A stretch of 64,000 nucleotides of DNA from Stackebrandtia nassauensis DSM 44728 (lineage in GTDB: Bacteria; Actinomycetota; Actinomycetes; Mycobacteriales; Micromonosporaceae): positions 4,774,001 to 4,838,000 of the forward strand of contig NC_013947.1 of NCBI RefSeq assembly GCF_000024545.1, given 5' to 3'. Every line of letters begins with the position of its first letter. Within the stretch, counting starts at the first letter, position 1. The position numbers and the translations under genes were made by a program. Positions 1 to 64,000 of this stretch are shown one piece after another. The notes beneath the pieces are model-generated. The model had not been told where the DNA came from. It worked only from the letters and a program-made list of their open reading frames with translations, and did not search any database.

Positions 1-1
1 G

Positions 2-718
2 GCGCTGTACCTGGCCGCGATCCAGCCGATACTCGGTGGCGCCGAGGGCGCGGCCGAGATGTTGTGGCAGATGGGCAAGGCCTTCGGGTTCCTGCTGGTG
101 CTGGCGATCGCCGCCCGGTTCGGCACCCGGCTGATCGGCAAGGTCATCGCCGTCAAGGACGACGAGCTGCTGGTGATCAGCTTCCTGGGCGCGGCGGTGC
201 TCATCGCCGGGATCTCGGAGAAGCTGGGCGTCGCCGACGCCATCGGCGCGTTCATGATCGGGCTCATCCTCGGCGGCACCACCTCCGGGCCCCGCATCCG
301 CGAGCTGGTGCACCCGCTGCGCGACGCGTTCGGGGCGATCTTCTTCTTCGTGTTCGGCCTGTCCATCGATCCCGGCGACATCGCCGTGGTTGCGGGCCCG
401 GTGGCCATCGCGGTGGGCATCACCATCGTGGGCAACCTGGCCGCCGGTATCGCCGCGGCCCGCATGAACGGCTTCGGGGCGCTGCCCGCGGCCAATATCG
501 CCTCCACCCTGTTGGCACGCGGCGAGTTCGCGCTGATCCTGGGGACCATGGCCGCCGCGGCGGGCCTGGACGAGCGGCTGACCCCGTTCATCGCCGGGTA
601 CGTGCTGATCCTGGCCATCATCGGACCGCTGTCGGCCGGGATCACCGAATGGCTGGTGCCCCGGCTCGGGCTCCATCCTGGGGATGAGGCGAAGATCCCC
701 CGACACGCGGAGGGCTGA
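2..718 (+). CDS. Cation:proton antiporter (CPA2/Kef type), C-terminal part
   Basis: Integral membrane monovalent cation/proton exchanger; only the C-terminal 238 codons lie in the window because the frame is open to the left edge. The visible part is a run of hydrophobic helices with the glycine/alanine-rich motifs of the Na+/H+ exchanger fold (for example IGAFMIGLILGG and the LARGEFALIL segment, typical of Kef/CPA2 proteins). No RCK/TrkA-N regulatory domain follows; the protein ends about ten residues after the last helix. A Met lies at base 59 but the upstream codons also read as membrane protein, so it is internal. The ion (K+ or Na+) cannot be told. A two-component pair starts 28 bp downstream on the same strand. 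Confidence 0.85.
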   Translation, partial: ALYLAAIQPILGGAEGAAEMLWQMGKAFGFLLVLAIAARFGTRLIGKVIAVKDDELLVISFLGAAVLIAGISEKLGVADAIGAFMIGLILGGTTSGPRIRELVHPLRDAFGAIFFFVFGLSIDPGDIAVVAGPVAIAVGITIVGNLAAGIAAARMNGFGALPAANIASTLLARGEFALILGTMAAAAGLDERLTPFIAGYVLILAIIGPLSAGITEWLVPRLGLHPGDEAKIPRHAEG

Positions 719-746
719 GCGGCGCCGAGAGGTTACCGTACCGTCC

Positions 747-1976
747 ATGACAACCGCCGAAACCCGAGTGTGGATGCGCAACGGACCGTTGCACCGCTGG
801 TTTCAGGCCCGGCCGTTGGCCGGCGACTCGCTGCTGGCGCTGATCGTCTTCGGCCTCAGCGGGCTGGCGTTCCTCGCCCCGGAGATAAAGCCCACCGACC
901 CGCTGATCTGGCTGTGGTTGTTCCTGGGCAGTCTTCCGGTGGCCATCCGGCGGGTGTGGTTGTGGTGGTCGCTGGCGCTGACGATCGCGCTGCTGTTCGC
1001 GTCCATGTTGGACCCGTTGGCGTGGTTGTCGGGCACCTGGGCGATCCTCGTCATCGCCTACACGATCGCCGCCGCGCTGCCGTTCCGCAACGCGATCGCG
1101 GCCACCGCGGCACTGTGGGGGGTCGCGACGCTCACGATCGTGATGGCGCGCCCCGAGCAGCTCGCCCAAAGCCCCGCCTTCGTCGTGCTGATGTTCAACT
1201 ACGTGCTGGCGGTGACCTGCTTCGGCATCGGACGGGTCGTGCACGGCAAACGCGTCAAGGTCAGCGAACTGGAGGACCGGGCCCGCATCGCCGAGGAGAA
1301 CCAGGTCGCCAAGGTCGTCGAGGCCATCAACGACGAACGCCGCCGCATCGCCCGGGAACTGCACGACGTCGTCGCGCATCACCTGTCGGTCATGAACGTC
1401 ATGGCCACCGGCGCCCGGCGCACCCTCACCAGTGACCCCGACCGGGCCGACGAGGCGCTGGCCACCATCGAATCCACCGGACGCACCACGCTGCGCGAGA
1501 TGCGGCGGCTGCTGGAAGTGCTGCGCACCGACGACGAACCCGCGGTCGACGACCGGGAACTGACCCCGCAGCCGGGACTGGACGCCATCCACACGCTGGT
1601 CGGCCAGGTCCGCTCCGCCGGGCTGCCGGTGAAGCTCGTCATCGACGGCACCCCGTTCCCGCTCGACCAGGGCATCGCCCTGACGGCGTTCCGGATCATC
1701 CAGGAGGGACTGACCAACACCCTCAAACACGGCGGCCCCGCCAACTCCGGGGTGCGGATCTCCTACCGCGAGGACGAACTGGAGATAGAGGTCACCGACA
1801 ACGGCGCCGGACAGAAGAGCCTGACCACCGCCTCCGGCCGGGTCGGCCACGGCCTGGTGGGCATGCGCGAGCGCGTCGCCCTGTACGGTGGCAGCCTGCG
1901 TACCGGTCCCCGCCCCGGTGGGGGTTTCCGGGTTCACGCCCTGATACCCATTGAGGCCCCAACGGAGACGACCTGA
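747..1976 (+). CDS. Sensor histidine kinase, NarL/LiaS-type (HisKA_3)
   Basis: Membrane sensor kinase of 409 aa that autophosphorylates and passes phosphate to the adjacent response regulator. About five hydrophobic helices fill residues 28–165 with little room for an extracytoplasmic domain. The H-box RELHDVVAHH follows (His206), then an HATPase_c domain with the N-box near 'GLTNTLKH' and the G-box 'GHGLVGMRER'. Start chosen at the ATG at 747; the frame is open upstream to 684 but that stretch lacks a ribosome site and overlaps the antiporter. The stop is one base before the regulator's GTG, so the two are translationally coupled. The stimulus is not evident. The location beside a MacB-type exporter suggests envelope or antimicrobial stress, which is inference. 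Confidence 0.9.
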   Translation: MTTAETRVWMRNGPLHRWFQARPLAGDSLLALIVFGLSGLAFLAPEIKPTDPLIWLWLFLGSLPVAIRRVWLWWSLALTIALLFASMLDPLAWLSGTWAILVIAYTIAAALPFRNAIAATAALWGVATLTIVMARPEQLAQSPAFVVLMFNYVLAVTCFGIGRVVHGKRVKVSELEDRARIAEENQVAKVVEAINDERRRIARELHDVVAHHLSVMNVMATGARRTLTSDPDRADEALATIESTGRTTLREMRRLLEVLRTDDEPAVDDRELTPQPGLDAIHTLVGQVRSAGLPVKLVIDGTPFPLDQGIALTAFRIIQEGLTNTLKHGGPANSGVRISYREDELEIEVTDNGAGQKSLTTASGRVGHGLVGMRERVALYGGSLRTGPRPGGGFRVHALIPIEAPTETT

Positions 1977-1977
1977 C

Positions 1978-2652
1978 GTGAGCACCGACAAGCCCATCAA
2001 GGTTCTGCTCGTCGACGACCAGCCGCTGCTGCGCACCGGGTTCCGGATGGTGCTGGGGGCCGAGGCCGACATCGACATCATCGCCGAGGCCGGTGACGGC
2101 GTAGAGGCCGTCGACCTGGCGCGGCGACTGCTTCCCGACGTGGTCCTCATGGACATCCGGATGCCCCGCATGGACGGGGTCGCGGCCACCAAGGCCATCG
2201 TCGAGGCGAAACTGCCGGTGCGGGTGCTGATCCTGACCACCTTCGACCTGGACGAGTACGTGGTGGGCGCGCTGCGCGCCGGAGCCGCCGGGTTCCTGGC
2301 CAAGGACGTCCCCGCCGAGGACCTGGTCGCGGCGATCCGTTCGGTGTCGTCCGGCGAGGCGGTCGTGGCGCCGAGGATCCTGCGGCGGCTGCTGGAGAAG
2401 TTCGTCGACCGGCTGCCCGAACCCGACGGCGCCACCCCGGCCAGCCTCGAGGTGCTGACCGAACGGGAGCGCGAGGTGCTGATCCTGGTGGCCAAGGGCA
2501 TGTCCAACACCGAAATCGCCAAAGAGCTGACGGTCAGTGAGACGACGGTGAAGACTCATGTCGGGCACGTGCTGACCAAGCTGGGCGTGCGGGACCGGGT
2601 GCAGGCCGTGGTGCTGGCGTATGAGACCGGGCTGGTAAAGCCCAGTAGGTGA
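1978..2652 (+). CDS. Response regulator, NarL/FixJ family
   Basis: DNA-binding regulator of 224 aa. The receiver domain has acidic residues VDD near positions 12–14 and phospho-acceptor Asp59 in VVLMDIRMP. The C-terminal LuxR/GerE helix-turn-helix (about 150–215) has LTEREREVL and SNTEIAKEL. GTG start at 1978, one base after the kinase stop, with a GGAG site inside the end of the kinase gene. A likely target is the ABC exporter operon starting 227 bp downstream, whose leader holds two palindromes; this is inferred from position only. Confidence 0.93.
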   Translation: MSTDKPIKVLLVDDQPLLRTGFRMVLGAEADIDIIAEAGDGVEAVDLARRLLPDVVLMDIRMPRMDGVAATKAIVEAKLPVRVLILTTFDLDEYVVGALRAGAAGFLAKDVPAEDLVAAIRSVSSGEAVVAPRILRRLLEKFVDRLPEPDGATPASLEVLTEREREVLILVAKGMSNTEIAKELTVSETTVKTHVGHVLTKLGVRDRVQAVVLAYETGLVKPSR

Positions 2653-2676
2653 CATTCGCGGCATTCCGCGCGCCGC

Positions 2677-2720
2677 CTCCTCCTTGAGGAGGAGAAGCAC
2701 TCCTTCCCTACGGCTAGGGC
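2677..2720. promoter_or_regulatory. Two palindromes upstream of the ABC exporter operon
   Basis: The 226 bp between the regulator and the exporter contain a perfect 8-bp inverted repeat with a 2-base centre (CTCCTCCT-TG-AGGAGGAG, 2677–2694), then a second one (CCCTA-CGGC-TAGGG, 2707–2720). No T-tract follows the first, so a rho-independent terminator is less likely than an operator or an attenuator-like leader. They are candidate binding sites for the preceding response regulator. Confidence 0.4.
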
Positions 2721-2878
2721 ACGGGTCCACCTTGGTCTCGCGGTGACGGTCAGGGCGGACGCGAAGGTGTACTCGCGAATCCTGCCCGCGCACGACGCCC
2801 GGGCCCGGGAGAGGCAATAGCGTTTCGGGTACGTGGAGACAACACCGAAACGCATGAATCCCTTGGGAGGGCTTTACC

Positions 2879-3649
2879 TTGACCACAACGACAACCGCCG
2901 CCGCGCGGGCGCACAACGTCTGGAAGGTGTACGGCACCGGTGAGGCGCAGGTCATCGCGTTGCACGGCGTCAGCGCGGAGTTCGGCGCCGGACAGTTCAC
3001 GGCGATCATGGGCCCCTCGGGGTCGGGTAAGTCGACGCTCATGCACTGCCTGGCCGGCCTCGACCACACCAACCGGGGCGAGGTCCACATCGGCGACACG
3101 AAGGTCACCGGCCTGTCCGACCGGGGGCTGACGAAACTGCGCCGCCAGAAGGTCGGCTTCATCTTCCAGCAGTTCAACCTGCTGCCGACGCTGACCGCAC
3201 AGGAGAACATCCTGCTGCCGCTGTCCATCGCGAAGCAGAAGCCCGACGCGGCCTGGTTCGACCGGGTCATCGACACCGTCGGACTGCGCGACCGGCTGTC
3301 CCACCGGCCCTCGCAGCTGTCGGGCGGCCAGCAGCAGCGCGTCGCGTGCGCCCGGGCGCTGGTGCAGCGGCCCGAGGTGATCTTCGCCGACGAGCCCACC
3401 GGAAACCTGGACTCCCGTTCGGGCACCGAGGTGCTGAAGTTCCTGCGCGACTCGGTCGACCAGTTCGGACAGACCATTGTGATGGTCACGCACGACCCGG
3501 TCGCGGCGTCCTACGCCGACCGGGTGCTGTTCCTGGCCGACGGCCGGGTGGTGGACGAGATGCTCGAACCCACCGCCGACCGGGTGCTGGACGAACTGAA
3601 GCGCTTCGAGGAGATCGTCGACTCGGTCAAGGCCGGGGAGGCTCGCTAG
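2879..3649 (+). CDS. ABC transporter ATP-binding protein, MacB/LolD-like
   Basis: Cytoplasmic ATPase of 256 aa that powers the adjacent permease. Walker A GPSGSGKST (about residues 44–52), Q-loop FQQFNLLPTL, signature LSGGQQQR, Walker B VIFADEPTGNLD and the switch His in VMVTHD are all present. The 'FQQFNLLP' and 'DEPTGNLD' forms are typical of the MacB/LolD/FtsE group, which drives mechanotransmission or exporter systems rather than classical importers. Start is a TTG at 2879 with GGGAGG about seven bases upstream. The stop is two bases before the permease ATG, so this is an operon. Confidence 0.95.
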   Translation: MTTTTTAAARAHNVWKVYGTGEAQVIALHGVSAEFGAGQFTAIMGPSGSGKSTLMHCLAGLDHTNRGEVHIGDTKVTGLSDRGLTKLRRQKVGFIFQQFNLLPTLTAQENILLPLSIAKQKPDAAWFDRVIDTVGLRDRLSHRPSQLSGGQQQRVACARALVQRPEVIFADEPTGNLDSRSGTEVLKFLRDSVDQFGQTIVMVTHDPVAASYADRVLFLADGRVVDEMLEPTADRVLDELKRFEEIVDSVKAGEAR

Positions 3650-3651
3650 AG

Positions 3652-6216
3652 ATGTTGCGTGCCACGTTCAAATCGTTGCTGTCGCGCAAGGCGCGACTGT
3701 TCATGTCCGGCCTGGCGGTGATCCTGGGTGTCGCGTTCATCTCCGGCACCCTGATCCTCAACGCCTCGCTGGGCGACTCGATCCGCGACATGTTCGCCAC
3801 CGCGTACAAGAACGTCGACGTCCAGGTCACCCCCGACGCCGACGAGTCCAAGGACAAGGTCGCCACGATCCCCGCCGACCTGGTCGACGAGATCAAATCC
3901 CAACCGCACGTCGACAAGGCCACCGCGGAGGTCGCCGACGCCGCCGGCGGCGTGCAGGTGCTCGACAAGAACGAGAAGGTCCTGCCCCCGACCGGTCCCC
4001 CGACCATCGGCACCAACTGGACCGGCGTCAACGACCCCATGGAGATGGCCGACGGTTCCGGCCCCGAGGCGTCCGACGAGGTCGCCATCAACAAGGGACT
4101 GTCCGATGCGACCGGTTACGAGGTCGGCGACACCATGAAGCTGGTGCTGCCCAACTCCGGTGACACGAAACCGCAGTCCTTCGAGGTCTCGGGTGTGTTC
4201 GAGTACTCCGGCAACCGGGGTTCGCTCGGTGGCGAGTCCACCGTCTCGTTCACCACCGAGACGGCGCAGAAGATGTTGCTGGGCAAGGAGGACGTGTTCT
4301 CCAGCGTCAACGTCAAGAGCGACGGCAGTGTCTCGCAGACCGAGCTGAAGAAGCAGCTGTCGTCCGAACTGGGCGGCGACTACCAGATCAAGACCGGTGA
4401 CAAGCTCGCCGAGGAGTCCGCCGGGCAGCTGTCGATCATCCTCGACTTCTTCAACTACCTGCTGTTGGGCTTCGGGACGATCGCGTTGCTGGTGAGCGTG
4501 TTCCTGATCATCAACACCTTCTCGATCATCGTCGCGCAGCGCACCCGGGAGCTGGCCCTGTTCAGGGCCATCGGCGCCGGACGCGGCCAGGTGACCCGAT
4601 CGGTGATGCTGGAGGCGTTCATCATCGGCGCCCTGGCGGCCGTGGTCGGCATGGCCGTGGGTGTGGGACTGGGCTGGGCGGGCACCGAGGCCATGAGCGG
4701 CCTGTTCGGTGACCTCCAGACCACTTTGTCCATCCCGATGGAGGCGTGGATCGCCGCGGCCGCGATCGGTATCGGCATCACGATGTTCGCGGCGCTGCTG
4801 CCGGCGCTGCGGGCCGGGCGGATTCCGCCGATCGCCGCGCTGCAGGACCCGTCCAACACGCAGCGGCCGGTGCGCTGGTTCGCCATCATCGGCGGGCTGC
4901 TGCTGGTCGGCGGTGGTGCGCTGCTGACCGCCGCGCTGACCAAGCAGTTCGGCAAGATCGACTCCGACGACACCCGCATCGCGGTGTTCAGCGCGATCAC
5001 GGTGCTGTTCCTGGGCGCCATCATCTTCACCCCGGTGCTGGCCCGGCCGTTGGTGTCGCTGATCGGTTTCCTGTTCTCGTGGTCGCTGCCGGGCAAGCTG
5101 GGCCGCCGCAACTCGGGCCGCAACCCGAGGCGCACGGCGATCACGGCCACCGCGCTGATGATCGGCATCACTTTGGTGACCGGTGTGGGCGTCATGTTCT
5201 CCTCGGCCAACGCGAGCATCCAGAAGTACATGGCCAAACAGGTCAACATGGACTTGATGATCTCGCCCGCGACGCAGGGGCAGAACCCGCCCACCTTCGA
5301 CAAGTCGGTGCTCGACGAGGCCGCCGACATCGACGGGGTCACCAAGGTCGTGGACGGCTACGCCGATTCGCAGGCCACTTTGGATGGCGAACCGATCTAC
5401 GTCCAGGCGACGTCGAACATCAAGGACTTCACGCGGCTTCTGGGCGTCACCAAGGACAAGGGCGAGATGGACTCGCTGGGTCCCGACGAGATGCTGATGA
5501 GCACCGGGCAGGCCAAGGACACCAAGACGAAGGTCGGCGACACCGTCGAGGTGACCTTCGCGAACCTGAAGGAGCCCAAGGAGTTCACGGTGTCGGGCAT
5601 CGTCAACACCGGTGACTTCATGGCGGCGCCGTGGATCGTCGACGCGTCCAACGCAAAGTACTTCCACGAGGACAAGCCGATGCAGGCGTTCATCGAGGTG
5701 GGCGACAAGGACGACGTCAAGCCGGTCATGAAGGACGTCAACGAGCTGCTGAAGGACTATCCGCTCGTCACGGTGATGGACACCAGCGCGTTCACCGAAC
5801 AGCTGAACCAGATGTTCGACATCATGCTGACGGTGGTGCAGGTCCTGTTGGGTCTGGCGATGCTGATCGCGGTCATCGGCGTCATCAACACGCTGACGCT
5901 GTCGATCCGGGAACGGACCAGGGAACTGGGACTGTTGCGGGCCACCGGGCTGACGCGCGGTCAGGTCACCCGGATGGTGACCGTCGAGTCCATCGTGATC
6001 TCGCTGTTCGGCGCGCTGCTGGGCCTGGGCGTGGGCGCCGGGCTGGGTATCGCGGCCCAGCGGGGACTGCGGACGTTCATCGACGTCCTGGCGATGCCGT
6101 GGGGAACCATGGCGTTCTATGTGGTCGCCGCTATCGTGGTCGGTTTCTTCGCGGCGCTGATCCCGGCCTACCGGGCCAACCGGATCAACGTCCTGGAGGC
6201 CATCTCCTACGAGTAG
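3652..6216 (+). CDS. ABC transporter permease, double FtsX domain (MacB-like)
   Basis: Membrane subunit of 854 aa. N-terminal helix, a large extracytoplasmic MacB periplasmic-core-like region (about 40–250), FtsX domain 1 of about three helices (265–420), two further central helices, a second extracytoplasmic region (about 520–720), and FtsX domain 2 at the C-terminus. The paired 'INTFSIIVAQRTRELALFRA' and 'INTLTLSIRERTRELGLLRA' motifs mark the repeated FtsX modules. This long single-chain layout is common in actinobacterial exporters believed to handle peptides, antibiotics or lipoproteins. The substrate is unknown. Close linkage to a two-component pair resembles bacterial drug or cell-wall-stress detoxification loci. 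Confidence 0.93.
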   Translation: MLRATFKSLLSRKARLFMSGLAVILGVAFISGTLILNASLGDSIRDMFATAYKNVDVQVTPDADESKDKVATIPADLVDEIKSQPHVDKATAEVADAAGGVQVLDKNEKVLPPTGPPTIGTNWTGVNDPMEMADGSGPEASDEVAINKGLSDATGYEVGDTMKLVLPNSGDTKPQSFEVSGVFEYSGNRGSLGGESTVSFTTETAQKMLLGKEDVFSSVNVKSDGSVSQTELKKQLSSELGGDYQIKTGDKLAEESAGQLSIILDFFNYLLLGFGTIALLVSVFLIINTFSIIVAQRTRELALFRAIGAGRGQVTRSVMLEAFIIGALAAVVGMAVGVGLGWAGTEAMSGLFGDLQTTLSIPMEAWIAAAAIGIGITMFAALLPALRAGRIPPIAALQDPSNTQRPVRWFAIIGGLLLVGGGALLTAALTKQFGKIDSDDTRIAVFSAITVLFLGAIIFTPVLARPLVSLIGFLFSWSLPGKLGRRNSGRNPRRTAITATALMIGITLVTGVGVMFSSANASIQKYMAKQVNMDLMISPATQGQNPPTFDKSVLDEAADIDGVTKVVDGYADSQATLDGEPIYVQATSNIKDFTRLLGVTKDKGEMDSLGPDEMLMSTGQAKDTKTKVGDTVEVTFANLKEPKEFTVSGIVNTGDFMAAPWIVDASNAKYFHEDKPMQAFIEVGDKDDVKPVMKDVNELLKDYPLVTVMDTSAFTEQLNQMFDIMLTVVQVLLGLAMLIAVIGVINTLTLSIRERTRELGLLRATGLTRGQVTRMVTVESIVISLFGALLGLGVGAGLGIAAQRGLRTFIDVLAMPWGTMAFYVVAAIVVGFFAALIPAYRANRINVLEAISYE

Positions 6217-6242
6217 CCCTTTCCGGGCAAGCAGGCGGGGAA

Positions 6243-6274
6243 CGGTGGGTCCGTGCGAGAGCACGGGCCCACCG
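6243..6274. terminator. Bidirectional terminator hairpin
   Basis: 14-bp stem CGGTGGGTCCGTGC / GCACGGGCCCACCG with a GAGA loop and one G·T wobble, between the convergent permease and SARP genes. It ends next to the SARP stop codon, with TCATTC following on the + strand. No long T-run, as usual in high-GC actinobacteria. Confidence 0.75.
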
Positions 6275-9100
6275 TCATTCGTCCAGTGTCGCCAGTCGGC
6301 TGCGAACCTTGTCGGCGTACGGATGCCCGAGCTCGTCCAGTGTGGTCAGCGCTTGGCTCCACACCCGGCGGGCGGCGTCGCGGTCGTCCTCGGACAGGTA
6401 CACGTCGCCGAGGTTGGTGAGCACCTCGGTGGTGAAGTACCGGTCCTCGACGTCCTCCAGCAGGTCCAAGGCGGTGCGGTAGCAGGTGATGGCCTCGGTG
6501 TGGTTGCCCAGATGGTGGTGGGCGTAGCCGAGGCTGTCCCAGGTCTCGGCCTCGGCGTGGGCGTCGTGGTGACCGTGCTGTTTGGTGAGTTCGGCGAAGA
6601 TCTCGATCGCTTGTCCACAGTAGTCGAGGGTTTGCGGGTACTCCCCCGCCAGGGCGTGCTGCCAGCCCACGCCGTTGAGGGCGTGCGCGACCCGGCGCTG
6701 GTTCCCGGCCTTGCGGTACAGGACCAGGCTCTCCATGACGTTCTCCAGGCCGCGCTGCCGGTCGCCGGTGCGGGAGTACGCCCAGGCCAGGCCCCGGTGC
6801 GAGTCGGCCTGCCCGACCGGGTCGTCGAGCTGCTTGAACAGCGCCACGGCCTTGCTGAACTCGGCGCAGGCCTCGGGGTAGCGGCTCAGCTGGGTCAGCG
6901 GACGGCCCAGCACCCGGTGCGCGTAGGCCTGCCGGGGCAGGTCGCCCAGTCGCTCGGCCGCGGCGATGGCCTGCCGCTGGAACCGTTCCCAGTCGGCCCA
7001 CAGGCCCCGGCGGCTCAGGTAGGTCTCCATCGCCCACACCAGCTGGTAGGTCGACTCGTCCAGTCGCCGCGTCTCGGTCAGTCGCAGCACCGCCTTCAGT
7101 GTCGCCAGTTCCTCGTCGAACCAGTCCCGGGCGGCGCGGCTGTCGACGAACTCGGCGGGTTTGACGGCGTCGTGCAGCGGCGGCAGCGGGGTGACGCGCC
7201 GCAGCGGGTCCAGCCGCAGCGTCGCCCGGTGCGCGGTGTGGACGTGGTAGTCGACGATGCGCTCCACCGCCTCGGCGCGCAGCTCGGCGGGGTCGGTGGA
7301 CTCGGTGAGGTTGACGGCGTAGGCGCGCAGCAGGTCGTGGAACGCGTAGCGTCCGGGCCGCCGGGACCGCAGCAGGTGGGCGTCGACCAGGTCCTCCAGC
7401 CGGGTCTCGACCTCGTGGGCGGCCGCCTCGCCCAACAGCGCGCACACCGCGCCCACCGACAGGTCGGAGCCGGGCGCCAGGCCCAGCAGCCGGAACAGGT
7501 GGGCGTGCCGTTCGTCCAGTTCCCGGTAGGACATCTCGAAGGCGACCCGGACGCTGCGCTGCCCGAACTCGAGTTTGGACAGCAGTTCGCCGTCGCGGGC
7601 CAGCCGGTCGCGCAGGTCGGCCAGGGTCCAGTTGGGACGGCTGCGCAGCCGGGCGGCGGCGATCCGCACCGCCAGCGGCAACCGTCCGCAGGTCTCGACG
7701 ACCTCGGCGACGATGCCCGCCGCGGTGTCGTCGAGTCCGGTGGTCGCGGCGGCGTCCAGGAACAGCGCCGTGGCCTCGTCGGCGCTCATGACGTCCAGCG
7801 GGATCGGGGTGACCTCGTCCAGGGCCGACATCCGGCGGCGACTGGTGACGATGACCAGGCAGCGGGAGCCGCCGGGCAGCAGCGGCCGCAGCTGGGCCTC
7901 GTCGGCGGCGTTGTCGAGCACGATGAGCAGCCGCCGGTCGGACAGCAGCGAGCGGTACAGCGCCGCGCGGTCCTCCACCTCGGCGGGGATGTCCTCGACG
8001 GCCAGGCCCAGCGCCCGCAGCATCCGGTCGAGGGCGTCGCCGGGTTCGACGCGTTCCCCGGCGCCGCTGAAACCGTGCAGGTCCAAGAACAGCTGGCCGT
8101 CGGGGAAGTCGGGGGCCAGCAGCCGGGCGGCGTGCACGGCCAGCGTCGTCTTTCCGATGCCGGGCATGCCGTCCAGGGCGCACACCACCACCGATCCGGC
8201 GGCCTCGGCGTCCAGGCAGCCGCGGGACAGCTGCCGCAGCGCGGCCAGTTCCGGTTGGCGGCCGGTGAAGGCGGGGACGTCGGCGGGCAGCTGCGACGGC
8301 ACCACCCGGGCGGGGGCGGCGGCCACGGCGACGGCGGGCCGGGGCGCGTCCAGTCCGGCGTCGGCGCTGAGGATGCGGCGGTGCAGTTCGGTCAGGTTCT
8401 TGCCCGGGTCGCAGCCCAGTTCGTCGCGGAACCGGGCCCGGGTCTGGCGGTACAACTCCAGGGCTTCCTTCTGGCGACCCGAGCGGTACAGCGCCAGCAT
8501 GAGCAGGGCGACGGGTTTCTCGCGCAGCGGCCTCGCCGAGATCAGTCCGCGCAGTTCGCCGATGAGTTCGCCGTGCTGTCCCAGGGCCAGCCGGGCCTCG
8601 AAGTTGCGCAGTTCGATGTGTTCGCGGCGTTCCTCGACGTGCGCGACAGCCGCGGCCAGGTTGGGTTCCACCAGGACGCCGCCCAACGCCGGTCCCCGCC
8701 ACAGGGCCAGCGCCCGGGTGAAGCAGTCGGCGGCGGTGGCGGGATCCTCGGCGGCCAGGGCCTGTTCGCCCCGGCTGGCCAGCGCGTCGAACTCGGCCAG
8801 GTCGAGCTCACCCTCGTCGACCACGACCCGGAAGCCGTGCGGGTCGGCGACCAGCCGGGAGGCGTCCTCGCCGGGGATGTGCAGCTTCTTGCGCAGTTTC
8901 GCCAGGTAGCTGCGCAGGTTGGAGTCGACGGAGTCGGGGGCGTCAGCCCACACCAGCTCGATCAGCCGGGGCCGGGAGACGGTTTTGTTGGCGTGCAAAA
9001 GAAGTGCCGCCAGCACGGCCTTACTGCGGCCACCGCCGGTCGGCACCACTTGCCCATCACAGCAGACTTCCATCGGGCCCAGGACCCGGAATTGCAGCAC
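6275..9100 (-). CDS. SARP-type transcriptional regulator, AfsR-like (HTH–BTAD–NB-ARC–TPR)
   Basis: Large cytoplasmic regulator of 941 aa. N-terminal OmpR-like winged helix (about 1–95), bacterial transcriptional activation domain (about 100–245), an NB-ARC/STAND ATPase with Walker A GMPGIGKTTL (311–320) and a Walker B-like RLLIVLDN near 400, then TPR-like helical repeats over roughly 640–930. The layout matches AfsR of Streptomyces, a global activator of secondary metabolism. GTG start at 9100, with a TATGAT hexamer about 40 bp upstream as possible -10 (9139–9144, minus strand). No biosynthetic cluster lies next to it; the siderophore locus is 30 kb away and has its own iron boxes. Its targets are unknown. 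Confidence 0.92.
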   Translation of the reverse strand: MLQFRVLGPMEVCCDGQVVPTGGGRSKAVLAALLLHANKTVSRPRLIELVWADAPDSVDSNLRSYLAKLRKKLHIPGEDASRLVADPHGFRVVVDEGELDLAEFDALASRGEQALAAEDPATAADCFTRALALWRGPALGGVLVEPNLAAAVAHVEERREHIELRNFEARLALGQHGELIGELRGLISARPLREKPVALLMLALYRSGRQKEALELYRQTRARFRDELGCDPGKNLTELHRRILSADAGLDAPRPAVAVAAAPARVVPSQLPADVPAFTGRQPELAALRQLSRGCLDAEAAGSVVVCALDGMPGIGKTTLAVHAARLLAPDFPDGQLFLDLHGFSGAGERVEPGDALDRMLRALGLAVEDIPAEVEDRAALYRSLLSDRRLLIVLDNAADEAQLRPLLPGGSRCLVIVTSRRRMSALDEVTPIPLDVMSADEATALFLDAAATTGLDDTAAGIVAEVVETCGRLPLAVRIAAARLRSRPNWTLADLRDRLARDGELLSKLEFGQRSVRVAFEMSYRELDERHAHLFRLLGLAPGSDLSVGAVCALLGEAAAHEVETRLEDLVDAHLLRSRRPGRYAFHDLLRAYAVNLTESTDPAELRAEAVERIVDYHVHTAHRATLRLDPLRRVTPLPPLHDAVKPAEFVDSRAARDWFDEELATLKAVLRLTETRRLDESTYQLVWAMETYLSRRGLWADWERFQRQAIAAAERLGDLPRQAYAHRVLGRPLTQLSRYPEACAEFSKAVALFKQLDDPVGQADSHRGLAWAYSRTGDRQRGLENVMESLVLYRKAGNQRRVAHALNGVGWQHALAGEYPQTLDYCGQAIEIFAELTKQHGHHDAHAEAETWDSLGYAHHHLGNHTEAITCYRTALDLLEDVEDRYFTTEVLTNLGDVYLSEDDRDAARRVWSQALTTLDELGHPYADKVRSRLATLDE

Positions 9101-9160
9101 GATTCCCGCCTTGACGTGATAACCATCACCGGTTGGCGATCATACCCCGCCGCAACGGAA

Positions 9161-10585
9161 TCAAGCCCGGTCCATGTCCTCCAGTTCCCGGCCCTTGGTC
9201 TCGCGCACCGCCCGCGCGACGAACACAAAGGACAGGGCGGCCATGCCCGCGTACAGGCCGTAGGCCAGGCCCAGGCCCACCTCTGACAGCCACGGGAAGG
9301 TCGCCGACACCGTCCAGTTGGCGACCCACTGCGCGGCGGCGGCCACCGCCAGCGCCGAGGCCCGGATCCGGTTGCCGAACATCTCGCCCAGCAGCACCCA
9401 CACCAGCGGGCCCCAGGAGCAGCCGAAGCCGAAGACGAACAGGTTGGCGGCCACCAGCGCGATCGGACCCTCCAGGTCACCCAGCATCGGCTGCGGTTTG
9501 CCCGCGACGTCTGCGACCGGCGCGGTGGCGAAGATGAACGCCATCACGCCGAGGCTGACGGCCATCGCCGCCGAACCGGCCAGCAGCAGCGGTTTGCGTC
9601 CGAGTTTGTCCACAAGGGCGATGGCCACCAGGGTGGTGACGATGTTGGTCACCGAGGTGATGACCGAGATCAGCATCGAGTCGGACTGGCTGAATCCGAC
9701 GGCCTCCCACAGCGTCGAGGAGTAGTAGAAGATGACGTTGATGCCGACGAACTGCTGGAACACCGACAGCAGGATGCCCACCCACACGATCGGCAGCAGC
9801 CCCAGGACGGGTCCCTTCAGGTCGCCCATCCTCGGCGGCTTGTCGGACTTGAGCGATCGTTCGATCTCGGTGATGCGCTGGTCCACATTGCCGCCCAGCA
9901 CGCTCTTGAGCACCTCGCGGGCCCGCGTCAGTTCGTGTTTGGACACCAGGTACCGGGGTGACTCGGGGATCTGCAGCGCCATGATGCCGTAGGCGAACGC
10001 GGGTATCGCGGCCGAGGCGAACATCCACCGCCACGCGTCCAGGCCCCACCACAGTGGTTCGTTGGCTCCTCCGGCGGCGGTGGCGAACACGAAGTCGGCC
10101 AGCAGTGCCACGAAGATGCCCGACACGATCGCCAGCTGTTGCAGCGAACCCAGCCGTCCGCGCATGTTCGCCGGGGAGATCTCGGCGATGTAGGCCGGTG
10201 CGATCACCGAGGCGGCGCCGACGGCCAGACCGCCGATCACCCGCCAGATGACCAGGTCCCAGGCCGCGACCGCCAGCGCCGAACCGATGGCGCTGATGAA
10301 GAACAGGATCGCGGCGATGAGCATCACCCGCACCCGTCCCAGCGCATTGGACAGTTGCCCGGCGAACCAGGCGCCCACCGCGCAGCCCAGCAGCGCCGAG
10401 GACACCACGAAGCCCAGCGCGATCGAGCCGATCCCGAAGTCCTTGCCGATCGCCGACACGGCGCCGTTGATGATCGAGGTGTCGAATCCGAACAGGAATC
10501 CGCCGATCGCGGCGACCCCCGCGAGCATGAGCGCCTTGGCATGGGCCCGTCGCTTCTCGTGCGCGACGGTTTCGCTGTCGGTCAT
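9161..10585 (-). CDS. Sugar porter, major facilitator superfamily
   Basis: Twelve-helix sugar/proton symporter of 474 aa. The N-terminal helix signature GFLFGFDTSIINGA, the motif 'RYLVSKH' after helix 6, 'QQFVGINVIFYYS' in helix 7 and the C-terminal 'ETKGRELEDMD' are hallmarks of the sugar porter family (XylE/GLUT-like). ATG start with a GGGGGGA ribosome site. It is divergent from the hydrolase gene, with 141 bp of relatively AT-rich intergenic sequence. No catabolic enzymes adjoin it, so the sugar cannot be named. Confidence 0.93.
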   Translation of the reverse strand: MTDSETVAHEKRRAHAKALMLAGVAAIGGFLFGFDTSIINGAVSAIGKDFGIGSIALGFVVSSALLGCAVGAWFAGQLSNALGRVRVMLIAAILFFISAIGSALAVAAWDLVIWRVIGGLAVGAASVIAPAYIAEISPANMRGRLGSLQQLAIVSGIFVALLADFVFATAAGGANEPLWWGLDAWRWMFASAAIPAFAYGIMALQIPESPRYLVSKHELTRAREVLKSVLGGNVDQRITEIERSLKSDKPPRMGDLKGPVLGLLPIVWVGILLSVFQQFVGINVIFYYSSTLWEAVGFSQSDSMLISVITSVTNIVTTLVAIALVDKLGRKPLLLAGSAAMAVSLGVMAFIFATAPVADVAGKPQPMLGDLEGPIALVAANLFVFGFGCSWGPLVWVLLGEMFGNRIRASALAVAAAAQWVANWTVSATFPWLSEVGLGLAYGLYAGMAALSFVFVARAVRETKGRELEDMDRA

Positions 10586-10726
10586 CGTCCCCCCTGATTT
10601 CCCCGCATTAGGAGTGACTTTAAGTTCGTTCCGTCAAAAATTCGGGCATATCGGTCACAGGACTTTCGCTGCGCCACCGACCGGTGCACAATCGGTGCTC
10701 GTGAATTTTTCGGCGAAGGGAATGTC

Positions 10727-12160
10727 GTGACCAAAGCGAAGCTCGGCTGGGTGGCGCTGCTGCCCGGGCAGGACGGGCTTATCCGGATCAATCTGCCCGC
10801 CGACGCGAAGCAGGCGACCTTCGACCTTCCCGCACGACTTCAATTTGGACGCGAGCTGCATCCGGTGCTGCCCTTCGACATCGAGGCCTGGCGGTCGCGG
10901 GTCGGCGAGTACACCGACGGCGACATCAAGCTCGTCGTCACCATGAACCCCGACTCCGGGCTGGCCGAGCCGTTCCCGTTCTATGTCGACCTCGACCACG
11001 ACGCCGTGGTTCCGTTGACGCCCATCGCCGCCGACCGGCTGCTGTCCGAACAGGGCGAGGAGATCACCTTCACCGCCGACGGTGAACTGCGCATCGCCAT
11101 CGAGGGCGCCGAGGCCACACTGCGGCGCGCCGAGGTACCGGTCGAGGAGGAGGTCAGTTTCCTGGTCTCCGGTGAGGCCACCGTCGTTGCGGGCACGCTG
11201 CTGCGTCCGGCGGGCGAGGGCCCGTTCCCGGCGGCGGTGCTGGTGCACGGTTCCTCGTTCCACCAGCGCGACTTCTATCGCATGTGGGCCCACGCCCTGG
11301 TTCGCGCCGGGGTGGCCGCGCTGATCTTCGACCGGCAGGGCCACGGCGCCTCCACCGGCGAGGTCGCCGAGACCCTCCAGGACCGGGCCGCCGGGGTCGA
11401 GGCGGCGATGAACTTCCTCAAGGAACACAAGGCCGTCTCCGAGGTGGGCCTGTGGGGCATCAGCAACGGCATGTGGACGGTGCCGCTGGTGGCCGCGCGG
11501 CGTCCCGACGTCGCGTTCGTCGCGGGCGTCTCGGCCCCCGGCGTCACCGCCGCCGAATCGGAGGCGCACCGCCGTGGCACCGCGCTGCGGCAGGGCGGCG
11601 TGTCCGCCGAGGCCGCCGGGATCGCCGAGAAGATCTGGCGGCTGCTGGCCGAGGTGAGCCAGACCGGCGACGCCTCACCGTCCCAGGTCCGCAAGCTCGA
11701 ACCGCTGCTGAAGAAGCTGCGCGCCGACAAGACGGTCAAGGCGTACACTCCGCCCGGCTACGCCAAGACCAGCCCGAAGCTGTCCCCCATGCCCCCGTCC
11801 GGTTCGGCCGCCGAGGTGGCCAAGGCGCACGCGGGCACCCCCGATCCGTCCGTGGGCTACGACCCGGCCAACAGCTACCGCGAGATCTCCTGCCCGGTGC
11901 TGCTGCAGTACGGCACCGACGACCCCAACCTCCCCGCGGCCGAGTCCGAGAAACGCATCCGCGACGCCCTCACCGACGGCGGCAACGAGAACTTCACCAT
12001 CACCAGCTACCCGAACGCCGGGCACCTGCTGGAACGGGTGCCATCCGAAGTAGACGGCATGACCCACGAGGAGGCCTCGTACGGGTTGCATGGTCTGCGG
12101 TTCGCGTCCGGCGCCGTGTCGGAGTTCATCTCGTGGTTCGAGGCCCGCAAGCCCTCATGA
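10727..12160 (+). CDS. Alpha/beta hydrolase with N-terminal accessory domain
   Basis: Predicted soluble hydrolase of 477 aa, no signal peptide. Residues 1–150 form an unrecognised domain; the alpha/beta hydrolase fold begins near 'AAVLVHGSSFHQRD'. Nucleophile Ser in GISNG (variant of GxSxG), probable acid in 'GTDDPNL' and catalytic His in 'NAGHLLER'. This arrangement resembles dienelactone-hydrolase/S15-like proteins from actinobacteria that have a lid-like N-terminal domain. Substrate unknown. GTG start at 10727 after GAAGGGA. Its last six bases overlap the end of the convergent phosphatase gene, leaving no room for a terminator. Confidence 0.82.
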   Translation: MTKAKLGWVALLPGQDGLIRINLPADAKQATFDLPARLQFGRELHPVLPFDIEAWRSRVGEYTDGDIKLVVTMNPDSGLAEPFPFYVDLDHDAVVPLTPIAADRLLSEQGEEITFTADGELRIAIEGAEATLRRAEVPVEEEVSFLVSGEATVVAGTLLRPAGEGPFPAAVLVHGSSFHQRDFYRMWAHALVRAGVAALIFDRQGHGASTGEVAETLQDRAAGVEAAMNFLKEHKAVSEVGLWGISNGMWTVPLVAARRPDVAFVAGVSAPGVTAAESEAHRRGTALRQGGVSAEAAGIAEKIWRLLAEVSQTGDASPSQVRKLEPLLKKLRADKTVKAYTPPGYAKTSPKLSPMPPSGSAAEVAKAHAGTPDPSVGYDPANSYREISCPVLLQYGTDDPNLPAAESEKRIRDALTDGGNENFTITSYPNAGHLLERVPSEVDGMTHEEASYGLHGLRFASGAVSEFISWFEARKPS

Positions 12161-13570
12161 GTTGTAGAACAGACCCCGGACGGTCTGTTTGAGCCTCGTC
12201 CACAATGACGGACGCGACGTGGCTTCGGTCTTGGCGCGTTTTTCCTTCATCTCTTCCTCCGGCGTACAGGTGTGCCCGGTTCCCGACACACCGACCGTGA
12301 ACGAGTGGCTCTTGATCTTCTCGGCACCCTGGTACCCGGTGGCGGTCACGGTGATCTCGGCACCGGTGTCGTTGAGCCGCAACAACCCGTACTGCCCCCG
12401 GCCCGGCAGCGACGGCCCGAGGTCATAGTGGTTGTTCACCACCGACGGCCGCGAGTCCATACTGGCGAAGTGGAACACCGGCACCCGGCCGGGCGAGTTC
12501 CCACCCGAGTCCATCGCGACAGCGTGCAGATCCCCGACGACCAGGCACATCCGCCCGGCCCAACCCAACGAGTCGAACATGTCGATGAGCTGCGACCGCT
12601 CCTCGGCGAAGGAACTCCAGGTGTCGTTCGAGGAACTGTCGAACCAGCGACACACCGGCAACAGCACCAGGAAAGCCGCGTCCGAGGACTCCAGAACCCC
12701 CTTCAGCCAAGCCTTCTGGGCGGCGCCCAGCATCGTCTTGTCGGGCCCGTCGGGATCGTCGTCGGGCGAACGGTACGAACGCACGTCCAGCGCCACGAAC
12801 AGCACCCGCCCGATCGTCCAGCTGTGCCAGATACCCACCTCATCGGACAGTTCATAGTGGGGCACCCGCTCCCGGTACACCTGGGCGGCTGCCTTGCGCC
12901 CCGGAGCGGTGCCGTCCGAGTTGTTGGGACCGAAATCGTGGTCGTCCCACACATACTGGGTCGCGACATCCCGATACAACCCTGCCTGACGCGGCTGGGC
13001 GAACACGTCGTCGAACGCCCCCCGATAGGTGTCCACATCATGATCGGGCACGAACTCCCCCGAACCGATGTCGTAGTAGTGAATGTCTCCCATGTGGAGC
13101 AACATCAGCGGGTCCCGCTCCCGGATGTCCGAGAACACGGGATGGTTCGAGACCCGAGCGGGGACGGTCACGTCCCCGGTACCGGGATGTTCGGGCTCGA
13201 ACCCGGCGCACGAGGTGGCGGCGACGGTGAAGTCCGCGGGCTCGCCCAGCACCGGATGGGTGCGGAACCGCCCGAGGGCCTCGCGGTCCAGATCGCCGTC
13301 GATCTCGACACCGTAGTAATAGCGGGTCGCGGCCTTCAGACCGTCGACCTTCAACTCGGCGACACCGTTCTCGGGAGCCACCGCCTCCGACTTCACCGGA
13401 TCGGCCAAATCGGACTCCGTCGAGACATGCAATCGCGCGGTATCCCCGCTCAACCTTGCCTTGACGATGACGGCGGCGGGGGTCGTGGCACCGACCCAGG
13501 TATACGACAATGACATCTGTCGTCCGTTCGCTACGAGGGGCTGGGGCCCTTCAAGCATAGACGCATTCAT
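12155..13570 (-). CDS. PhoD-like metallophosphatase (alkaline phosphatase D family)
   Basis: Predicted metal-dependent phosphatase/phosphodiesterase of 471 aa. An N-terminal Fn3-like beta domain (ending near 'ATRYYYGVEIDGD') precedes the catalytic domain, whose metal ligands are seen in 'MLLHMGDIHYYD', 'YVWDDHDFGPNN' and the late 'LVVGDLHAVAMDSGG'. No clear signal peptide is visible, unlike secreted PhoD, so it may act inside the cell or be exported otherwise. ATG start at 13570; a second Met four codons in is also possible. Convergent and 6-bp overlapping with the hydrolase gene. Confidence 0.85.
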   Translation of the reverse strand: MNASMLEGPQPLVANGRQMSLSYTWVGATTPAAVIVKARLSGDTARLHVSTESDLADPVKSEAVAPENGVAELKVDGLKAATRYYYGVEIDGDLDREALGRFRTHPVLGEPADFTVAATSCAGFEPEHPGTGDVTVPARVSNHPVFSDIRERDPLMLLHMGDIHYYDIGSGEFVPDHDVDTYRGAFDDVFAQPRQAGLYRDVATQYVWDDHDFGPNNSDGTAPGRKAAAQVYRERVPHYELSDEVGIWHSWTIGRVLFVALDVRSYRSPDDDPDGPDKTMLGAAQKAWLKGVLESSDAAFLVLLPVCRWFDSSSNDTWSSFAEERSQLIDMFDSLGWAGRMCLVVGDLHAVAMDSGGNSPGRVPVFHFASMDSRPSVVNNHYDLGPSLPGRGQYGLLRLNDTGAEITVTATGYQGAEKIKSHSFTVGVSGTGHTCTPEEEMKEKRAKTEATSRPSLWTRLKQTVRGLFYNS

Positions 13571-13634
13571 ATGTCCCTACATCCCTTCAAAACCCCCACC
13601 CACCCCAACCCCGCCCCGGGGTCACAATGGTCGG

Positions 13635-14144
13635 ATGTACTCACCCGACCGCCAAGCCAACCACTGCGCCTTCTGCGGCACCCGCTTCCAACCCACCACC
13701 ACCTGGCCCCGCGACTGCCCCTCCTGCCACGAGACAACCTGGGCCAACCCCCTCCCCGTCGCGGTGACCCTCCTGCCCACCACCGACACCGACGGCACCA
13801 CCAACCTCGTCATCGTCCGCCGCACCATCGAACCCGGCTCCGGCCTCCTCGCCCTCCCGGGCGGCTACATAGAACTGGGCGAAACCTGGCAACAAGCAGC
13901 GGTCCGCGAACTACGCGAAGAGTCCCACATCGAAGCCGACCCCAACGACGTCCAACTATTCCATGTGGACAACTCCGTCCGAACCATCCAGATCTTCGCC
14001 CTCCTCCCCACCCGCCCCGTCACCGACCTCCCACCCTCAACCCCCACCCCCGAGGCCGACGGCTGGCACCTCCTCCCCGCCCCCACCGAACTGGCCTTCC
14101 CCACCCACACCACCGCGGCCCGGATGTTCTTCGAGAACCGCTGA
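13635..14144 (+). CDS. NUDIX hydrolase with N-terminal zinc ribbon
   Basis: Nucleoside-diphosphate-linked pyrophosphohydrolase of 169 aa. An N-terminal zinc ribbon (CAFC ... CPSC, residues about 11–34) is followed by the Nudix box, GGYIELGETW...RELREES, where the final conserved Gly is Ser. The zinc ribbon plus Nudix arrangement recalls NudC-type NADH/NAD-cap hydrolases, but the protein is much shorter and lacks the NudC middle domain. The codons in this gene end overwhelmingly in C. Start at the ATG at 13635; the frame is open further left but runs into the phosphatase gene. Substrate unknown. Confidence 0.87.
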   Translation: MYSPDRQANHCAFCGTRFQPTTTWPRDCPSCHETTWANPLPVAVTLLPTTDTDGTTNLVIVRRTIEPGSGLLALPGGYIELGETWQQAAVRELREESHIEADPNDVQLFHVDNSVRTIQIFALLPTRPVTDLPPSTPTPEADGWHLLPAPTELAFPTHTTAARMFFENR

Positions 14145-14171
14145 TCCCAGCGCTGTGCGATCATCGACGAC

Positions 14172-14456
14172 GTGGCGAAACTGGTGCTGGACCTGCACGA
14201 CATCTACAACAAGGGCGACCTGATCGACAAGGCGCTGCGCGACATCATCAACGAGGCTGTCGACAAGAAGATCGCCACCGTCGAGATCATCCCCGGCAAG
14301 GGCTCCGGACAGCTCAAGAAAAAGGTGATCCGCTTCCTGGAGCAGAAGGACATCAAGGCGATGTACCACCGCATCGACAAGGACTCCAAGAACTTCGGCC
14401 GCCTGTTCGTCTACTTCCAGCACAAGGCCGACAAGGGCAAGAAACGCAAGCGGTAA
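14172..14456 (+). CDS. Smr-domain protein
   Basis: Small 94-aa protein consisting of one Smr (small MutS-related) domain. The N-terminal 'LDLHDIYN' corresponds to the DLH motif and 'VEIIPGKGSGQLKK' to the GxGxG motif that defines Smr nucleases and nucleic-acid-binding proteins. A Lys/Arg-rich tail (KADKGKKRKR) fits nucleic-acid binding. GTG start at 14172, 27 bp after the NUDIX stop, so it may share that transcript. Stand-alone Smr proteins occur in many actinobacteria. No specific role can be assigned. Confidence 0.8.
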   Translation: MAKLVLDLHDIYNKGDLIDKALRDIINEAVDKKIATVEIIPGKGSGQLKKKVIRFLEQKDIKAMYHRIDKDSKNFGRLFVYFQHKADKGKKRKR

Positions 14457-14474
14457 GGCGGGTCGGGCACCATT

Positions 14475-14858
14475 GTGGGTGTGGATGGTGAGGTTGGGCT
14501 GGATCCGTTGCGGATGAGTGAGCGTGAGTATTTCCGCAGCATTCGTAAGCGGCTCGGTATGTACGTCGGGGTGCCGACGTTGGGTGGGGCGGAGGCGTTT
14601 CTCGTCGGTTATGACCAGGCCGCGCGGCGGGGTGGGTCGCCGGGGTTGGAGGGGTGGCGGGAGTGGATGCTGGCCAGGATGGACGGGCCGTGTTGTCATG
14701 TGTGGAGTGGTATCGCGGTGCATCTGGCGACCGGGGCGCCGTGTCGGTGTACCAATGGGTCGCCGGGCTCGGCGGCTGATGAGGACGCGGCGATCGACAT
14801 GCTGTTTCGGTTGCTGGACGAGTATCTGGCGGAGCGGGAAGCCACGGTGGCGGAGTGA
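14475..14858 (+). CDS. Hypothetical protein
   Basis: Unrecognised 127-aa soluble protein. An N-terminal 'SEREYFRSIRKRLGMYVG' segment is followed by a Gly-rich region and a C-terminal helix ending in acidic residues. Three Cys (PCC and CRC in the middle) could be structural. It resembles short uncharacterised actinobacterial proteins with a 'MYVGRPT...GYD' pattern that I recall, with no function attached. GTG start at 14475. It overlaps the next gene by four bases (GTGA), indicating translational coupling and probably a shared role. Confidence 0.6.
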   Translation: MGVDGEVGLDPLRMSEREYFRSIRKRLGMYVGVPTLGGAEAFLVGYDQAARRGGSPGLEGWREWMLARMDGPCCHVWSGIAVHLATGAPCRCTNGSPGSAADEDAAIDMLFRLLDEYLAEREATVAE

Positions 14859-15139
14859 ACCACTGGCACAAGATGGAGATCCGGCCGCGCGAGTTCACCG
14901 ACCACTGGGGCGACGACATCGGGGTGTACCTGCGGCCGCCGCGTGGCGCGAGGGTAGGGAGACTCCTGGCGCAGGTGGTGCTGGACGAGTGGGCCGATTC
15001 GATGGGGCGCAAGGCTCCTCGGCTGACCACGCGGAACCTGGTCGGACGTGTGGACGAGCCGTGGCCCAAGGACTTCAAGAAGATGTTCGACGAGCCCGCG
15101 CCGATTGAGGTGCGAAGGGTGAAGCGGCGGCGGAAGTGA
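14855..15139 (+). CDS. Hypothetical protein, basic
   Basis: Unrecognised 94-aa protein, strongly basic at the C-terminus (RRVKRRRK). It starts with a GTG inside the GTGA overlap with the preceding gene. No membrane segments, signal peptide or known motif. The coupled pair (14475 and 14855) looks like a two-protein unit. A 16-bp inverted repeat follows at 15146. Confidence 0.55.
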   Translation: MNHWHKMEIRPREFTDHWGDDIGVYLRPPRGARVGRLLAQVVLDEWADSMGRKAPRLTTRNLVGRVDEPWPKDFKKMFDEPAPIEVRRVKRRRK

Positions 15140-15145
15140 TGTGCG

Positions 15146-15183
15146 TCCGCCAGGTGGCGGAATCGGCGGGGAGTCTTTATAGT
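15146..15183 (+). promoter_or_regulatory. Inverted repeat and putative -10 upstream of pnuC–nadR
   Basis: Perfect 6-bp inverted repeat TCCGCC-AGGT-GGCGGA (15146–15161), 17 bp before a TATAGT hexamer (15178–15183) and 50 bp before the pnuC ATG. Its position over the expected -35 region suggests an operator; a terminator for the preceding gene is the alternative. I recognise no known NAD riboswitch here. Confidence 0.4.
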
Positions 15184-15210
15184 CATGTTGACGATTAAGG
15201 ACGTGTGCCC

Positions 15211-15855
15211 ATGAATATCGCCGATTTGGTGGCCGCCCTGCAACAGCCGCTGTTCACCGTGCTGGCCACTCCGGTCAGTTGGACCGAGGTGCTTGGTTTC
15301 GGGTCCGGGGCCTTGTGCGTGTGGCTGGTTGCCCGGCAGCACATCGCTAACTGGCCTACCGGTATCGCGAACAATCTGTTCTTCATTCTGCTGTTCACGC
15401 AGGCGGGGTTGTACGCCGATGCCGGGTTGCAGTTGGTGTTCATCACGCTGGCGGTTTACGGGTGGTGGAACTGGGCTCGGCGGGGGTCGGGGGCGGTGAC
15501 CGTGGTGGTGCGGCGGACGACGCGGGTGGAGTGGTACGTGTTGGGGGTCGCCGGAGTGGCGGGGTTGGTGGGGTTGACCTGGTTGCTGGATTCGGCGACG
15601 GATTCGACGGTGCCGTTTTGGGACGCTCTGACCACGGTGTTGTCGTTGTTGGCCACGTATGGGCAGTGCCGGAAGCGGTTGGAGTCGTGGTGGTTGTGGA
15701 TCGCCGCCGATGTGGTGTACATCCCGTTGTACGCGTATAAGGGGTTGTACTTGACCGCGATCTTGTACGTGGGGTTCATGGCGTTGTGTGTCATGGGTTT
15801 GCGGGGCTGGCGTCGGGATCTGGTGGCCGCGCGACCGGCCGAGGCGGTGGCGTGA
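15211..15855 (+). CDS. pnuC: PnuC-family nicotinamide riboside transporter
   Basis: Integral membrane facilitator for NAD precursors, 214 aa with about seven helices. Family motifs are clear: WPTGIANNLFF, 'AGLYADAGLQL', YGWWNW and the C-terminal 'WWLWIAADVVYIPLYAYK' with the substrate-stacking tryptophans. ATG at 15211 preferred over the in-frame GTG at 15205. The last four bases overlap the nadR start (GTGA). Coupling with a nadR-type gene indicates nicotinamide riboside uptake followed by phosphorylation trapping and conversion to NAD. Confidence 0.92.
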   Translation: MNIADLVAALQQPLFTVLATPVSWTEVLGFGSGALCVWLVARQHIANWPTGIANNLFFILLFTQAGLYADAGLQLVFITLAVYGWWNWARRGSGAVTVVVRRTTRVEWYVLGVAGVAGLVGLTWLLDSATDSTVPFWDALTTVLSLLATYGQCRKRLESWWLWIAADVVYIPLYAYKGLYLTAILYVGFMALCVMGLRGWRRDLVAARPAEAVA

Positions 15856-16931
15856 GCCGGTTTCGGCACGGTCTGGTGCTGGGCAAGTTCTATCCGCCGC
15901 ATGCCGGGCACCATCATGTGATTCGGACGGGGTTGGCGGCTTGTGAGCGGTTGACCGTGTTGGTGTGCGCGGCTTCGGTAGAGTCGATTCCGTTGGCGCG
16001 GCGGGTGGAGTGGCTGCGGGAGGCGCATCCGTTGACCACTGTGGTCGGTGCGGTGGACGATGTGGAGGTGGACGTTCACGATCCGGCGGTTTGGGATGCG
16101 CACATGGCGATCTTTCGGGCCGCTGTTCCCGGGCGGGTGGACGCGGTGTTCACTTCGGAGGATTACGGGGCGGAGTTGGCGCGGCGGTTCGGGGCGGAGC
16201 ATGTCGCTGTTGATGTGGATCGGGGGTTGTTTCCGGTTTCGGGGCGGCGGGTGAGGGCCGATCCGGTGGGGCACTGGGGGTTTCTGGAGGCGCCGGTGCG
16301 GGCGGGGTTGGCGCGGCGGGTCGTGGTGTTGGGGGCCGAGTCCAGTGGCACGACGACCTTGGCTCGCGGGTTGGCGGAGCATTACGCGGGGCGGGGTGGC
16401 GTGTGGGCGGATACGCGGTGGGTGCCGGAGTTCGGGCGGGAGTACAGCGAGGCGAAGCTGGCGGCGTTGCTTGTGGAGCGTCCGGACGCGGGATGGAGCG
16501 AGGTTCGGTTCGACGGGGACGAGTTTCCGTTCATCGCGCGGCGGCAGGACGAGATGGAGGAGGCGGCGGCGCGGCGGGGGTCGCCGGTGTTGTTCTGCGA
16601 CACCGATTCCTTCGCGACGGCGATCTGGCATGAGCGGTATCTGGGTCGCGGGAACGCCGAGGTCGCGCGGATCGCCGAGCGCGTGGAGCGTCACTTGTGG
16701 ATATTGACCGACCACGACGGGGTGGCGTTCGAGGACGATGGGCTGCGGGACGGCGAGTCGCTGCGGGGGTGGATGACCCGGCGGTTTCGGGACGCGTTGC
16801 GGCGCACGCGGCGGCCGTTCGTCGAGGTGAGCGGGTCGCGTGAGCAGCGATTGAAGCAGGCGGTCGCGGCGGTGGACGAGCTGCTGGCCACGGGGTGGCG
16901 GTTCGCGGATCCGTTGCCGGAGCGGCGTTGA
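15852..16931 (+). CDS. nadR: NadR-like NMN adenylyltransferase / ribosylnicotinamide kinase
   Basis: Bifunctional NAD-salvage enzyme of 359 aa, without the DNA-binding domain of enteric NadR. The N-terminal nucleotidyltransferase domain has GKFYPPHAGHH (residues 11–21, HxGH at 17–20). The C-terminal P-loop kinase domain begins at residue 161. The P-loop reads GAESSGTTT, so the usual Walker A lysine is Thr; I vaguely recall a similar form in other actinobacterial NadR proteins. 'FCDTDSFATAIW' supplies the kinase Walker B-like Asp. GTG start inside the pnuC stop. The codons end in G and use T more than neighbouring genes do. It converges on the PemK-like gene with a 14-bp gap. Confidence 0.88.
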   Translation: MSRFRHGLVLGKFYPPHAGHHHVIRTGLAACERLTVLVCAASVESIPLARRVEWLREAHPLTTVVGAVDDVEVDVHDPAVWDAHMAIFRAAVPGRVDAVFTSEDYGAELARRFGAEHVAVDVDRGLFPVSGRRVRADPVGHWGFLEAPVRAGLARRVVVLGAESSGTTTLARGLAEHYAGRGGVWADTRWVPEFGREYSEAKLAALLVERPDAGWSEVRFDGDEFPFIARRQDEMEEAAARRGSPVLFCDTDSFATAIWHERYLGRGNAEVARIAERVERHLWILTDHDGVAFEDDGLRDGESLRGWMTRRFRDALRRTRRPFVEVSGSREQRLKQAVAAVDELLATGWRFADPLPERR

Positions 16932-16945
16932 GTCGTCGGGGCGGG

Positions 16946-17383
16946 TCAGCGGGCTTTGACGGGTTCCCAGCCGTGCAGCCGGATCAGTTCGGCGGCGACG
17001 CGGACGAAGCTTTGTGGATCGAGTACGGAGCCTTCGCGGCGGATGTCGTCCTCGTCGAGGGCGAAGACCCGGTCCAGGCGCACGTAGGAGTCGCGGGCGT
17101 TGCGATCCCAGGCCCCGGCGCCCAGGGGCAGCCAGTCGGGGTGGTCGTCGTGGCCCTTGCTGGACAGCATCATGCCCAACAGGCGTTTGCGGTAGCGGCC
17201 GACGACGAGCAGCGGCCGGTCCTTGCCCTGGGTGGGGTCCTCCTCGAAGGGGACCCAGGACCAGACGACCTCGCCGGGGTCGGCGAGTCCGTCGAGGTCG
17301 GGCGAGTACTCGATGGTCGCGTAGCGCTCGGGGGTGTAGATCTCGCGGACGCGGGGCGTGGCGGGGGAATCGTCAAGCATCAC
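16946..17383 (-). CDS. PemK/MazF-like protein, solitary
   Basis: 145-aa protein with the short 'PGEVVWSWVPFEED...KDRPLLVVGR' segment seen in PemK/MazF-fold endoribonuclease toxins and related actinobacterial proteins. The N-terminal 40 residues and the C-terminal half are outside the toxin core. No antitoxin-sized gene lies on either side, so a classical toxin–antitoxin pair is not supported; many such actinobacterial orphans may have another RNA-related role. Two adjacent Met codons at the start. Confidence 0.65.
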   Translation of the reverse strand: MMLDDSPATPRVREIYTPERYATIEYSPDLDGLADPGEVVWSWVPFEEDPTQGKDRPLLVVGRYRKRLLGMMLSSKGHDDHPDWLPLGAGAWDRNARDSYVRLDRVFALDEDDIRREGSVLDPQSFVRVAAELIRLHGWEPVKAR

Positions 17384-17501
17384 AGGAGACTAGCGAACCG
17401 GTGCCGACGCGCCAGGCTGGCCGGTTCCTGTCAATCGCGGGGCGTGGCGCCGGAATCGTGGCAGGGTGGGCGGATTCGGTTCCCCGACAAAGGAAGTCGC
17501 C

Positions 17502-18515
17502 ATGCCATCGATCAGCCGCCGCGGTCTGCTGTACGGCGCCGGAGTCTCGGCAGCCCTCGCCACCGGAGCCTTCGGGGTCGGGCGGGCGTTCGCCGACTCG
17601 ATTGAGGACACGCCGCGGTTCGACCTGTCTACCGACGCCATCAAGACCAGGTTCTTCGAGAAGCCGCTGAAGTCGGGCAACGTGATGCAGTCCTTCGGGT
17701 TCGACGACACCCGGGACCGGGTGTACCTGGCGCAGGTCATGGATGCCAAGGGTGGCCCCGGTGATCACAACAAGCTGGGCAATTTGTGCGTCAATCAGGC
17801 CACCGTGGACGGCAAGGTGACCGGGTCGATGTATCTGCGGGGGTTCGGGCACGGGGTCGGGATCGGGGTCGAGCCGGACGCCGACGGTGTGGTCGTGTGG
17901 GTCGAGGGCGACGCGTACGACGCCGGGGGTGACTTCACGTTCGGCAGGAAGATCGCGCGGGTGCGGTTCAAGGCGGGTGCCGACGTCAAGTACGCGGACG
18001 TCCCGGAACGGGATCGCTTCGACCCGGTTCCGGGTGCCACCGCGCTGACCCCGGCGCTCGACCTGGAATACGGCCGCATCGGGGTCAAGTACAACGAGGC
18101 CGGGAAGGTGAGGTTCCGGGTCTACGACTTCGCGGAGTTCAAGAACCGGAACTTCACGCCGTTGGCCGAGTTCGACAAACCAGAAGACATCGCCAACCGC
18201 GTGTACTTCCAGGGCTGGACGCTGTTCGGCCGCTACCTGTACACACTGGAGGGTTCGAACTGGGGTAACCAGGGTTCGGTGTACCCCGACGGGAACGTGT
18301 TCCTGTCGAGCGTCGACATCGAGACCGGGCGGATGTCGCAGCACAGCATCACCCGGGCGGCGAAGTTCTTCAAGTACCGCGAGCCGGAGGGGATGGCGGT
18401 CCGGCGGCGCAAGCCGGGCGACCCGCGCAGCGCGGTCATTCACTTCGGGCTGGCCTCGGGGAACAAGGGCGATCGACTGGCGACCCTGTACACGAAGCCC
18501 GCATTCGTCGGCTGA
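17502..18515 (+). CDS. Tat-exported TagC/phage-receptor-binding-like beta protein
   Basis: Predicted secreted protein of 337 aa. The N-terminus has a twin-arginine motif (SISRRGLLYG), a hydrophobic stretch and a likely AFA cleavage site near residue 32. The mature region, with 'MQSFGFDDTRDRVYLAQ', 'GNLCVNQ', 'MYLRGFGHGVGIGVE' and repeated beta-strand segments, matches what I remember of the actinobacterial 'teichoic acid biosynthesis protein C' family, related to a phage receptor-binding beta-propeller. The enzymatic role implied by that name is not established. ATG at 17502 with AAAGGAAG upstream. It probably acts at the cell wall. Confidence 0.72.
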   Translation: MPSISRRGLLYGAGVSAALATGAFGVGRAFADSIEDTPRFDLSTDAIKTRFFEKPLKSGNVMQSFGFDDTRDRVYLAQVMDAKGGPGDHNKLGNLCVNQATVDGKVTGSMYLRGFGHGVGIGVEPDADGVVVWVEGDAYDAGGDFTFGRKIARVRFKAGADVKYADVPERDRFDPVPGATALTPALDLEYGRIGVKYNEAGKVRFRVYDFAEFKNRNFTPLAEFDKPEDIANRVYFQGWTLFGRYLYTLEGSNWGNQGSVYPDGNVFLSSVDIETGRMSQHSITRAAKFFKYREPEGMAVRRRKPGDPRSAVIHFGLASGNKGDRLATLYTKPAFVG

Positions 18516-18566
18516 GCGCGGTGTTAGCCTGCGGGAACGACCATCCACGGATTCAGGGAGTGACCC

Positions 18567-18998
18567 ATGGCCACTGTTCGTACCGCACGCACCAACTGGG
18601 AGGGCGATCTGACCGGCGGCGCCGGTGTCGTCCACTTCGAATCGTCGGGGCGTCCCGACGCCGAGGTCACCTGGGCGGCGCGCTCGCAGGACGCCAACGG
18701 CAAGACCTCGCCGGAGGAACTGATCGCCGCCGCGCACTCGTCCTGCTTCTCGATGGCGCTGTCGGCCGGGCTGGCCAAGGCCGGGACGCCGCCGCAGAGC
18801 CTGGACACCAGCGCGGAGGTCACCTTCGACCCCGCCGCCGGTGGGATCACGAAGATCCGGCTGACGGTGCGCGGTGACGTGCCGGGCATCAGCGCCGAGG
18901 AGTTCAACGCCGCGGCGGCCGACGCCAAGGCGAACTGTCCGGTCAGCAAGGCGCTGGGCGCGGTCCAGGACATCACTGTGGACGCCGCGCTGAAGTAA
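18567..18998 (+). CDS. OsmC/Ohr-family peroxiredoxin
   Basis: Thiol-dependent hydroperoxide reductase of 143 aa. The two catalytic cysteines are Cys60 in HSSCFSMAL and Cys124 in ANCPVSKAL, as in OsmC. The N-terminal Arg-rich strand 'TVRTARTNWEGDL' is also typical. ATG start with a GGGAGTG ribosome site. It is followed by a strong terminator, so it ends its own transcript. Confidence 0.95.
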   Translation: MATVRTARTNWEGDLTGGAGVVHFESSGRPDAEVTWAARSQDANGKTSPEELIAAAHSSCFSMALSAGLAKAGTPPQSLDTSAEVTFDPAAGGITKIRLTVRGDVPGISAEEFNAAAADAKANCPVSKALGAVQDITVDAALK

Positions 18999-19008
18999 GG
19001 ATCCACGA

Positions 19009-19038
19009 GCGTGCCACCGGTTGTTCTCGGTGGCACGC
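19009..19038 (+). terminator. Rho-independent-type terminator after osmC-like gene
   Basis: Perfect 11-bp stem GCGTGCCACCG / CGGTGGCACGC with an 8-base loop, followed by TTTCGTGT. Confidence 0.85.
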
Positions 19039-19052
19039 TTTCGTGTGTACGG

Positions 19053-19157
19053 GTGCGTTTCCGCACGTCAAGTGCGACACGCCGGTTGGCCAAAATAGAT
19101 ACGTGATATGCGCCACTCGGCCGCAACCTTGAAACAGTTATGCTGATGCCCAGCATA
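19053..19157 (+). promoter_or_regulatory. Leader with two inverted repeats upstream of the KamA-like gene
   Basis: The 200 bp before the radical SAM gene hold a GTGCG-TTTC-CGCAC repeat (19053–19066) and TATGCTG-ATGCC-CAGCATA (19139–19157) in a locally AT-richer stretch. The second lies about 85 bp from the start codon and could be an operator. No riboswitch fold was recognised. Confidence 0.35.
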
Positions 19158-19242
19158 GGAAATTCGCATGCTGCGGCGTGCCGTCAGCACCCCCGTCGGT
19201 ACGCGAGCAGGGCGTCAGTAGACAAAGGAGGCTGATCCCACA

Positions 19243-20541
19243 ATGTCGGCACCCACATCCGAATCCGAAGGCCGCCGGTTCCGCGCCTACACGGCACGGC
19301 ACCTGGAGGAACTGTTGACCCGTGCGGGTCTGTCGCCTGAGCAGCGACTGCGCGCCCGGGCCGTGGCCACGGTGCTGCCGTTTCGCACCAACGACTACGT
19401 CATCGACGAGCTGATCGACTGGGACGCGGCTCCCGACGACCCGATCTACCGGCTGGTCTTCCCGCAGGAGGACATGCTGCCCGCCGAGGACGTCAGCAAG
19501 CTGGCCAAGCTGCTGGACGCCGACCCGAAGGGGCCCGAGCTCAAGGCCGAGGTCTTCGCGATCCGCCGCCGCCTCAACCCGCACCCGGCCGGACAGCTGG
19601 ACCTCAACAAGCCGAAGCTCGGCGAGGCGGACATCCCGGGGATGCAGCACAAGTACCCCGAGACCGTCCTGTTCTTCCCGCAGCAGGGCCAGACCTGCCA
19701 CGCCTACTGCACCTACTGCTTCCGGTGGGCCCAGTTCGTCGGCGAGTCCGACCTGAAGATGGCCTCCAACGACATCGACGCGCTGGTCGGGTACATCAAG
19801 GCGCACCCGGAGATCACCAGCGTGCTGATCACCGGCGGCGACGCCATGATCATGGGTGCCCCGGTGCTGCGCCGCTACATCGAGCCGCTGATCCAGCTGG
19901 AGCAGCTGGAGTCGATCCGGATGGGCACCAAGGCACTGGCCTACTGGCCGCAGCGGTTCGTGACCGACCCCGACGCCGACGACACGCTGCGGCTGTTCGA
20001 GGAGGTCTGCGAGAGCGGCAAGAACCTGGCCTTCCAGGCGCACTTCTCGCACACCCGGGAACTGGCGCCGACGATGCTGCACGACGCGGTCAAGCGGATC
20101 CGCGACACCGGCGCCGTCATCCGCACCCAGGCGCCGCTGATCAAGTCCATCAACGACGACCCGCAGGTGTGGTCGGACATGTGGCGCAAGCACCACACGA
20201 TGGGGATGGTGCCGTACTACATGTTCGTCGAGCGCGACACCGGACCGCAGGAGTACTTCGCGGTGCCGCTGGCGCGCGCGTACGACATCTTCCAGGAAGC
20301 GTATTCGCAGGTGTCGGGGCTGTGCCGCACCGTGCGCGGACCGTCCATGTCGGCCGATCCGGGCAAGGTCGCCGTTGACGGCGTCGTCGAGATCAACGGC
20401 ACCCGGGTGTTCGTGCTGCACATGATCCAGGCCCGCGACCCGAAGCTGGTCGGCAAGCCGTTCTTCGCGCACTACGACCCCGACGCGGTGTGGCTGAACG
20501 ACCTCAAACCCGCCTTCGCCGAACGGTTCCCGTTCCAGTAG
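19243..20541 (+). CDS. KamA-family radical SAM enzyme (lysine 2,3-aminomutase-like)
   Basis: Soluble enzyme of 432 aa that would bind a 4Fe-4S cluster through Cys152, Cys156 and Cys159 (CHAYCTYCF) and use S-adenosylmethionine and PLP. 'LITGGDAMIM' corresponds to the GGD region of SAM binding and the overall layout matches lysine 2,3-aminomutase homologues of about 400–470 aa. No beta-lysine degradation genes (such as the 5,6-aminomutase) or EF-P modification genes adjoin it, so the substrate may be lysine, glutamate or another amino acid. ATG with a strong AAAGGAGG site. Confidence 0.85.
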   Translation: MSAPTSESEGRRFRAYTARHLEELLTRAGLSPEQRLRARAVATVLPFRTNDYVIDELIDWDAAPDDPIYRLVFPQEDMLPAEDVSKLAKLLDADPKGPELKAEVFAIRRRLNPHPAGQLDLNKPKLGEADIPGMQHKYPETVLFFPQQGQTCHAYCTYCFRWAQFVGESDLKMASNDIDALVGYIKAHPEITSVLITGGDAMIMGAPVLRRYIEPLIQLEQLESIRMGTKALAYWPQRFVTDPDADDTLRLFEEVCESGKNLAFQAHFSHTRELAPTMLHDAVKRIRDTGAVIRTQAPLIKSINDDPQVWSDMWRKHHTMGMVPYYMFVERDTGPQEYFAVPLARAYDIFQEAYSQVSGLCRTVRGPSMSADPGKVAVDGVVEINGTRVFVLHMIQARDPKLVGKPFFAHYDPDAVWLNDLKPAFAERFPFQ

Positions 20542-20666
20542 CGATCGCAAGTCCACAATGGCGGTCCCGGTTACCCCGGGGCCGCCGTTTCTACGCCCAC
20601 GGGAGTAACCCGATCGCCTCTCGTCGTGTGACGACGACCGGACGGATCTCGGCGAGGCTGGCGGGT

Positions 20667-21218
20667 ATGACAACCGCACCCGTCCGCACTCTCCCGAAAC
20701 CGTTGCGCCGCGGCCTGTTGACGCTGCACGTCATCACCTCGGTCGGCTGGCTGGGCATCAGCTTGGGCAACATCGCGCTGGCCCTGACGGTGTACAACAC
20801 CTCGGATCCGGCGTTGCAGCACTCGATCTACCGGGTGCTGGAGATCGTCGGCAATATCGTGATCCTGCCGATCAGCCTGACCGCCTTCGCCACCGGAGTG
20901 GTGCTGTCGGTGGGCACCCACTGGGGACTGCTGCGGCACAAGTGGGTGCTGATCAAGCTGGTCCTGACACTGGGGACCGTGCTGATGACGTACCTGTCGC
21001 TGGTGCCCGGCCTGCGCGAGAGCGCCGCCATAGTGGACGCCACCGCGCCGGACCGGCTCGCCGACATCGACGGTTCGGGATTGCTGTCCGCCGCGTTCGT
21101 GTCCAGTTCGATCTACACGTTCAACGTCGTGCTGTCGACGTTCAAACCCTGGGGGCGGACACGATGGGGCCGACGGGCCGCCGAGCAGGCACGGACCCGG
21201 GTCGCGGCGCGGGTCTGA
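20667..21218 (+). CDS. DUF2269-like four-helix membrane protein
   Basis: 183-aa integral membrane protein with four hydrophobic helices, about residues 17–43, 60–84, 90–112 and 143–160. 'HVITSVGWLG' in helix 1, with a conserved His, resembles DUF2269 and similar predicted haem- or redox-associated membrane proteins. Function unknown. Start at the ATG at 20667; the upstream open frame is Arg-rich and unlikely to be coding. No operon partner. Confidence 0.65.
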   Translation: MTTAPVRTLPKPLRRGLLTLHVITSVGWLGISLGNIALALTVYNTSDPALQHSIYRVLEIVGNIVILPISLTAFATGVVLSVGTHWGLLRHKWVLIKLVLTLGTVLMTYLSLVPGLRESAAIVDATAPDRLADIDGSGLLSAAFVSSSIYTFNVVLSTFKPWGRTRWGRRAAEQARTRVAARV

Positions 21219-21319
21219 GGTCGGCAGCGGAAGATTTCTCGGCGACGTTGTCAACCTTCCTCGGTCCTCGGGACGTCAGTCTTACCGAAACCCTTAATAA
21301 CCCGAGGAGAACCGCCTTC

Positions 21320-22282
21320 ATGCGCAGACGCACCCTCTTCACCGGGCTGGCCGCCGTGGGCGCCGCCGGTACCGCCGCCGCCGTGTTCGGCCGCTCGGCG
21401 CTGGCCGACAGCGAGGCCGCCGCGGCGAAGGCGAACTACCAGGTGGCCATCACCGAACAGGTGTCCAACAAGGTCATGATCTTCGCGCGCAACAGCAAGT
21501 GGGACAACGCGCACATGCTGCGCAGCTTCCGTCCCGGCGGGGGCGGCGGCTGGTCGAATCTGTCCGATGTGAAGTTCCGGGAGACCCACAAGTACAACAA
21601 CATCGGCCTGTTCACGTGTTCGGGTGGCAATGTCGGCGTCTGGAACCTCAAGTCCGAACGGCACCAGGAGTTCAACGACGTCCTGTGGTGGGCGACGCCG
21701 GGAGGCAACCCGCACGCCATCGAACGCATCCCGCACAACGGTTCGGTGGTGACGGCCAGTTCCAAGGGCTACATCAGCGTCTACGGACCCAAGAGCGCGG
21801 TGATGAGTTCGCTGGGCAAGAAAGCCGTCCAGACCTTCGGACTGCCCGGCGCGCACGGGGTGCTGTGGGACGAGGTCAGCAATCTCCTGTGGGCTGTCGG
21901 CGACAAGACGGTGCGCTCCTACAAGGTCACCGGCTCCGGACGCGGTACCCGGCTGCGGGAGGCCGGAGCGCGGATCAAGCTGCCCGGACTGGGCCACGAT
22001 CTGCAGGCCGACCACAGCAACAAGGGCCGCCTGCTGGTCACCGACACCAAGGGCGTCTACGAGATCACCAAGTCCAATCGGGGCATCCGGGAGATTCGCC
22101 AGGCCGATCACGTCAAGTCCTTCTGCCGACACTCCTCGGGGGAGGCGTTCTGGACCATTCCCAACTGGCCCAAGCCTTCCAACTGGCGGACCAACACCGT
22201 CGGCTTCGACGGCGGCTACTCCCGCAAACGCGGCGGCGCCGGAATCTACAAGGCGCGGCTGTTCTACCCGAAGTACCAGTAG
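21320..22282 (+). CDS. Tat-like exported beta-propeller-type protein (DUF6528-like)
   Basis: Predicted secreted protein of 320 aa with an RRR-containing signal sequence and ALA cleavage site near residue 29. The mature part begins 'AITEQVSNKVMIF' and has regularly spaced segments such as 'NPHAIERIPHNGSVVTASS', 'GAHGVLWDEVSNLLWAVG' and 'GHDLQADHSNKGRLLVTD', suggesting a beta-propeller. These match my memory of the actinobacterial DUF6528 family. Biochemical function unknown. It resembles the 17502 gene in topology but not in sequence. Confidence 0.65.
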   Translation: MRRRTLFTGLAAVGAAGTAAAVFGRSALADSEAAAAKANYQVAITEQVSNKVMIFARNSKWDNAHMLRSFRPGGGGGWSNLSDVKFRETHKYNNIGLFTCSGGNVGVWNLKSERHQEFNDVLWWATPGGNPHAIERIPHNGSVVTASSKGYISVYGPKSAVMSSLGKKAVQTFGLPGAHGVLWDEVSNLLWAVGDKTVRSYKVTGSGRGTRLREAGARIKLPGLGHDLQADHSNKGRLLVTDTKGVYEITKSNRGIREIRQADHVKSFCRHSSGEAFWTIPNWPKPSNWRTNTVGFDGGYSRKRGGAGIYKARLFYPKYQ

Positions 22283-22318
22283 GACGGCACCCCACCGACC
22301 ATCCGCGAGTTACCCCGT

Positions 22319-22363
22319 GTGGACGGTCCCGGCCTGCCAAGTTCTTATTCCGGGGCCGTCCAC
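22319..22363. terminator. Terminator between convergent genes
   Basis: 14-bp stem GTGGACGGTCCCGG / CCGGGGCCGTCCAC with one T/G pair and a 17-base loop, followed by TTCT on the + strand. It lies in the 136-bp gap between the DUF6528-like and HAD genes. Confidence 0.65.
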
Positions 22364-22418
22364 TTCTCGCGTCAATCGCGGGCGAGCGGCAATCGCGTTG
22401 GCGTGGCGGGGTCGGCGC

Positions 22419-23090
22419 TCAGCGGGACAGCTCGGCGTGGACGTGGCGCAGCCGCTCCACGTCGACGCCGTCGAGGGTGTCGAGCACCGTCACCCCGGAG
22501 CGGGGCGGGATCGGGACTTCGCTGGGGACCGCCAGTACCGGGCTGCCCGCGGCGTGGGCGCTGGCCACTCCGGTGGGGGAATCCTCGATGGCCAGGCAGT
22601 CGGCGGGGCTGAGCCGCAGCGTCTTCATCGCGGTCAGGTAGGGCTCGGGATCGGGTTTGTTGTGGGTGACCTCGTCGCCCACGACGGTGGCGTCGAAGTG
22701 GTGGGCGCCGATAGTCTCGATGATGACGTCGACGAGTTCGCGGCCGGTGGCCGTCACCAGCGCGGTGGCCAGGCCGCGCGAGCGGACCTCGTGCAGCAGT
22801 TCCTGGGCGCCGGGGCGCCACACCACACCGTCGGCGAAGATCTCCTTCATCCGGCCGATCAGCCAGGCGGCGCTGTCGTCGATGCCGGAGAACGGCAGCC
22901 CGAAGGCGGTGTGCACCACCTCCATGGACTCGCGCTGGTCCATGCCCACCAGCTGGAGCCGCAGCGAGTTGGTCAGCTCGCCGCCCAGCCGCTGGCACAG
23001 TTCGCGCAGGCCCACGGCCCACAGCTTCTCGGAGTCCATGAGCGTGCCGTCCATGTCGAACAGGACGGCCGACAGTTCACCGTTGGGCAT
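22419..23090 (-). CDS. HAD-superfamily phosphatase (beta-phosphoglucomutase-like)
   Basis: Soluble phosphatase of 223 aa. Motif I DMDGTLMDSE (nucleophile Asp near residue 12), motif II Thr in 'ALVTATGRE', motif III Lys in 'HNKPDPEPY' and motif IV 'LAIEDSPTG' are intact. The helical cap after motif I is typical of subfamily IA (PGM/phosphoglycolate-like). Substrate probably a small phosphorylated metabolite. Separate transcript from metH, 117 bp away on the same strand. Confidence 0.9.
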   Translation of the reverse strand: MPNGELSAVLFDMDGTLMDSEKLWAVGLRELCQRLGGELTNSLRLQLVGMDQRESMEVVHTAFGLPFSGIDDSAAWLIGRMKEIFADGVVWRPGAQELLHEVRSRGLATALVTATGRELVDVIIETIGAHHFDATVVGDEVTHNKPDPEPYLTAMKTLRLSPADCLAIEDSPTGVASAHAAGSPVLAVPSEVPIPPRSGVTVLDTLDGVDVERLRHVHAELSR

Positions 23091-23207
23091 CTGCCACCAC
23101 TGCCTTTCAAGCCTGGGCCGGAACTAGCAGCCTAAAGACCCTCGACGGCGAGAAGTGAACAGTCTGCCGAACAGTGCGCTACTTCTCTACTTCGCTTCGG
23201 CTTCGCC

Positions 23208-26200
23208 TCACTTGGCGTTGAAGTACGACGCCTCCGGGTGGTGGACGACGATCGCGTCGGTGGACTGTTCGGGGGTGAGCTGGAACTCCTCGGTCAGTTC
23301 GACGCCGATGCGGTCCGGCCGCAGGATCGCCACCGTCTTGGCGCGGTCCTCCAGGTCGGGGCAGGCGGCGTAGCCGAAGGAGTAGCGGCACCCGTGGTAG
23401 TCCACTTTGAGCATGCCGTCGAGATCGTTCGGGTCGAAGTCGGCCACCGACTTGCCGTCCGGACGGGTCCACTCGGCGCGCATCCGCTTGTGCCAGTACT
23501 CGGCCAGCGCCTCGGTCAGCTGGACCGACAGGCCGTGTACCTCCAGGTAGTCGCGGTAAGCGTGCTGCGCGAACAGTTTCGCGGTGTAGTCGCTGGCGGC
23601 GCTGCCGATCGTCACCAGCTGCATGCCGATGACGTCCAGTTCGCCGGACTCCTTGGGACGGAAGAAGTCCGCGATGCACAGGCGGCGTTCCCGGCGCTGG
23701 CGCGGGAAGGCGAAGCGGGCGCGTTCGCTGTGGCCGTTCTCGTCCAGCACCACCAGGGTGTTGCCCTCGGAGTAGCACGGGAAGTAGCCGTAGACGACCG
23801 ACGGGTCCAGGACCTTGTCGGTGGCCAGCCGGTCCATCCAGTACCGCAGCCGGGGACGGCCCTCGGTCTCGACGAGCTCCTCATAGGAGGGGCCGTCCTT
23901 GCCGCGCGAGGGCTTCAGGCCCCACTGGCCCAGGAAGGTGGCGCGTTCGTCGAGCATGGCCGCGTAGTCGGCGGTGGGGACGCCCTTGATGACCCGGGTG
24001 CCGAAGAACGGCGGCCGGGGCACCGGGTTGTCGGTGGCGACGTCGGAACGCACCGAGTCGTCGTCAAGGGAGGGACCGGACTCGGCCTTGACGGCCGCGT
24101 GCCGGGCGCGCCGTTCGCGGCGTTGCGCGATCTTGGCCTCGCGTTCCTCGTCGACCACCGCCACGCCGGTACGGCGCGCGGTCATGACGCGTTCCATCAG
24201 CGACAGGCCCTCGAAGGCGTCCTTGGCGTAGTGGACCTCGCCCTCGGCGAACATCTCGCGCAGGTCGTCCTCGACGTAGGAGCGGGTCAGCGCCGCGCCT
24301 CCCAGCAGCACCGGCCAGCGGCCCGCGACGCCGCGCGACATCATCTCGGCGAGGTTCTCCTTCATGATGACGGTGCTCTTGACCAGCAGACCAGACATGC
24401 CGATGGCGTCGGCGTTGTGCTGTTCGGCGGCGTCGACGATCGCGTTGATCGGCTGTTTGATGCCGATGTTGACGACGCTGTATCCGTTGTTGGACAGGAT
24501 GATGTCGACCAGGTTCTTGCCGATGTCGTGCACGTCGCCCTTGACGGTGGCCAGCACGATCGTGCCCTTGCCCTCGGAGTCGGCCTTCTCCATGTGCGGT
24601 TCCAGGTAGGCCACGGCGGTCTTCATGACCTCGGCGGACTGGAGCACGAACGGCAGCTGCATCTGGCCGGAGCCGAACAGTTCGCCGACGGTCTTCATGC
24701 CGTTGAGCAGGGTGTCGTTGACGATGTCCAGCGCGGAGCGCTCGACGAGGGCGGCGTCGAGGTCGGCCTCCAGGCCGTTGCGCTCGCCGTCGATGACGCG
24801 CCGTTCCAGCCGTTCGTTGAGCGGCAGCGCCGCCAGTTCCTCGGCGCGGGACGCGCGGGCCGAGGCCATGTCGACGCCCTCGAACAGCTCGATGAAGCGC
24901 TGCAACGGGTCGTAGCCCTCGCGGCGCCGGTCGTAGACCATGTCGAGGGCGACCTGACGGTGCTCCTCCTCGATCTTCGACATCGGCAGGATCTTGGAGG
25001 CGTGGACGATGGCGCTGGTCAGTCCGGCCTCGACGCACTCGTGCAGGAACACCGAGTTGAGCACCTGCCGGGAGGCCGGGTTGAGGCCGAAGGACACATT
25101 GGAGATACCCAGGGTGAAGTTGATGCCGGGGTAGCGTTCGGCGATGCCGCGGATCGCGTCGATGGTCTCGATGCCGTCGCGGCGGGTCTCCTCCTGGCCG
25201 GTGGAGATCGGGAAGGTCAGGGCGTCGACGAAGATGTCGGACACTCGCATGCCCCAGTTGTCCACCAGGTCGTCGATGGTGCGCGCGGCGATCTCGATCT
25301 TGCGGTCGGCAGTGCGGGCCTGGCCCTCCTCGTCGATGCACATGACCACGACGGCGGCGCCGTGCTCGACGATCGCGGGCATCGCCTTGGCGTAGCGGGA
25401 GTTGGGGCCGTCGCCGTCCTCGAAGTTCACCGAGTTGACGATGCAGCGGCCGCCCAGCGACTCCAGTCCGGCCTCGATGACGCCCGGTTCGGTGGAGTCC
25501 AGCATGATCGGCAGCGTGGACGCGGTGGCGAACCGTCCGGCCAGCTCCCGCATGTCGTCGCGGCCGTCGCGGCCGACGTAGTCGACGCACAGGTCCAGAA
25601 GGTGAGAACCGGCGCGGGCCTGGTCGCGGGCGATGTCGACGCACTTGTCCCAGTCGGCGGCCAGCATCGCCTCGCGGAAAGCCTTGGAGCCGTTGGCGTT
25701 GGTGCGTTCACCGACGTTGAGGATGCTGGCGTCCTGCTTGAACGGGACGTGGTGGTAGACCGAGGAGACGCCGGGTTCGTCGGCGATGGTGCGGCGCACC
25801 GGTTCGCGCTGGCCGACCCGCTCGTAGACCTGGCGGATGTGCTCGGGCGTGGTGCCGCAGCAGCCGCCCACCAGCGCCACCCCGAACTCCTGCGCGAACT
25901 CGTCGATGGCCTCGGTGAACTTGGGCGGCGTCATCGGGAAGATCGCGCCGTTGGGGCCAAGCTCCGGCAGCCCGGCGTTGGGCATCACCGACAGCGGGAT
26001 GCGGGAGTACTGCGACAGGTACCGCAGGTGCTCGCTCATCTCGGCGGGGCCGGTGGAGCAGTTGAGCCCGATCAGGTCCACCTTCAGCGCGGCCAGCGCC
26101 GTCAGGGCGGCACCGATCTCGCTGCCGACCAGCATGGTGCCGGTGGTCTCCACGGCCACCGAGGCGATGATCGGCACCTGGATGCCTTCGGCCTTCATGG

Positions 26201-26729
26201 CGCGCTGGGCACCGACGATCGCGGCCTTGGTCTGCAACAGGTCCTGCGAGGTCTCGACGATCAGCGCGTCGGCGCCGCCGAGGATCAGTCCGGCGGCGTT
26301 CTCCAGGTAGGCGTCGCGCAGCACCGCGTACGGAGCGTGGCCGAGGGTGGGCAGCTTGGTGCCGGGGCCGATGGAGCCCAGCACGAACCGGGGGCGGTCG
26401 GGGGTGGAGTGGCCGGAGGCGACCTCCTTGGCCAGTTCGGCGCTGCGCTGCGACAGCTCCCGGATCCGGTCGGCGATGTCGTACTCGCCGAGGTTGGTCA
26501 TGTTGGAGCCGAAGCTGTTGGTCTCGACCATGTCGGCCCCGGCGGCGAAGTACGCGTCGTGAATGTCACGCACCACGTCCGGGCGTGACACGTTGAGAAT
26601 CTCGTTACAGCCTTCGAGACCCTCGAAGTCGTCGATCTCGAGCTGGGCATCCTGCAACATGGTGCCCATGGCCCCGTCGGCGACGAGGATGCGGTGCTTG
26701 AGGGCGCTCAGGAACGGATTCTCAGACAT
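23208..26729 (-). CDS. metH: Cobalamin-dependent methionine synthase
   Basis: Makes methionine from homocysteine and 5-methyltetrahydrofolate, 1173 aa, full length. Homocysteine-binding domain with zinc cysteines in 'GLNCSTGP' and 'GGCCGTTPEH' (about 1–320); pterin-binding domain from 'NVGERTNANGSK'; cobalamin domain with 'VKGDVHDIGKNL' (DxHxxG ligand); C-terminal reactivation domain with 'RYSFGYAACPDL'. Start at the ATG at 26729 with a GGGGGAC site; the open frame beyond it overlaps the divergent promoter. Only 119 bp separate it from the PAC2 gene and I see no cobalamin riboswitch there. Same order (metH–PAC2) as I recall in mycobacteria. Confidence 0.97.
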   Translation of the reverse strand: MSENPFLSALKHRILVADGAMGTMLQDAQLEIDDFEGLEGCNEILNVSRPDVVRDIHDAYFAAGADMVETNSFGSNMTNLGEYDIADRIRELSQRSAELAKEVASGHSTPDRPRFVLGSIGPGTKLPTLGHAPYAVLRDAYLENAAGLILGGADALIVETSQDLLQTKAAIVGAQRAMKAEGIQVPIIASVAVETTGTMLVGSEIGAALTALAALKVDLIGLNCSTGPAEMSEHLRYLSQYSRIPLSVMPNAGLPELGPNGAIFPMTPPKFTEAIDEFAQEFGVALVGGCCGTTPEHIRQVYERVGQREPVRRTIADEPGVSSVYHHVPFKQDASILNVGERTNANGSKAFREAMLAADWDKCVDIARDQARAGSHLLDLCVDYVGRDGRDDMRELAGRFATASTLPIMLDSTEPGVIEAGLESLGGRCIVNSVNFEDGDGPNSRYAKAMPAIVEHGAAVVVMCIDEEGQARTADRKIEIAARTIDDLVDNWGMRVSDIFVDALTFPISTGQEETRRDGIETIDAIRGIAERYPGINFTLGISNVSFGLNPASRQVLNSVFLHECVEAGLTSAIVHASKILPMSKIEEEHRQVALDMVYDRRREGYDPLQRFIELFEGVDMASARASRAEELAALPLNERLERRVIDGERNGLEADLDAALVERSALDIVNDTLLNGMKTVGELFGSGQMQLPFVLQSAEVMKTAVAYLEPHMEKADSEGKGTIVLATVKGDVHDIGKNLVDIILSNNGYSVVNIGIKQPINAIVDAAEQHNADAIGMSGLLVKSTVIMKENLAEMMSRGVAGRWPVLLGGAALTRSYVEDDLREMFAEGEVHYAKDAFEGLSLMERVMTARRTGVAVVDEEREAKIAQRRERRARHAAVKAESGPSLDDDSVRSDVATDNPVPRPPFFGTRVIKGVPTADYAAMLDERATFLGQWGLKPSRGKDGPSYEELVETEGRPRLRYWMDRLATDKVLDPSVVYGYFPCYSEGNTLVVLDENGHSERARFAFPRQRRERRLCIADFFRPKESGELDVIGMQLVTIGSAASDYTAKLFAQHAYRDYLEVHGLSVQLTEALAEYWHKRMRAEWTRPDGKSVADFDPNDLDGMLKVDYHGCRYSFGYAACPDLEDRAKTVAILRPDRIGVELTEEFQLTPEQSTDAIVVHHPEASYFNAK

Positions 26730-26836
26730 GTCCCCCAGCCTAGGCGGTATGGGGTGCGTCCGGAAACAGCATGTTCGCGTGATTTTCGATCCGGCGCGCG
26801 GCCCGAGCCGTCCGTGAAAGCGATGTGGGCAGCACG

Positions 26837-26842
26837 TACCCT
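26837..26842 (+). promoter_or_regulatory. Putative -10 for a leaderless PAC2 transcript
   Basis: TACCCT lies six bases before the GTG at 26849, the spacing expected when transcription starts at the initiation codon. There is no ribosome site between them. Confidence 0.45.
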
Positions 26843-26848
26843 TGCCGG

Positions 26849-27697
26849 GTGACACCTACTGACGGACTTCCGGACCTGCGTTCGCCGGTGCTCGTCGCCG
26901 CGTTCACCGGCTGGAATGACGCGGCCGACGCCGCGAGCCACGTCATCGCGCACCTCAGCGAACAATGGCAGGCCGAGCACACGGCCACCATCGACCCCGA
27001 TCCGTACTACGACTTCCAGATGGCGCGCCCGTCGGTCAAGGTGACCGCCGAGGGCGTGGAGCGGGTCGACTGGCCGTACACCGGTTTCTCGGTGGCCTCG
27101 CCCACCGACGCCGACCGCGACGTCGTGCTGCTGACCGGTGCCGAGCCGAGCATGCACTGGCGCGGTTTCTGCGCCGAGGTCGCCGAGATCTGTCACAGTC
27201 TCGGCGTCGAGCAGGTGATCCTGCTGGGGTCGCTGATGGCCGACGTCGGTTACACCCGGCCGCTGCCGGTCTCGGGCACCACCAACGATCCGGCGCTGGC
27301 CAAACGCATGAAGATGGACCCGGTGGACTACGAGGGTCCCGCGGGCATCATCGCGGTGTTGCAGGCGACCTTCCAGGAGGCCGGGGTCCCGGTCACGTCC
27401 TGCTGGGTGCACGTGCCGCACTACGCGGCCACCTCGCCGTGCCCGAAGGCGACGCTGGGGCTGTTGCACCGGGTGGAGGAGCTGCTGGACCTGCCGGTGC
27501 CCGCCGGTGGCCTGGTCGAGCAGACCGCGCAGTGGGAGAACGACGTCACCCAGCTGGTCGAGGCCGACAGCGACATCGCCGACTACATCAGCTCGCTGGA
27601 CGAGCCGCAGGCTGGCGACGAGCCGTCCGGCGACGACATCGCCAAGGACTTCGAGCGCTACCTGCGTAGACGCGGCCCGCACACCGACGACAACTGA
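26849..27697 (+). CDS. PAC2-family protein
   Basis: 282-aa soluble protein with the PAC2 fold of proteasome-assembly-chaperone relatives. Diagnostic segments are 'VLVAAFTGWNDAADAASH', 'VVLLTGAEPSMHW', 'LGSLMADVGYTRPLPV' and 'VPHYAATSPCPKATL'. Actinobacterial members are thought to assist proteasome or other complexes, but the function is poorly defined. GTG start chosen at 26849; an ATG-led extension from 26825 would overlap the promoter. Divergent from metH. Confidence 0.9.
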   Translation: MTPTDGLPDLRSPVLVAAFTGWNDAADAASHVIAHLSEQWQAEHTATIDPDPYYDFQMARPSVKVTAEGVERVDWPYTGFSVASPTDADRDVVLLTGAEPSMHWRGFCAEVAEICHSLGVEQVILLGSLMADVGYTRPLPVSGTTNDPALAKRMKMDPVDYEGPAGIIAVLQATFQEAGVPVTSCWVHVPHYAATSPCPKATLGLLHRVEELLDLPVPAGGLVEQTAQWENDVTQLVEADSDIADYISSLDEPQAGDEPSGDDIAKDFERYLRRRGPHTDDN

Positions 27698-27725
27698 CGT
27701 CAGGGCACGGGCCGCGCGACGAATC

Positions 27726-29420
27726 TCAGCCGTTGGCGAAGTTCCAGCGGTGCCGGGCCAGCCGGGGCGGGGTCTCGGCGGGCGCCATCTTGTGGACGAA
27801 GCCCGAACGGGCGGCGGCGAAACCGGAACGGTCGTCGAAGAAGTCCTTGGCCATCTCCGACAGTTCGGCGGCCTCGTAGTAGGCGGGCGGATGGGTTCCG
27901 CTGAGCACCTTGAGTTTCGCGTCCAGGGCCTGGCCGTGCCAGTGCGGGTCCGCGTAGGACTGCGCCATGCCGGTGAGCCAGGAGGCGAAGGACTCGGGTT
28001 CGCGGGGGCCGACCGCGTCGGCCAGGCCGATGGCGGCCGCCTCGGTGGCGTCGACGGGCAGCTTCTCGGTGAGCAACCGGGCCGCGGTGGCGTGCCCGAC
28101 CCGCCTCGGCAGCGTGTAGGTGTGCAGTTCGGAGCCGTACAGGCCCATGTCGTAGTACGGGTTGAGGACGACGCCGTCGCGCACCACCACCACGTCGCAG
28201 GACAGGCCGAACATGACGCCACCGGCACCCGCGTTGGCGGTGAACCCGGCGATGGTCAGCTTGTCGGTGCACGACACCAGGGCCTTGCACAGCGCGTTGA
28301 TGGCGTTGATGTTCTCCCACGCCTCCAGTGCCGGGTCGGGGGCCGCCGCGATGACGTTGAGGTGGATGCCGTTGGAGAAGAACCGTTCGGTGCCGCGCAC
28401 CACCAGCACCCGGGTGTCGTCGGCGAGGGCCTCGTCCAGGGCGGTCTTCATCCGATGGCAGGCGCGGGTCGACATGGCGCCGTTGTAGGCGCGCAGGGTG
28501 AGGATGCCGACGTCGCCGTCGCGGTCGTAGACCGTCTCGCGCAGTTCGGCGGGCGGTTCGAGCTCGGGGATGACGTCGTCGCCGAACACGTACCCGGCCG
28601 GGAGCTTGATGCCGTTGCCGTGCGCGTCGAGTGGACGTTTGACCTGTCCGATCCACACGTCGGCGTCACCGGCGGCCACCGCGATCGCGTCGCCGGACCG
28701 GCCGACGATGGTGCCGGGGGTGGCACTGTGGGTGCGCGGTTCGCCGACGGCGGCGTCGTAGACCTGCACCGTGGTGCCCTCGATCTCGGACCGCACACCG
28801 GGTGCGGAGTCGGCGGCGTGGACGCGACGCACGATCTCGGCCGCCGAGCGGGTCCATTCGAAGACCCGGTCGGCGCGGCGCAGCTGCGGCCGGGTGCTGG
28901 CCGAGGCGACCGGCCGGGACATGGTCTCCTGCGACATCGGCTGGTACTGCGGATCGGCGGCCTTGTCGACGACCTCGGCGATGCACGACAGCGCCGCGTC
29001 GGCGACCGGGCCGTTGTACAGCTCGGCCTTGGCGACCGGCTCGTCGGGCATCGGGAAGATCCGGCTGGCCCACACGGGTCCGGCGTCCATCTCCTCCACC
29101 GCCGACAGCGCCGTGACGCCCCACTGGCGTTCCCGGTCCATGATCGCGTAGTCCAGTGAGGACGGTCCGCGGTCGCCGACCGGTCCGGGATGGATGATGA
29201 CCGTCGGCCATTTCTGCCACACCTGCGCGGGCACACGGTGTTTGAGGAACGGACACAGGATGAGATCGGGGGCGGCGGCGTGGATCATGGCGGTGAGGGC
29301 GTCAGGACTGTCGTAGGCCGGCGCGAGCTCCACGGTGACTTCATGGCCCCGGGCGCGCAGCATGCACCAGGCCCGCTGCGACAACCCGTTGAACGCGGAA
29401 ACGAGGAGGAGGATATTCAC
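27726..29420 (-). CDS. hoxX: HoxX-like formyltransferase–crotonase fusion
   Basis: 564-aa two-domain protein. The N-terminal half is a formyltetrahydrofolate-dependent transferase fold ('HPGPVGDRGPSSLDYAIMD', 'GVTALSAVEEMDAGPVWAS'). The C-terminal half is an enoyl-CoA hydratase-like domain ('RFFSNGIHLNVI', 'ANAGAGGVMFGLSCD', 'YYDMGLYGSELHTY'). This fusion, at this length, is HoxX, which in hydrogenase-bearing bacteria converts the formyl group of formyl-THF via formyl-CoA to CO for the NiFe active site. No hydrogenase structural or Hyp gene lies in this window. GTG start at 29420 with GGAG about 11 bases upstream. It sits between PAC2 and mshC. In an organism without hydrogenase the role would be open. 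Confidence 0.87.
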   Translation of the reverse strand: MNILLLVSAFNGLSQRAWCMLRARGHEVTVELAPAYDSPDALTAMIHAAAPDLILCPFLKHRVPAQVWQKWPTVIIHPGPVGDRGPSSLDYAIMDRERQWGVTALSAVEEMDAGPVWASRIFPMPDEPVAKAELYNGPVADAALSCIAEVVDKAADPQYQPMSQETMSRPVASASTRPQLRRADRVFEWTRSAAEIVRRVHAADSAPGVRSEIEGTTVQVYDAAVGEPRTHSATPGTIVGRSGDAIAVAAGDADVWIGQVKRPLDAHGNGIKLPAGYVFGDDVIPELEPPAELRETVYDRDGDVGILTLRAYNGAMSTRACHRMKTALDEALADDTRVLVVRGTERFFSNGIHLNVIAAAPDPALEAWENINAINALCKALVSCTDKLTIAGFTANAGAGGVMFGLSCDVVVVRDGVVLNPYYDMGLYGSELHTYTLPRRVGHATAARLLTEKLPVDATEAAAIGLADAVGPREPESFASWLTGMAQSYADPHWHGQALDAKLKVLSGTHPPAYYEAAELSEMAKDFFDDRSGFAAARSGFVHKMAPAETPPRLARHRWNFANG

Positions 29421-29481
29421 TTAAGATTTCTCCAAAGTAGGGGGTCAGCGTCGCGACCCGAGCCGCGACTCGACCGAGACC

Positions 29482-30777
29482 CTACCGTGACCTATCCAAT
29501 GTCGTCGCACTGGTTGTGCGCTGCCGAAACACCGCCCGTAACAGCGTGACTCCGAGCAGGCTCTCCACTGTGTCACGAACCAGCGCCGGCGCGTGAGCGT
29601 CGTGGTGGGCGCCGGTGAGACTGGCCGCGGCCCACTCGTCGACGGCCCGCAGCGCCCCCGGGGTGTCCAGGTCGTCGGACAGCCGTTCCCGCACCCGCTG
29701 CGCGGTGGTGGTGCCGGACGCGCCCGAGGACATGCCCATCGCCTCGCGCCAGCGCGCCAGCCGGTCGGCGGCCGCGGCGTGCAGCTCGGCGGTCCAGGGC
29801 CGGTCCTCGCGGTAGTGCCCGTCCAGCAGCGCCAGCCGGATCACGGCCGGGTCGACGCCGTCGGCGCGCAGCCGGGACACGAACACCAGGTTGCCGCGGC
29901 TCTTGGACATCTTCTCGCCGTCCAGGCCGATCATGCCCGCGTGCACGTAGTGCTTCGCGAACGGCACCGCCTTGGTGGCGGCCTCGGCGTGCGCGGCCGA
30001 GAACTCGTGGTGCGGGAAGATCAGGTCGTTGCCGCCGCCGTTGACGTCGATGCGGTCGCCCAGGTGGGCCAGGGCGATGGCGGCGCACTCGATGTGCCAG
30101 CCGGGTCGGCCACGGCCCAGCCGCGACTCCCAGGACGGCTCGCCCTCGCGTTCGCCGCGCCACAGCAGCGCGTCCAGCGGGTCGCGTTTGCCGGAGCGGT
30201 CGGGGTCGCCGCCGCGTTCGCCGAAGAACCGCAGCATGGTGTCGCGGTCGTAGTGGGACTCGGATCCGAAGCCCTCGGTGGCGGTGACCGGGAAGTAGAC
30301 GTCGCCGGTGCCGTCGTCGACGGTGTAGGCGGCCCCGGCGTCGACCAGCCGCTCCACCAGCGCGGCGATGGTCGGCATCGACTCGACCGCGCCGACGTAG
30401 GCCTTGGGTGGGATTATGGACAGTGCCTCCATGTCCTCGCGGAACAGCGCGGTCTCGCGCATGCCCAGCACCACCCAGTCCTCACCGTCGCGTTCGGCCC
30501 GTTCGAAGAGCGGTTCGTCCACATCGGTGACATTTTGGACATAGGCGACATCGTGACCGTTGTCGCGCCATACCCGGTTGATCACGTCGAAGGTGACCAT
30601 CGTCGCCGCGTGCCCCAGGTGGGTGGCGTCGTACGGGGTGATGCCGCAGACGTACATGCGGGCGCCGTCGGGGTGCGGTTCGGTGGCGTGGACGGCCTGC
30701 CGCGCGGTGTCGTACAGCCGCAGCGGCACCGCCTGGCCGCCGAGCCGCTTGAGGTCGGGTGCCTGCCAAGATTCCAT
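29482..30777 (-). CDS. mshC: Mycothiol ligase (cysteine:GlcN-Ins ligase)
   Basis: ATP-dependent ligation of cysteine to glucosaminyl-inositol in mycothiol synthesis, 431 aa. Class I aminoacyl-tRNA-synthetase fold related to CysS: the HIGH-like HLGH in '[12 protein letters not shown]', the KMSKS motif in '[10 protein letters not shown]' and the zinc Cys in 'CGITPYD' and 'HIECAAIA'. The N-terminal '[20 protein letters not shown]' is characteristic of MshC rather than CysS. Start at 30777; an in-frame Met 11 codons upstream is possible. Located between hoxX and uppP, consistent with the mycobacterial mshC neighbourhood. Confidence 0.93.
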
Positions 30778-30845
30778 GCCCTCGAGAGTAGACGCGTAGC
30801 CCGACTCCATCGATGGGAACGAATAGTGGGATGGCTCTCAGGGGG

Positions 30846-31682
30846 TCAGGCGGCGCCGGTGCTGGATATGGCGCCGGTCCCCAGCAGGATCATGATGAGC
30901 ACGCCCAGCCCGATGCGGTACCACACGAACACCGCGATGGAGTGTCCCGCGACGAACTTCAGCAGCCACGCCACCGAGGCGTAGGCGACACCGAAACTGA
31001 CCACGGTGCCCACCACGATCGGCGCGACGCCGATGTCGCTCTTGAACACCTCGTCGAACTCGTAGATGCCGCCGCCGACCAGGGCGGGGATGCCCAGGAA
31101 GAACGACAGCCTCGTCGCGGTCACCCGGTCGAGGTCGCGCAGCAGACCGGCCGAGATGGTGGCGCCGGAGCGCGAGACGCCGGGGATCAGCGCGACGCAC
31201 TGCGCCAGACCGATGATCACGGTGTCCTTGAGCTTCAGCTGTTTCTCGCTGCGCTGGTGGGTGGCCGCGTACTCGGCGAACCACATCACGCCGCTCCACA
31301 GGATCAGCGCGATGGCCACCACCCACAGGCTGCGCAGCGGGCCCTTGATGATGTCCTTGCCCAGCACGCCGACGATGACGATCGGGATCGATCCGGCGAT
31401 GATGTACCAGCCGAACTTGTAGTCGAAGTCCTGGCGGGCCCTGGCGTTGAACAGGCCCCGGAAGAACGCGGCCGTGATTCTGACGATGTCCTTGAAGAAG
31501 TAGACGAGGACTGCCGCGATGGCGCCGGACTGGATCACCACCGAGTAGGCGGTGATCGCCGGGTCGTTGACCTTGAGCCCCATCAGGCCCTCGGCGATGG
31601 TCAGGTGCCCGGTCGAGGAGACCGGGAGGAATTCGGTGAGCCCTTCGACGATGCCGAGGACGACGGCCTGCCACAGTTCCAT
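30846..31682 (-). CDS. uppP: Undecaprenyl-diphosphatase
   Basis: Membrane phosphatase of 278 aa (BacA/UppP family) that regenerates the undecaprenyl phosphate carrier for wall synthesis and can give bacitracin resistance. Signature motifs are EGLTEFLPVSSTGHL near the N-terminus and PGVSRSGATIS in the middle; about seven to eight helices. Probably co-transcribed with the downstream mshC (68-bp gap). Confidence 0.96.
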   Translation of the reverse strand: MELWQAVVLGIVEGLTEFLPVSSTGHLTIAEGLMGLKVNDPAITAYSVVIQSGAIAAVLVYFFKDIVRITAAFFRGLFNARARQDFDYKFGWYIIAGSIPIVIVGVLGKDIIKGPLRSLWVVAIALILWSGVMWFAEYAATHQRSEKQLKLKDTVIIGLAQCVALIPGVSRSGATISAGLLRDLDRVTATRLSFFLGIPALVGGGIYEFDEVFKSDIGVAPIVVGTVVSFGVAYASVAWLLKFVAGHSIAVFVWYRIGLGVLIMILLGTGAISSTGAA

Positions 31683-31825
31683 CTAAAGCACCAACCTGAC
31701 GGATCCGGCTGCCCTCAAGCAAAGCGATCGCACACGTACCTCCGACTCCACGGCCATTCGGACAAGTCGCACCAGATTAACGGTCACTGGCCTAGGGATG
31801 CAGCGGGCGGGTAGTTTCGGATCTC

Positions 31826-32800
31826 GTGGAGCAACGACCTTTGGGACTGTCCGGCCTCGAAGTGTCCAGACTGGCGCTGGGCACCATGACGTGGGGCACC
31901 GGCAGCGACTTCGACGCCGAGGACGCGGCGGCCCAGTTGACGTCCTTCGTCGAGGCCGGAGGCAATCTCGTCGACACCGCCGACGTCTACGGTCAGGGTG
32001 CCTCCGAAACGGTGCTGGGCGAGTTCCTGGACAAGGTCGTGCCGCGCGGTGACGTCCACATCGCCACCAAGGCGGGGGTGGTGGCCGGTGGTGAGCGTAA
32101 CCGCAACACTTCGCGCGGTCACCTGTTGCGGAGTCTGGACGCGTCGCTGGCGCGGCTGGGCACCGACTATGTCGACCTGTGGCAGTTGCACGTCAACGAT
32201 CCCGACACCCCGTTGGAGGAGACGCTGGCCACCCTGGACTACGCGGTGACCACCGGACGGGTGCGGTATGTCGGGGTCTCCAACCACACCGGCTGGCAGA
32301 CGGCGCGGGCGGCGGCCTGGCAGCGGGCCTGGCCGGGACGATCGCCCATTGTGGCCTCTCAGGTGGAGTATTCGCTGGTGCAGCGGGGTGTGGAGCGCGA
32401 GGTGCTTCCGGCCTGTCTGGCGATGGACATCGGGGTGCTGGCCTGGTCGCCCTTGGGGCGCGGGGTGCTGACCGGCAAGTACCGTTTCGGTCGGCCCTCG
32501 GATTCGCGGGCCTCGTCGCCGCAGTGGAGCCGGTTCGTTTCGGCCTATTTGGACGATCGCAGTGCCGGGATCGTGGAGGCGGTCGCCACGGCAGCCGAGG
32601 GCCTGGGGGTGTCGCCGCTGGATGTGGCGCTGTCGTGGGTGCGCGACCAGCCCGGAGTGTCCGCCGCCGTGGTGGGTGCCCGCAATGCCGCCCAGTTGCG
32701 GTCCTGCCTGGCGGCGGAGGCTTTGTATCTGCCGCCGGAGATCCGGCTGGCACTGTCGGACGTCTCGGCTCCGGTCATCGGTTATCCGGAACGTCACTAG
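31826..32800 (+). CDS. Aldo/keto reductase
   Basis: NADPH-dependent carbonyl reductase of 324 aa with the (beta/alpha)8 fold. Catalytic tetrad: Asp and Tyr in 'NLVDTADVYGQG', Lys in 'HIATKAGVV', His in 'LWQLHVND'. Other AKR markers are 'VGVSNHTGWQ' and 'WSPLGRGVLTGKY'. The sequence type resembles YajO/Tas-like oxidoreductases. GTG start at 31826; TAGTTT lies eight bases upstream (31812–31817) as a possible -10, suggesting a leaderless message. No pathway partner. Confidence 0.93.
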   Translation: MEQRPLGLSGLEVSRLALGTMTWGTGSDFDAEDAAAQLTSFVEAGGNLVDTADVYGQGASETVLGEFLDKVVPRGDVHIATKAGVVAGGERNRNTSRGHLLRSLDASLARLGTDYVDLWQLHVNDPDTPLEETLATLDYAVTTGRVRYVGVSNHTGWQTARAAAWQRAWPGRSPIVASQVEYSLVQRGVEREVLPACLAMDIGVLAWSPLGRGVLTGKYRFGRPSDSRASSPQWSRFVSAYLDDRSAGIVEAVATAAEGLGVSPLDVALSWVRDQPGVSAAVVGARNAAQLRSCLAAEALYLPPEIRLALSDVSAPVIGYPERH

Positions 32801-32829
32801 ACGGATACCGGACACTCCGCACTCTGACC

Positions 32830-32858
32830 TTGACTTTCACATTGGGCCTCATTAGGTT
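32830..32858 (+). promoter_or_regulatory. Sigma70-like promoter for the SGNH esterase gene
   Basis: TTGACT (32830–32835), 17-bp spacer, TAGGTT (32853–32858). A small inverted repeat TTACC-CGTC-GGTAA follows in the leader at 32871–32884, before the start codon at 32912. Confidence 0.65.
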
Positions 32859-32911
32859 CTGTGACATACGTTACCCGTCGGTAATGTACCGGTGATCTAG
32901 GAGCCCTCGTT

Positions 32912-33805
32912 ATGCCCAGCCCGAACCTGCGTCGTATCCTCGCCGTTTCCACCGTCGCCGCCGCGGCGGTGGCGCTACTGTCCACTCCGGCCCATGCCGT
33001 CGACACCTCGCGCTATGTGGCCCTTGGTGACTCGTTCACCTCCGGACCACTGAACACGCTCCCGGTCGGGGAACCGATCGGGTGCTTCCGCTCCGGTAAG
33101 AACTATCCGTCCGTTGTGTCCGAACAACTCGACGTCGCCGAGTTCACCGACGTCAGTTGCGGCGGCGCGACCACCGAACACATGCTGAACCCGCAGAACA
33201 CCCCCATCGGCACCAACAACCCGCAACTCGACGCGCTGTCGGCCGACACCACCTTGGTGACGCTCGGCATCGGCGGCAACGACATCGGCTTCGGCTTCGG
33301 CGAGATCATCCTCGCCTGCGTCAGCGGCGGCGCCCTCGATCCGTTCGGGACCCCGTGTCAGGACAAGTACGTCAACGACGGCAAGGACGAACTGCGCGAA
33401 CGCATCGCCGCGACCCGGTCGAAGGTCGACGCCGTCCTGGACCAGATCGCCACCCGCTCCCCCGAGGCCACCGTGGTCGTCGTGGGCTATCCGGCGGTCC
33501 TCCCCGCGGAGAAGGGCTGCTGGCCCAAGGTGACGATCGCCAAGAAGGACGTGCCCTATCTGGACAGTGTCCAGCAGGACCTCAACGCCATGCTCGGCGA
33601 GGCCGCGTCGGCGGCGGGCGCCCTGTACGCGGTGAACTACGAGCGCGGTCACGACGTCTGCTCGGACCGCTCCGACCGCTGGGTGGAGGGCATCATCCCC
33701 ACCAAACCAGCCGCTCCGGTGCACCCCAACGCCGACGGCTCGGCCGCGATGGCCGGTCCGGTCATCGACCTCGTCGGTGACGGCGTCACCTCTCCGGCGG
33801 CGTAA
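32912..33805 (+). CDS. Secreted SGNH/GDSL esterase-lipase
   Basis: Exported lipid esterase of 297 aa. Sec signal peptide of about 29 residues ending 'AHA'. SGNH blocks: GDSFTSG (nucleophile Ser), 'CGGATTEHM' (Gly), 'GIGGNDIGF' (Asn) and C-terminal 'VHPNADGS' (catalytic His). Several Cys pairs suggest extracellular disulphides, as in Streptomyces SGNH lipases. Preceded by a good promoter. It ends only 3 bp from the convergent gene, with no terminator between. Confidence 0.94.
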   Translation: MPSPNLRRILAVSTVAAAAVALLSTPAHAVDTSRYVALGDSFTSGPLNTLPVGEPIGCFRSGKNYPSVVSEQLDVAEFTDVSCGGATTEHMLNPQNTPIGTNNPQLDALSADTTLVTLGIGGNDIGFGFGEIILACVSGGALDPFGTPCQDKYVNDGKDELRERIAATRSKVDAVLDQIATRSPEATVVVVGYPAVLPAEKGCWPKVTIAKKDVPYLDSVQQDLNAMLGEAASAAGALYAVNYERGHDVCSDRSDRWVEGIIPTKPAAPVHPNADGSAAMAGPVIDLVGDGVTSPAA

Positions 33806-33808
33806 CAC

Positions 33809-34468
33809 CTACATCCGCCCGGCGGCCTCGGTTCTGCCGGGGCCGCTCAACGCGTCCAGTCCGGCGGCGCGACCGGTGGCCGCCAGCAGGATGTCGCCGA
33901 CCGGGCCGCGCACCTCGGGGCCCTCACCGGCCGACCAGTCGGCGTCGGTGGCGACGAACCGCAGGCCCTTGAATCGTTTCCGAGAACCGTAGAAGACGCT
34001 GCCCCACACGTGTTCCAGCGCCGGGACGACCCGGTGGACCGGCATCGGGCGGTGGTGGCCCAGCGGCCGGGTGATGTCCTGGCCGTGGACCAGGATGTCC
34101 ACCAGCGGGTCGAGTTTCCCGGCCAGGGCGAGGCGGCGGTCGGCCGCGGCGGTCTCGCGCAGCTGCGCCAGCAGTTCGGCCCGGCTGTAGGTCGCGGCCC
34201 GGGTGTCGGCCAGTTCGGCCTCGACCCGGTCGAAGTCGCCGCGCGCCTTGACCACGTGCCACAGCGTCGGCAGCACCTTGGTGCGGTTGGACAGCGTGAG
34301 GTGGGCCAGCATCTGGTGCACGTTCCAGGCCGGGCACAGCGTCGTGGTGCGCCACTGGCTGTCGTCCAGGGTCTCCAGGTAGTCGGCCAGGTCGAGCCGT
34401 TCGGCGGCCAGGTCGGCGAGCATGGCAACCTTCTTGCCGGTGATGGTCGGGGTGTGGGTGGCGGTCAT
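33809..34468 (-). CDS. Maleylpyruvate-isomerase-fold, mycothiol-type protein
   Basis: 219-aa soluble protein of the TIGR03083-like actinobacterial family, related to DinB and mycothiol-dependent maleylpyruvate isomerase. The 'WNVHQMLAHL' segment has the first metal-binding His, and 'DILVHGQDITRPLG' the second region with His and Asp. Such proteins probably bind a metal and use mycothiol as a thiol cofactor, which fits mshC in this window. Specific substrate unknown. ATG at 34468 with GGAGGAC. Confidence 0.8.
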   Translation of the reverse strand: MTATHTPTITGKKVAMLADLAAERLDLADYLETLDDSQWRTTTLCPAWNVHQMLAHLTLSNRTKVLPTLWHVVKARGDFDRVEAELADTRAATYSRAELLAQLRETAAADRRLALAGKLDPLVDILVHGQDITRPLGHHRPMPVHRVVPALEHVWGSVFYGSRKRFKGLRFVATDADWSAGEGPEVRGPVGDILLAATGRAAGLDALSGPGRTEAAGRM

Positions 34469-34585
34469 GTCGTCCTCCGGTGGTTTTTCGTCTGTCACCC
34501 ATGCGTCGAACGGCCGCGACGGATTTCGACACCTCGGCGGGAAAATTCTGTTGAGCCGCGTCCGGCAGCTGGGCAGACTGTCGCG

Positions 34586-35503
34586 GTGACCCACACTCCC
34601 CACGCGGACGGCCGCGCCGGAATCGACGTCGACCTGGTCGAACGCCTCATCGCCACCCAGTTCCCACAGTGGAGCGACCTGCCGGTGACGCCGGTGAGGG
34701 TCGACGGCTGGGACAACCGGACCTACCGGCTCGGCGAGGACAAGACGGTGCGGCTGCCCACCGCGCCGGGCTACGTGCCCGCCGTCGCCAAGGAGAACAC
34801 CTGGCTGCCCCGGTTGGCGCCGCGGTTGCCGGTGCCGATCCCGGTGCCGTTGGGCATCGGCGAACCGGGCGAGGGTTACCCGCATCCGTGGTCGGTGCGG
34901 CGTTGGCTGGACGGTGAGACCGCCACCGTCGAACGGATCGCCGACCTGAGCGGGTTCGCGGAGTCGGTGGCGGAGTTCCTGCTGGCGTTGCAGGCGGTGG
35001 ACGCGACCGACGGGCCGATCGCGGGCGCGCACAGTTTCCACCGAGGCGCCGACCCGGCGTACTACGACGACCAGACCCGTGAGGCACTGGCCAGACTGGA
35101 CGGCCAGATCGACACCGGCGCGGCACTCGCGGTCTGGGAGACGGCGCTGGCGGCGAAGTGGGACGGCGCGCCACGCTGGTTCCACGGCGATGTCGCGGGC
35201 GGGAACCTGCTGGTGCGGGACGGGAAACTTTCGGCGGTCATCGACTTCGGCACCTGCGGTGTCGGGGATCCGGCCTGCGACCTGGTGATGGCGTGGACGT
35301 TCTTCGACGGCGACAGCCGGACGGCGTTTCGTCGCGCGGTGGGCCAGGACGCGGCGATGTGGGCCCGGGCGCGCGGCTGGGCGCTGTGGAAGGCGCTGAT
35401 CTGTCTGGGCGGGATCGACGACAACGTCACCCCGGAGTGGCTGGCCGGGCACCGGCGGGTGGTGTCGGCGGTACTGGCCGAGCACGAATCGCGCGGCGAT
35501 TAG
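34586..35503 (+). CDS. Aminoglycoside phosphotransferase-family kinase
   Basis: 305-aa protein-kinase-like small-molecule kinase. Catalytic loop 'WFHGDVAGGNLLVRDG' (HxDxxxxN) and metal-binding 'VIDFGTCGVGDPACDL' are intact, as is the N-terminal 'DGWDNRTYRLGED' phosphate loop. Members act on aminoglycosides, macrolides, choline or other metabolites. A resistance role is not shown. GTG start at 34586; divergent from the mycothiol-type gene with 117 bp between. Confidence 0.88.
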   Translation: MTHTPHADGRAGIDVDLVERLIATQFPQWSDLPVTPVRVDGWDNRTYRLGEDKTVRLPTAPGYVPAVAKENTWLPRLAPRLPVPIPVPLGIGEPGEGYPHPWSVRRWLDGETATVERIADLSGFAESVAEFLLALQAVDATDGPIAGAHSFHRGADPAYYDDQTREALARLDGQIDTGAALAVWETALAAKWDGAPRWFHGDVAGGNLLVRDGKLSAVIDFGTCGVGDPACDLVMAWTFFDGDSRTAFRRAVGQDAAMWARARGWALWKALICLGGIDDNVTPEWLAGHRRVVSAVLAEHESRGD

Positions 35504-35514
35504 GCTTGCGCCCC

Positions 35515-36465
35515 ATGCGGATCCTGATGCTCGGCGGCACCTCGTTCATCGGTAGGACCATTGTGGAGACCGCGTTGCTGCGGGGTGACGAGGTGACGAT
35601 CTTCAGCCGGGGCAAGACCGGGGCGGCGCTGTTTCCCAAGGTGCCCAGACTGATCGGCGACCGCGAGACGGGCGACTACGCGGCCGTGGCCGACGGGGAA
35701 TGGGACGCGGTCGTCGATGTCAGCGCGATCCTGCCCCGGCAGGTGGACCAGGCCATGGACGCGCTGTCGGGCCGGGTCGGGCGGTACCTGTTCATCTCCA
35801 GTCACGCCGTCTACTCCCCCGAGGGCGCGGTGCCCGACAGCGACGAGTCCGCCGCCCGCAAGCCGCCGCTGGCGCGGGCCGACGAGATCGACAACGAGAC
35901 CTACGGGCGGCTCAAGGTCGGCTGCGAGGACGCGGTGCTGAAGCGGTTCGGCGCTGGCGCCACCATCGTGCGGCCGGGCCGGGTGGCGGGACCGTACGAC
36001 AACCAGGACGTCTTCACGTACTGGGTGCGCCGGGCGGCGCGGGGCGGGAAGGTGGCGTTGCCCGCCGATCCCCGGCAGCCGGTGCAGGTGGTGGATTCCC
36101 GGGATCTGGCGCGGCTGGTGGTGCGGCTGCTGGCCGACGATCGGCCCGGTGCCTTCAACGCGGTGGGTCCGGCCGAGCCGGTGACCTTCGCGGGGCTGAT
36201 CGAGATCTGCGCGGCGGCGGCCGGGTCGCGGGTGGAGATCGTGCCGGTGCCCGCCGAGGCTGCGGCTCCGATGTTCCCGTTGGTGCGCGAGGACTGGGAC
36301 AGTCAGCGACGCAGTGCCGCGCGGGCCCGCGCGGCCGGGATGCCCGCCACGCCGTTGTCCAAGACGGCCGCGGACGTGCTGGCCTGGGACCGGGGCCGGG
36401 GTGAACCGCCGCTGTCGCGGGGTTTCTCGGCCGCCGAGGAGGAAGAAGTCCTCGGCACCGCGTGA
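35515..36465 (+). CDS. NAD-dependent epimerase/reductase (extended SDR)
   Basis: 316-aa Rossmann-fold protein with N-terminal GGTSFIG nucleotide-binding motif (residues 7–13), a Ser region in 'FISSHAVYS' and catalytic YxxxK in 'YGRLKVGCE'. Similar to actinobacterial UDP-sugar-epimerase-like or isoflavone-reductase-like SDRs; substrate unknown. It starts 11 bp after the kinase gene and is probably co-transcribed with it. Confidence 0.88.
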   Translation: MRILMLGGTSFIGRTIVETALLRGDEVTIFSRGKTGAALFPKVPRLIGDRETGDYAAVADGEWDAVVDVSAILPRQVDQAMDALSGRVGRYLFISSHAVYSPEGAVPDSDESAARKPPLARADEIDNETYGRLKVGCEDAVLKRFGAGATIVRPGRVAGPYDNQDVFTYWVRRAARGGKVALPADPRQPVQVVDSRDLARLVVRLLADDRPGAFNAVGPAEPVTFAGLIEICAAAAGSRVEIVPVPAEAAAPMFPLVREDWDSQRRSAARARAAGMPATPLSKTAADVLAWDRGRGEPPLSRGFSAAEEEEVLGTA

Positions 36466-36489
36466 GGCGATGCCGAGGACCGGTGAGGA

Positions 36490-36550
36490 CCGCGACGGCG
36501 GTTCGTCGTCCGCGCCGAGCATTAGCCACGGACTCCCGCCGCCGTCGCGG
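36490..36550. terminator. Possible bidirectional terminator
   Basis: 12-bp arms CCGCGACGGCGG (36490–36501) and CCGCCGTCGCGG (36539–36550) separated by 37 bases, followed by CGTTTTGG. It lies between the convergent SDR and DUF2218 genes. Confidence 0.5.
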
Positions 36551-36568
36551 CGTTTTGGCCGCGTCCGG

Positions 36569-36856
36569 TCAGGACGCGGGTCGCCACTCCACCGACAGGC
36601 CCTCGCGGCTGGCGAACCGCTCCAGGTGGTCGGCCACAACGTGTTCGACCCGGCCGAGCATCTCGGCGTCGGGTGCCTCGACGTCGATGACCAGCGCGTC
36701 GGTCTCGGCGGTCATCCGGCATTGGCCGAAGCCGAAGTCCGTGTGACCACTGTGTTCGTCATATGTGGAGTCGGCCTTGTGACCGAAGTGCGAGCTCAGT
36801 TGTTTGAGGTACCGGGCGGCGCGCGGTGTCGCCACCCGGGCGTGCGCTGCGGGCAC
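36569..36856 (-). CDS. DUF2218 protein, siderophore-locus associated
   Basis: 95-aa soluble protein matching DUF2218: 'ARVATPRAARYLKQLSSHFGHK' region at the N-terminus and 'VVADHLERFASREGLSVEW' region at the C-terminus. The family is often found beside iron-siderophore genes; its role is unknown (possibly siderophore or iron handling). The GTG start shares its G with the TAG stop of the siderophore-binding protein, so the two are translationally coupled and under the same iron box. Confidence 0.82.
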   Translation of the reverse strand: MPAAHARVATPRAARYLKQLSSHFGHKADSTYDEHSGHTDFGFGQCRMTAETDALVIDVEAPDAEMLGRVEHVVADHLERFASREGLSVEWRPAS

Positions 36857-37809
36857 TACTTCTTACCCAGGTTCTTGACAACGTCGTCGATGACCTGGAG
36901 CGAGGCCAGCGGGCCGCCGCGCGAGGTCCACAGGGTCCCGTCGACCTCGACGAAGTGGTCCTTCTTGACCGCGTCCAGTTCGGAGAAGGCGGAGTCCTTC
37001 TTGGCCTCCTTCAGCGCCTTCTCGGCGCCGGGTTGCAGCGTGCCGACGAACAGCCAGTCGGCGTCGATACGGGGCAGGTTCTCCAGGCTCAACGGGTCGG
37101 TGTGCGCGAAGCCGGGTTCCTGCTGGTCCTTGGGGCGCTTGAGTCCCAGGTCCTGGATCACCAGCGACGCGAAGGCCTCGTTCTGCATGATGCCGGGGCC
37201 GTCGGGGTTCCAGCGGACGATGCTGACGGTGGATTTCGCGTTGTCGCCGAGTTTGCCCTGCGCCTCTTCGACCTTCGACTCGTATTCGGTCAGCCAGGTC
37301 TCGCCGTCCTTCTTGGCGCCGACGACGTCGGCGATCTTGGTGAAGGCCTCGGTCCATTCGTCGTCGAGCTTGTAGGTGACGACGGTGGCCGGTACCAGTT
37401 CGCGCAGCTTCTCCAGCTGCTTCTCGTCCTGGGCGCCGCCGAACAGCACCAGGTCGGGGTCGAGTTCGACGATCTTGTCGACGGTGGGCTTGCCGACGTC
37501 GCCGACGACTTCGATGTCGGCGGCCTTGTCACCCAGATAGGCGGGCGGCGTCTTCTGGCCGCGGCCGTTGACGGTGCCGACCGGCGTGATGTCGAGCGCC
37601 AGCAGCGAGTCGAGGTCCTGTTCGGACAGCGCCACGATGCGTTCGGGCTCCTTGGGGACCTTGATCTTGGCGCCGGTGGCGTCGGTGACGCTGCGGGTTT
37701 CCTTTTCCTCGCCGGTGTCCGCGTTGCCCTCGGGACTGGCACACGCCGACACCGCTAGCAGCGAAGCCAGGAGGACTCCCGCCAGACGCACGGAGGTAGA
37801 TATGCGCAT
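36856..37809 (-). CDS. Iron-siderophore substrate-binding lipoprotein
   Basis: 317-aa FeuA/FepB-like binding protein of the siderophore importer. Lipobox LAVSAC (Cys near residue 23) after a signal peptide anchors it to the outer face of the membrane. Class III binding-protein fold with 'RIVALSEQDLDSLLALDI', 'PTVDKIVELDPDLVLFGG' and a long connecting helix. It is transcribed away from the permease genes; a DtxR/IdeR box lies 66 bp upstream of its start. It presumably receives the ferri-catecholate made by the adjacent operon (inference). Confidence 0.93.
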   Translation of the reverse strand: MRISTSVRLAGVLLASLLAVSACASPEGNADTGEEKETRSVTDATGAKIKVPKEPERIVALSEQDLDSLLALDITPVGTVNGRGQKTPPAYLGDKAADIEVVGDVGKPTVDKIVELDPDLVLFGGAQDEKQLEKLRELVPATVVTYKLDDEWTEAFTKIADVVGAKKDGETWLTEYESKVEEAQGKLGDNAKSTVSIVRWNPDGPGIMQNEAFASLVIQDLGLKRPKDQQEPGFAHTDPLSLENLPRIDADWLFVGTLQPGAEKALKEAKKDSAFSELDAVKKDHFVEVDGTLWTSRGGPLASLQVIDDVVKNLGKK

Positions 37810-37875
37810 GAGTAGTTCTTTCCTGTGATCGGGACGGTGGCCACGTGCGGTGGTGTCCGCCGGGGCGCTCGGGCA

Positions 37876-37894
37876 TTAGGTTAGCCTCACCTAA
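37876..37894. promoter_or_regulatory. DtxR/IdeR iron box, divergent
   Basis: TTAGGTTAGCCTCACCTAA matches the remembered consensus TTAGGTTAGGCTAACCTAA at 17 of 19 positions. Its last A is the first base of the permease ATG, so repressor binding would cover the transcription start of a leaderless or nearly leaderless message. It also lies in the control region of the divergent lipoprotein gene. Iron-replete repression of both is inferred. Confidence 0.92.
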
Positions 37895-38943
37895 TGTTCC
37901 GCTCCGCAGCCGGGTCGCGACCGAGACCCTCACCCCTGGTCGCCGCCTTCGCGATCGCCGTCATCCTGTGTGGACTGATGGTGGCGTCCCTGCTCGTCGG
38001 CGGCGGCGATGTCGGCGTCGGCCGGTCGCTTGCGTTCCTGCTGGGTGACACGGGCGCCCGGGCCGACGAACACCTGGCGATGGTCGTGACCCAACTGCGG
38101 TTCCCGCGCACCATAGTCGCCATTATTACCGGAATCTCACTGGGAATCGCCGGTTGCGTCCTTCAGACGGTAACCCGCAATCCCTTGGCCGAAACGGGTT
38201 TGCTCGGCGTTAACGCCGGGGCCGCGCTGGCCGTCGTCGCGGGCATCAGCCTGCTGGCCGCCGACACCGCCCCGGCGCTGCTGGGCCTGGCGCTGTGCGG
38301 GGCACTGGCCGCCAGCGCCGTCGTGCTGCTGGTGGCCTCGGGCGCCAAACTGTCGCCGCTGCGGTTGGTGCTGGCCGGGGTGGCGCTGTCGGCGACGTTC
38401 CGAGGCGCCACGTCCTATCTGCTCATGTCGGACGGCGCCGCCTACGACCGGTACCGGTTCTGGGTACTGGGATCACTGTCGGGAGTGGATCTCGTCCAGG
38501 TGTACTGGGTGCTGCCCGCCGTGGCCGGCGGGCTGCTCCTGGTGCTGCTGCTGATCCGGCCGCTGGCGGCACTGTCGCTGGGCGACGACATCGCCGCGGG
38601 GCTCGGCCACCGACCGCGACGCACCCGGATCCTGGCCGCCGCGGCGGTGACCCTCCTGACCGGAGCGTCGGTCGCGCTGTGCGGGCCGATCGCGTTTTTG
38701 GGACTGCTGGCGCCGCACCTGGCCCGGTCGCTGACCGGCCCCAACCTGGCCCGACAGCTGTTGCTGTCGGGGGTGTTCGGCGCCGGGATCATGATCGCCG
38801 CCGACGTCGCCGCGCGCGTGGTCATCGCGCCCTACGAGGCGCCGGTCAGCGTGCTGCTGGCCGTCATCGGCGGCCCGGTGCTGATCCTCATCGTCCGATC
38901 CCGCCGCATCCTGACGCTGCGAGTGCCCGGAGGTGCCGCGTGA
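37894..38943 (+). CDS. FecCD-family siderophore ABC permease (subunit 1)
   Basis: 349-aa inner-membrane permease with about nine to ten helices. Family motifs include 'LRFPRTIVAIITGISLGIAG', 'RNPLAETGLLGVNAGA' and the EAA-like 'GPIAFLGLLAPHLARSL' loop that contacts the ATPase. ATG at 37894, which overlaps the iron box; no other start codon is available before the first helix. The stop overlaps the next gene by GTGA. Confidence 0.95.
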   Translation: MFRSAAGSRPRPSPLVAAFAIAVILCGLMVASLLVGGGDVGVGRSLAFLLGDTGARADEHLAMVVTQLRFPRTIVAIITGISLGIAGCVLQTVTRNPLAETGLLGVNAGAALAVVAGISLLAADTAPALLGLALCGALAASAVVLLVASGAKLSPLRLVLAGVALSATFRGATSYLLMSDGAAYDRYRFWVLGSLSGVDLVQVYWVLPAVAGGLLLVLLLIRPLAALSLGDDIAAGLGHRPRRTRILAAAAVTLLTGASVALCGPIAFLGLLAPHLARSLTGPNLARQLLLSGVFGAGIMIAADVAARVVIAPYEAPVSVLLAVIGGPVLILIVRSRRILTLRVPGGAA

Positions 38944-39965
38944 GACCACCCGGAACCCTGCTGCTGCGCGCCCGCGGCGTCTCACTGCTGCTGCCGGTGC
39001 GGCCGGTACTGGTCACCGCCGCGTTGTGCCTGGCGCTGTTCGCGTCCTGCGCGCTGTCGGTGGCCGTCGGCAATGGACACACCACCGGCATGCGGGCGGT
39101 GGCGGCGCTGTTCACCGCCGAGGACGTCGGCGCCTGGCGGATCGTCAACCTGCTGCGGCTGCCGCGATTCGTGGCCGGGGCGCTGGCGGGCGCGGCCCTG
39201 GGCGCCGCCGGTTGCCTGATCCAGACGCTGGCGCGCAACCGGCTGGCCACCCCGGACCTGGTGGGCGTCACCGACGGCGCCACCGTCGGGGTGCTGCTGT
39301 CAGTGCTGGGAACTTCCGCCGGAACCCTGGGCGCCTGGTGGGCCGGACCGGCCGGGGCCATGGCCGCCGCAGCACTCGTGATGCTGCTGGCGGGCGGCTT
39401 GGGCACCACCGGTTACCGGATCCTCGTCGTCGGCGTCGGCCTGTCGGTGGCCATCGACTCGATCACCGAACTGGTGTTGGCCCGTCAGAACCTGCACGCC
39501 GCCCAAGGGTTGCTGACCTGGACGCTGGGCTACCTCAACGGCCGCGACTACGCCTCGGCGCTGCCGGTCCTGATCGGACTGGCGGTGCTGATCCCGGTGG
39601 CGGTGCTGTGTTCGGCGCGGCTGCGGGCGCTGCACTTCGGCGACGACACCGCGTCCACTCTGGGGGTGTCACCGGGCGCGACCCGGGCGCTGGCGCTGCT
39701 GATCGCGGTGCTGCTGGCCGGACTGGCCGTCGGGGTCGCCGGACCGATCGCGTTCGTGGCCATGGCCGCGCCGGTGTTGGCGTCCTATATGTCCGGACGG
39801 TCCCGGGTTCCGGTGCTCGTCGCGGCCCTGGCCGGTGCGGTGCTGGTCAGCCTCGCCGACACGCTGGGGCGCGGCCTGGGTGAGGTCGAGATCCCGGTGG
39901 GCGTGCTGACCAGCCTGCTGGGCGGGCCGTTTCTGTTGTGGGTGCTACTGACCAGGAAGGTGTAG
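38940..39965 (+). CDS. FecCD-family siderophore ABC permease (subunit 2)
   Basis: 341-aa second permease subunit, pairing with the preceding one as a heterodimer. 'LRLPRFVAGALAGAALGAAG', 'RNRLATPDLVGVTDGA' and 'GPIAFVAMAAPVLASYM' mark the family. GTG start at 38940 inside the upstream stop codon. The ATPase follows three bases after its stop. Confidence 0.95.
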   Translation: MRPPGTLLLRARGVSLLLPVRPVLVTAALCLALFASCALSVAVGNGHTTGMRAVAALFTAEDVGAWRIVNLLRLPRFVAGALAGAALGAAGCLIQTLARNRLATPDLVGVTDGATVGVLLSVLGTSAGTLGAWWAGPAGAMAAAALVMLLAGGLGTTGYRILVVGVGLSVAIDSITELVLARQNLHAAQGLLTWTLGYLNGRDYASALPVLIGLAVLIPVAVLCSARLRALHFGDDTASTLGVSPGATRALALLIAVLLAGLAVGVAGPIAFVAMAAPVLASYMSGRSRVPVLVAALAGAVLVSLADTLGRGLGEVEIPVGVLTSLLGGPFLLWVLLTRKV

Positions 39966-39968
39966 ACA

Positions 39969-40745
39969 GTGAAGCTGTCCGTCAAGGACCTGTGCGCGTC
40001 CTACCCGGGTGTCAAGGCGGTGTCCGGAGTGGACCTGGAGGTGGAGCCGGGGACGGTGGTGGCGATCGTGGGCCCCAACGGTTGCGGGAAGTCCACACTG
40101 CTGCGCAGTGTCGCCCGGCTGCACAAACCCGACTCGGGTTCGGTGACCGTCGACGGCGACGAGGTGTGGAGCCTGCGGCCCCGCGCCGCCGCCACCCGGC
40201 TGGCGCTGCTGCCGCAGTCCCCGATCGCGCCGGAGGCCATCACCGTGGCGGGTCTGGTCGCCTATGGACGGCACCCGCACCAGGGCCTGTTCCGGCAGTG
40301 GTCGCGCGCCGACGCCGAGGCCGCCGACCGGGCGCTGGCCGCCACCGGCGTGGCCGAGCTGGCGAACCGTCGACTGGAGACACTGTCGGGCGGACAGCGG
40401 CAGCGCTGCTGGCTGGCGATGACGCTGGCGCAGGAGACGCCGATCCTGCTGCTGGACGAACCCACCAGTGCCCTGGACCTGGGGCACGCGGTGGAGACGC
40501 TGCACGTGATCCGGCAGGTCGCGGCGCGGGGCCGCAGCGTCGTCATGGTGCTGCACGACCTGGGAGCGGCGGCGCGCTACGCCGACGTGCTGGTGGCCAT
40601 AAAGGACGGTGAGGTGGTGGCGAACGGCGACCCGCGCGTCGTGGTCACCTCCGAGTTGGTGCGGCGGTTGTACGACGTCGAGGCCGACATCCTCACCGCT
40701 CCGGGGGATGGCGCCCCGGTGGTGGTGCCCCGGGCGGAGGCGTGA
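39969..40745 (+). CDS. Siderophore ABC transporter ATP-binding protein
   Basis: 258-aa FepC/FhuC-like ATPase. Walker A GPNGCGKST, Q-loop in 'ALLPQSPIAPEAITV', signature LSGGQRQRCWLAMTLAQ, Walker B ILLLDEPTSALDLGH and switch His in VMVLHDL are intact. 'LVAYGRHPHQ' is typical of the iron-siderophore group. GTG start at 39969. Completes the import operon 37894–40745. Confidence 0.95.
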   Translation: MKLSVKDLCASYPGVKAVSGVDLEVEPGTVVAIVGPNGCGKSTLLRSVARLHKPDSGSVTVDGDEVWSLRPRAAATRLALLPQSPIAPEAITVAGLVAYGRHPHQGLFRQWSRADAEAADRALAATGVAELANRRLETLSGGQRQRCWLAMTLAQETPILLLDEPTSALDLGHAVETLHVIRQVAARGRSVVMVLHDLGAAARYADVLVAIKDGEVVANGDPRVVVTSELVRRLYDVEADILTAPGDGAPVVVPRAEA

Positions 40746-40810
40746 GTCGCCGCCGAACGTTTCAGCGAATTCTCCGAGCGGGACCGCCCCCGAGGACGGC
40801 CGGTTCGATG

Positions 40811-40850
40811 GGTTAGCCTAGGCTCAGCCCATTAGGTTAGGCTTACCTAA
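40811..40850 (+). promoter_or_regulatory. IdeR iron box (plus adjacent degenerate site) before the DHB operon
   Basis: TTAGGTTAGGCTTACCTAA at 40832–40850 matches the iron-box consensus at 18 of 19 positions, 22 bp before the dhbA ATG. Just upstream, 40811–40829 contains GGTTAGCCTAGGCTCAGCC with a perfect AGCCTAGGCT core, a possible second, weaker site. Iron-dependent repression of the whole siderophore operon is inferred. Confidence 0.9.
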
Positions 40851-40872
40851 ATTCACTTAAAGGAGTCGTCTC

Positions 40873-41619
40873 ATGTCCTTGCGCTCGCTGACCGGCCGGG
40901 TCGCCCTGGTCACCGGCGCCGCGTCGGGTATCGGAGCCGCGACCGTGGCCGCCTTGCGGGACAACGGAGTCCGCGTCGCCGCCTGCGACATCGCCCCCGA
41001 CGCCGACGACAAGGACGGCTTCGCGCTCGACGTCACCGACGCCGAGGCCGTCGAGACGGTGGTCGCCGAGGTCTCCAGCCAACTCGGCGAGATCGACATC
41101 CTCGTGAACGTCGCCGGAATCCTGCGGACCGGAACCCTGCTGGACACCACCGCGAAGGACTGGAACGACACCTTCGCGGTCAACTCCACCGGCGTGTTCC
41201 TGGTGACCAAGGCGGTCACCACCCGCATGGTGCGGCGCGGGAGCGGCAGCGTCGTCACCGTCGCCTCCAACGCCGGTGGCGTGCCCCGCGTCGGCATGGG
41301 CGCCTACCCCGCCAGCAAGGCCGCCGCGGCCCACCTCACCCGCTGCTTCGGCCTGGAACTGGCCGAGCACGGCATCCGCTGCAACATCGTCGCTCCCGGC
41401 TCGACCGACACCCCGATGTTCCGGTCGATGTGGACGACCGGCGACGGCGCCGCCGCCGCGGTGGCCGGAGACCCCGGCAAGCACCGCCTCGGCATCCCGT
41501 TGCGCAAGATCGCCTCGGCCGAGGAGGTCGCGCGGGTCGTGACCTTTTTGGCCTCCGACGACGCCAGCCACCTGACCATGCAGGAACTGTATGTCGACGG
41601 TGGCGCCTCGCTTCGCTGA
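40873..41619 (+). CDS. dhbA: 2,3-dihydro-2,3-dihydroxybenzoate dehydrogenase
   Basis: NAD-dependent short-chain dehydrogenase (EntA/DhbA) of 248 aa that oxidises 2,3-diDHB to 2,3-dihydroxybenzoate. TGAASGIG cofactor motif (about 15–22), NVAG, Ser in 'VTVASNAG' and YxxxK in 'AYPASKAAA'. The C-terminal 'LGIPLRKIAS...FLASDDASHLTMQEL' run matches EntA closely. First gene of the siderophore operon, with an AAAGGAG site and the iron box immediately upstream. Confidence 0.94.
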   Translation: MSLRSLTGRVALVTGAASGIGAATVAALRDNGVRVAACDIAPDADDKDGFALDVTDAEAVETVVAEVSSQLGEIDILVNVAGILRTGTLLDTTAKDWNDTFAVNSTGVFLVTKAVTTRMVRRGSGSVVTVASNAGGVPRVGMGAYPASKAAAAHLTRCFGLELAEHGIRCNIVAPGSTDTPMFRSMWTTGDGAAAAVAGDPGKHRLGIPLRKIASAEEVARVVTFLASDDASHLTMQELYVDGGASLR

Positions 41620-41650
41620 CACACCCCTTTCACCCCTTTGGAGTGTTCAC

Positions 41651-42796
41651 ATGCACCTGGTAGACGAGTACCGCCCCGGATCCAGCTTCTTCTTCGACAC
41701 CGGCAGCCGGTCGCTGTTGACCCACGGCAGCGCCATCGTGCTGCCCGGCCGGGGCGGCCTGGCCCCGGCGCGGGCCGACACCGTGCTGCGGGCACTGGGC
41801 GGCGACCAGCTGCTGGTCGGCGCGGTTCCGTTCAGCGACACCGAACCGGCGCAACTGCTCGTCCCGGACGTCTACCGGTGGGGGCCGGGCCTGGCGGGCG
41901 CCGAGGCCGCGCCGACGCACTCGCACGACACCCCGGCACTGTGCGAACCGCCGCCGCAGCACTACCGCGACGCGGTCGCGACGGCCCTGGCCGACATCGA
42001 CGCCACCGAACTGTCGAAAGTGGTGCTGGCCCGCAGTCTGCGCATCGGCCTGGACGCCCCGGTCGACATCCCGGCGGTGCTGCGGCAGTTGCGGCACCGG
42101 CAGCGGCGCGGTTACGTGTTCGCCTGCCCGCTGCCCGAGCAGCGCGACCTGGTGGGCGGCAGCCCGGAACTGTTGGTGTCGCGCAACGGGGACGTCGTCA
42201 CCGCGCATCCGTTGGCCGGGTCCCGGCCGCGCTCGGGTGACCCCCGGGTGGACACGGCGCGCGGCGCCGAACTGCTCGCGTCCGAAAAGGACCGTCGCGA
42301 GCACGCGGTGGTCGTCGACGCCATCGCCCGGTCGCTGGACCCGTACTGCGCCGAGCTTTCGGCGCCCTCGACACCCGAGATCGTGTCCACCGGGCACATG
42401 CTGCACCTGGGCACCCGCGTCACCGGCAGGCTGCGCGACCCGCTGCCGTCCGCGCTGAGCCTGGCCGCCGCGCTGCACCCGACCCCGGCCGTGTGCGGCA
42501 CCCCGACCGCCACCGCCCGCGAGGCCATCGCCCGGCTGGAGGGCTTCGACCGGGGCTTCTACTCCGGGATGGTCGGCTGGTGCGACTCTGCGGGCAACGG
42601 CGAATGGGCCGTGACCATCCGCTGCGCCGAGATCGGCGCGCGCGACGTCCGGCTGTTCGCCGGGGCGGGCATCGTCGCCGGTTCCGATCCGGCCGCCGAA
42701 CTCGCCGAGACCGAGGCCAAACTCCAGACCATGCTCAGCGCGCTGGGCCACACCGGAAAGGTCGTCGATGAACGCGCCGTTCACGCCATGGCCTGA
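41651..42796 (+). CDS. dhbC: Isochorismate synthase
   Basis: Chorismate-to-isochorismate isomerase of 381 aa (EntC/DhbC), first committed step to DHB. Catalytic Lys in 'ELSKVVLARSL'; 'GSPELLVSRNGDVVTAHPLA', 'LHPTPAVCGTPT' and 'GFYSGMVGWCDSAGNGEW' are family signatures, the last distinguishing isochorismate synthases from anthranilate synthase. ATG at 41651 with TTTGGAG upstream. The end overlaps dhbE by 29 bp. Confidence 0.94.
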   Translation: MHLVDEYRPGSSFFFDTGSRSLLTHGSAIVLPGRGGLAPARADTVLRALGGDQLLVGAVPFSDTEPAQLLVPDVYRWGPGLAGAEAAPTHSHDTPALCEPPPQHYRDAVATALADIDATELSKVVLARSLRIGLDAPVDIPAVLRQLRHRQRRGYVFACPLPEQRDLVGGSPELLVSRNGDVVTAHPLAGSRPRSGDPRVDTARGAELLASEKDRREHAVVVDAIARSLDPYCAELSAPSTPEIVSTGHMLHLGTRVTGRLRDPLPSALSLAAALHPTPAVCGTPTATAREAIARLEGFDRGFYSGMVGWCDSAGNGEWAVTIRCAEIGARDVRLFAGAGIVAGSDPAAELAETEAKLQTMLSALGHTGKVVDERAVHAMA

Positions 42797-44321
42797 GGAC
42801 ATCGCCGCCGACTACCGCGACCAGGGACTGTGGACGGGAGAGCCGTTCTCGCTGCTGCTGGAACGGTTGGCCGCCAAGCACGGTGACCGGGTCGCCGTTA
42901 CCGACGGCGACTGCTGGCTGTCGTACGAGTCGCTGCTGGAGCGCTCCCGGCGGGTGGCCGCCGGACTGCACCAGCGGGGTCTGCGGCCGGGTGACATCGT
43001 CGTGATGCAGGCGGCCAACACCAGCGAATACCTCGTGGTGTTGTTCGCGTTGTTCCGGCTAGGCGTGGCACCGGTGTGCGCGCTACCGGCGCACCGCGAG
43101 GCCGAGATCGGTTACTTCGCCGAGCACACCAAGGCCGCGGCCTACCTGCATCCCGGTGGCGCCGAGTACGACCGCATCGCCGCGAGTCTCGACGTCACGC
43201 ACGTGTGGACCGTCGAGCAGGCCGCCAAGACCTACGCCGACCCGGCGGGGCTGCCACCCGCCCCCCGTGGCGGGGATCTGGCGCTGCTGCAACTGTCGGG
43301 CGGCTCCACCGGGGTGCCGAAACTGATTCCGCGCACCCACGACGACTACCTCTACAGTGTCCGCGTCGCCGCCGAGGTCTGCGAACTGACACCGGCCACG
43401 GTGTACCTGTGCGCGTTGCCGGTGGCGCACAACTTCCCACTGTCCTCCCCCGGCGTGCTGGGGGTGCTGTACGCGGGCGGCACCGTCGTGATGGCCCCCG
43501 ATCCCAGTCCCGACACCGTTTTCCCGCTCATCGTGTCCGAGGGCGTCACCATGACCGCGGTGGTGCCGGCGCTGGCGCTGACCTGGCTGCGGGCCGCCGA
43601 GGCCCGGGGCGCGGAACTGCCGAGCCTGGAGGTGTTGCAGGTCGGCGGGGCCCGGCTGGGCGACGCCGACGCCGAACGGGTGACGCCGGTGCTGGGCGCG
43701 AAACTGCAGCAGGTCTTCGGAATGGCCGAGGGCCTGGTCTGCTACACCCGGCTCGACGATCCCTTCGCGACGGTGTGCGCTACCCAGGGCCGTCCGGCCT
43801 CGGAGGCCGACGAGGTCCGCATCGTCGACGACGCCGACGAACCGGTGCCCGAAGGCCACAGTGGGCACCTGTTGACGCGCGGGCCCTACACGATCCGCGG
43901 CTACTACCGGGCCGATGCCCACAACGCCACCGCGTTCACGAGCGACGGTTTCTATCGCACCGGGGACCTGGTGCGCCGCACCGAAACCGGGCACCTCATC
44001 GTCACCGGCCGGGCCAAGGAGCAGATCAACCGGGGCGGCGAGAAGATCGCCACCGCCGAGATCGAGGAGCACCTGCGCACCCACCCCGGCATCCACGACG
44101 CGGCCCTGGTCGCCGTCCCCGACGACGCGCTGGGTGAACGCGCCTGCGCCTTCTGCGTCACCGACGGCGAACTGACCGCCAAACAGGTGCGCGCCCACCT
44201 TCGCGGCCGGGGCCTGGCCGCGTACAAGATCCCCGACCTCGTCCGCTTCGTCGCCAGCCTTCCCCGAACGCCCGTGGGAAAGATCGACAAGAACCGTCTA
44301 AAAGAGAGTGTGAATCTATGA
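42768..44321 (+). CDS. dhbE: 2,3-dihydroxybenzoate–AMP ligase
   Basis: 517-aa aryl-acid adenylating enzyme that activates DHB and loads the ArCP of dhbB. '[17 protein letters not shown]' is the P-loop, 'YRTGDLV' and '[14 protein letters not shown]' are core motifs and 'TPVGKIDKN' carries the C-terminal Lys. The pocket segment '[10 protein letters not shown]' has Asn and Ser at the positions equivalent to DhbE Asn235 and Ser240; salicylate-activating homologues usually have Cys at the latter, so DHB is favoured. Overlaps dhbC by 29 bp and dhbB by 4 bp. Confidence 0.95.
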
Positions 44322-45130
44322 GCATCCCCACCCTCGACATCTACCCGCTGCCGACCGAGGCGGAGCTGCCGAAGCCGCGGGTACCGTGGACCTTCGACCC
44401 GAACCGGGCCGCACTGCTGATCCACGACATGCAGCGGTACTTCCTCGACTTCTACGGCGAGGAGTTCGGCGAGCTCGTCGACAACATCGCGCAACTGCGC
44501 AAACTCGACCTGCCCACGTTCTACACGGCGCAACCGCCCAAACAGTCGCCGGACGAGCGCGGTCTGCTCAGTGACCGCTGGGGGCCGGGGATCCAGGACC
44601 GGGAGGACATCGTGGCGCCGCTCGCGCCCGCGTCGTCCGATGTGGTGCTCACCAAGCACCGCTACAGTGCCTTCCACCGCACCGATCTGGCCGAGCGGCT
44701 GGCCGCAGCGGGACGGGACCAGCTGATCATCACCGGCGTGTACGCCCACATCGGCATCACCGCCACCGCCTTGGACGCGTTCTCCCACGGCATCGAGACC
44801 TTCGTCATCGCCGACGCGATCGCCGACTTCGGCCGGGGCCGGCACGTCGCGGCGCTGGAGCACCTGTCGGCGACCTGCGCCGTCGTCACCACGCTGAACC
44901 GGTTGCTGGACAGCGGTTTCGGGCTGGCCGACGTGCGCGCGCAGGTGCTGGCGCTGCTGGACGAGCCCGCCGATGACGACGAGAACCTCATCGACGCCGG
45001 GCTCGACTCGATCCGGGTCATGGGCCTCATCGAGGACTGGAAGGAGCGCGGCCACAACGTGACCTTCGCCGACCTGGCCGCCGATCCCACCATCCGTGGG
45101 TTCCACGCCGCGCTCGAGGCGGCCCGATGA
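44318..45130 (+). CDS. dhbB: Isochorismatase with C-terminal aryl carrier domain
   Basis: Bifunctional 270-aa EntB/DhbB protein. Residues about 1–205 hydrolyse isochorismate to 2,3-diDHB and pyruvate: Asp in 'LLIHDMQRYFLDFY', Lys in 'VLTKHRYSAFH' and 'TGVYAHIGITATALDAF'. Residues about 207–268 are the ArCP, with phosphopantetheine Ser231 in NLIDAGLDSIRVMG. It needs a 4'-phosphopantetheinyl transferase, not present in this window. ATGA overlaps on both sides. Confidence 0.95.
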   Translation: MSIPTLDIYPLPTEAELPKPRVPWTFDPNRAALLIHDMQRYFLDFYGEEFGELVDNIAQLRKLDLPTFYTAQPPKQSPDERGLLSDRWGPGIQDREDIVAPLAPASSDVVLTKHRYSAFHRTDLAERLAAAGRDQLIITGVYAHIGITATALDAFSHGIETFVIADAIADFGRGRHVAALEHLSATCAVVTTLNRLLDSGFGLADVRAQVLALLDEPADDDENLIDAGLDSIRVMGLIEDWKERGHNVTFADLAADPTIRGFHAALEAAR

Positions 45131-46170
45131 GCGTGCTGTCCGGACCGGCCTCGTTGCGCGCCACCGTAACCACCGACCCCAAACTGGCCGCCGAGGTGGA
45201 ACTGTCGCGCGGCACCATCCGCGCCATCCTCGACGGCGCCGACCAACGGCTGCTCATCCTGGTCGGCCCGTGCTCGGTCCACGATCCCCGGGAACTGCGG
45301 CGCTACGCCACCGGCCTGGCCGAGGTCGCCGCCGCGCACGCCGAGGACGTGTACCTGGTCGTGCGGGCCTACACCGAGAAGCCCCGCACCCGGCACGGCT
45401 GGCCGGGTCTGCTGCTGGACCCGGGTCTGGACGGCGGTTACGCGGTGCCCGCCGGGCTCGCCGAGACCCGCCGGGTCCTCACCGAGATCAACACGCTCGG
45501 GCTGCCGGTCGCGTGCGAGTTCGTCGAACCGCAGCTGGCGCCGTACCTGTCCGATCTGGTGTCCTGGGCCGGAATCGGCGCCCGCACCGTCGAATCCCCG
45601 CCGCACCGCCGTCTCGCCTCCCACCTGCCGATGCCGGTGGGCTTCAAGAACCGGGTCGACGGCGCCATCACCCCCGCGGTGGACGCGATCGCGGTGGCGT
45701 CGCGCCCGCAACCGGTCATCACCGTCGACGACCACGGCCGCTGCGCCTGGACCGTCAGCGACGGCAACCCCGACACCCACCTGGTGCTGCGCGGCGGCGA
45801 GACCGGAACCAACTACGCGGCCCACCAGGTCAACCACGCGCTCGGCCTGCTGGCCGACGTCCAGTCCCACCCCAAGCTCATAGTGGACTGTTCCCACGGC
45901 AACAGCGGCAAGGACCACAACCGCCAACCCGTTGTCGCCGAAGCGATCGCGGCCCAGATCGCGGCGGGCCAGACCGGCATCGCCGGGGTCATGCTCGAGT
46001 CGTACCTGTCGCCGGGGGCCCAGTCCCTGGACGGCACGCTGCGTCCGGGCGTCAGCGTCACCGACGCCTGCCTGGGTTTCGCCGACACCGCCGAGGTCAT
46101 CGAGAACCTGGCCCTGGCGGCGAAACAACGCCGTGCGGGACGCACCACCGAACTGGTGAACGTGCGATGA
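45127..46170 (+). CDS. Class I (AroG-type) DAHP synthase in the siderophore operon
   Basis: 347-aa 3-deoxy-D-arabino-heptulosonate-7-phosphate synthase, first enzyme of the shikimate pathway. 'LILVGPCSVHDP', 'YTEKPRTRHGWPGLL', 'VGFKNRVDGAI', 'LRGGETGTNY' and 'IVDCSHGNSGKDH' are AroF/G/H signatures. Actinobacteria generally rely on a class II enzyme for aromatic amino acids, so this extra class I copy probably boosts chorismate supply for DHB under iron limitation. Coupled by ATGA overlaps to dhbB and the NRPS. Confidence 0.94.
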   Translation: MSVLSGPASLRATVTTDPKLAAEVELSRGTIRAILDGADQRLLILVGPCSVHDPRELRRYATGLAEVAAAHAEDVYLVVRAYTEKPRTRHGWPGLLLDPGLDGGYAVPAGLAETRRVLTEINTLGLPVACEFVEPQLAPYLSDLVSWAGIGARTVESPPHRRLASHLPMPVGFKNRVDGAITPAVDAIAVASRPQPVITVDDHGRCAWTVSDGNPDTHLVLRGGETGTNYAAHQVNHALGLLADVQSHPKLIVDCSHGNSGKDHNRQPVVAEAIAAQIAAGQTGIAGVMLESYLSPGAQSLDGTLRPGVSVTDACLGFADTAEVIENLALAAKQRRAGRTTELVNVR

Positions 46171-49100
46171 CACCACCGCTGGGGCTCACCGCGGCCGCCG
46201 AGGGAATCCACATGGGTCAGTCCCTCGACCCCGGCTACCCGGGGTACTGGACCGCGGAATGCGCCGAGATCTCCGGCCCCGTCGACGTCGACCGGCTGTG
46301 CGACGCCATCGCAGCGACGGTGCGCGACGCGGAGGCACTGCACGCGAGGTTCCCCGACGCCGCGACCCAGATCGTCGACGTCGACCCCGCGTGGCGACCC
46401 GAAGTGGTGCGGCTGACCGAATCCGACGGTTGGGAGCGGGTTCGGCAGCTGGTCGACGAACAGCTGTCGCGAGCCGCCGACCTGGACCGCGACCCGCTGT
46501 TCCGCTCGACGGTGTTCGTCGCCGCCGATCGGGTGTACTGGTACATCCAGGCGCACCACATCGTGCTCGACGGCTTCGGCTACGCCATGCTGTACCGGCA
46601 GGTCTCGCAACGCTATCGGGGCCAGACACCGCAACCGTTCGGGCGGTTCGCCGACCTCCTGGCCGACGACGACAGCTACCGCACCGGCGACAAGGCCGCG
46701 CAAGACCGCGAGTACTGGACCAGCCGTCTCGCGGGTCTGACGGCGACCGGCTTCACCGGCGAAACCGCGCTGCCCGACCGTCGCACCATCCGCCTGTCCC
46801 TTCCGGACGATCTGCTCGCCGACGTCGGCGCCAGCTGGCCGCACCGGCTGCTGGCCCTGGTCGCCGCCGCCCTGCACCGCCGCACCGGAACCACCACCCC
46901 CGTCCTGGGGCTGCCGGTCTCAGGCCGCTTGGGCACGGTCGCGGCCAAGGTCCCCGGCATGGTCATGAACATCGCCCCCCTGCCGGTCCCCATCGCGCTG
47001 GACCACACAGTGGACGATGTCACCGCCACCGTCGCGGCCACGCTCAAGGAATCCCGCCGCCACCAGCGCTACCGCTACGAATGGCTGCGCGGCGACCTCG
47101 GCCTGTCCGCCGGACAGGGCTGGGTGTTCGGCCCCGTCGTCAACGTCATCCCGTTCGCCGAACCCCCCGAGTTCCCCGACTGCGACGTCCACATGCACCA
47201 CGTCTCGGCGGGACCGGTCGACGACCTCGCCGTAACAGCGCGCGGCCCCCGATCGCTGACCCTGGAAGCCAACCCGCAGCTGTACTCCACCGAAACGCTG
47301 GCGACCATCCGCGACGACCTGGTCCGCCTGGCCGGTGACAGCGCCCGGGTCTCCCCGTGGCGAGTCATCGACGGCCCGCCACCACCCGAAACCCACCCGC
47401 TCCCCCACCTCATCGACCGCCACCCCGCCAGCCAACCAGCGATAGTGGACGGTGACACGACGCTCACCTACGGCCAGCTGCGAACCCGCGCCCGAGCCGT
47501 CGCCGCCGACCTGTTCCGGCGCGGTGTGCGCCCCGGCGAGCTGGTCGCTGTCAGCCTGCCGCGCGGCGCCGACGCGATCACGGCGATGCTGGGCGTCCTG
47601 TACTGCGGCGCCGGATACCTGCCGCTCGATCCGAACGGTGCGGCGGACCGCAACGCCGCGATCCTGGCCGAAGCCTCCCCGGCGTTCACGATCGACACCG
47701 ACACGCCGCTGCCCGGCCACGAGCCCACTTCAGCGACCAGCAAAGCCGCGAGCCGAGGGCCGTTGGGGAGCGCCAGCTCCCCCAGTCGCGCGGCGACCGG
47801 CGAAGCCGCGAGCCAAGGCCCGTTGGAAAGCGCTGACTCTCCCGGCCGCGCACGCTCGGCGGCCGACGTGGCCGCGAGCCACAGTCCTGTGTGGAACCCC
47901 GAGGCTCCCGCATACGTCATCTACACGTCCGGCTCCACCGGCCGCCCCAAGGGCGTCGCCGTGCCCCGCTCGGCCCTCGACTTCTTCGTGGCCTCGGCGG
48001 CAGAACGCTACGGCTTCACCGCCGACGACCGCGTCCTACAGTTCGCCCCGCTGCACTTCGACGCCCACGTCGAGGAACTGTTCGTATCGCTGGCGCAAGG
48101 CGCGACCATCGTCGTGCGCGATGACTCCGCGACCGTCTCGCTGTCGCGGTTCGCGGATTTCCTTGCCGCCAACCGCGTCTCGGTGCTCGACCTGCCCACC
48201 GCTTACTGGCACGAACTCGTACAGGCGCTGCACTCCAAGCTGGTATCACTGCCCGACAGCGTGTCCACGCTCATCATCGGCGGCGAAGCCGCTAGCCCCG
48301 AACGGCTCGCACAATGGCACAACGCCGTCGGCGACCGCGTACGGCTCATCAACAGCTACGGCCCGACGGAAGCCACAGTGGTGTGTCTGGCCGCCGATCT
48401 GAGCCCAGGCTCAGCAGCCGCAGAGCCCATTGCCAGCCACCACTCGGCCGAATCCTCGACCGCCTCCGGCTCGCCCCGCGCTCAAGCCGAAACCACGCCC
48501 GCCGAGCCGCACAACGCCGTCAGCCTAGGCACGCCGCTGCCAGGCGTTCGCGTCGCCATCGGCCCCGCCGACGAGCTGTACATCGCCGGACCGGGCTTGG
48601 CGTCCGGCTACCTCGCCGACGCCAGTGACACGGCTTCAGCCGACGCGACTCGCATCCCCGACGCGGAGCCGGAACCTCTAGCCGACAAACGCTCCGCCAA
48701 CGCAGCCAACACCGAACTACAACCGTCGCTCAACACCACACGCGACCCCGGCTCCAAGCCGGAACCCTTGATCGCCAAGAGCTCCGCCGACACGGCCGCC
48801 GCCAAACCCCAGCCGTCGCTCGACGCCGCACGCGGCCCCCACGCCAAGCCCGAACGCTCCGCCACCCCCGCCCCGGCCCCGGTCCACATCCACCCCGGCG
48901 ACAACGCGTTCATCTCCGTCGACGGCGAACGCTGGTACCGCACCGGCGACATCGTCACCATCACCCCCAACGGCCAGTTCGCCTTCCACGGCCGCGTCGA
49001 CACCGAGCTGAAGATCTCCGGCCACCGCGTCCACCCCGGCGAAGTCGAAGCCGCGCTGCTGCGCCACCCCGCGGTGCGCGAAGCCGTTGTCACCGTCGAA

Positions 49101-50603
49101 CGCGTCCCCCGTCCCCGTCTCGTCGCGCACCTGGCCGCCGACACCGACGTCGAGACGCTGCGGGAACACGCCCGCCGCCAGCTCCCCGAAGCCGCGATGC
49201 CGTCCAGCTTCCACGTTCGGGATCGGTTGCCCCGCACCAGTACCGGCAAGCTCGACCGTCGTGGGTTGGCCGAGCCGGTGGCCGCGCAATCCGCGGAGCC
49301 CGCGACCGACGCCGAGCGCGCCGTGCTGGCCGTCTTCGCCGAGGTGCTCGGTTCCCGGCCCGCCCCCGATGCCGACTTCTTCGCCAGCGGCGGCACCTCG
49401 TTGACGGCCATCGCCGCCGCGACCCGGTTGAGCGGGGCGTTCGAGCGCGAGGTCACCGCCGCCGAGCTGTTCGCCCACCCCACCGCCACCGAGCTGGCGG
49501 CGGTGCTGTCGGGCCAGGTCGCCGGTGTCGACGACGCCGCGCTCATGGACACCGATCGGGTGTGGCACCGCGACGGGGTTCCGTGCCTGCCCAACGGGGA
49601 TGACGCGATCGCGTTGACCGGCGCGACGGGTTTCGTCGGCTCGCACATGCTGGCCGCGCTGCTGGCCGACACCGATCGGCCGATCCGGTGCCTGGTGCGC
49701 GGCGATGAGCGGCGGTTGGTCGAGGCCGCGCGGCGGTTCGGGCTGCCCGAGCCGGATCTGGCGCGGGTGACGGTGATCGACTGCGATCTGTCGCGTCCGG
49801 TGCTGGGCCTGGACGCGCACGCGATGTCGCTGGTGTCCGACAGCCAGGCCATCGTCAACGTCGCCGGGAACGTGAGCTTCACGCGCGGGTACTCGGGGCT
49901 GCGCGCCGTCAACGTCGAGGCGGTACGGACGCTGCTGGAGCTGGCGTGCGTGGGCGGCAGCGATTTCCACCAGATCTCGACGGTGTCGGTGGGCGCCGGG
50001 GCCGCGCTGCCGGAGGACTTCATCGACAGCCGGGCCGCGTTGACCGACGGGTACCAGCGCGGCAAGTGGGTCGCCGAGGAACTGGTCCGGCAGGTGGGCG
50101 AGCAGGGGCTGGCGGTGTCGTGTTACCGGCTGGGCCGGGTGGTCCCGCCCGCGAGCTCGTCCACGTTCAACCCGGACGACTTCGTGACCCACCTGATCCG
50201 GGCCAGCATGGCGCTGGGCCGGGTGCCGGACCTGTCGGTAACCGAGCCGTGGATCGCCGCCGATGTGGCCGCCGCCTGCGTCACCGACGCGGTCGGCAAA
50301 CGCGACCCCCGGGTGTGGAACCTCGGCGGCGGAACGGTTTCGCTGACGTCGGTGTGGCAGCGGCTGCTCGACGAGCACCCGGACCTCGAACAGGTCCCCG
50401 TGTCGCGGTGGCGCACGCTGCTGGCCGATCGGGAGGACACCGCGATCCTCAAGTCGTTCTTCGACATCCACGCCGACGGCCCGCCCCGGGAACACCACAT
50501 CGACGGCAACCAGCTGGACACCTGGCTGGCCGACAACGGCTGGGGCCGCCGCGACGCGTGGAACCTCGACTGGTGCGCCCGGGTGGCCCGAGCCTCGGCC
50601 TAG
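46167..50603 (+). CDS. NRPS C–A–PCP–reductase, MxcG-like (myxochelin type)
   Basis: 1478-aa synthetase. Condensation domain about 1–400 (HHIVLDG near 130); adenylation domain about 411–1035 with YTSGSTGRPKG (~586), 'YGPTEAT' (~732), YRTGD (~924) and 'STGKLD' (~1025); carrier domain with 'FFASGGTSLTAI' (Ser ~1075); terminal thioester reductase with TGATGFVG (~1151), 'ISTVSVG' and YQRGK. Residues read by eye at the ten specificity positions are D-A-E-D-I-G-S-V-C-K, close to a lysine-type code as I remember it. With one C domain and reductive release this matches MxcG: two DHB units on lysine, released as aldehyde or alcohol. Two long in-frame repeat insertions (about 525–576 and 745–911) interrupt the adenylation domain between core motifs. 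Start in the ATGA overlap. Confidence 0.9.
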   Translation: MTPPLGLTAAAEGIHMGQSLDPGYPGYWTAECAEISGPVDVDRLCDAIAATVRDAEALHARFPDAATQIVDVDPAWRPEVVRLTESDGWERVRQLVDEQLSRAADLDRDPLFRSTVFVAADRVYWYIQAHHIVLDGFGYAMLYRQVSQRYRGQTPQPFGRFADLLADDDSYRTGDKAAQDREYWTSRLAGLTATGFTGETALPDRRTIRLSLPDDLLADVGASWPHRLLALVAAALHRRTGTTTPVLGLPVSGRLGTVAAKVPGMVMNIAPLPVPIALDHTVDDVTATVAATLKESRRHQRYRYEWLRGDLGLSAGQGWVFGPVVNVIPFAEPPEFPDCDVHMHHVSAGPVDDLAVTARGPRSLTLEANPQLYSTETLATIRDDLVRLAGDSARVSPWRVIDGPPPPETHPLPHLIDRHPASQPAIVDGDTTLTYGQLRTRARAVAADLFRRGVRPGELVAVSLPRGADAITAMLGVLYCGAGYLPLDPNGAADRNAAILAEASPAFTIDTDTPLPGHEPTSATSKAASRGPLGSASSPSRAATGEAASQGPLESADSPGRARSAADVAASHSPVWNPEAPAYVIYTSGSTGRPKGVAVPRSALDFFVASAAERYGFTADDRVLQFAPLHFDAHVEELFVSLAQGATIVVRDDSATVSLSRFADFLAANRVSVLDLPTAYWHELVQALHSKLVSLPDSVSTLIIGGEAASPERLAQWHNAVGDRVRLINSYGPTEATVVCLAADLSPGSAAAEPIASHHSAESSTASGSPRAQAETTPAEPHNAVSLGTPLPGVRVAIGPADELYIAGPGLASGYLADASDTASADATRIPDAEPEPLADKRSANAANTELQPSLNTTRDPGSKPEPLIAKSSADTAAAKPQPSLDAARGPHAKPERSATPAPAPVHIHPGDNAFISVDGERWYRTGDIVTITPNGQFAFHGRVDTELKISGHRVHPGEVEAALLRHPAVREAVVTVERVPRPRLVAHLAADTDVETLREHARRQLPEAAMPSSFHVRDRLPRTSTGKLDRRGLAEPVAAQSAEPATDAERAVLAVFAEVLGSRPAPDADFFASGGTSLTAIAAATRLSGAFEREVTAAELFAHPTATELAAVLSGQVAGVDDAALMDTDRVWHRDGVPCLPNGDDAIALTGATGFVGSHMLAALLADTDRPIRCLVRGDERRLVEAARRFGLPEPDLARVTVIDCDLSRPVLGLDAHAMSLVSDSQAIVNVAGNVSFTRGYSGLRAVNVEAVRTLLELACVGGSDFHQISTVSVGAGAALPEDFIDSRAALTDGYQRGKWVAEELVRQVGEQGLAVSCYRLGRVVPPASSSTFNPDDFVTHLIRASMALGRVPDLSVTEPWIAADVAAACVTDAVGKRDPRVWNLGGGTVSLTSVWQRLLDEHPDLEQVPVSRWRTLLADREDTAILKSFFDIHADGPPREHHIDGNQLDTWLADNGWGRRDAWNLDWCARVARASA
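47741..47894 (+). repeat. 60-bp in-frame tandem repeat in the NRPS adenylation domain
   Basis: Two units of exactly 60 bp (47741–47800 and 47801–47860), about 70% identical by eye, and a partial third copy from 47871. The shared core is AAGCCGCGAGCC...GGCCCGTTGG. The first unit contains a 7-bp hairpin GGGGAGC-GCCA-GCTCCCC. They encode an Ala/Ser/Pro/Gly-rich linker just before the TSGSTG motif. Confidence 0.85.
48666..48861 (+). repeat. 90-bp in-frame tandem repeat in the NRPS adenylation domain
   Basis: Units 48666–48755 and 48756–48845, exactly 90 bp, about 70% identical by eye, plus 16 bp of a third. Each encodes about 30 residues of pattern EPEPL..K.SA..A....QPSL...R.P..K, polar and probably disordered, between the 'ELYIAGPGL' and YRTGD motifs. 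Confidence 0.85.
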
Positions 50604-50605
50604 CC

Positions 50606-50715
50606 GCCGAGCCGAGCCGAGCCGAGCCGAGCCGAGCCGAGCCGAGCCGAGCCGAGCCGAGCCGAGCCGAGCCGAGCCGAGCCGAGCCGAGCCGAGCCGA
50701 GCCGAGCCGAGCCGA
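50606..50715 (+). repeat. Pentanucleotide microsatellite (GCCGA)22
   Basis: Twenty-two perfect uninterrupted copies of GCCGA (110 bp), starting two bases after the NRPS stop codon and ending 11 bp before the end of the convergent kinase gene. They fill the intergenic space. No terminator hairpin is visible there. Confidence 0.97.
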
Positions 50716-50726
50716 GCCCCGACAGC

Positions 50727-51761
50727 CTAAGCACCCTCGACGGTCACCTCGGCCGCTGGCAGTTCCACCCGCACCTCCAGGCCACCGCCCTCGGGCAGCG
50801 CCCGCGCCGACACCGAGCCACCGTGGGCGCGGCACACGGCGCGCACAATGGACATCCCCAGCCCCGCGCCCCGCCGACCCACCCGCGCGTCGCCGCCGCG
50901 ACTGAACGGTTCGAACAGCCTCGGCACACTCGCGGCGTCCACGTCGGCACCCGTGTTCCCGACGACGAGCCACGAGATCTCCCGGTCGCCACCCGTCAGC
51001 ACCCACACCCGCCCGCCCGGATTGTTGTGCCGGATGGCGTTCTCGATCAGGTTACCCGCGACCCGTTCCAGCAGCGCCGGGTCACCGACGACCGGCGCCG
51101 GAAGCCGCGACACCGCCAGCGACAGTTCCATAATGTCCGCCGCCCGCCGCGCGGTCGCCATCATCGCCTCGGCGCAGTCGCCCAGGTCGGTCAGCTGCGC
51201 CTTGGACAAACCGCCCTGGCCCTCGGCCTCGGCGCGCGCCAGCCACAGCAGCGACTCGATCAGGTCGTTGACCCGATCGCAGCCGTCCCGCACCACCTCG
51301 CCCATCTGCCGCAGCTCCGCGATGTCATCGTCCGGATTGGACAACGCCACGTCGATCTCGGTGCGCATCACCGTCAACGGCGTCCGCAGCTCATGACTCG
51401 CGTTGGACACGAACCGCCGCTGCGCCTCGAAGGACGCCGAGATCCGGTCGAGCATGTCGTCGAAGGTGTCGGCCAGTTCCCGAACCTCGTCGGGCGGCCC
51501 GTCCAGCCGGATCCGCTCATCGTCCAATGTGTCAGTGGACAGCCGCTTCGCCGTCGCCGTCACCTCGTGCAACGGCCGCAGGCTCCGCCCCGCGACCACG
51601 TAGCCCACGACGAAGCACACCATCGCCGCCACCACGACGGTCGCCAGCTCGAACCGCAGCACCGGTGCGACCAGCACGGCCACCAGGCCCACGACCAGCG
51701 CGGCGCCACCCATCCACAACGCCAGCCGCAGCCGCAGGGTCGGGCGCACCGGCCACGTCAT
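50727..51761 (-). CDS. Sensor histidine kinase, OmpR-system type
   Basis: 344-aa membrane kinase. Two close helices (about 12–33 and 38–58) with almost no extracytoplasmic loop, HAMP-like linker, HisKA with His123 in SNASHELRTPL, HATPase_c with 'NLIENAIRHNN' and 'GAGLGMSIVRA'. The lack of a periplasmic sensor suggests membrane or internal sensing, or a partner. Start overlaps the regulator stop (ATGA). The gene ends next to the GCCGA microsatellite. A direct link to the siderophore locus is not shown. Confidence 0.93.
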   Translation of the reverse strand: MTWPVRPTLRLRLALWMGGAALVVGLVAVLVAPVLRFELATVVVAAMVCFVVGYVVAGRSLRPLHEVTATAKRLSTDTLDDERIRLDGPPDEVRELADTFDDMLDRISASFEAQRRFVSNASHELRTPLTVMRTEIDVALSNPDDDIAELRQMGEVVRDGCDRVNDLIESLLWLARAEAEGQGGLSKAQLTDLGDCAEAMMATARRAADIMELSLAVSRLPAPVVGDPALLERVAGNLIENAIRHNNPGGRVWVLTGGDREISWLVVGNTGADVDAASVPRLFEPFSRGGDARVGRRGAGLGMSIVRAVCRAHGGSVSARALPEGGGLEVRVELPAAEVTVEGA

Positions 51762-52429
51762 TTATCGGCCGCCATGTTGATGCGATAGCCGACCTTCGGC
51801 ACGTTGTCGATCAGCGGCGGCTCGCCGAGCTTGCGGCGCAGCGTGCGCATCGTGACCCGCACCGTAGAGGTGAACGGATCGGCGTGGGCGTCCCACACCC
51901 GGTCCAGCAGTTCCTCGGTCGACACCAGCGTCCCGCCCGCCTTGATCAGTTCCGCCAGCAGGCCGAACTCCTTGTGGGTCAGTTCGAGGTCGCGCCCGCC
52001 CCGGGTCGCGGTGTGGGCGGCCGGATTCAGTTCCACGTCGGCGGCGTGCAGCACCGGCGGCGCGGCCGGGGTGGCGCGGCGCCCCAACGCCTGCACCCGG
52101 GCCACGAGTTCGTCGAACGCGAACGGCTTGGACAGGTAGTCGTCGGCGCCGATGTTGAGGCCGTTGACCTTGTCGGCCAGGGTGCCGCTGGCGGTGAGCA
52201 TGAGGATGCGGGTCAGCGCCCCGCGCCGCGCGATGTCGGCGCACACCTTGTCCCCGTGCATGCCCGGCAGGTCCCGGTCGAGCACGACGACGTCGTAGCG
52301 GACCGTGGTGGCCTCTTGATGCCCGGACAGGCCGTCGTGGACGACGTCGACGGCCATCCCGTGGCGCCGCAACCCCCGCGCGATCGCCTCGGCCAGTCGA
52401 ACCTCGTCCTCTATCACCAGTACCCGCAT
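51758..52429 (-). CDS. Response regulator, OmpR/PhoB family
   Basis: 223-aa regulator with receiver domain (acidic 'IEDE' at 7–10, phospho-Asp51 in VVLDRDLPG, Lys in 'YLSKPFAF') and C-terminal winged helix ('LTHKEFGLLAELI', 'VRVTMRTLRRKLG', 'VPKVGYRI'). First gene of the pair, with the kinase downstream. It may act on the 345-bp divergent region that also serves the secreted protein gene. Confidence 0.95.
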   Translation of the reverse strand: MRVLVIEDEVRLAEAIARGLRRHGMAVDVVHDGLSGHQEATTVRYDVVVLDRDLPGMHGDKVCADIARRGALTRILMLTASGTLADKVNGLNIGADDYLSKPFAFDELVARVQALGRRATPAAPPVLHAADVELNPAAHTATRGGRDLELTHKEFGLLAELIKAGGTLVSTEELLDRVWDAHADPFTSTVRVTMRTLRRKLGEPPLIDNVPKVGYRINMAADK

Positions 52430-52774
52430 GCGTGTGCCTCAAGGAATCTCGTGGGTGATCAACGGCGGCTCAAGCTTAAAACCAGTCCCACGCAACACAT
52501 TGAGTGGCCGCACTCACCCGAATGAACGAGAGCTGTTAACAAGCTCACAAACCGCAACTCACCGCCGAAACTCATCCGACCGGTTGAGCAGGCAATCCAC
52601 GCACGGACGACGACAAAGCGCTTGCGATCGACAAAACACCGAGTTTGTCGGACAAAACCGGTAATTGCGACAATTCGCCCTTGGGTTTACACGGCTTTAC
52701 ATACTCATTCACATCAATTTCCTGTCGCACTTTCGGTCCTTTCTACCTGCGATTTCGCCGCCTAAGGTGGCCGG
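52430..52774. promoter_or_regulatory. 345-bp AT-richer divergent intergenic region with two inverted repeats
   Basis: No gene found. It is clearly lower in GC than its surroundings. It contains CGACAAA-ACACCGAG-TTTGTCG (52629–52650) and AATTG-CGA-CAATT (52663–52675), both perfect, then AT-rich 'TTTACA' stretches near 52685–52702 that could hold promoter elements for the gene at 52775. The repeats are operator candidates. I could not recognise a c-di-AMP (ydaO) riboswitch, which would be a natural suspect upstream of a wall-protein gene. Confidence 0.5.
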
Positions 52775-53635
52775 ATGCCAACGCACCGCAACCAGGAAGC
52801 AGGCAAAATGACCGACAGTTCCGCCCGGCACTCCGGACGGCACCGCCGCCGTGATCTCCAGTTCGACACCCTCCGCCCGGCGCTGGCCTTCGTGGCCTTC
52901 CCCGCCGTTTTGACCCGCGCCTCCCGGCACTCGCTGAGCTTCGTTCGCTCGGCGCTGGCCTACCGCCCCGAGCTGAACGGGCTGCGCCGCAGCCTCGCCG
53001 GTGTCGGCGGAGTCGCGCTGCTGTCGCTGAGCCTCATGGGTGCCACGCCCGCCAGCGGCCACGCCGAGTCGCACTCGGAAGAGCCGCCCGCCTCCGCCTC
53101 GTCCTCGCAGTCCGACAGCACCGAAAAGCGCGAGGAGCGCCAGGAGGACGTCATCGAGGCCAAGCCCGAATCCAACAAGGCCGACAAGAAGGAAGCCCCC
53201 AAGCCGGTGGCCGGACTGTCGGGAGCCCAGATGGACAACGCCGTCGCGATCGTGCGGGTCGGCGACAAGCTGGACATCTCCGAGAAGGGCCAGGCGATCG
53301 CCATCGCCACGGCCATGCAGGAGTCCAAGCTGAAGGTCCTGGCCAGCCACGCCGTGCCCGAGTCGGCCGAGTACGACAACGAGGGCTTCGGCGCCGACAT
53401 GGACTCCGTCGGCCTGTTCCAGCAGCGCCCGAGCATGGGCTGGGGCAGCGTCGAGGAGTGCATGGACGTGGAGTACTCCTCCACCATCTTCTACAAGCGC
53501 CTCAAGCAGGTCAGCGGCTGGGACGACATGGCGGTCGCCGAGGCCGCCCAATCGGTGCAGGCGTCGGCCTTCCCCGACGCGTACGCGCAGTGGGAAGACC
53601 TCGCGTACGACGTCGTCAACGAGGTCAACGGCTAA
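52775..53635 (+). CDS. Secreted or membrane-anchored wall-associated protein
   Basis: 286 aa. Residues 1–70 are basic and polar, then a hydrophobic segment (about 73–90) ending in 'ASGHA' serves as late signal or anchor, followed by a Ser/Glu/Lys-rich linker (90–145). The C-terminal 140 residues ('ATAMQESKLKVL', 'DSVGLFQQRPSMGWG', 'GWDDMAVAEAAQSVQASAFP') match a domain common at the C-terminus of actinobacterial peptidoglycan-linked proteins and endopeptidases. The Glu in 'MQES' and the Q/G-rich loop recall the lysozyme-like fold, but catalysis is unproven. Start at 52775 with AAGGTGG; the ATG at 52808 is an alternative. Confidence 0.72.
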   Translation: MPTHRNQEAGKMTDSSARHSGRHRRRDLQFDTLRPALAFVAFPAVLTRASRHSLSFVRSALAYRPELNGLRRSLAGVGGVALLSLSLMGATPASGHAESHSEEPPASASSSQSDSTEKREERQEDVIEAKPESNKADKKEAPKPVAGLSGAQMDNAVAIVRVGDKLDISEKGQAIAIATAMQESKLKVLASHAVPESAEYDNEGFGADMDSVGLFQQRPSMGWGSVEECMDVEYSSTIFYKRLKQVSGWDDMAVAEAAQSVQASAFPDAYAQWEDLAYDVVNEVNG

Positions 53636-53651
53636 CATCCTCCCTCCCACA

Positions 53652-53689
53652 CGAAGGGCCGCCTCCCGATTTCGGGAGGCGGCCCTTCG
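53652..53689. terminator. Strong bidirectional terminator
   Basis: Perfect 17-bp stem CGAAGGGCCGCCTCCCG / CGGGAGGCGGCCCTTCG with an ATTT loop, between the convergent wall-protein and dxs genes. Confidence 0.92.
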
Positions 53690-53699
53690 CATTGGTCTG

Positions 53700-55634
53700 T
53701 CAGCCGTCGACGCGCAACGGTTCGGCGTCGGCCTCGGCGATCTTCAGGATCGTCTCGGTGATCGCGCGCGACAGGTCCTGGGTGGTCAGGCCCAGGTCGG
53801 CCAGCAGCTCGTCACGGGTGCCGTGCTCGTGCCAGCCCGCCGCCACCCCGAGGTCCCGCAGCGGCGTGTCCACCTCGGCGTCGCGCAGCGACTTGGCCAG
53901 CGCGTCACCGAAACCACCGGTGCGCAGCCCGTCCTCGACGGTCACCACCAGCCGGTGCTCGGCGGCCATCGACGTCAGCGCCCGCGGCACCGGCGCCACC
54001 CAACGCGGGTCCACGACGGTGACACCGAAACCGTGCTCGGTGACCCGGGCCGCGGCGTCCAGCGCCGAACCGACGAAGGAACCGCACGCCACCAACAGGA
54101 CGTCCTTGGTCTCGCCGCGCGCCATGACGTCCACGCCGTCGACGTTTTCGATCGCGGGCAGTTCCGCGCTGATGGTGCCGGTCGGGATGCGCACGATCGT
54201 CGGCGCGTCATTCACGTCGAGCGCCTCGCGGAACTCCTCCCGCAGCGTCTCAGCGTCCCGGGGAGCGGCGATGCGCAGGCCCGGGATCGCGCGGAACACC
54301 GACATGTCCCAGATGCCGTAGTGGCTGGGCCCGTCCGGGCCGGTGATGCCGGAACGGTCCAGCACGAACGTCACCGGCAGCTTGTGCATGGCCACGTCCA
54401 GCGCGACCTGGTCGAAGGCCCGGTTGAGGAACGTCGAGTACACCGCGACCACCGGGTGCAGCCCCGCCAGCGCCATCCCGGCCGCCGAGGTGACGGCGTG
54501 CTGCTCGGCGATGCCGACGTCGAAGGCCCGGTCGGGATGCTTGTCGGCGAGCTTCGCGATACCGGTGGACTTGGCCATCGCAGCGGTGATGCCCACGACG
54601 TCGGGGCGCTCGTCGGCCACGGCCACCAGCTCGTCGGCGAACACCGAGGTCCACTTGACGCCGCCACCGCCCGGCAGCGCCTGCCCGGTGTCGGGGTCGA
54701 AGGCGTTGGACTGGTGCATCTGGTCGTCGGGCTCGTCCTCGGCGGGCTGGTAACCCTTGCCCTTCTGCGTGATGGCGTGGACGATCACCGGACCGCCGAA
54801 GCCCTTGGCGCGCTCCAGCGCGCTGGTCATCGCGTCCAGGTCGTGGCCGTCCACCGGACCGAAGTACTTGATGCCGAGGTCCTCGAACATGGCCTGCGGC
54901 GCCACCGCGTCCTTGATGCCGCGTTTGACGGCGTGCATCGCCTCGAACAGCGGCTGCCCCACCACCGGAGTGCGGCCCAGCGCGTCCTTGACCGTGTCGA
55001 GCATCTTCTCGTAGGACGGGTTCAGCCGCAGCGTAGCCAGGTGGTTGGCCAGCCCGCCGATGGTCGGGGCGTAGGAGCGGCCGTTGTCGTTGACGACGAT
55101 CACCAGCGGCAGGTCCTTGCGGGCGGCGATGTTGTTCAGCGCCTCCCAGCACATGCCGCCGGTCAGCGCGCCGTCGCCGACGATGGCGACCACGTGCCGG
55201 TTGTCGCCGCGCACCACGGTCGCCTTCGCCAGACCATCCGCATAGGACAGAGCGGTGGACGCGTGGCAGTTCTCCACCAGGTCGTGACGGCTCTCGGACT
55301 GCGACGGGTAACCGGTCAGCCCGCCGCGTTTGCGCATCTTGTCGAAGCGCTCGGCCCGGCCGGTGAGGATCTTGTGCACGTACGACTGGTGCCCGGTGTC
55401 GAAGACGATCCGGTCGTGCGGGGAGTCGAACACCCGGTGCAGCGCCATGGTCAGCTCCACCACGCCCAGGTTGGGCCCGATGTGCCCCCCGGTGCGCGAC
55501 ACCCGGTCGACCAGGAAGTCCCGGATCTCCGCCGCCAGGCTCGGCAGCGCTTCGACCGGCAATTTCTTGAACTCGGCCAGGCTGGTCAGGGTGCTCAGTA
55601 GTTCTCCCGCCGCAGCGGAGTCTCCGCGGTTCAT
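53700..55634 (-). CDS. dxs: 1-deoxy-D-xylulose-5-phosphate synthase
   Basis: Thiamine-diphosphate enzyme of 644 aa, first step of the MEP isoprenoid pathway. '[13 protein letters not shown]' N-terminal motif, TPP-binding '[16 protein letters not shown]', Glu in '[11 protein letters not shown]' and '[15 protein letters not shown]' are intact. Start at the ATG at 55634; the frame is open for another 94 codons but that part lacks family similarity and crosses the divergent promoter. Its position in this block agrees with dxs1 in mycobacteria as I recall. Confidence 0.97.
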
Positions 55635-55789
55635 AAGCGCCGAGTCTAACGGCAGCCCCCGCGTGAACCGCGCCTCCACACGGCGTTGGTGAGCGTGGCC
55701 GCCGTATTCGACGTTGTGTCGGATATCTGGCAAAAGCCGACGCGGACGCGCCGCGCCCGGATATACAAGAACCCGGTCCCCACAGTGAG

Positions 55790-56839
55790 ATGATCCCGAA
55801 CATGCTGCTGAAAGCCGACCTGCACCTGCACCAGGAATGGTCGCCACGACTCGATCGGGTACTCGCGCGGCGGCATTCGCGCGTCCCCTTCGACTGGAAA
55901 ACCTGGCGAGAAACACTCACCACCCAGGTCCCTCCCGGCGTCGCCAGGTTGCAGCGCCTGTCCCGCGTCTTCCCCGCCCCCGCCGAAGCCGACACCGACG
56001 ACGCCTTCGTCGAACGCGTCACCGACGCCCTCGAAGAGTCCGCCGCGGCCGGTTCCTGCTACACCGAACTGCGCTTCGGCCACGACACCGTGATGCGTCC
56101 GGTCTTCATGCCCCTGTTCCGGCAGGCGGAGGAGAAGGTCGCCGCCAAGTACCCCGGCTTCCGCGCCGAAGCCGTGGCCAGCCTCCTGCTGTGGCAGGAA
56201 CCCGAACGCCTCGACGCGGCCATCGCCGAGTGCCGCCGCGCGGCCGCCGAAGGCCTGGCGGGCGTCGACCTCCTCAACGTCCCCTACTCCAGCGAAGCCG
56301 ACTGGCAGACCGGCCGCAAAGTGGTCGACGCGGCCACCGACGCGGGCCTCGGCGTCACGGTCCACGCGGGCGAGTTCTCCTCCGCCAACATCGCCGCGGT
56401 GGCCTGCATGGACGGCGTCACCCGCATCGGCCACGCCACCCACGCCCCCACCGACCCGTGGCTCCTCGAACTGCTGGCCGCCCGCGGCATCACCATCGAG
56501 GTCTGCCTCACGGCCAACCTCATCCTCGGCGCGGTCCCCACCCTGGCCGACCACCCGCTCCGCCGCTTCCTCGACGCGAACATCCCCGTCGCCCTGGGCA
56601 CCGACAACCCCATCCAGTTCGGCACCACCATCGACCACGAGTACACCCTCGCGTCCCGCCTAGGACTGTCCGAATCGGACCTGTCCCGGCTGACCCGCAA
56701 CGCGATCGACGCCGCCTTCACCACCCCCGACCGCAAGACCGCCCTACGCGCCGACGTCGACGCCGCCCCCGCCAGCGTGTTAACGCCCCACGTCGCCGCA
56801 ACCGTTGAATCCGGCGACCTTTGCTCTCCCGGCGTATGA
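55790..56839 (+). CDS. Adenosine deaminase-like amidohydrolase
   Basis: 349-aa metal-dependent (beta/alpha)8 hydrolase. Metal ligands: HxH in 'ADLHLHQEW', His in 'TVHAGEFSS' (with the catalytic Glu), His in '[10 protein letters not shown]' and Asp in '[10 protein letters not shown]'. These fit adenosine/adenine/AMP deaminases, but sequence alone does not fix the substrate; a futalosine- or adenine-specific role is possible. ATG at 55790 with a second Met four codons later. It interrupts the otherwise mycobacterial-like order between dxs and the trmA-like gene. Confidence 0.87.
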
Positions 56840-56844
56840 CGCGG

Positions 56845-56991
56845 CTAGTCCTCGAAGGGTTCGACCGGCTCAACCTCGCCGGACTCGGCGGCCACGACCG
56901 CGTCACTGATGATGCTCTCGACTTCCTTCACGTCGTCGAAGTCGGTTTTCGCGGACGCCCACGGCCCGCAGATCGCGCGATAGCACGCCAG
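56845..56991 (-). pseudogene. Short coding-like remnant downstream of the trmA-like gene
   Basis: On the minus strand a frame ending in TAG at 56845 reads as an acidic peptide with ESIISDAVVAAE and EVEPVEPFED segments and G/C at nearly every third position. It begins just after the methyltransferase stop, in the +1 frame relative to it. No ATG is present; only a CTG at 56991 or GTG at 56931 (28 codons) could start it, without a ribosome site. It may be the C-terminal remnant of a lost gene or a tiny ORF. Confidence 0.3.
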
Positions 56992-56992
56992 G

Positions 56993-58156
56993 TCAGTCGC
57001 GCCGCAGTACCGCGATCGTCTCGAAGTGGTGGGTCATCGGGAAGGCATCGTAGGCTTCCAATGTGGAAATGCTGTAGCCGTTGGCGGCGAACGTCTTCAG
57101 GTCGCGAGCCAGTGCGGCGGGGTCGCAGGCGACGTAGGTGATGACGCGGGGCGCGGCCGCCGCGATCGCTTTGACGAGGTCGGCTCCGGCGCCGGAGCGG
57201 GGTGGGTCCAGGACCACGATGTCGGGGCTGGGCAGGTGGTGGACGGCTTCGGCGACGTCGGAGCGGCGGACCTCGACCTGGGGTAGGTCGGCGAGGTTGG
57301 CGGCCGTGGCGGCGCGGGTGTCGGATTCGACGGCGATGACTCGGCCCGAGGGGCCGACCTCGTCGGCGAGGACGGCCGCGAACAGGCCCGCGCCCGCGTA
57401 GAGGTCCCAGACGGTTTCGGCGTCGGCGGGTTGGCTGAGTTCGGTGACCCGGGAGGCGAGGGTGTCGGCGGCCAGGGTGTGGGGTTGCCAGAAGGCTTCC
57501 GCGTCGAGGCGGAACCAGTGGCCGGAGACGATGTGTTCGGCCAGCGGGGGGCCCGAGACGAGGCGGGCTTTGCCGCGGCGGTCGCGCTGGGTGTAGACGG
57601 AGACCTCGTCCGCGTCCGAGGCGGCCACGCCGACGACGTTGGAGCCCTTCCAGTTGCGGCCCAGGACGTCGGTGGCGCGGATGCGATCGTCGGCGATGAG
57701 GCAGTCGTCGATCGGGACCAGGTCGCGGGAACGGTGGCCGCGCAGCCCCGGGCGGCCGGTGTTGTCCACTGAGTACTGCATGCGGGTGCGCCAGCCGAGC
57801 AGGCCGCCGGGCAGGGCCTCGACGGTGTAGTCCGACACCTCGGATTCGGGGAGCCCGGCCAGGCGGGTGAGCTGTTCGCGCAGGACCGCCGTCTTGAGGC
57901 GGAGCTGGCCGGCGGCCGAGACGTGCTGGAAGTCGCAGCCGCCGCAGGTGCCCGCGTATCGGCACGGGGCGGGGACGCGGTCGGGGGAGGCGTCGAGGAT
58001 CTCGACGGCGTCGCCGCGCCAGTAGCTCTTCTTGCGTTCGGTGATCTCTACCCGGACGCGTTCGCCGGGCAGGGCGTGGCGGACGAAGATGACGCGGCCC
58101 TCGTGGCGGGCGACGCAGGCGCCGCCGTGCGCGACGGGCCCGATGTCGACGATCAT
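56993..58156 (-). CDS. TrmA/RlmD-family RNA (uracil-5-)-methyltransferase
   Basis: 387-aa SAM-dependent RNA m5U methyltransferase. N-terminal TRAM domain ('GPVAHGGACVARHEGRVIFV'); 4Fe-4S ligands in 'CRYAGTCGGCDFQ' with a fourth Cys in 'VPIDDCLIADD'; SAM motif 'VWDLYAGAGLFAAVLA'; 'IVVLDPPRSGAG'; catalytic nucleophile Cys in 'YVACDPAALARDL'. The Fe-S cluster and TRAM point to the RlmD/RlmC (23S rRNA) branch rather than tRNA TrmA. ATG overlaps the permease stop (ATGA). Similar to Rv2689c by position. Confidence 0.92.
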   Translation of the reverse strand: MIVDIGPVAHGGACVARHEGRVIFVRHALPGERVRVEITERKKSYWRGDAVEILDASPDRVPAPCRYAGTCGGCDFQHVSAAGQLRLKTAVLREQLTRLAGLPESEVSDYTVEALPGGLLGWRTRMQYSVDNTGRPGLRGHRSRDLVPIDDCLIADDRIRATDVLGRNWKGSNVVGVAASDADEVSVYTQRDRRGKARLVSGPPLAEHIVSGHWFRLDAEAFWQPHTLAADTLASRVTELSQPADAETVWDLYAGAGLFAAVLADEVGPSGRVIAVESDTRAATAANLADLPQVEVRRSDVAEAVHHLPSPDIVVLDPPRSGAGADLVKAIAAAAPRVITYVACDPAALARDLKTFAANGYSISTLEAYDAFPMTHHFETIAVLRRD

Positions 58157-60120
58157 GAACGTCCCGTCAGTCGGCTGTCTAGTTTGTCCAGGTTACGGCC
58201 TTCGCTGGAGGCCAGTTGCCACGGGACGCTGGTGACCATGACGCCGGGCTCGAAACGCAGGCGGCTCTTGATGCGCAGCGCGCTCTGGTTGTGCAGCAGG
58301 TTCTCCCACCAGTGGCCGACGACGTACTCGGGGATGAAGACCGTGACGACCTCGCGCGGCGACTTGCGTTTGACGGACTTGACGTAGTCGACGATCGGGC
58401 CGGTGATCTCGCGGTAGGGGGAGTCGACGACCGTCAGCGGGATGGAGATCTTGCGGCGGTCCCATTCGGCCTGCAACTCGCGGGTGTCGCTGTCGTCCAC
58501 ATTGACCGTCAGCGCGGTGAGGGTGTCGGGGCGGGTGGCCTTGGCGTAGGTGAGGGCCCGGATCATCGGCTGGTGGACCTTGCTGACCAGGACGATGACG
58601 TGGTTGCGCGACGGCAGCGGCGCCTTGCCCTCCGGCGGGTTGAGTTCGGCCGACACCTTGCGGTAGTGGCGCCGGATGGAGCGCATGATGACGAACAGGA
58701 CCGCCATGGCCACAATGGAGATCCAGGCGCCGTGCGAGAACTTGGTGATGATCACGATGACCAGCACCGAGGCCGTCATGAGCAGACCGAAGGAATTGAT
58801 GACCTGGGAGCGGCGCATCCGCAGCCGGGTCTTCTTGTCGCGTTCGGTGCGCAGCAGTCGGTTCCAGTGCCGGATCATGCCGCTTTGCGACAGCACGAAC
58901 GACACGAACACGCCGACGATGTACAGCTGGATCAGCCGGTGTTCGTCGGCGCCGAAGGCCAGCACCAGCACGACCGCGAACAGGGCCAGCAGGATGATGC
59001 CGTTGGAGAAGGCGAGCTTGTCGCCACGGGTGTGCAGCTGCCGGGGCAGGTAGCGGTCCTGGGCCAGGATCGAGCCCAGCACCGGGAAACCGTTGAACGC
59101 CGTGTTGGCCGCCAGCACCAGGATCAGTCCGGTGACGGCGGTGACGAACACGAAGCCGGGCGTGAAACCGTCGAAGACGGTGCGCGACAACTGGACCAGG
59201 AGCGTCTCCTGGATGTAGTCGTTGGGGGCGCCGATGAGTTCGTCCGGATGCTCGGCCATCTTGACCTCGGTGATCCGGGCCAGCGCGATCAGTCCCATGA
59301 ACATGCTGATCGCCAGGATGCCCATCATCAACAGCGTCGTGGCGGCGTTGCGGCCCTTGGGGGGTTTGAACGCCGGGACGCCGTTGGCGATCGCCTCGAC
59401 ACCCGTCAGCGCCGCACAGCCGGACGCGAAGGTGCGCAGCAGCAGGAACACCAGCCCCGCCCCGGCCAGCCCGGGATCGGAGTCGACGATGTCGAAGTCG
59501 GCGCTGGCGGCGCGCAGGTCGTCGCCCATGACGAAGTACCGGAACAGGCCGGTCACGATGAGCGCGAAGATGCCCACCACGAACGCGTAGGTGGGGATGG
59601 CGAACGCGGCGCCCGACTCCTTCATGCCGCGCAGGTTGATCGCCGTCAGCAGGGCGATCGCCACCACCGAGAACAGGATCTTGTGGTCGTTGACGAACGG
59701 CACCGCCGAACCGATGTTGGCCGCCGCCGCCGAGATCGACACCGCGACGGTGAGGATGTAGTCGACCAGCAGCGCGCTGGCCACCACCAGCCCCCACGAC
59801 GGCGAATGGTTGACCGTGGCGACCTCGTAGTCGCCGCCGCCCGACGGATAGGCGTTGACGTTCTGCCGGTACGACGCGACCACCGCGATCATCACCAGCG
59901 CGATGAACAGACCCACCCAGCCGGAGAAGATGTAGGCACCGGTTCCGGCGACGCTCAGCGTCAGGAAGATCTGCTCCGGCGCGTACGCCACCGACGACAG
60001 CGGGTCGGAGGAGAAGACCGGCAGCGCGATGCGTTTGGGCAGCAGGGTGTGTGACAACCGCTCGGAGTGGAACGGTCGGCCAAGCAACAGGCGCTTGACT
60101 ACGGAAGTCGGACGAGCCAC
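58153..60120 (-). CDS. APC-superfamily permease, KimA-like potassium transporter
   Basis: 655-aa membrane protein with about twelve helices (roughly 35–490) and a cytoplasmic C-terminal domain of about 160 residues. 'PVFSSDPLSSVAYAPEQI' and 'NAYPSGGGDYEVA' are typical of the KimA/amino-acid-permease-like group, whose Bacillus member imports K+ and is controlled by c-di-AMP. The neighbouring divergent TrkA-type genes support potassium as substrate. An amino-acid function cannot be ruled out. GTG start at 60120; 100 bp of divergent promoter. Confidence 0.87.
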   Translation of the reverse strand: MARPTSVVKRLLLGRPFHSERLSHTLLPKRIALPVFSSDPLSSVAYAPEQIFLTLSVAGTGAYIFSGWVGLFIALVMIAVVASYRQNVNAYPSGGGDYEVATVNHSPSWGLVVASALLVDYILTVAVSISAAAANIGSAVPFVNDHKILFSVVAIALLTAINLRGMKESGAAFAIPTYAFVVGIFALIVTGLFRYFVMGDDLRAASADFDIVDSDPGLAGAGLVFLLLRTFASGCAALTGVEAIANGVPAFKPPKGRNAATTLLMMGILAISMFMGLIALARITEVKMAEHPDELIGAPNDYIQETLLVQLSRTVFDGFTPGFVFVTAVTGLILVLAANTAFNGFPVLGSILAQDRYLPRQLHTRGDKLAFSNGIILLALFAVVLVLAFGADEHRLIQLYIVGVFVSFVLSQSGMIRHWNRLLRTERDKKTRLRMRRSQVINSFGLLMTASVLVIVIITKFSHGAWISIVAMAVLFVIMRSIRRHYRKVSAELNPPEGKAPLPSRNHVIVLVSKVHQPMIRALTYAKATRPDTLTALTVNVDDSDTRELQAEWDRRKISIPLTVVDSPYREITGPIVDYVKSVKRKSPREVVTVFIPEYVVGHWWENLLHNQSALRIKSRLRFEPGVMVTSVPWQLASSEGRNLDKLDSRLTGRS

Positions 60121-60220
60121 GACGGGTAGCCTAACCAGGCAGCGGAAACGTGAACGGGCCGCATGACAGACTACGTGGGTTCAACTCAGACTTCGCAGGA
60201 CGGCAAAGGACGCTCAAGCT

Positions 60221-60886
60221 GTGCATGTGGTGATCATGGGGTGTGGCCGGGTCGGCGCCGCGCTCGCCCAGCATCTGTCCTCGCGGGACCACTCGGTCGC
60301 GATCATCGACCAGAACCCGGAGGCGTTTCGGCGGCTGGGCGCGGAGTTCGAGGGCCAGTCCATCACGGGCGTCGGCTTCGACCGGCAGATCCTCACCGAG
60401 GCGGGCATCGCCCGCGCCGACGCGTTCGCGGCGGTGTCCTCGGGCGACAACTCGAACATCATCGCCGCGCGGGTGGCGCGCGAGCTGTACAACGTCAAGA
60501 CCGTCGTCGCCCGCATCTACGACTCGCAGCGGGCCATCGTCTACGAACGGCTGGGCATCCCCACCATCGCGACGGTGCGCTGGACGGCCGACCGGTTCCT
60601 GCGGTACCTGCTGCCGGACGAACAGACACCGCTGTGGCGCGACCCGACCGCGACGGTGTCGCTCATCGAGGTGCCCGTCGACCCGACCTGGATCGGCCGC
60701 ACCGTGCACGGCCTGGAGAAGGCCACCGGCGCCCGCGTCGCGTACCTGATGCGCTTCGGTCTGGGCACGCTGCCCACCGAGTCCACGGTCCTGCAGGACG
60801 GTGACCAGGTGTTCATGCTGGTGACCGACGAGATCAAAGCCTCGGTCCGTTCGGTGGCCGCCACCGCCGTTGAAGGGAGCGACTGA
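60221..60886 (+). CDS. ceoB: TrkA-type potassium uptake regulatory protein
   Basis: 221-aa soluble RCK protein. N-terminal NAD-binding fold ('HVVIMGCGRVGAALA', then Asp in 'AIIDQNPEAF') and C-terminal TrkA_C domain (about 135–210). It would gate a K+ transporter in response to nucleotide. GTG start at 60221. One-base overlap (TGATG) with the next, homologous gene. Same arrangement as ceoB–ceoC in mycobacteria. Confidence 0.93.
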   Translation: MHVVIMGCGRVGAALAQHLSSRDHSVAIIDQNPEAFRRLGAEFEGQSITGVGFDRQILTEAGIARADAFAAVSSGDNSNIIAARVARELYNVKTVVARIYDSQRAIVYERLGIPTIATVRWTADRFLRYLLPDEQTPLWRDPTATVSLIEVPVDPTWIGRTVHGLEKATGARVAYLMRFGLGTLPTESTVLQDGDQVFMLVTDEIKASVRSVAATAVEGSD

Positions 60887-61554
60887 TGCGCGTCGCCATC
60901 GCCGGAGCCGGAAACGTCGGACGGTCCATCGCCACCGAGCTCATCGGCAACGACCACGAGGTGCTGCTCATCGAGCGGTCGCCGAAGATGTTCGCCCCCT
61001 CGCGGGTCGGCAGCGCCGAATGGCTGCTGGCCGACGCCTGCGAGCTGTCGAGCCTGCAACAGGCCCGGATCCAGGACTGCGACGTCGTCGTGGCAGCGAC
61101 CGGCGACGACAAGGTGAACCTGGTGGTGTCCCTGCTGGCCAAGACCGAGTTCGCGGTCCCCCGCGTCGTGGCCCGCGTCAACCGCGCCGAGAACGAGTGG
61201 CTGTTCACCGAGCAGTGGGGTGTCGACGTGTCGGTCAGCAAGCCCCGACTGCTGGCGGCACTGGTCGAGGAGGCCGTCAGCGTCGGCGACCTGGTGCGAC
61301 TGCTGTCGTTCCGCCAGAGCCAGGCCAACCTCGTCGAGATCACGCTGCCGACCGGAGCCCCGTACGTGGGCCAGACGGTGCAGCAGATGCCGCTGCCCCC
61401 GGACGCCGCGCTGGTGGCGATCCTGCGCGGCAAGCGCGTCATCCCGCCGTCCCCCGACGACACCGTCGAGGCGGGCGACGAGCTGGTGTTCGTGTGCACC
61501 GAGGACGCTGAGGACTCGGTCCGCGAGGTCGTCCTCGGCAAGTACCGGAACTGA
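60886..61554 (+). CDS. ceoC: TrkA-type potassium uptake regulatory protein
   Basis: 222-aa paralogue of the preceding protein, with 'RVAIAGAGNVGRSIA' nucleotide motif, Glu in 'LLIERSPKM' and TrkA_C domain ('QSQANLVEITLP...AGDELVFVCTED'). Likely forms a hetero-oligomeric ring with the upstream protein on the permease. ATG at 60886 within TGATG. Confidence 0.93.
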   Translation: MRVAIAGAGNVGRSIATELIGNDHEVLLIERSPKMFAPSRVGSAEWLLADACELSSLQQARIQDCDVVVAATGDDKVNLVVSLLAKTEFAVPRVVARVNRAENEWLFTEQWGVDVSVSKPRLLAALVEEAVSVGDLVRLLSFRQSQANLVEITLPTGAPYVGQTVQQMPLPPDAALVAILRGKRVIPPSPDDTVEAGDELVFVCTEDAEDSVREVVLGKYRN

Positions 61555-61621
61555 CGCCCCCGGGGGCCGCCATCCTCCTCCCCACCTTCGACGGTAGTCC
61601 CGTCTGGCTGAGAGCAGGCTT

Positions 61622-61639
61622 GGCCAGCCTTAGCTGGCC
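61622..61639. terminator. Short hairpin between convergent genes
   Basis: GGCCAGC-CTTA-GCTGGCC, overlapping the TAA of the DUF3159 gene. A GCCCCCGGGGGC palindrome lies at 61556–61567. Together they fill the gap to ceoC. Confidence 0.55.
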
Positions 61640-62343
61640 TTCAGCTTGAGGGTCATTCCCGGGTGGGTCTTGCGGACGACCGCGATCGAGATCAGGATCA
61701 GCAGGCCAGTCACCGGGTAGCCGCCGACCAGGGTCACCACGCCCAGCGCGGTGTCCATGTCGCCCAGGCGAAGCCACAGCCGCAGCAGGTTCTTGGCCAG
61801 GAACACCACGCCCCACAGCATGGTCAGCCAGCCGAAGACCCGCACCAGGCGACGGTCCTCGCGCCAGGCGTGCTTGCCGCCTCCGGCGATGATGGACCAG
61901 AACCAGCCCACCAGCGGGTGCCGGACCGCCACCGAGCCCATGAGCACGGCCGCGTAGGCCAGGCCCTGGATGATGCCGGGCCAGTAGAAGTCGCCCTCGT
62001 CGCCGCTGCGCCAGGCCAGCCAGGCGCCCAGCGCGATGCCGAACAGGCCGTTGACGGCGTGCCGGATCGACTCCTTGCGGATCAGCCGCAGCACCGCGAT
62101 GGCCACCGCCGTGCCGACGGCGAAGCCGATCGCCCAGTACAGGGCCTCCCAGATCACGTTGATCAGGACGAAGACGCCGACCGGGATGCCCGATTCGACC
62201 AGCCCCCGCACTCCCCCCAGTTGCTGGGCGACCTGTTCGGTCATGGGCGGCAGGTCGTCGTCATCGCGTGGGGCTGAGGGACGCGGCTGGGGTTCACCGC
62301 CGTCGTCGACGAGTCCGGCTCGCACGCGCGATTCCTCGGACAT
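61630..62343 (-). CDS. DUF3159 membrane protein
   Basis: 237-aa integral membrane protein: acidic N-terminal 30 residues, then five to six helices with 'PVGVFVLINVIWEALYWAIG' and 'WPGIIQGLAYAAVLMGSVAV'. Family DUF3159, restricted to actinobacteria, function unknown; conserved location beside ceoB/ceoC and dut suggests a housekeeping membrane role. ATG at 62343 with GGAAGGGAAG. Confidence 0.88.
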   Translation of the reverse strand: MSEESRVRAGLVDDGGEPQPRPSAPRDDDDLPPMTEQVAQQLGGVRGLVESGIPVGVFVLINVIWEALYWAIGFAVGTAVAIAVLRLIRKESIRHAVNGLFGIALGAWLAWRSGDEGDFYWPGIIQGLAYAAVLMGSVAVRHPLVGWFWSIIAGGGKHAWREDRRLVRVFGWLTMLWGVVFLAKNLLRLWLRLGDMDTALGVVTLVGGYPVTGLLILISIAVVRKTHPGMTLKLKAS

Positions 62344-62359
62344 GACTTCCCTTCCTGTT

Positions 62360-62743
62360 TCAGCCACCCGTGTCGGCGATCTCGTACCACGGGTTGTAGA
62401 TAACCCTACGGTCCTCGTCACGGATCGCTACCCGCCCGGCCGCGATGAGGCGGCGTCCGGGTTCGATTCCCACGATACGGCGGCGGCCCAGCCAGGCCAG
62501 GACCACCGTCGAGGTGCCGTCGTACAGTTCGGCCTCCAGCACCGGCATGGTCGCCACCGGCGTGAAGGTGACCGTGGTGATGCGTCCGGAGACCTTCGCG
62601 ACCACTCCCCGCTCCAGCGAGTCGCAGCTGCGGCAGCCCGACTTGGCGCTCTCGGCGCGCACCTGGTCGGCGTACAGGTCTTCTTCGCTGGCGGTGAGAC
62701 GGCGCAGGATCTCGGCCCAGCGGCGTCGGTTGTGCTCCGGCAT
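62360..62743 (-). CDS. OB-fold nucleic-acid-binding protein
   Basis: 127-aa protein: N-terminal helix, a 'CRSCDSLERG' cysteine pair, then an OB-fold ('GVVAKVSGRITTVTF', 'STVVLAWLGRRRIVGIEPG', 'YNPWYEI'). Conserved in this actinobacterial block (Rv2694c-like). Probably binds single-stranded nucleic acid; not proven. It ends 16 bp before the DUF3159 start. Confidence 0.85.
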   Translation of the reverse strand: MPEHNRRRWAEILRRLTASEEDLYADQVRAESAKSGCRSCDSLERGVVAKVSGRITTVTFTPVATMPVLEAELYDGTSTVVLAWLGRRRIVGIEPGRRLIAAGRVAIRDEDRRVIYNPWYEIADTGG

Positions 62744-62766
62744 CGGTCCGGTCGCTTCGCGTGGTC

Positions 62767-63498
62767 TCAGCGCTTGCGCGGTTTGGGGGACGGCTTGCGT
62801 TTGCGGGCTCCGGCGCGTTCGGCGCCGTTGGCCTTGGCGGGTGCCTCGGTCGCGGCCGCGCTCTCGGCCTGCTTCTTCTGCTGCTCGGCCATCTCGGGCG
62901 TCAGCCGCAATGTCAGCGGCTCGCGCACCGGCATCGCCTCCACGCCACGGTCGACGACGACGCCCCGCAGGCACTCGTCCAGGACCGGCGCGGCCTCGGG
63001 GTCGGTGGCGCAGGCGCCCTGGAACATGACCCGCAGGAACCAGCGGGGGCCGTCGATGCCGACGAAGCGGATCGTCACGGTGTCGTTCTGACCGGCGGGC
63101 TGCTGGGCCCGCAGTTCGGCGCCGTAGGGGCCGTCCTCGATCTCCTCGACCTTGCCGCCCTGTTTGGACAGCGATTCGGCCAGTTCGGCGCGTACCTCGT
63201 CCCAGATGCCCTCGGTGCGGGGCGCGGCGCAGGCCAGCAGCCGCATCACGCTGTCCTCGGTGGAGATGACGACCTCGGGGCGGGTGTTGCCGCGTTCGTC
63301 GCTGGCGACGCCGACCTTCAGTCCGGCCAGCGCCGGGATCCGCATGCTGCCCAGGTCGAGGTGCTGCTCGTCGTCTTCGGGAGCGTCGGCGGCGTCGTAG
63401 GGCCCCGTCGTCGCTTCGGGGGCGGCGTCGTCTTCCACGACGTCGACGGTCTCTTCGACGGCTTCTTCTTCCTGGCGCCGACGCTTACGTCCAAACAC
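62767..63498 (-). CDS. DUF3710 protein
   Basis: 243-aa soluble protein with basic N-terminus (FGRKRRRQ), acidic linker, the DUF3710 core (about 48–190, 'GSMRIPALAGLKV', 'DGPRWFLRVMFQG') and a Lys/Arg/Ala-rich tail. Unknown function; conserved next to dut. GTG start at 63498, two bases after the dut stop. Confidence 0.9.
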   Translation of the reverse strand: MFGRKRRRQEEEAVEETVDVVEDDAAPEATTGPYDAADAPEDDEQHLDLGSMRIPALAGLKVGVASDERGNTRPEVVISTEDSVMRLLACAAPRTEGIWDEVRAELAESLSKQGGKVEEIEDGPYGAELRAQQPAGQNDTVTIRFVGIDGPRWFLRVMFQGACATDPEAAPVLDECLRGVVVDRGVEAMPVREPLTLRLTPEMAEQQKKQAESAAATEAPAKANGAERAGARKRKPSPKPRKR

Positions 63499-63500
63499 AG

Positions 63501-63986
63501 TTATTCTCCATCTTTCCCATGGCCGGTAGCGGCCATGTTCATCGATCCGGTCGACTGTGGGAATCCACCGGTCGATCCGTGCCCCGCCGCACCGCGTTCC
63601 GAGGCGGGAAGTTCGTCCACTTCGTGAAAACCGGCCCGCTCCACCCGCTGGACGACCAACTGCGCGATGCGGTCGCCGCGGAGCAGGGTCACCGGCTGGG
63701 TCGTGTCGGTGTTGACGAGGTTGACGCGAATCTCACCGCGGTAACCGGCGTCGACCGTACCGGGCGCGTTGAGCACCGTCACACCGCATCGAGCGGCCAG
63801 ACCGGAACGGGGGTGTACGAGTCCGACATATCCGGTCGGCAGCGCCACGGCGACCCCGGTGGGGACGAGCGCGCGCTGTCCCGGCGCCAGGGTCACGTCA
63901 CCGGCGGCGTACAGGTCGGCGCCCGCGTCGCCGGGTTTGGCGTATTCGGGCAGGGGTAGCCCCTGGTCAAGTCGACGTACCTGCAC
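63501..63986 (-). CDS. dut: dUTP diphosphatase (trimeric dUTPase)
   Basis: 161-aa dUTPase that keeps dUTP low and supplies dUMP. All five motifs are visible: [18 protein letters not shown], '[17 protein letters not shown]', [11 protein letters not shown] and the C-terminal [14 protein letters not shown] at 63986 is a usable start, but the frame stays open to the window edge (reading N-D-V-T), so the true N-terminus may lie outside. Confidence 0.95.
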
Positions 63987-64000
63987 CGTGACGTCGTTCG

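Follow-up and report, generated by a model that had tools for sequence, protein, structure and literature searches.

Long perfect repeats of short units give phase variation in host-adapted pathogens. Dispersed heptamer repeats have been described in Xanthomonas (GGGAATC) and Nostoc (GGGGA(T/C)T) (PMC4692102). Long simple sequence repeats have been surveyed in prokaryotes (PMC4060949), as have short tandem repeats (PMC12699852), and repeats of 6-11 nt are over-represented in the intergenic DNA of a few genomes, e.g. that of Natrialba magadii (PMC4060949; PMC12699852). Here, we describe a perfect pentamer array between two convergent genes of Stackebrandtia nassauensis DSM 44728 together with the genome-wide set of arrays to which it belongs, and it is this set and its GGCT core that are of main interest.

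The genome is a single contig of 6,841,557 bp, and the window, the whole stretch of 64,000 nucleotides that was analysed, corresponds to positions 4774001-4838000. Sequence and TRF agree that (GCCGA)22 at 50606-50715 is perfect and uninterrupted, as the first-pass annotation had reported, and the maximal perfect period-5 run found by sequence, TRF and our own scan is slightly longer, extending by GCC to 50718 (50606-50718, 113 bp, 22.6 copies). On the minus strand the array reads (GGCTC)n, each unit contains GGCT/AGCC, and all six reading frames are free of stop codons (AEPSR / SARLG). The position given earlier is likewise correct: ORFs and Pfam domains place the array between convergent genes, beginning two bases (CC) after the stop codon TAG (50601-50603) of a plus-strand NRPS gene (46173-50603; condensation, AMP-binding, PP-binding and terminal NAD-binding/reductase domains), whereas on the other side the stop codon (CTA, 50727-50729) of a minus-strand histidine kinase gene (50727-51761; HAMP, HisKA and HATPase_c) follows 11 bases past 50715, i.e. 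8 bp past the periodic run. A response regulator gene (51758-52429, minus strand; Response_reg and Trans_reg_C) overlaps the kinase gene. The gap between the two stop codons (50604-50726) measures 123 bp and is array except for 10 bp, and the array is flanked by CCCGACAG... and GGCTAGGCC....

Within the window the array stands apart, with a TRF score of 226, far above the 154 of the next repeat, and in our own scan it is the only perfect array with at least three copies. Two in-frame arrays had been claimed upstream, and one of these is present as a degenerate 2 x 60-bp in-frame duplication within the NRPS gene (47733-47851, plus strand, TRF; copies ~79-80% identical), a repeat of another kind, but at about 48600-49000 only a weak degenerate repeat was found; neither is like the perfect focal microsatellite. 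Both places belong to the NRPS adenylation domain, which carries degenerate in-frame repeats and low-complexity inserts. The notion of a local repeat-rich hotspot does not fit the window, its other repeats being old and degenerate; the focal array is part of a genome-wide set.

This set was defined by a census in seven blocks, 2.858 Mb in all or 42% of the genome, which counted perfect arrays that had a unit of 1-13 nt and a length of 30 bp or more. The 2.86 Mb contained 23 such arrays (for example GGAGCCG x 31, GCTGGA x 22 and GGCTTG x 19) where 0 were expected, and an order-3 Markov simulation of equal length contained not even one array of 20 bp or more. Chance therefore does not give the focal array, which, as a perfect head-to-tail series of short units beyond chance, is a microsatellite or long simple sequence repeat. 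Four of the five pentamer arrays in the set are built from one and the same pentamer, and the focal pentamer forms four arrays in the whole genome; no shared flanks of these four were apparent by eye, and mobile copies as their source were rejected on this ground. Most arrays are intergenic (20/23), against 83% of the DNA being coding, and their 18 distinct host gaps comprise nine convergent, eight tandem and one divergent. Convergent gaps are thus more frequent than the 19% expected by length or number (9/18, p = 0.003-0.004), and divergent gaps less frequent than the 29% expected (1/18, p = 0.02). These contexts come from our own codon-likelihood gene caller, and single contexts may be off: at least one gene was missed (a hydrolase beside 5321457), where the context is still convergent. 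All intergenic arrays passing the TRF imperfect-repeat filter with a unit of at most 13 nt are 100% perfect, which agrees with their having arisen recently or turning over continuously. An early stage appears to be represented at 6213418, where a (GGCTC)-type proto-array lies in the 22-bp gap that separates a pair of convergent stop codons. The set also includes a perfect 494-bp array, (GGCTTGGCCTTCG)38, which lies 47 bp from (GCTCG)25 (4479292-4479959), the pair standing directly behind a RecX-like gene that was named from the RecA-like ORF adjoining it, and 36 consecutive C residues occupy an intergenic position at 5280819-5280854.

Comparison with other genomes bears on the age and rarity of the array. 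The convergent kinase/NRPS junction is kept in three congeneric genomes (L180, L181 and L183), none of which has an array at the orthologous site; the two stop codons overlap by 7 bp in L181 and by 29 bp in L183, and in L180 the NRPS stop was not located. Since the congeners keep the gene pair without the array, it arose in the S. nassauensis lineage and is, on this comparison, lineage-specific in origin; with one assembly of the strain examined, its absence from congeners speaks of origin and not of current instability. The focal pentamer, searched for as (GAGCC)7, occurs nowhere in four further genomes of the genus and in 4 of 61 relatives, the genome itself included. Arrays that reach 40 bp and have one A alongside four G/C in every five bases occur in seven of 198 Actinomycetota genomes, and this genome alone has GAGCC arrays of that length; a phylum-wide preference for GAGCC is unsupported, the arrays elsewhere being of ACCCG, ACCGC, ACGGC and others. 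In public data, (GAGCC)6 or longer is found in at least 118 contigs from many phyla. These figures agree in part with the view of such repeats as rare, part of the rarity being one of detection: 23 of 82 public (GAGCC)n arrays are no more than 150 bp from one end of the retrieved sequence, many at the contig's first base, and such repeats are probably under-counted because short-read assemblies often break at them. Of the public arrays of the focal pentamer, from genomes of many phyla, 49 could be placed, and all but one of these (48) are noncoding; 18 of the 48 stand in convergent gaps, for which 20% was assumed (p = 0.004).

The array is real, was rightly described and is most likely a neutral product of slippage, and the view that it is unusual and of the kind expected to slip is supported. 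Our favoured account is that of a recent, lineage-specific microsatellite that probably grew by slippage, is tolerated where two genes meet tail to tail and has no likely function for the neighbouring proteins; slippage as the generating step, neutrality and the exact seed are what we infer. A short local sequence behind the NRPS stop, such as GCCGAGCC with its two GCC copies 5 nt apart, may have been the seed, which replication slippage would then have extended into an array. Growth would have been tolerated at this tail-to-tail site, since it leaves promoter, reading frame and ribosome-binding site untouched. Slipped loops could have persisted because the genome, in which no MutS_V domain was found, lacks MutS, and the NucS-dependent route, of which the genome has one NucS, is reportedly unable to correct short indels (PMC8228993). 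From what is known, MutS absence is general in actinobacteria, and it would be insufficient alone, because most actinobacterial genomes searched are without such pentamer arrays. The seed 8-mer GCCGAGCC is common, with 572 copies outside arrays in the sampled DNA, and despite these being mostly coding, long arrays of the focal pentamer are found only outside genes. The tail-to-tail placement, here and in public genomes, points to tolerance while leaving neutrality unproven.

It might be argued instead that the array serves as a bidirectional transcription terminator or roadblock, forming a long hairpin on both RNA strands and so separating the convergent NRPS and kinase transcripts. In a stem survey of the genome (convergent gaps of 20-200 bp, perfect stems of at least 9 bp), stems were present in 44% of convergent gaps but in far fewer of the tandem (9%) and divergent (5%) ones, and the focal gap has no stem besides the array; the usual terminators of this genome are apparently strong hairpins. 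The array RNA is predicted to fold at -49 kcal/mol on the plus strand (z -5.9) and -65 kcal/mol on the minus strand, yet the latter value is no improvement on shuffles (z -0.15). Furthermore, a U-tract is absent, with no T run in either flank, relatives with overlapping stop codons do without the array, and arrays occupy eight co-directional gaps and one divergent gap. Nor do the units themselves argue for folding: they fold no better than the same letters in permuted order (mean quantile 0.52 for RNA and 0.64 for DNA), and better-folding pentamers, AGCGC or AGGCC for example, were not found as arrays. With units so similar to permuted units, and the focal pentamer ranking only 18th-23rd of 102, hairpin-driven expansion or selection for foldable units was rejected. 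GGCTCGG was also dismissed as a terminator motif, its density outside arrays being 0.44 per kb in convergent gaps against 0.38 and 0.36 in the others. A terminator role is possible but not favoured, and we consider it unlikely. The ordinary foldability of the units, and the relatives that do without the array, also weigh against the effect on transcript 3' ends that the first-pass annotation had put forward as a possibility.

Two further readings carry far less weight. The resemblance to the repeats of host-adapted pathogens would suggest a phase-variation (contingency) locus in which copy number toggles the NRPS or the kinase; the array, however, lies beyond both stop codons, in neither a reading frame nor a promoter, so that frame, promoter and start site are untouched, and arrays avoid divergent (promoter) gaps. 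This reading is hardly credible and is excluded by position, at least via the usual mechanisms. An assembly artefact, in which a shorter or imperfect repeat was expanded in silico, could be suspected because such repeats break or collapse short-read assemblies, as the public arrays at sequence ends illustrate. It is, however, very improbable, because the finished genome combines 11x Sanger with 29x 454 coverage (PMC3035245); in addition, the 113-bp array is shorter than one Sanger read, and independent genomes hold similar arrays. Overall, nothing found speaks for phase variation, for an effect on the two neighbouring proteins or for a terminator hairpin under selection.

Slippage alone does not account for every property of the set. 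GGCT/AGCC is contained in 13 of 15 distinct intergenic units, with unit lengths of 4-13. When the letters of each unit were shuffled, a mean of 2.65 units contained it, and in 3000 draws of random intergenic k-mers the mean was 1.07 and the count never exceeded 6; neither null produced any tetramer shared by 13 units. By abundance, AGCC comes no higher than 34th among the 136 intergenic tetramers. The bias appears only above about three copies, since duplications of two to three copies show no GGCT excess (7%) and arrays of 3-4.5 copies do (5/7, small numbers). Neither a shared GGCT nor the use of one pentamer in four of the five pentamer arrays is predicted by plain slippage. Across the whole genome, GGCT recurring every 7 or 8 bases gave 59 and 68 matches, respectively (reversed pattern, 0 and 6), with further arrays outside the sampled blocks at 3105079, 3105394, 3995376, 4140411 and 5091021; such searches can find GGCT arrays only and therefore replicate their presence, not their proportion. 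Several genomes of the same family also have GGCT arrays, where the reversed control is frequent too, and GGCT was found in one of nine perfect arrays elsewhere in the phylum (own count) and in 8 of 21 other arrays at cross-phylum loci. The bias is secure for the sampled part of the S. nassauensis genome only, because the held-out searches could find nothing but GGCT and the bias is weak or absent in other genomes.

As nearly all long intergenic arrays contain GGCT, one step of expansion or retention would have to be motif-dependent. A motif-dependent process, or a protein binding tandem GGCT, that drives or retains arrays with units of 4-13 nt at mostly tail-to-tail junctions is a minority possibility to which we give little weight; on this reading the focal array would be one product of a novel repeat-amplifying or chromosome-organising system. 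The rival account of a GGCT-recognising factor that makes or keeps the arrays (a DNA-binding protein of tandem GGCT, or an enzyme that nicks and amplifies between GGCT sites), with some arrays being parts of composite repeat elements, is decidedly unlikely. It would fit the frequency of GGCT in the units relative to its modest abundance, the period-7 and -8 arrays outside the sampled blocks and the 18-nt motif CATAAGCGGCTACGCCGC, found at 4.479 and again at 6.517 Mb in the space between two arrays but missing at the focal array. Against it, the ends of arrays show no constant GGCT phase, so GGCT was rejected as a cleavage point, and outside S. nassauensis the bias fades. A Y1/HUH transposase origin was also rejected: PF01797 (IS200/IS605 or RAYT type) had no match in the genome, and control genomes were positive. 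The motif CATAAGCGGCTACGCCGC, or forms of it with two mismatches, occurs at 4479793, 6517167, 6517241, 2122239 and 2122488; with its paired arrays it is possibly a composite repeat element, and the pair at 2.122 Mb, in unsampled DNA, may mark another array.

The slippage account, together with this core, has several implications. An apparently free-living bacterium without MutS can hold dozens of long perfect microsatellites at harmless places, and the GGCT core poses the testable question of whether short-tandem-repeat expansion in bacteria can be sequence-specific, and by what. If variable, the arrays would be ready-made markers for strain typing. In the literature searched, we found no description of a tetramer core common to array units.

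Among described systems, the heptamers of Xanthomonas and Nostoc are similar in being perfect or near-perfect short tandem arrays scattered along the chromosome, and those of Xanthomonas also in being mostly intergenic (about 90%) and near neighbouring ORFs (PMC4692102). In those genomes, however, a single heptamer dominates, with G-runs shown to form quadruplexes (PMC4692102), whereas the units of S. nassauensis range from 4 to 13 nt, share only GGCT and prefer convergent gaps; the focal unit is a pentamer with GG only, not a heptamer with runs of at least three G. The arrays also resemble the long simple sequence repeats of prokaryotes, in which short-unit repeats far exceed expectation, although those are described as correlating with dependence on a eukaryotic host (PMC4060949; PMC12699852) and S. 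nassauensis is a presumed free-living soil actinobacterium. With contingency loci the focal array shares a perfect slippage-prone repeat, but, standing behind both stop codons, it cannot switch frames or promoter spacing. The focal array adds a member to a known kind of repeat, and a GGCT core in units of free length is a variation new to it.
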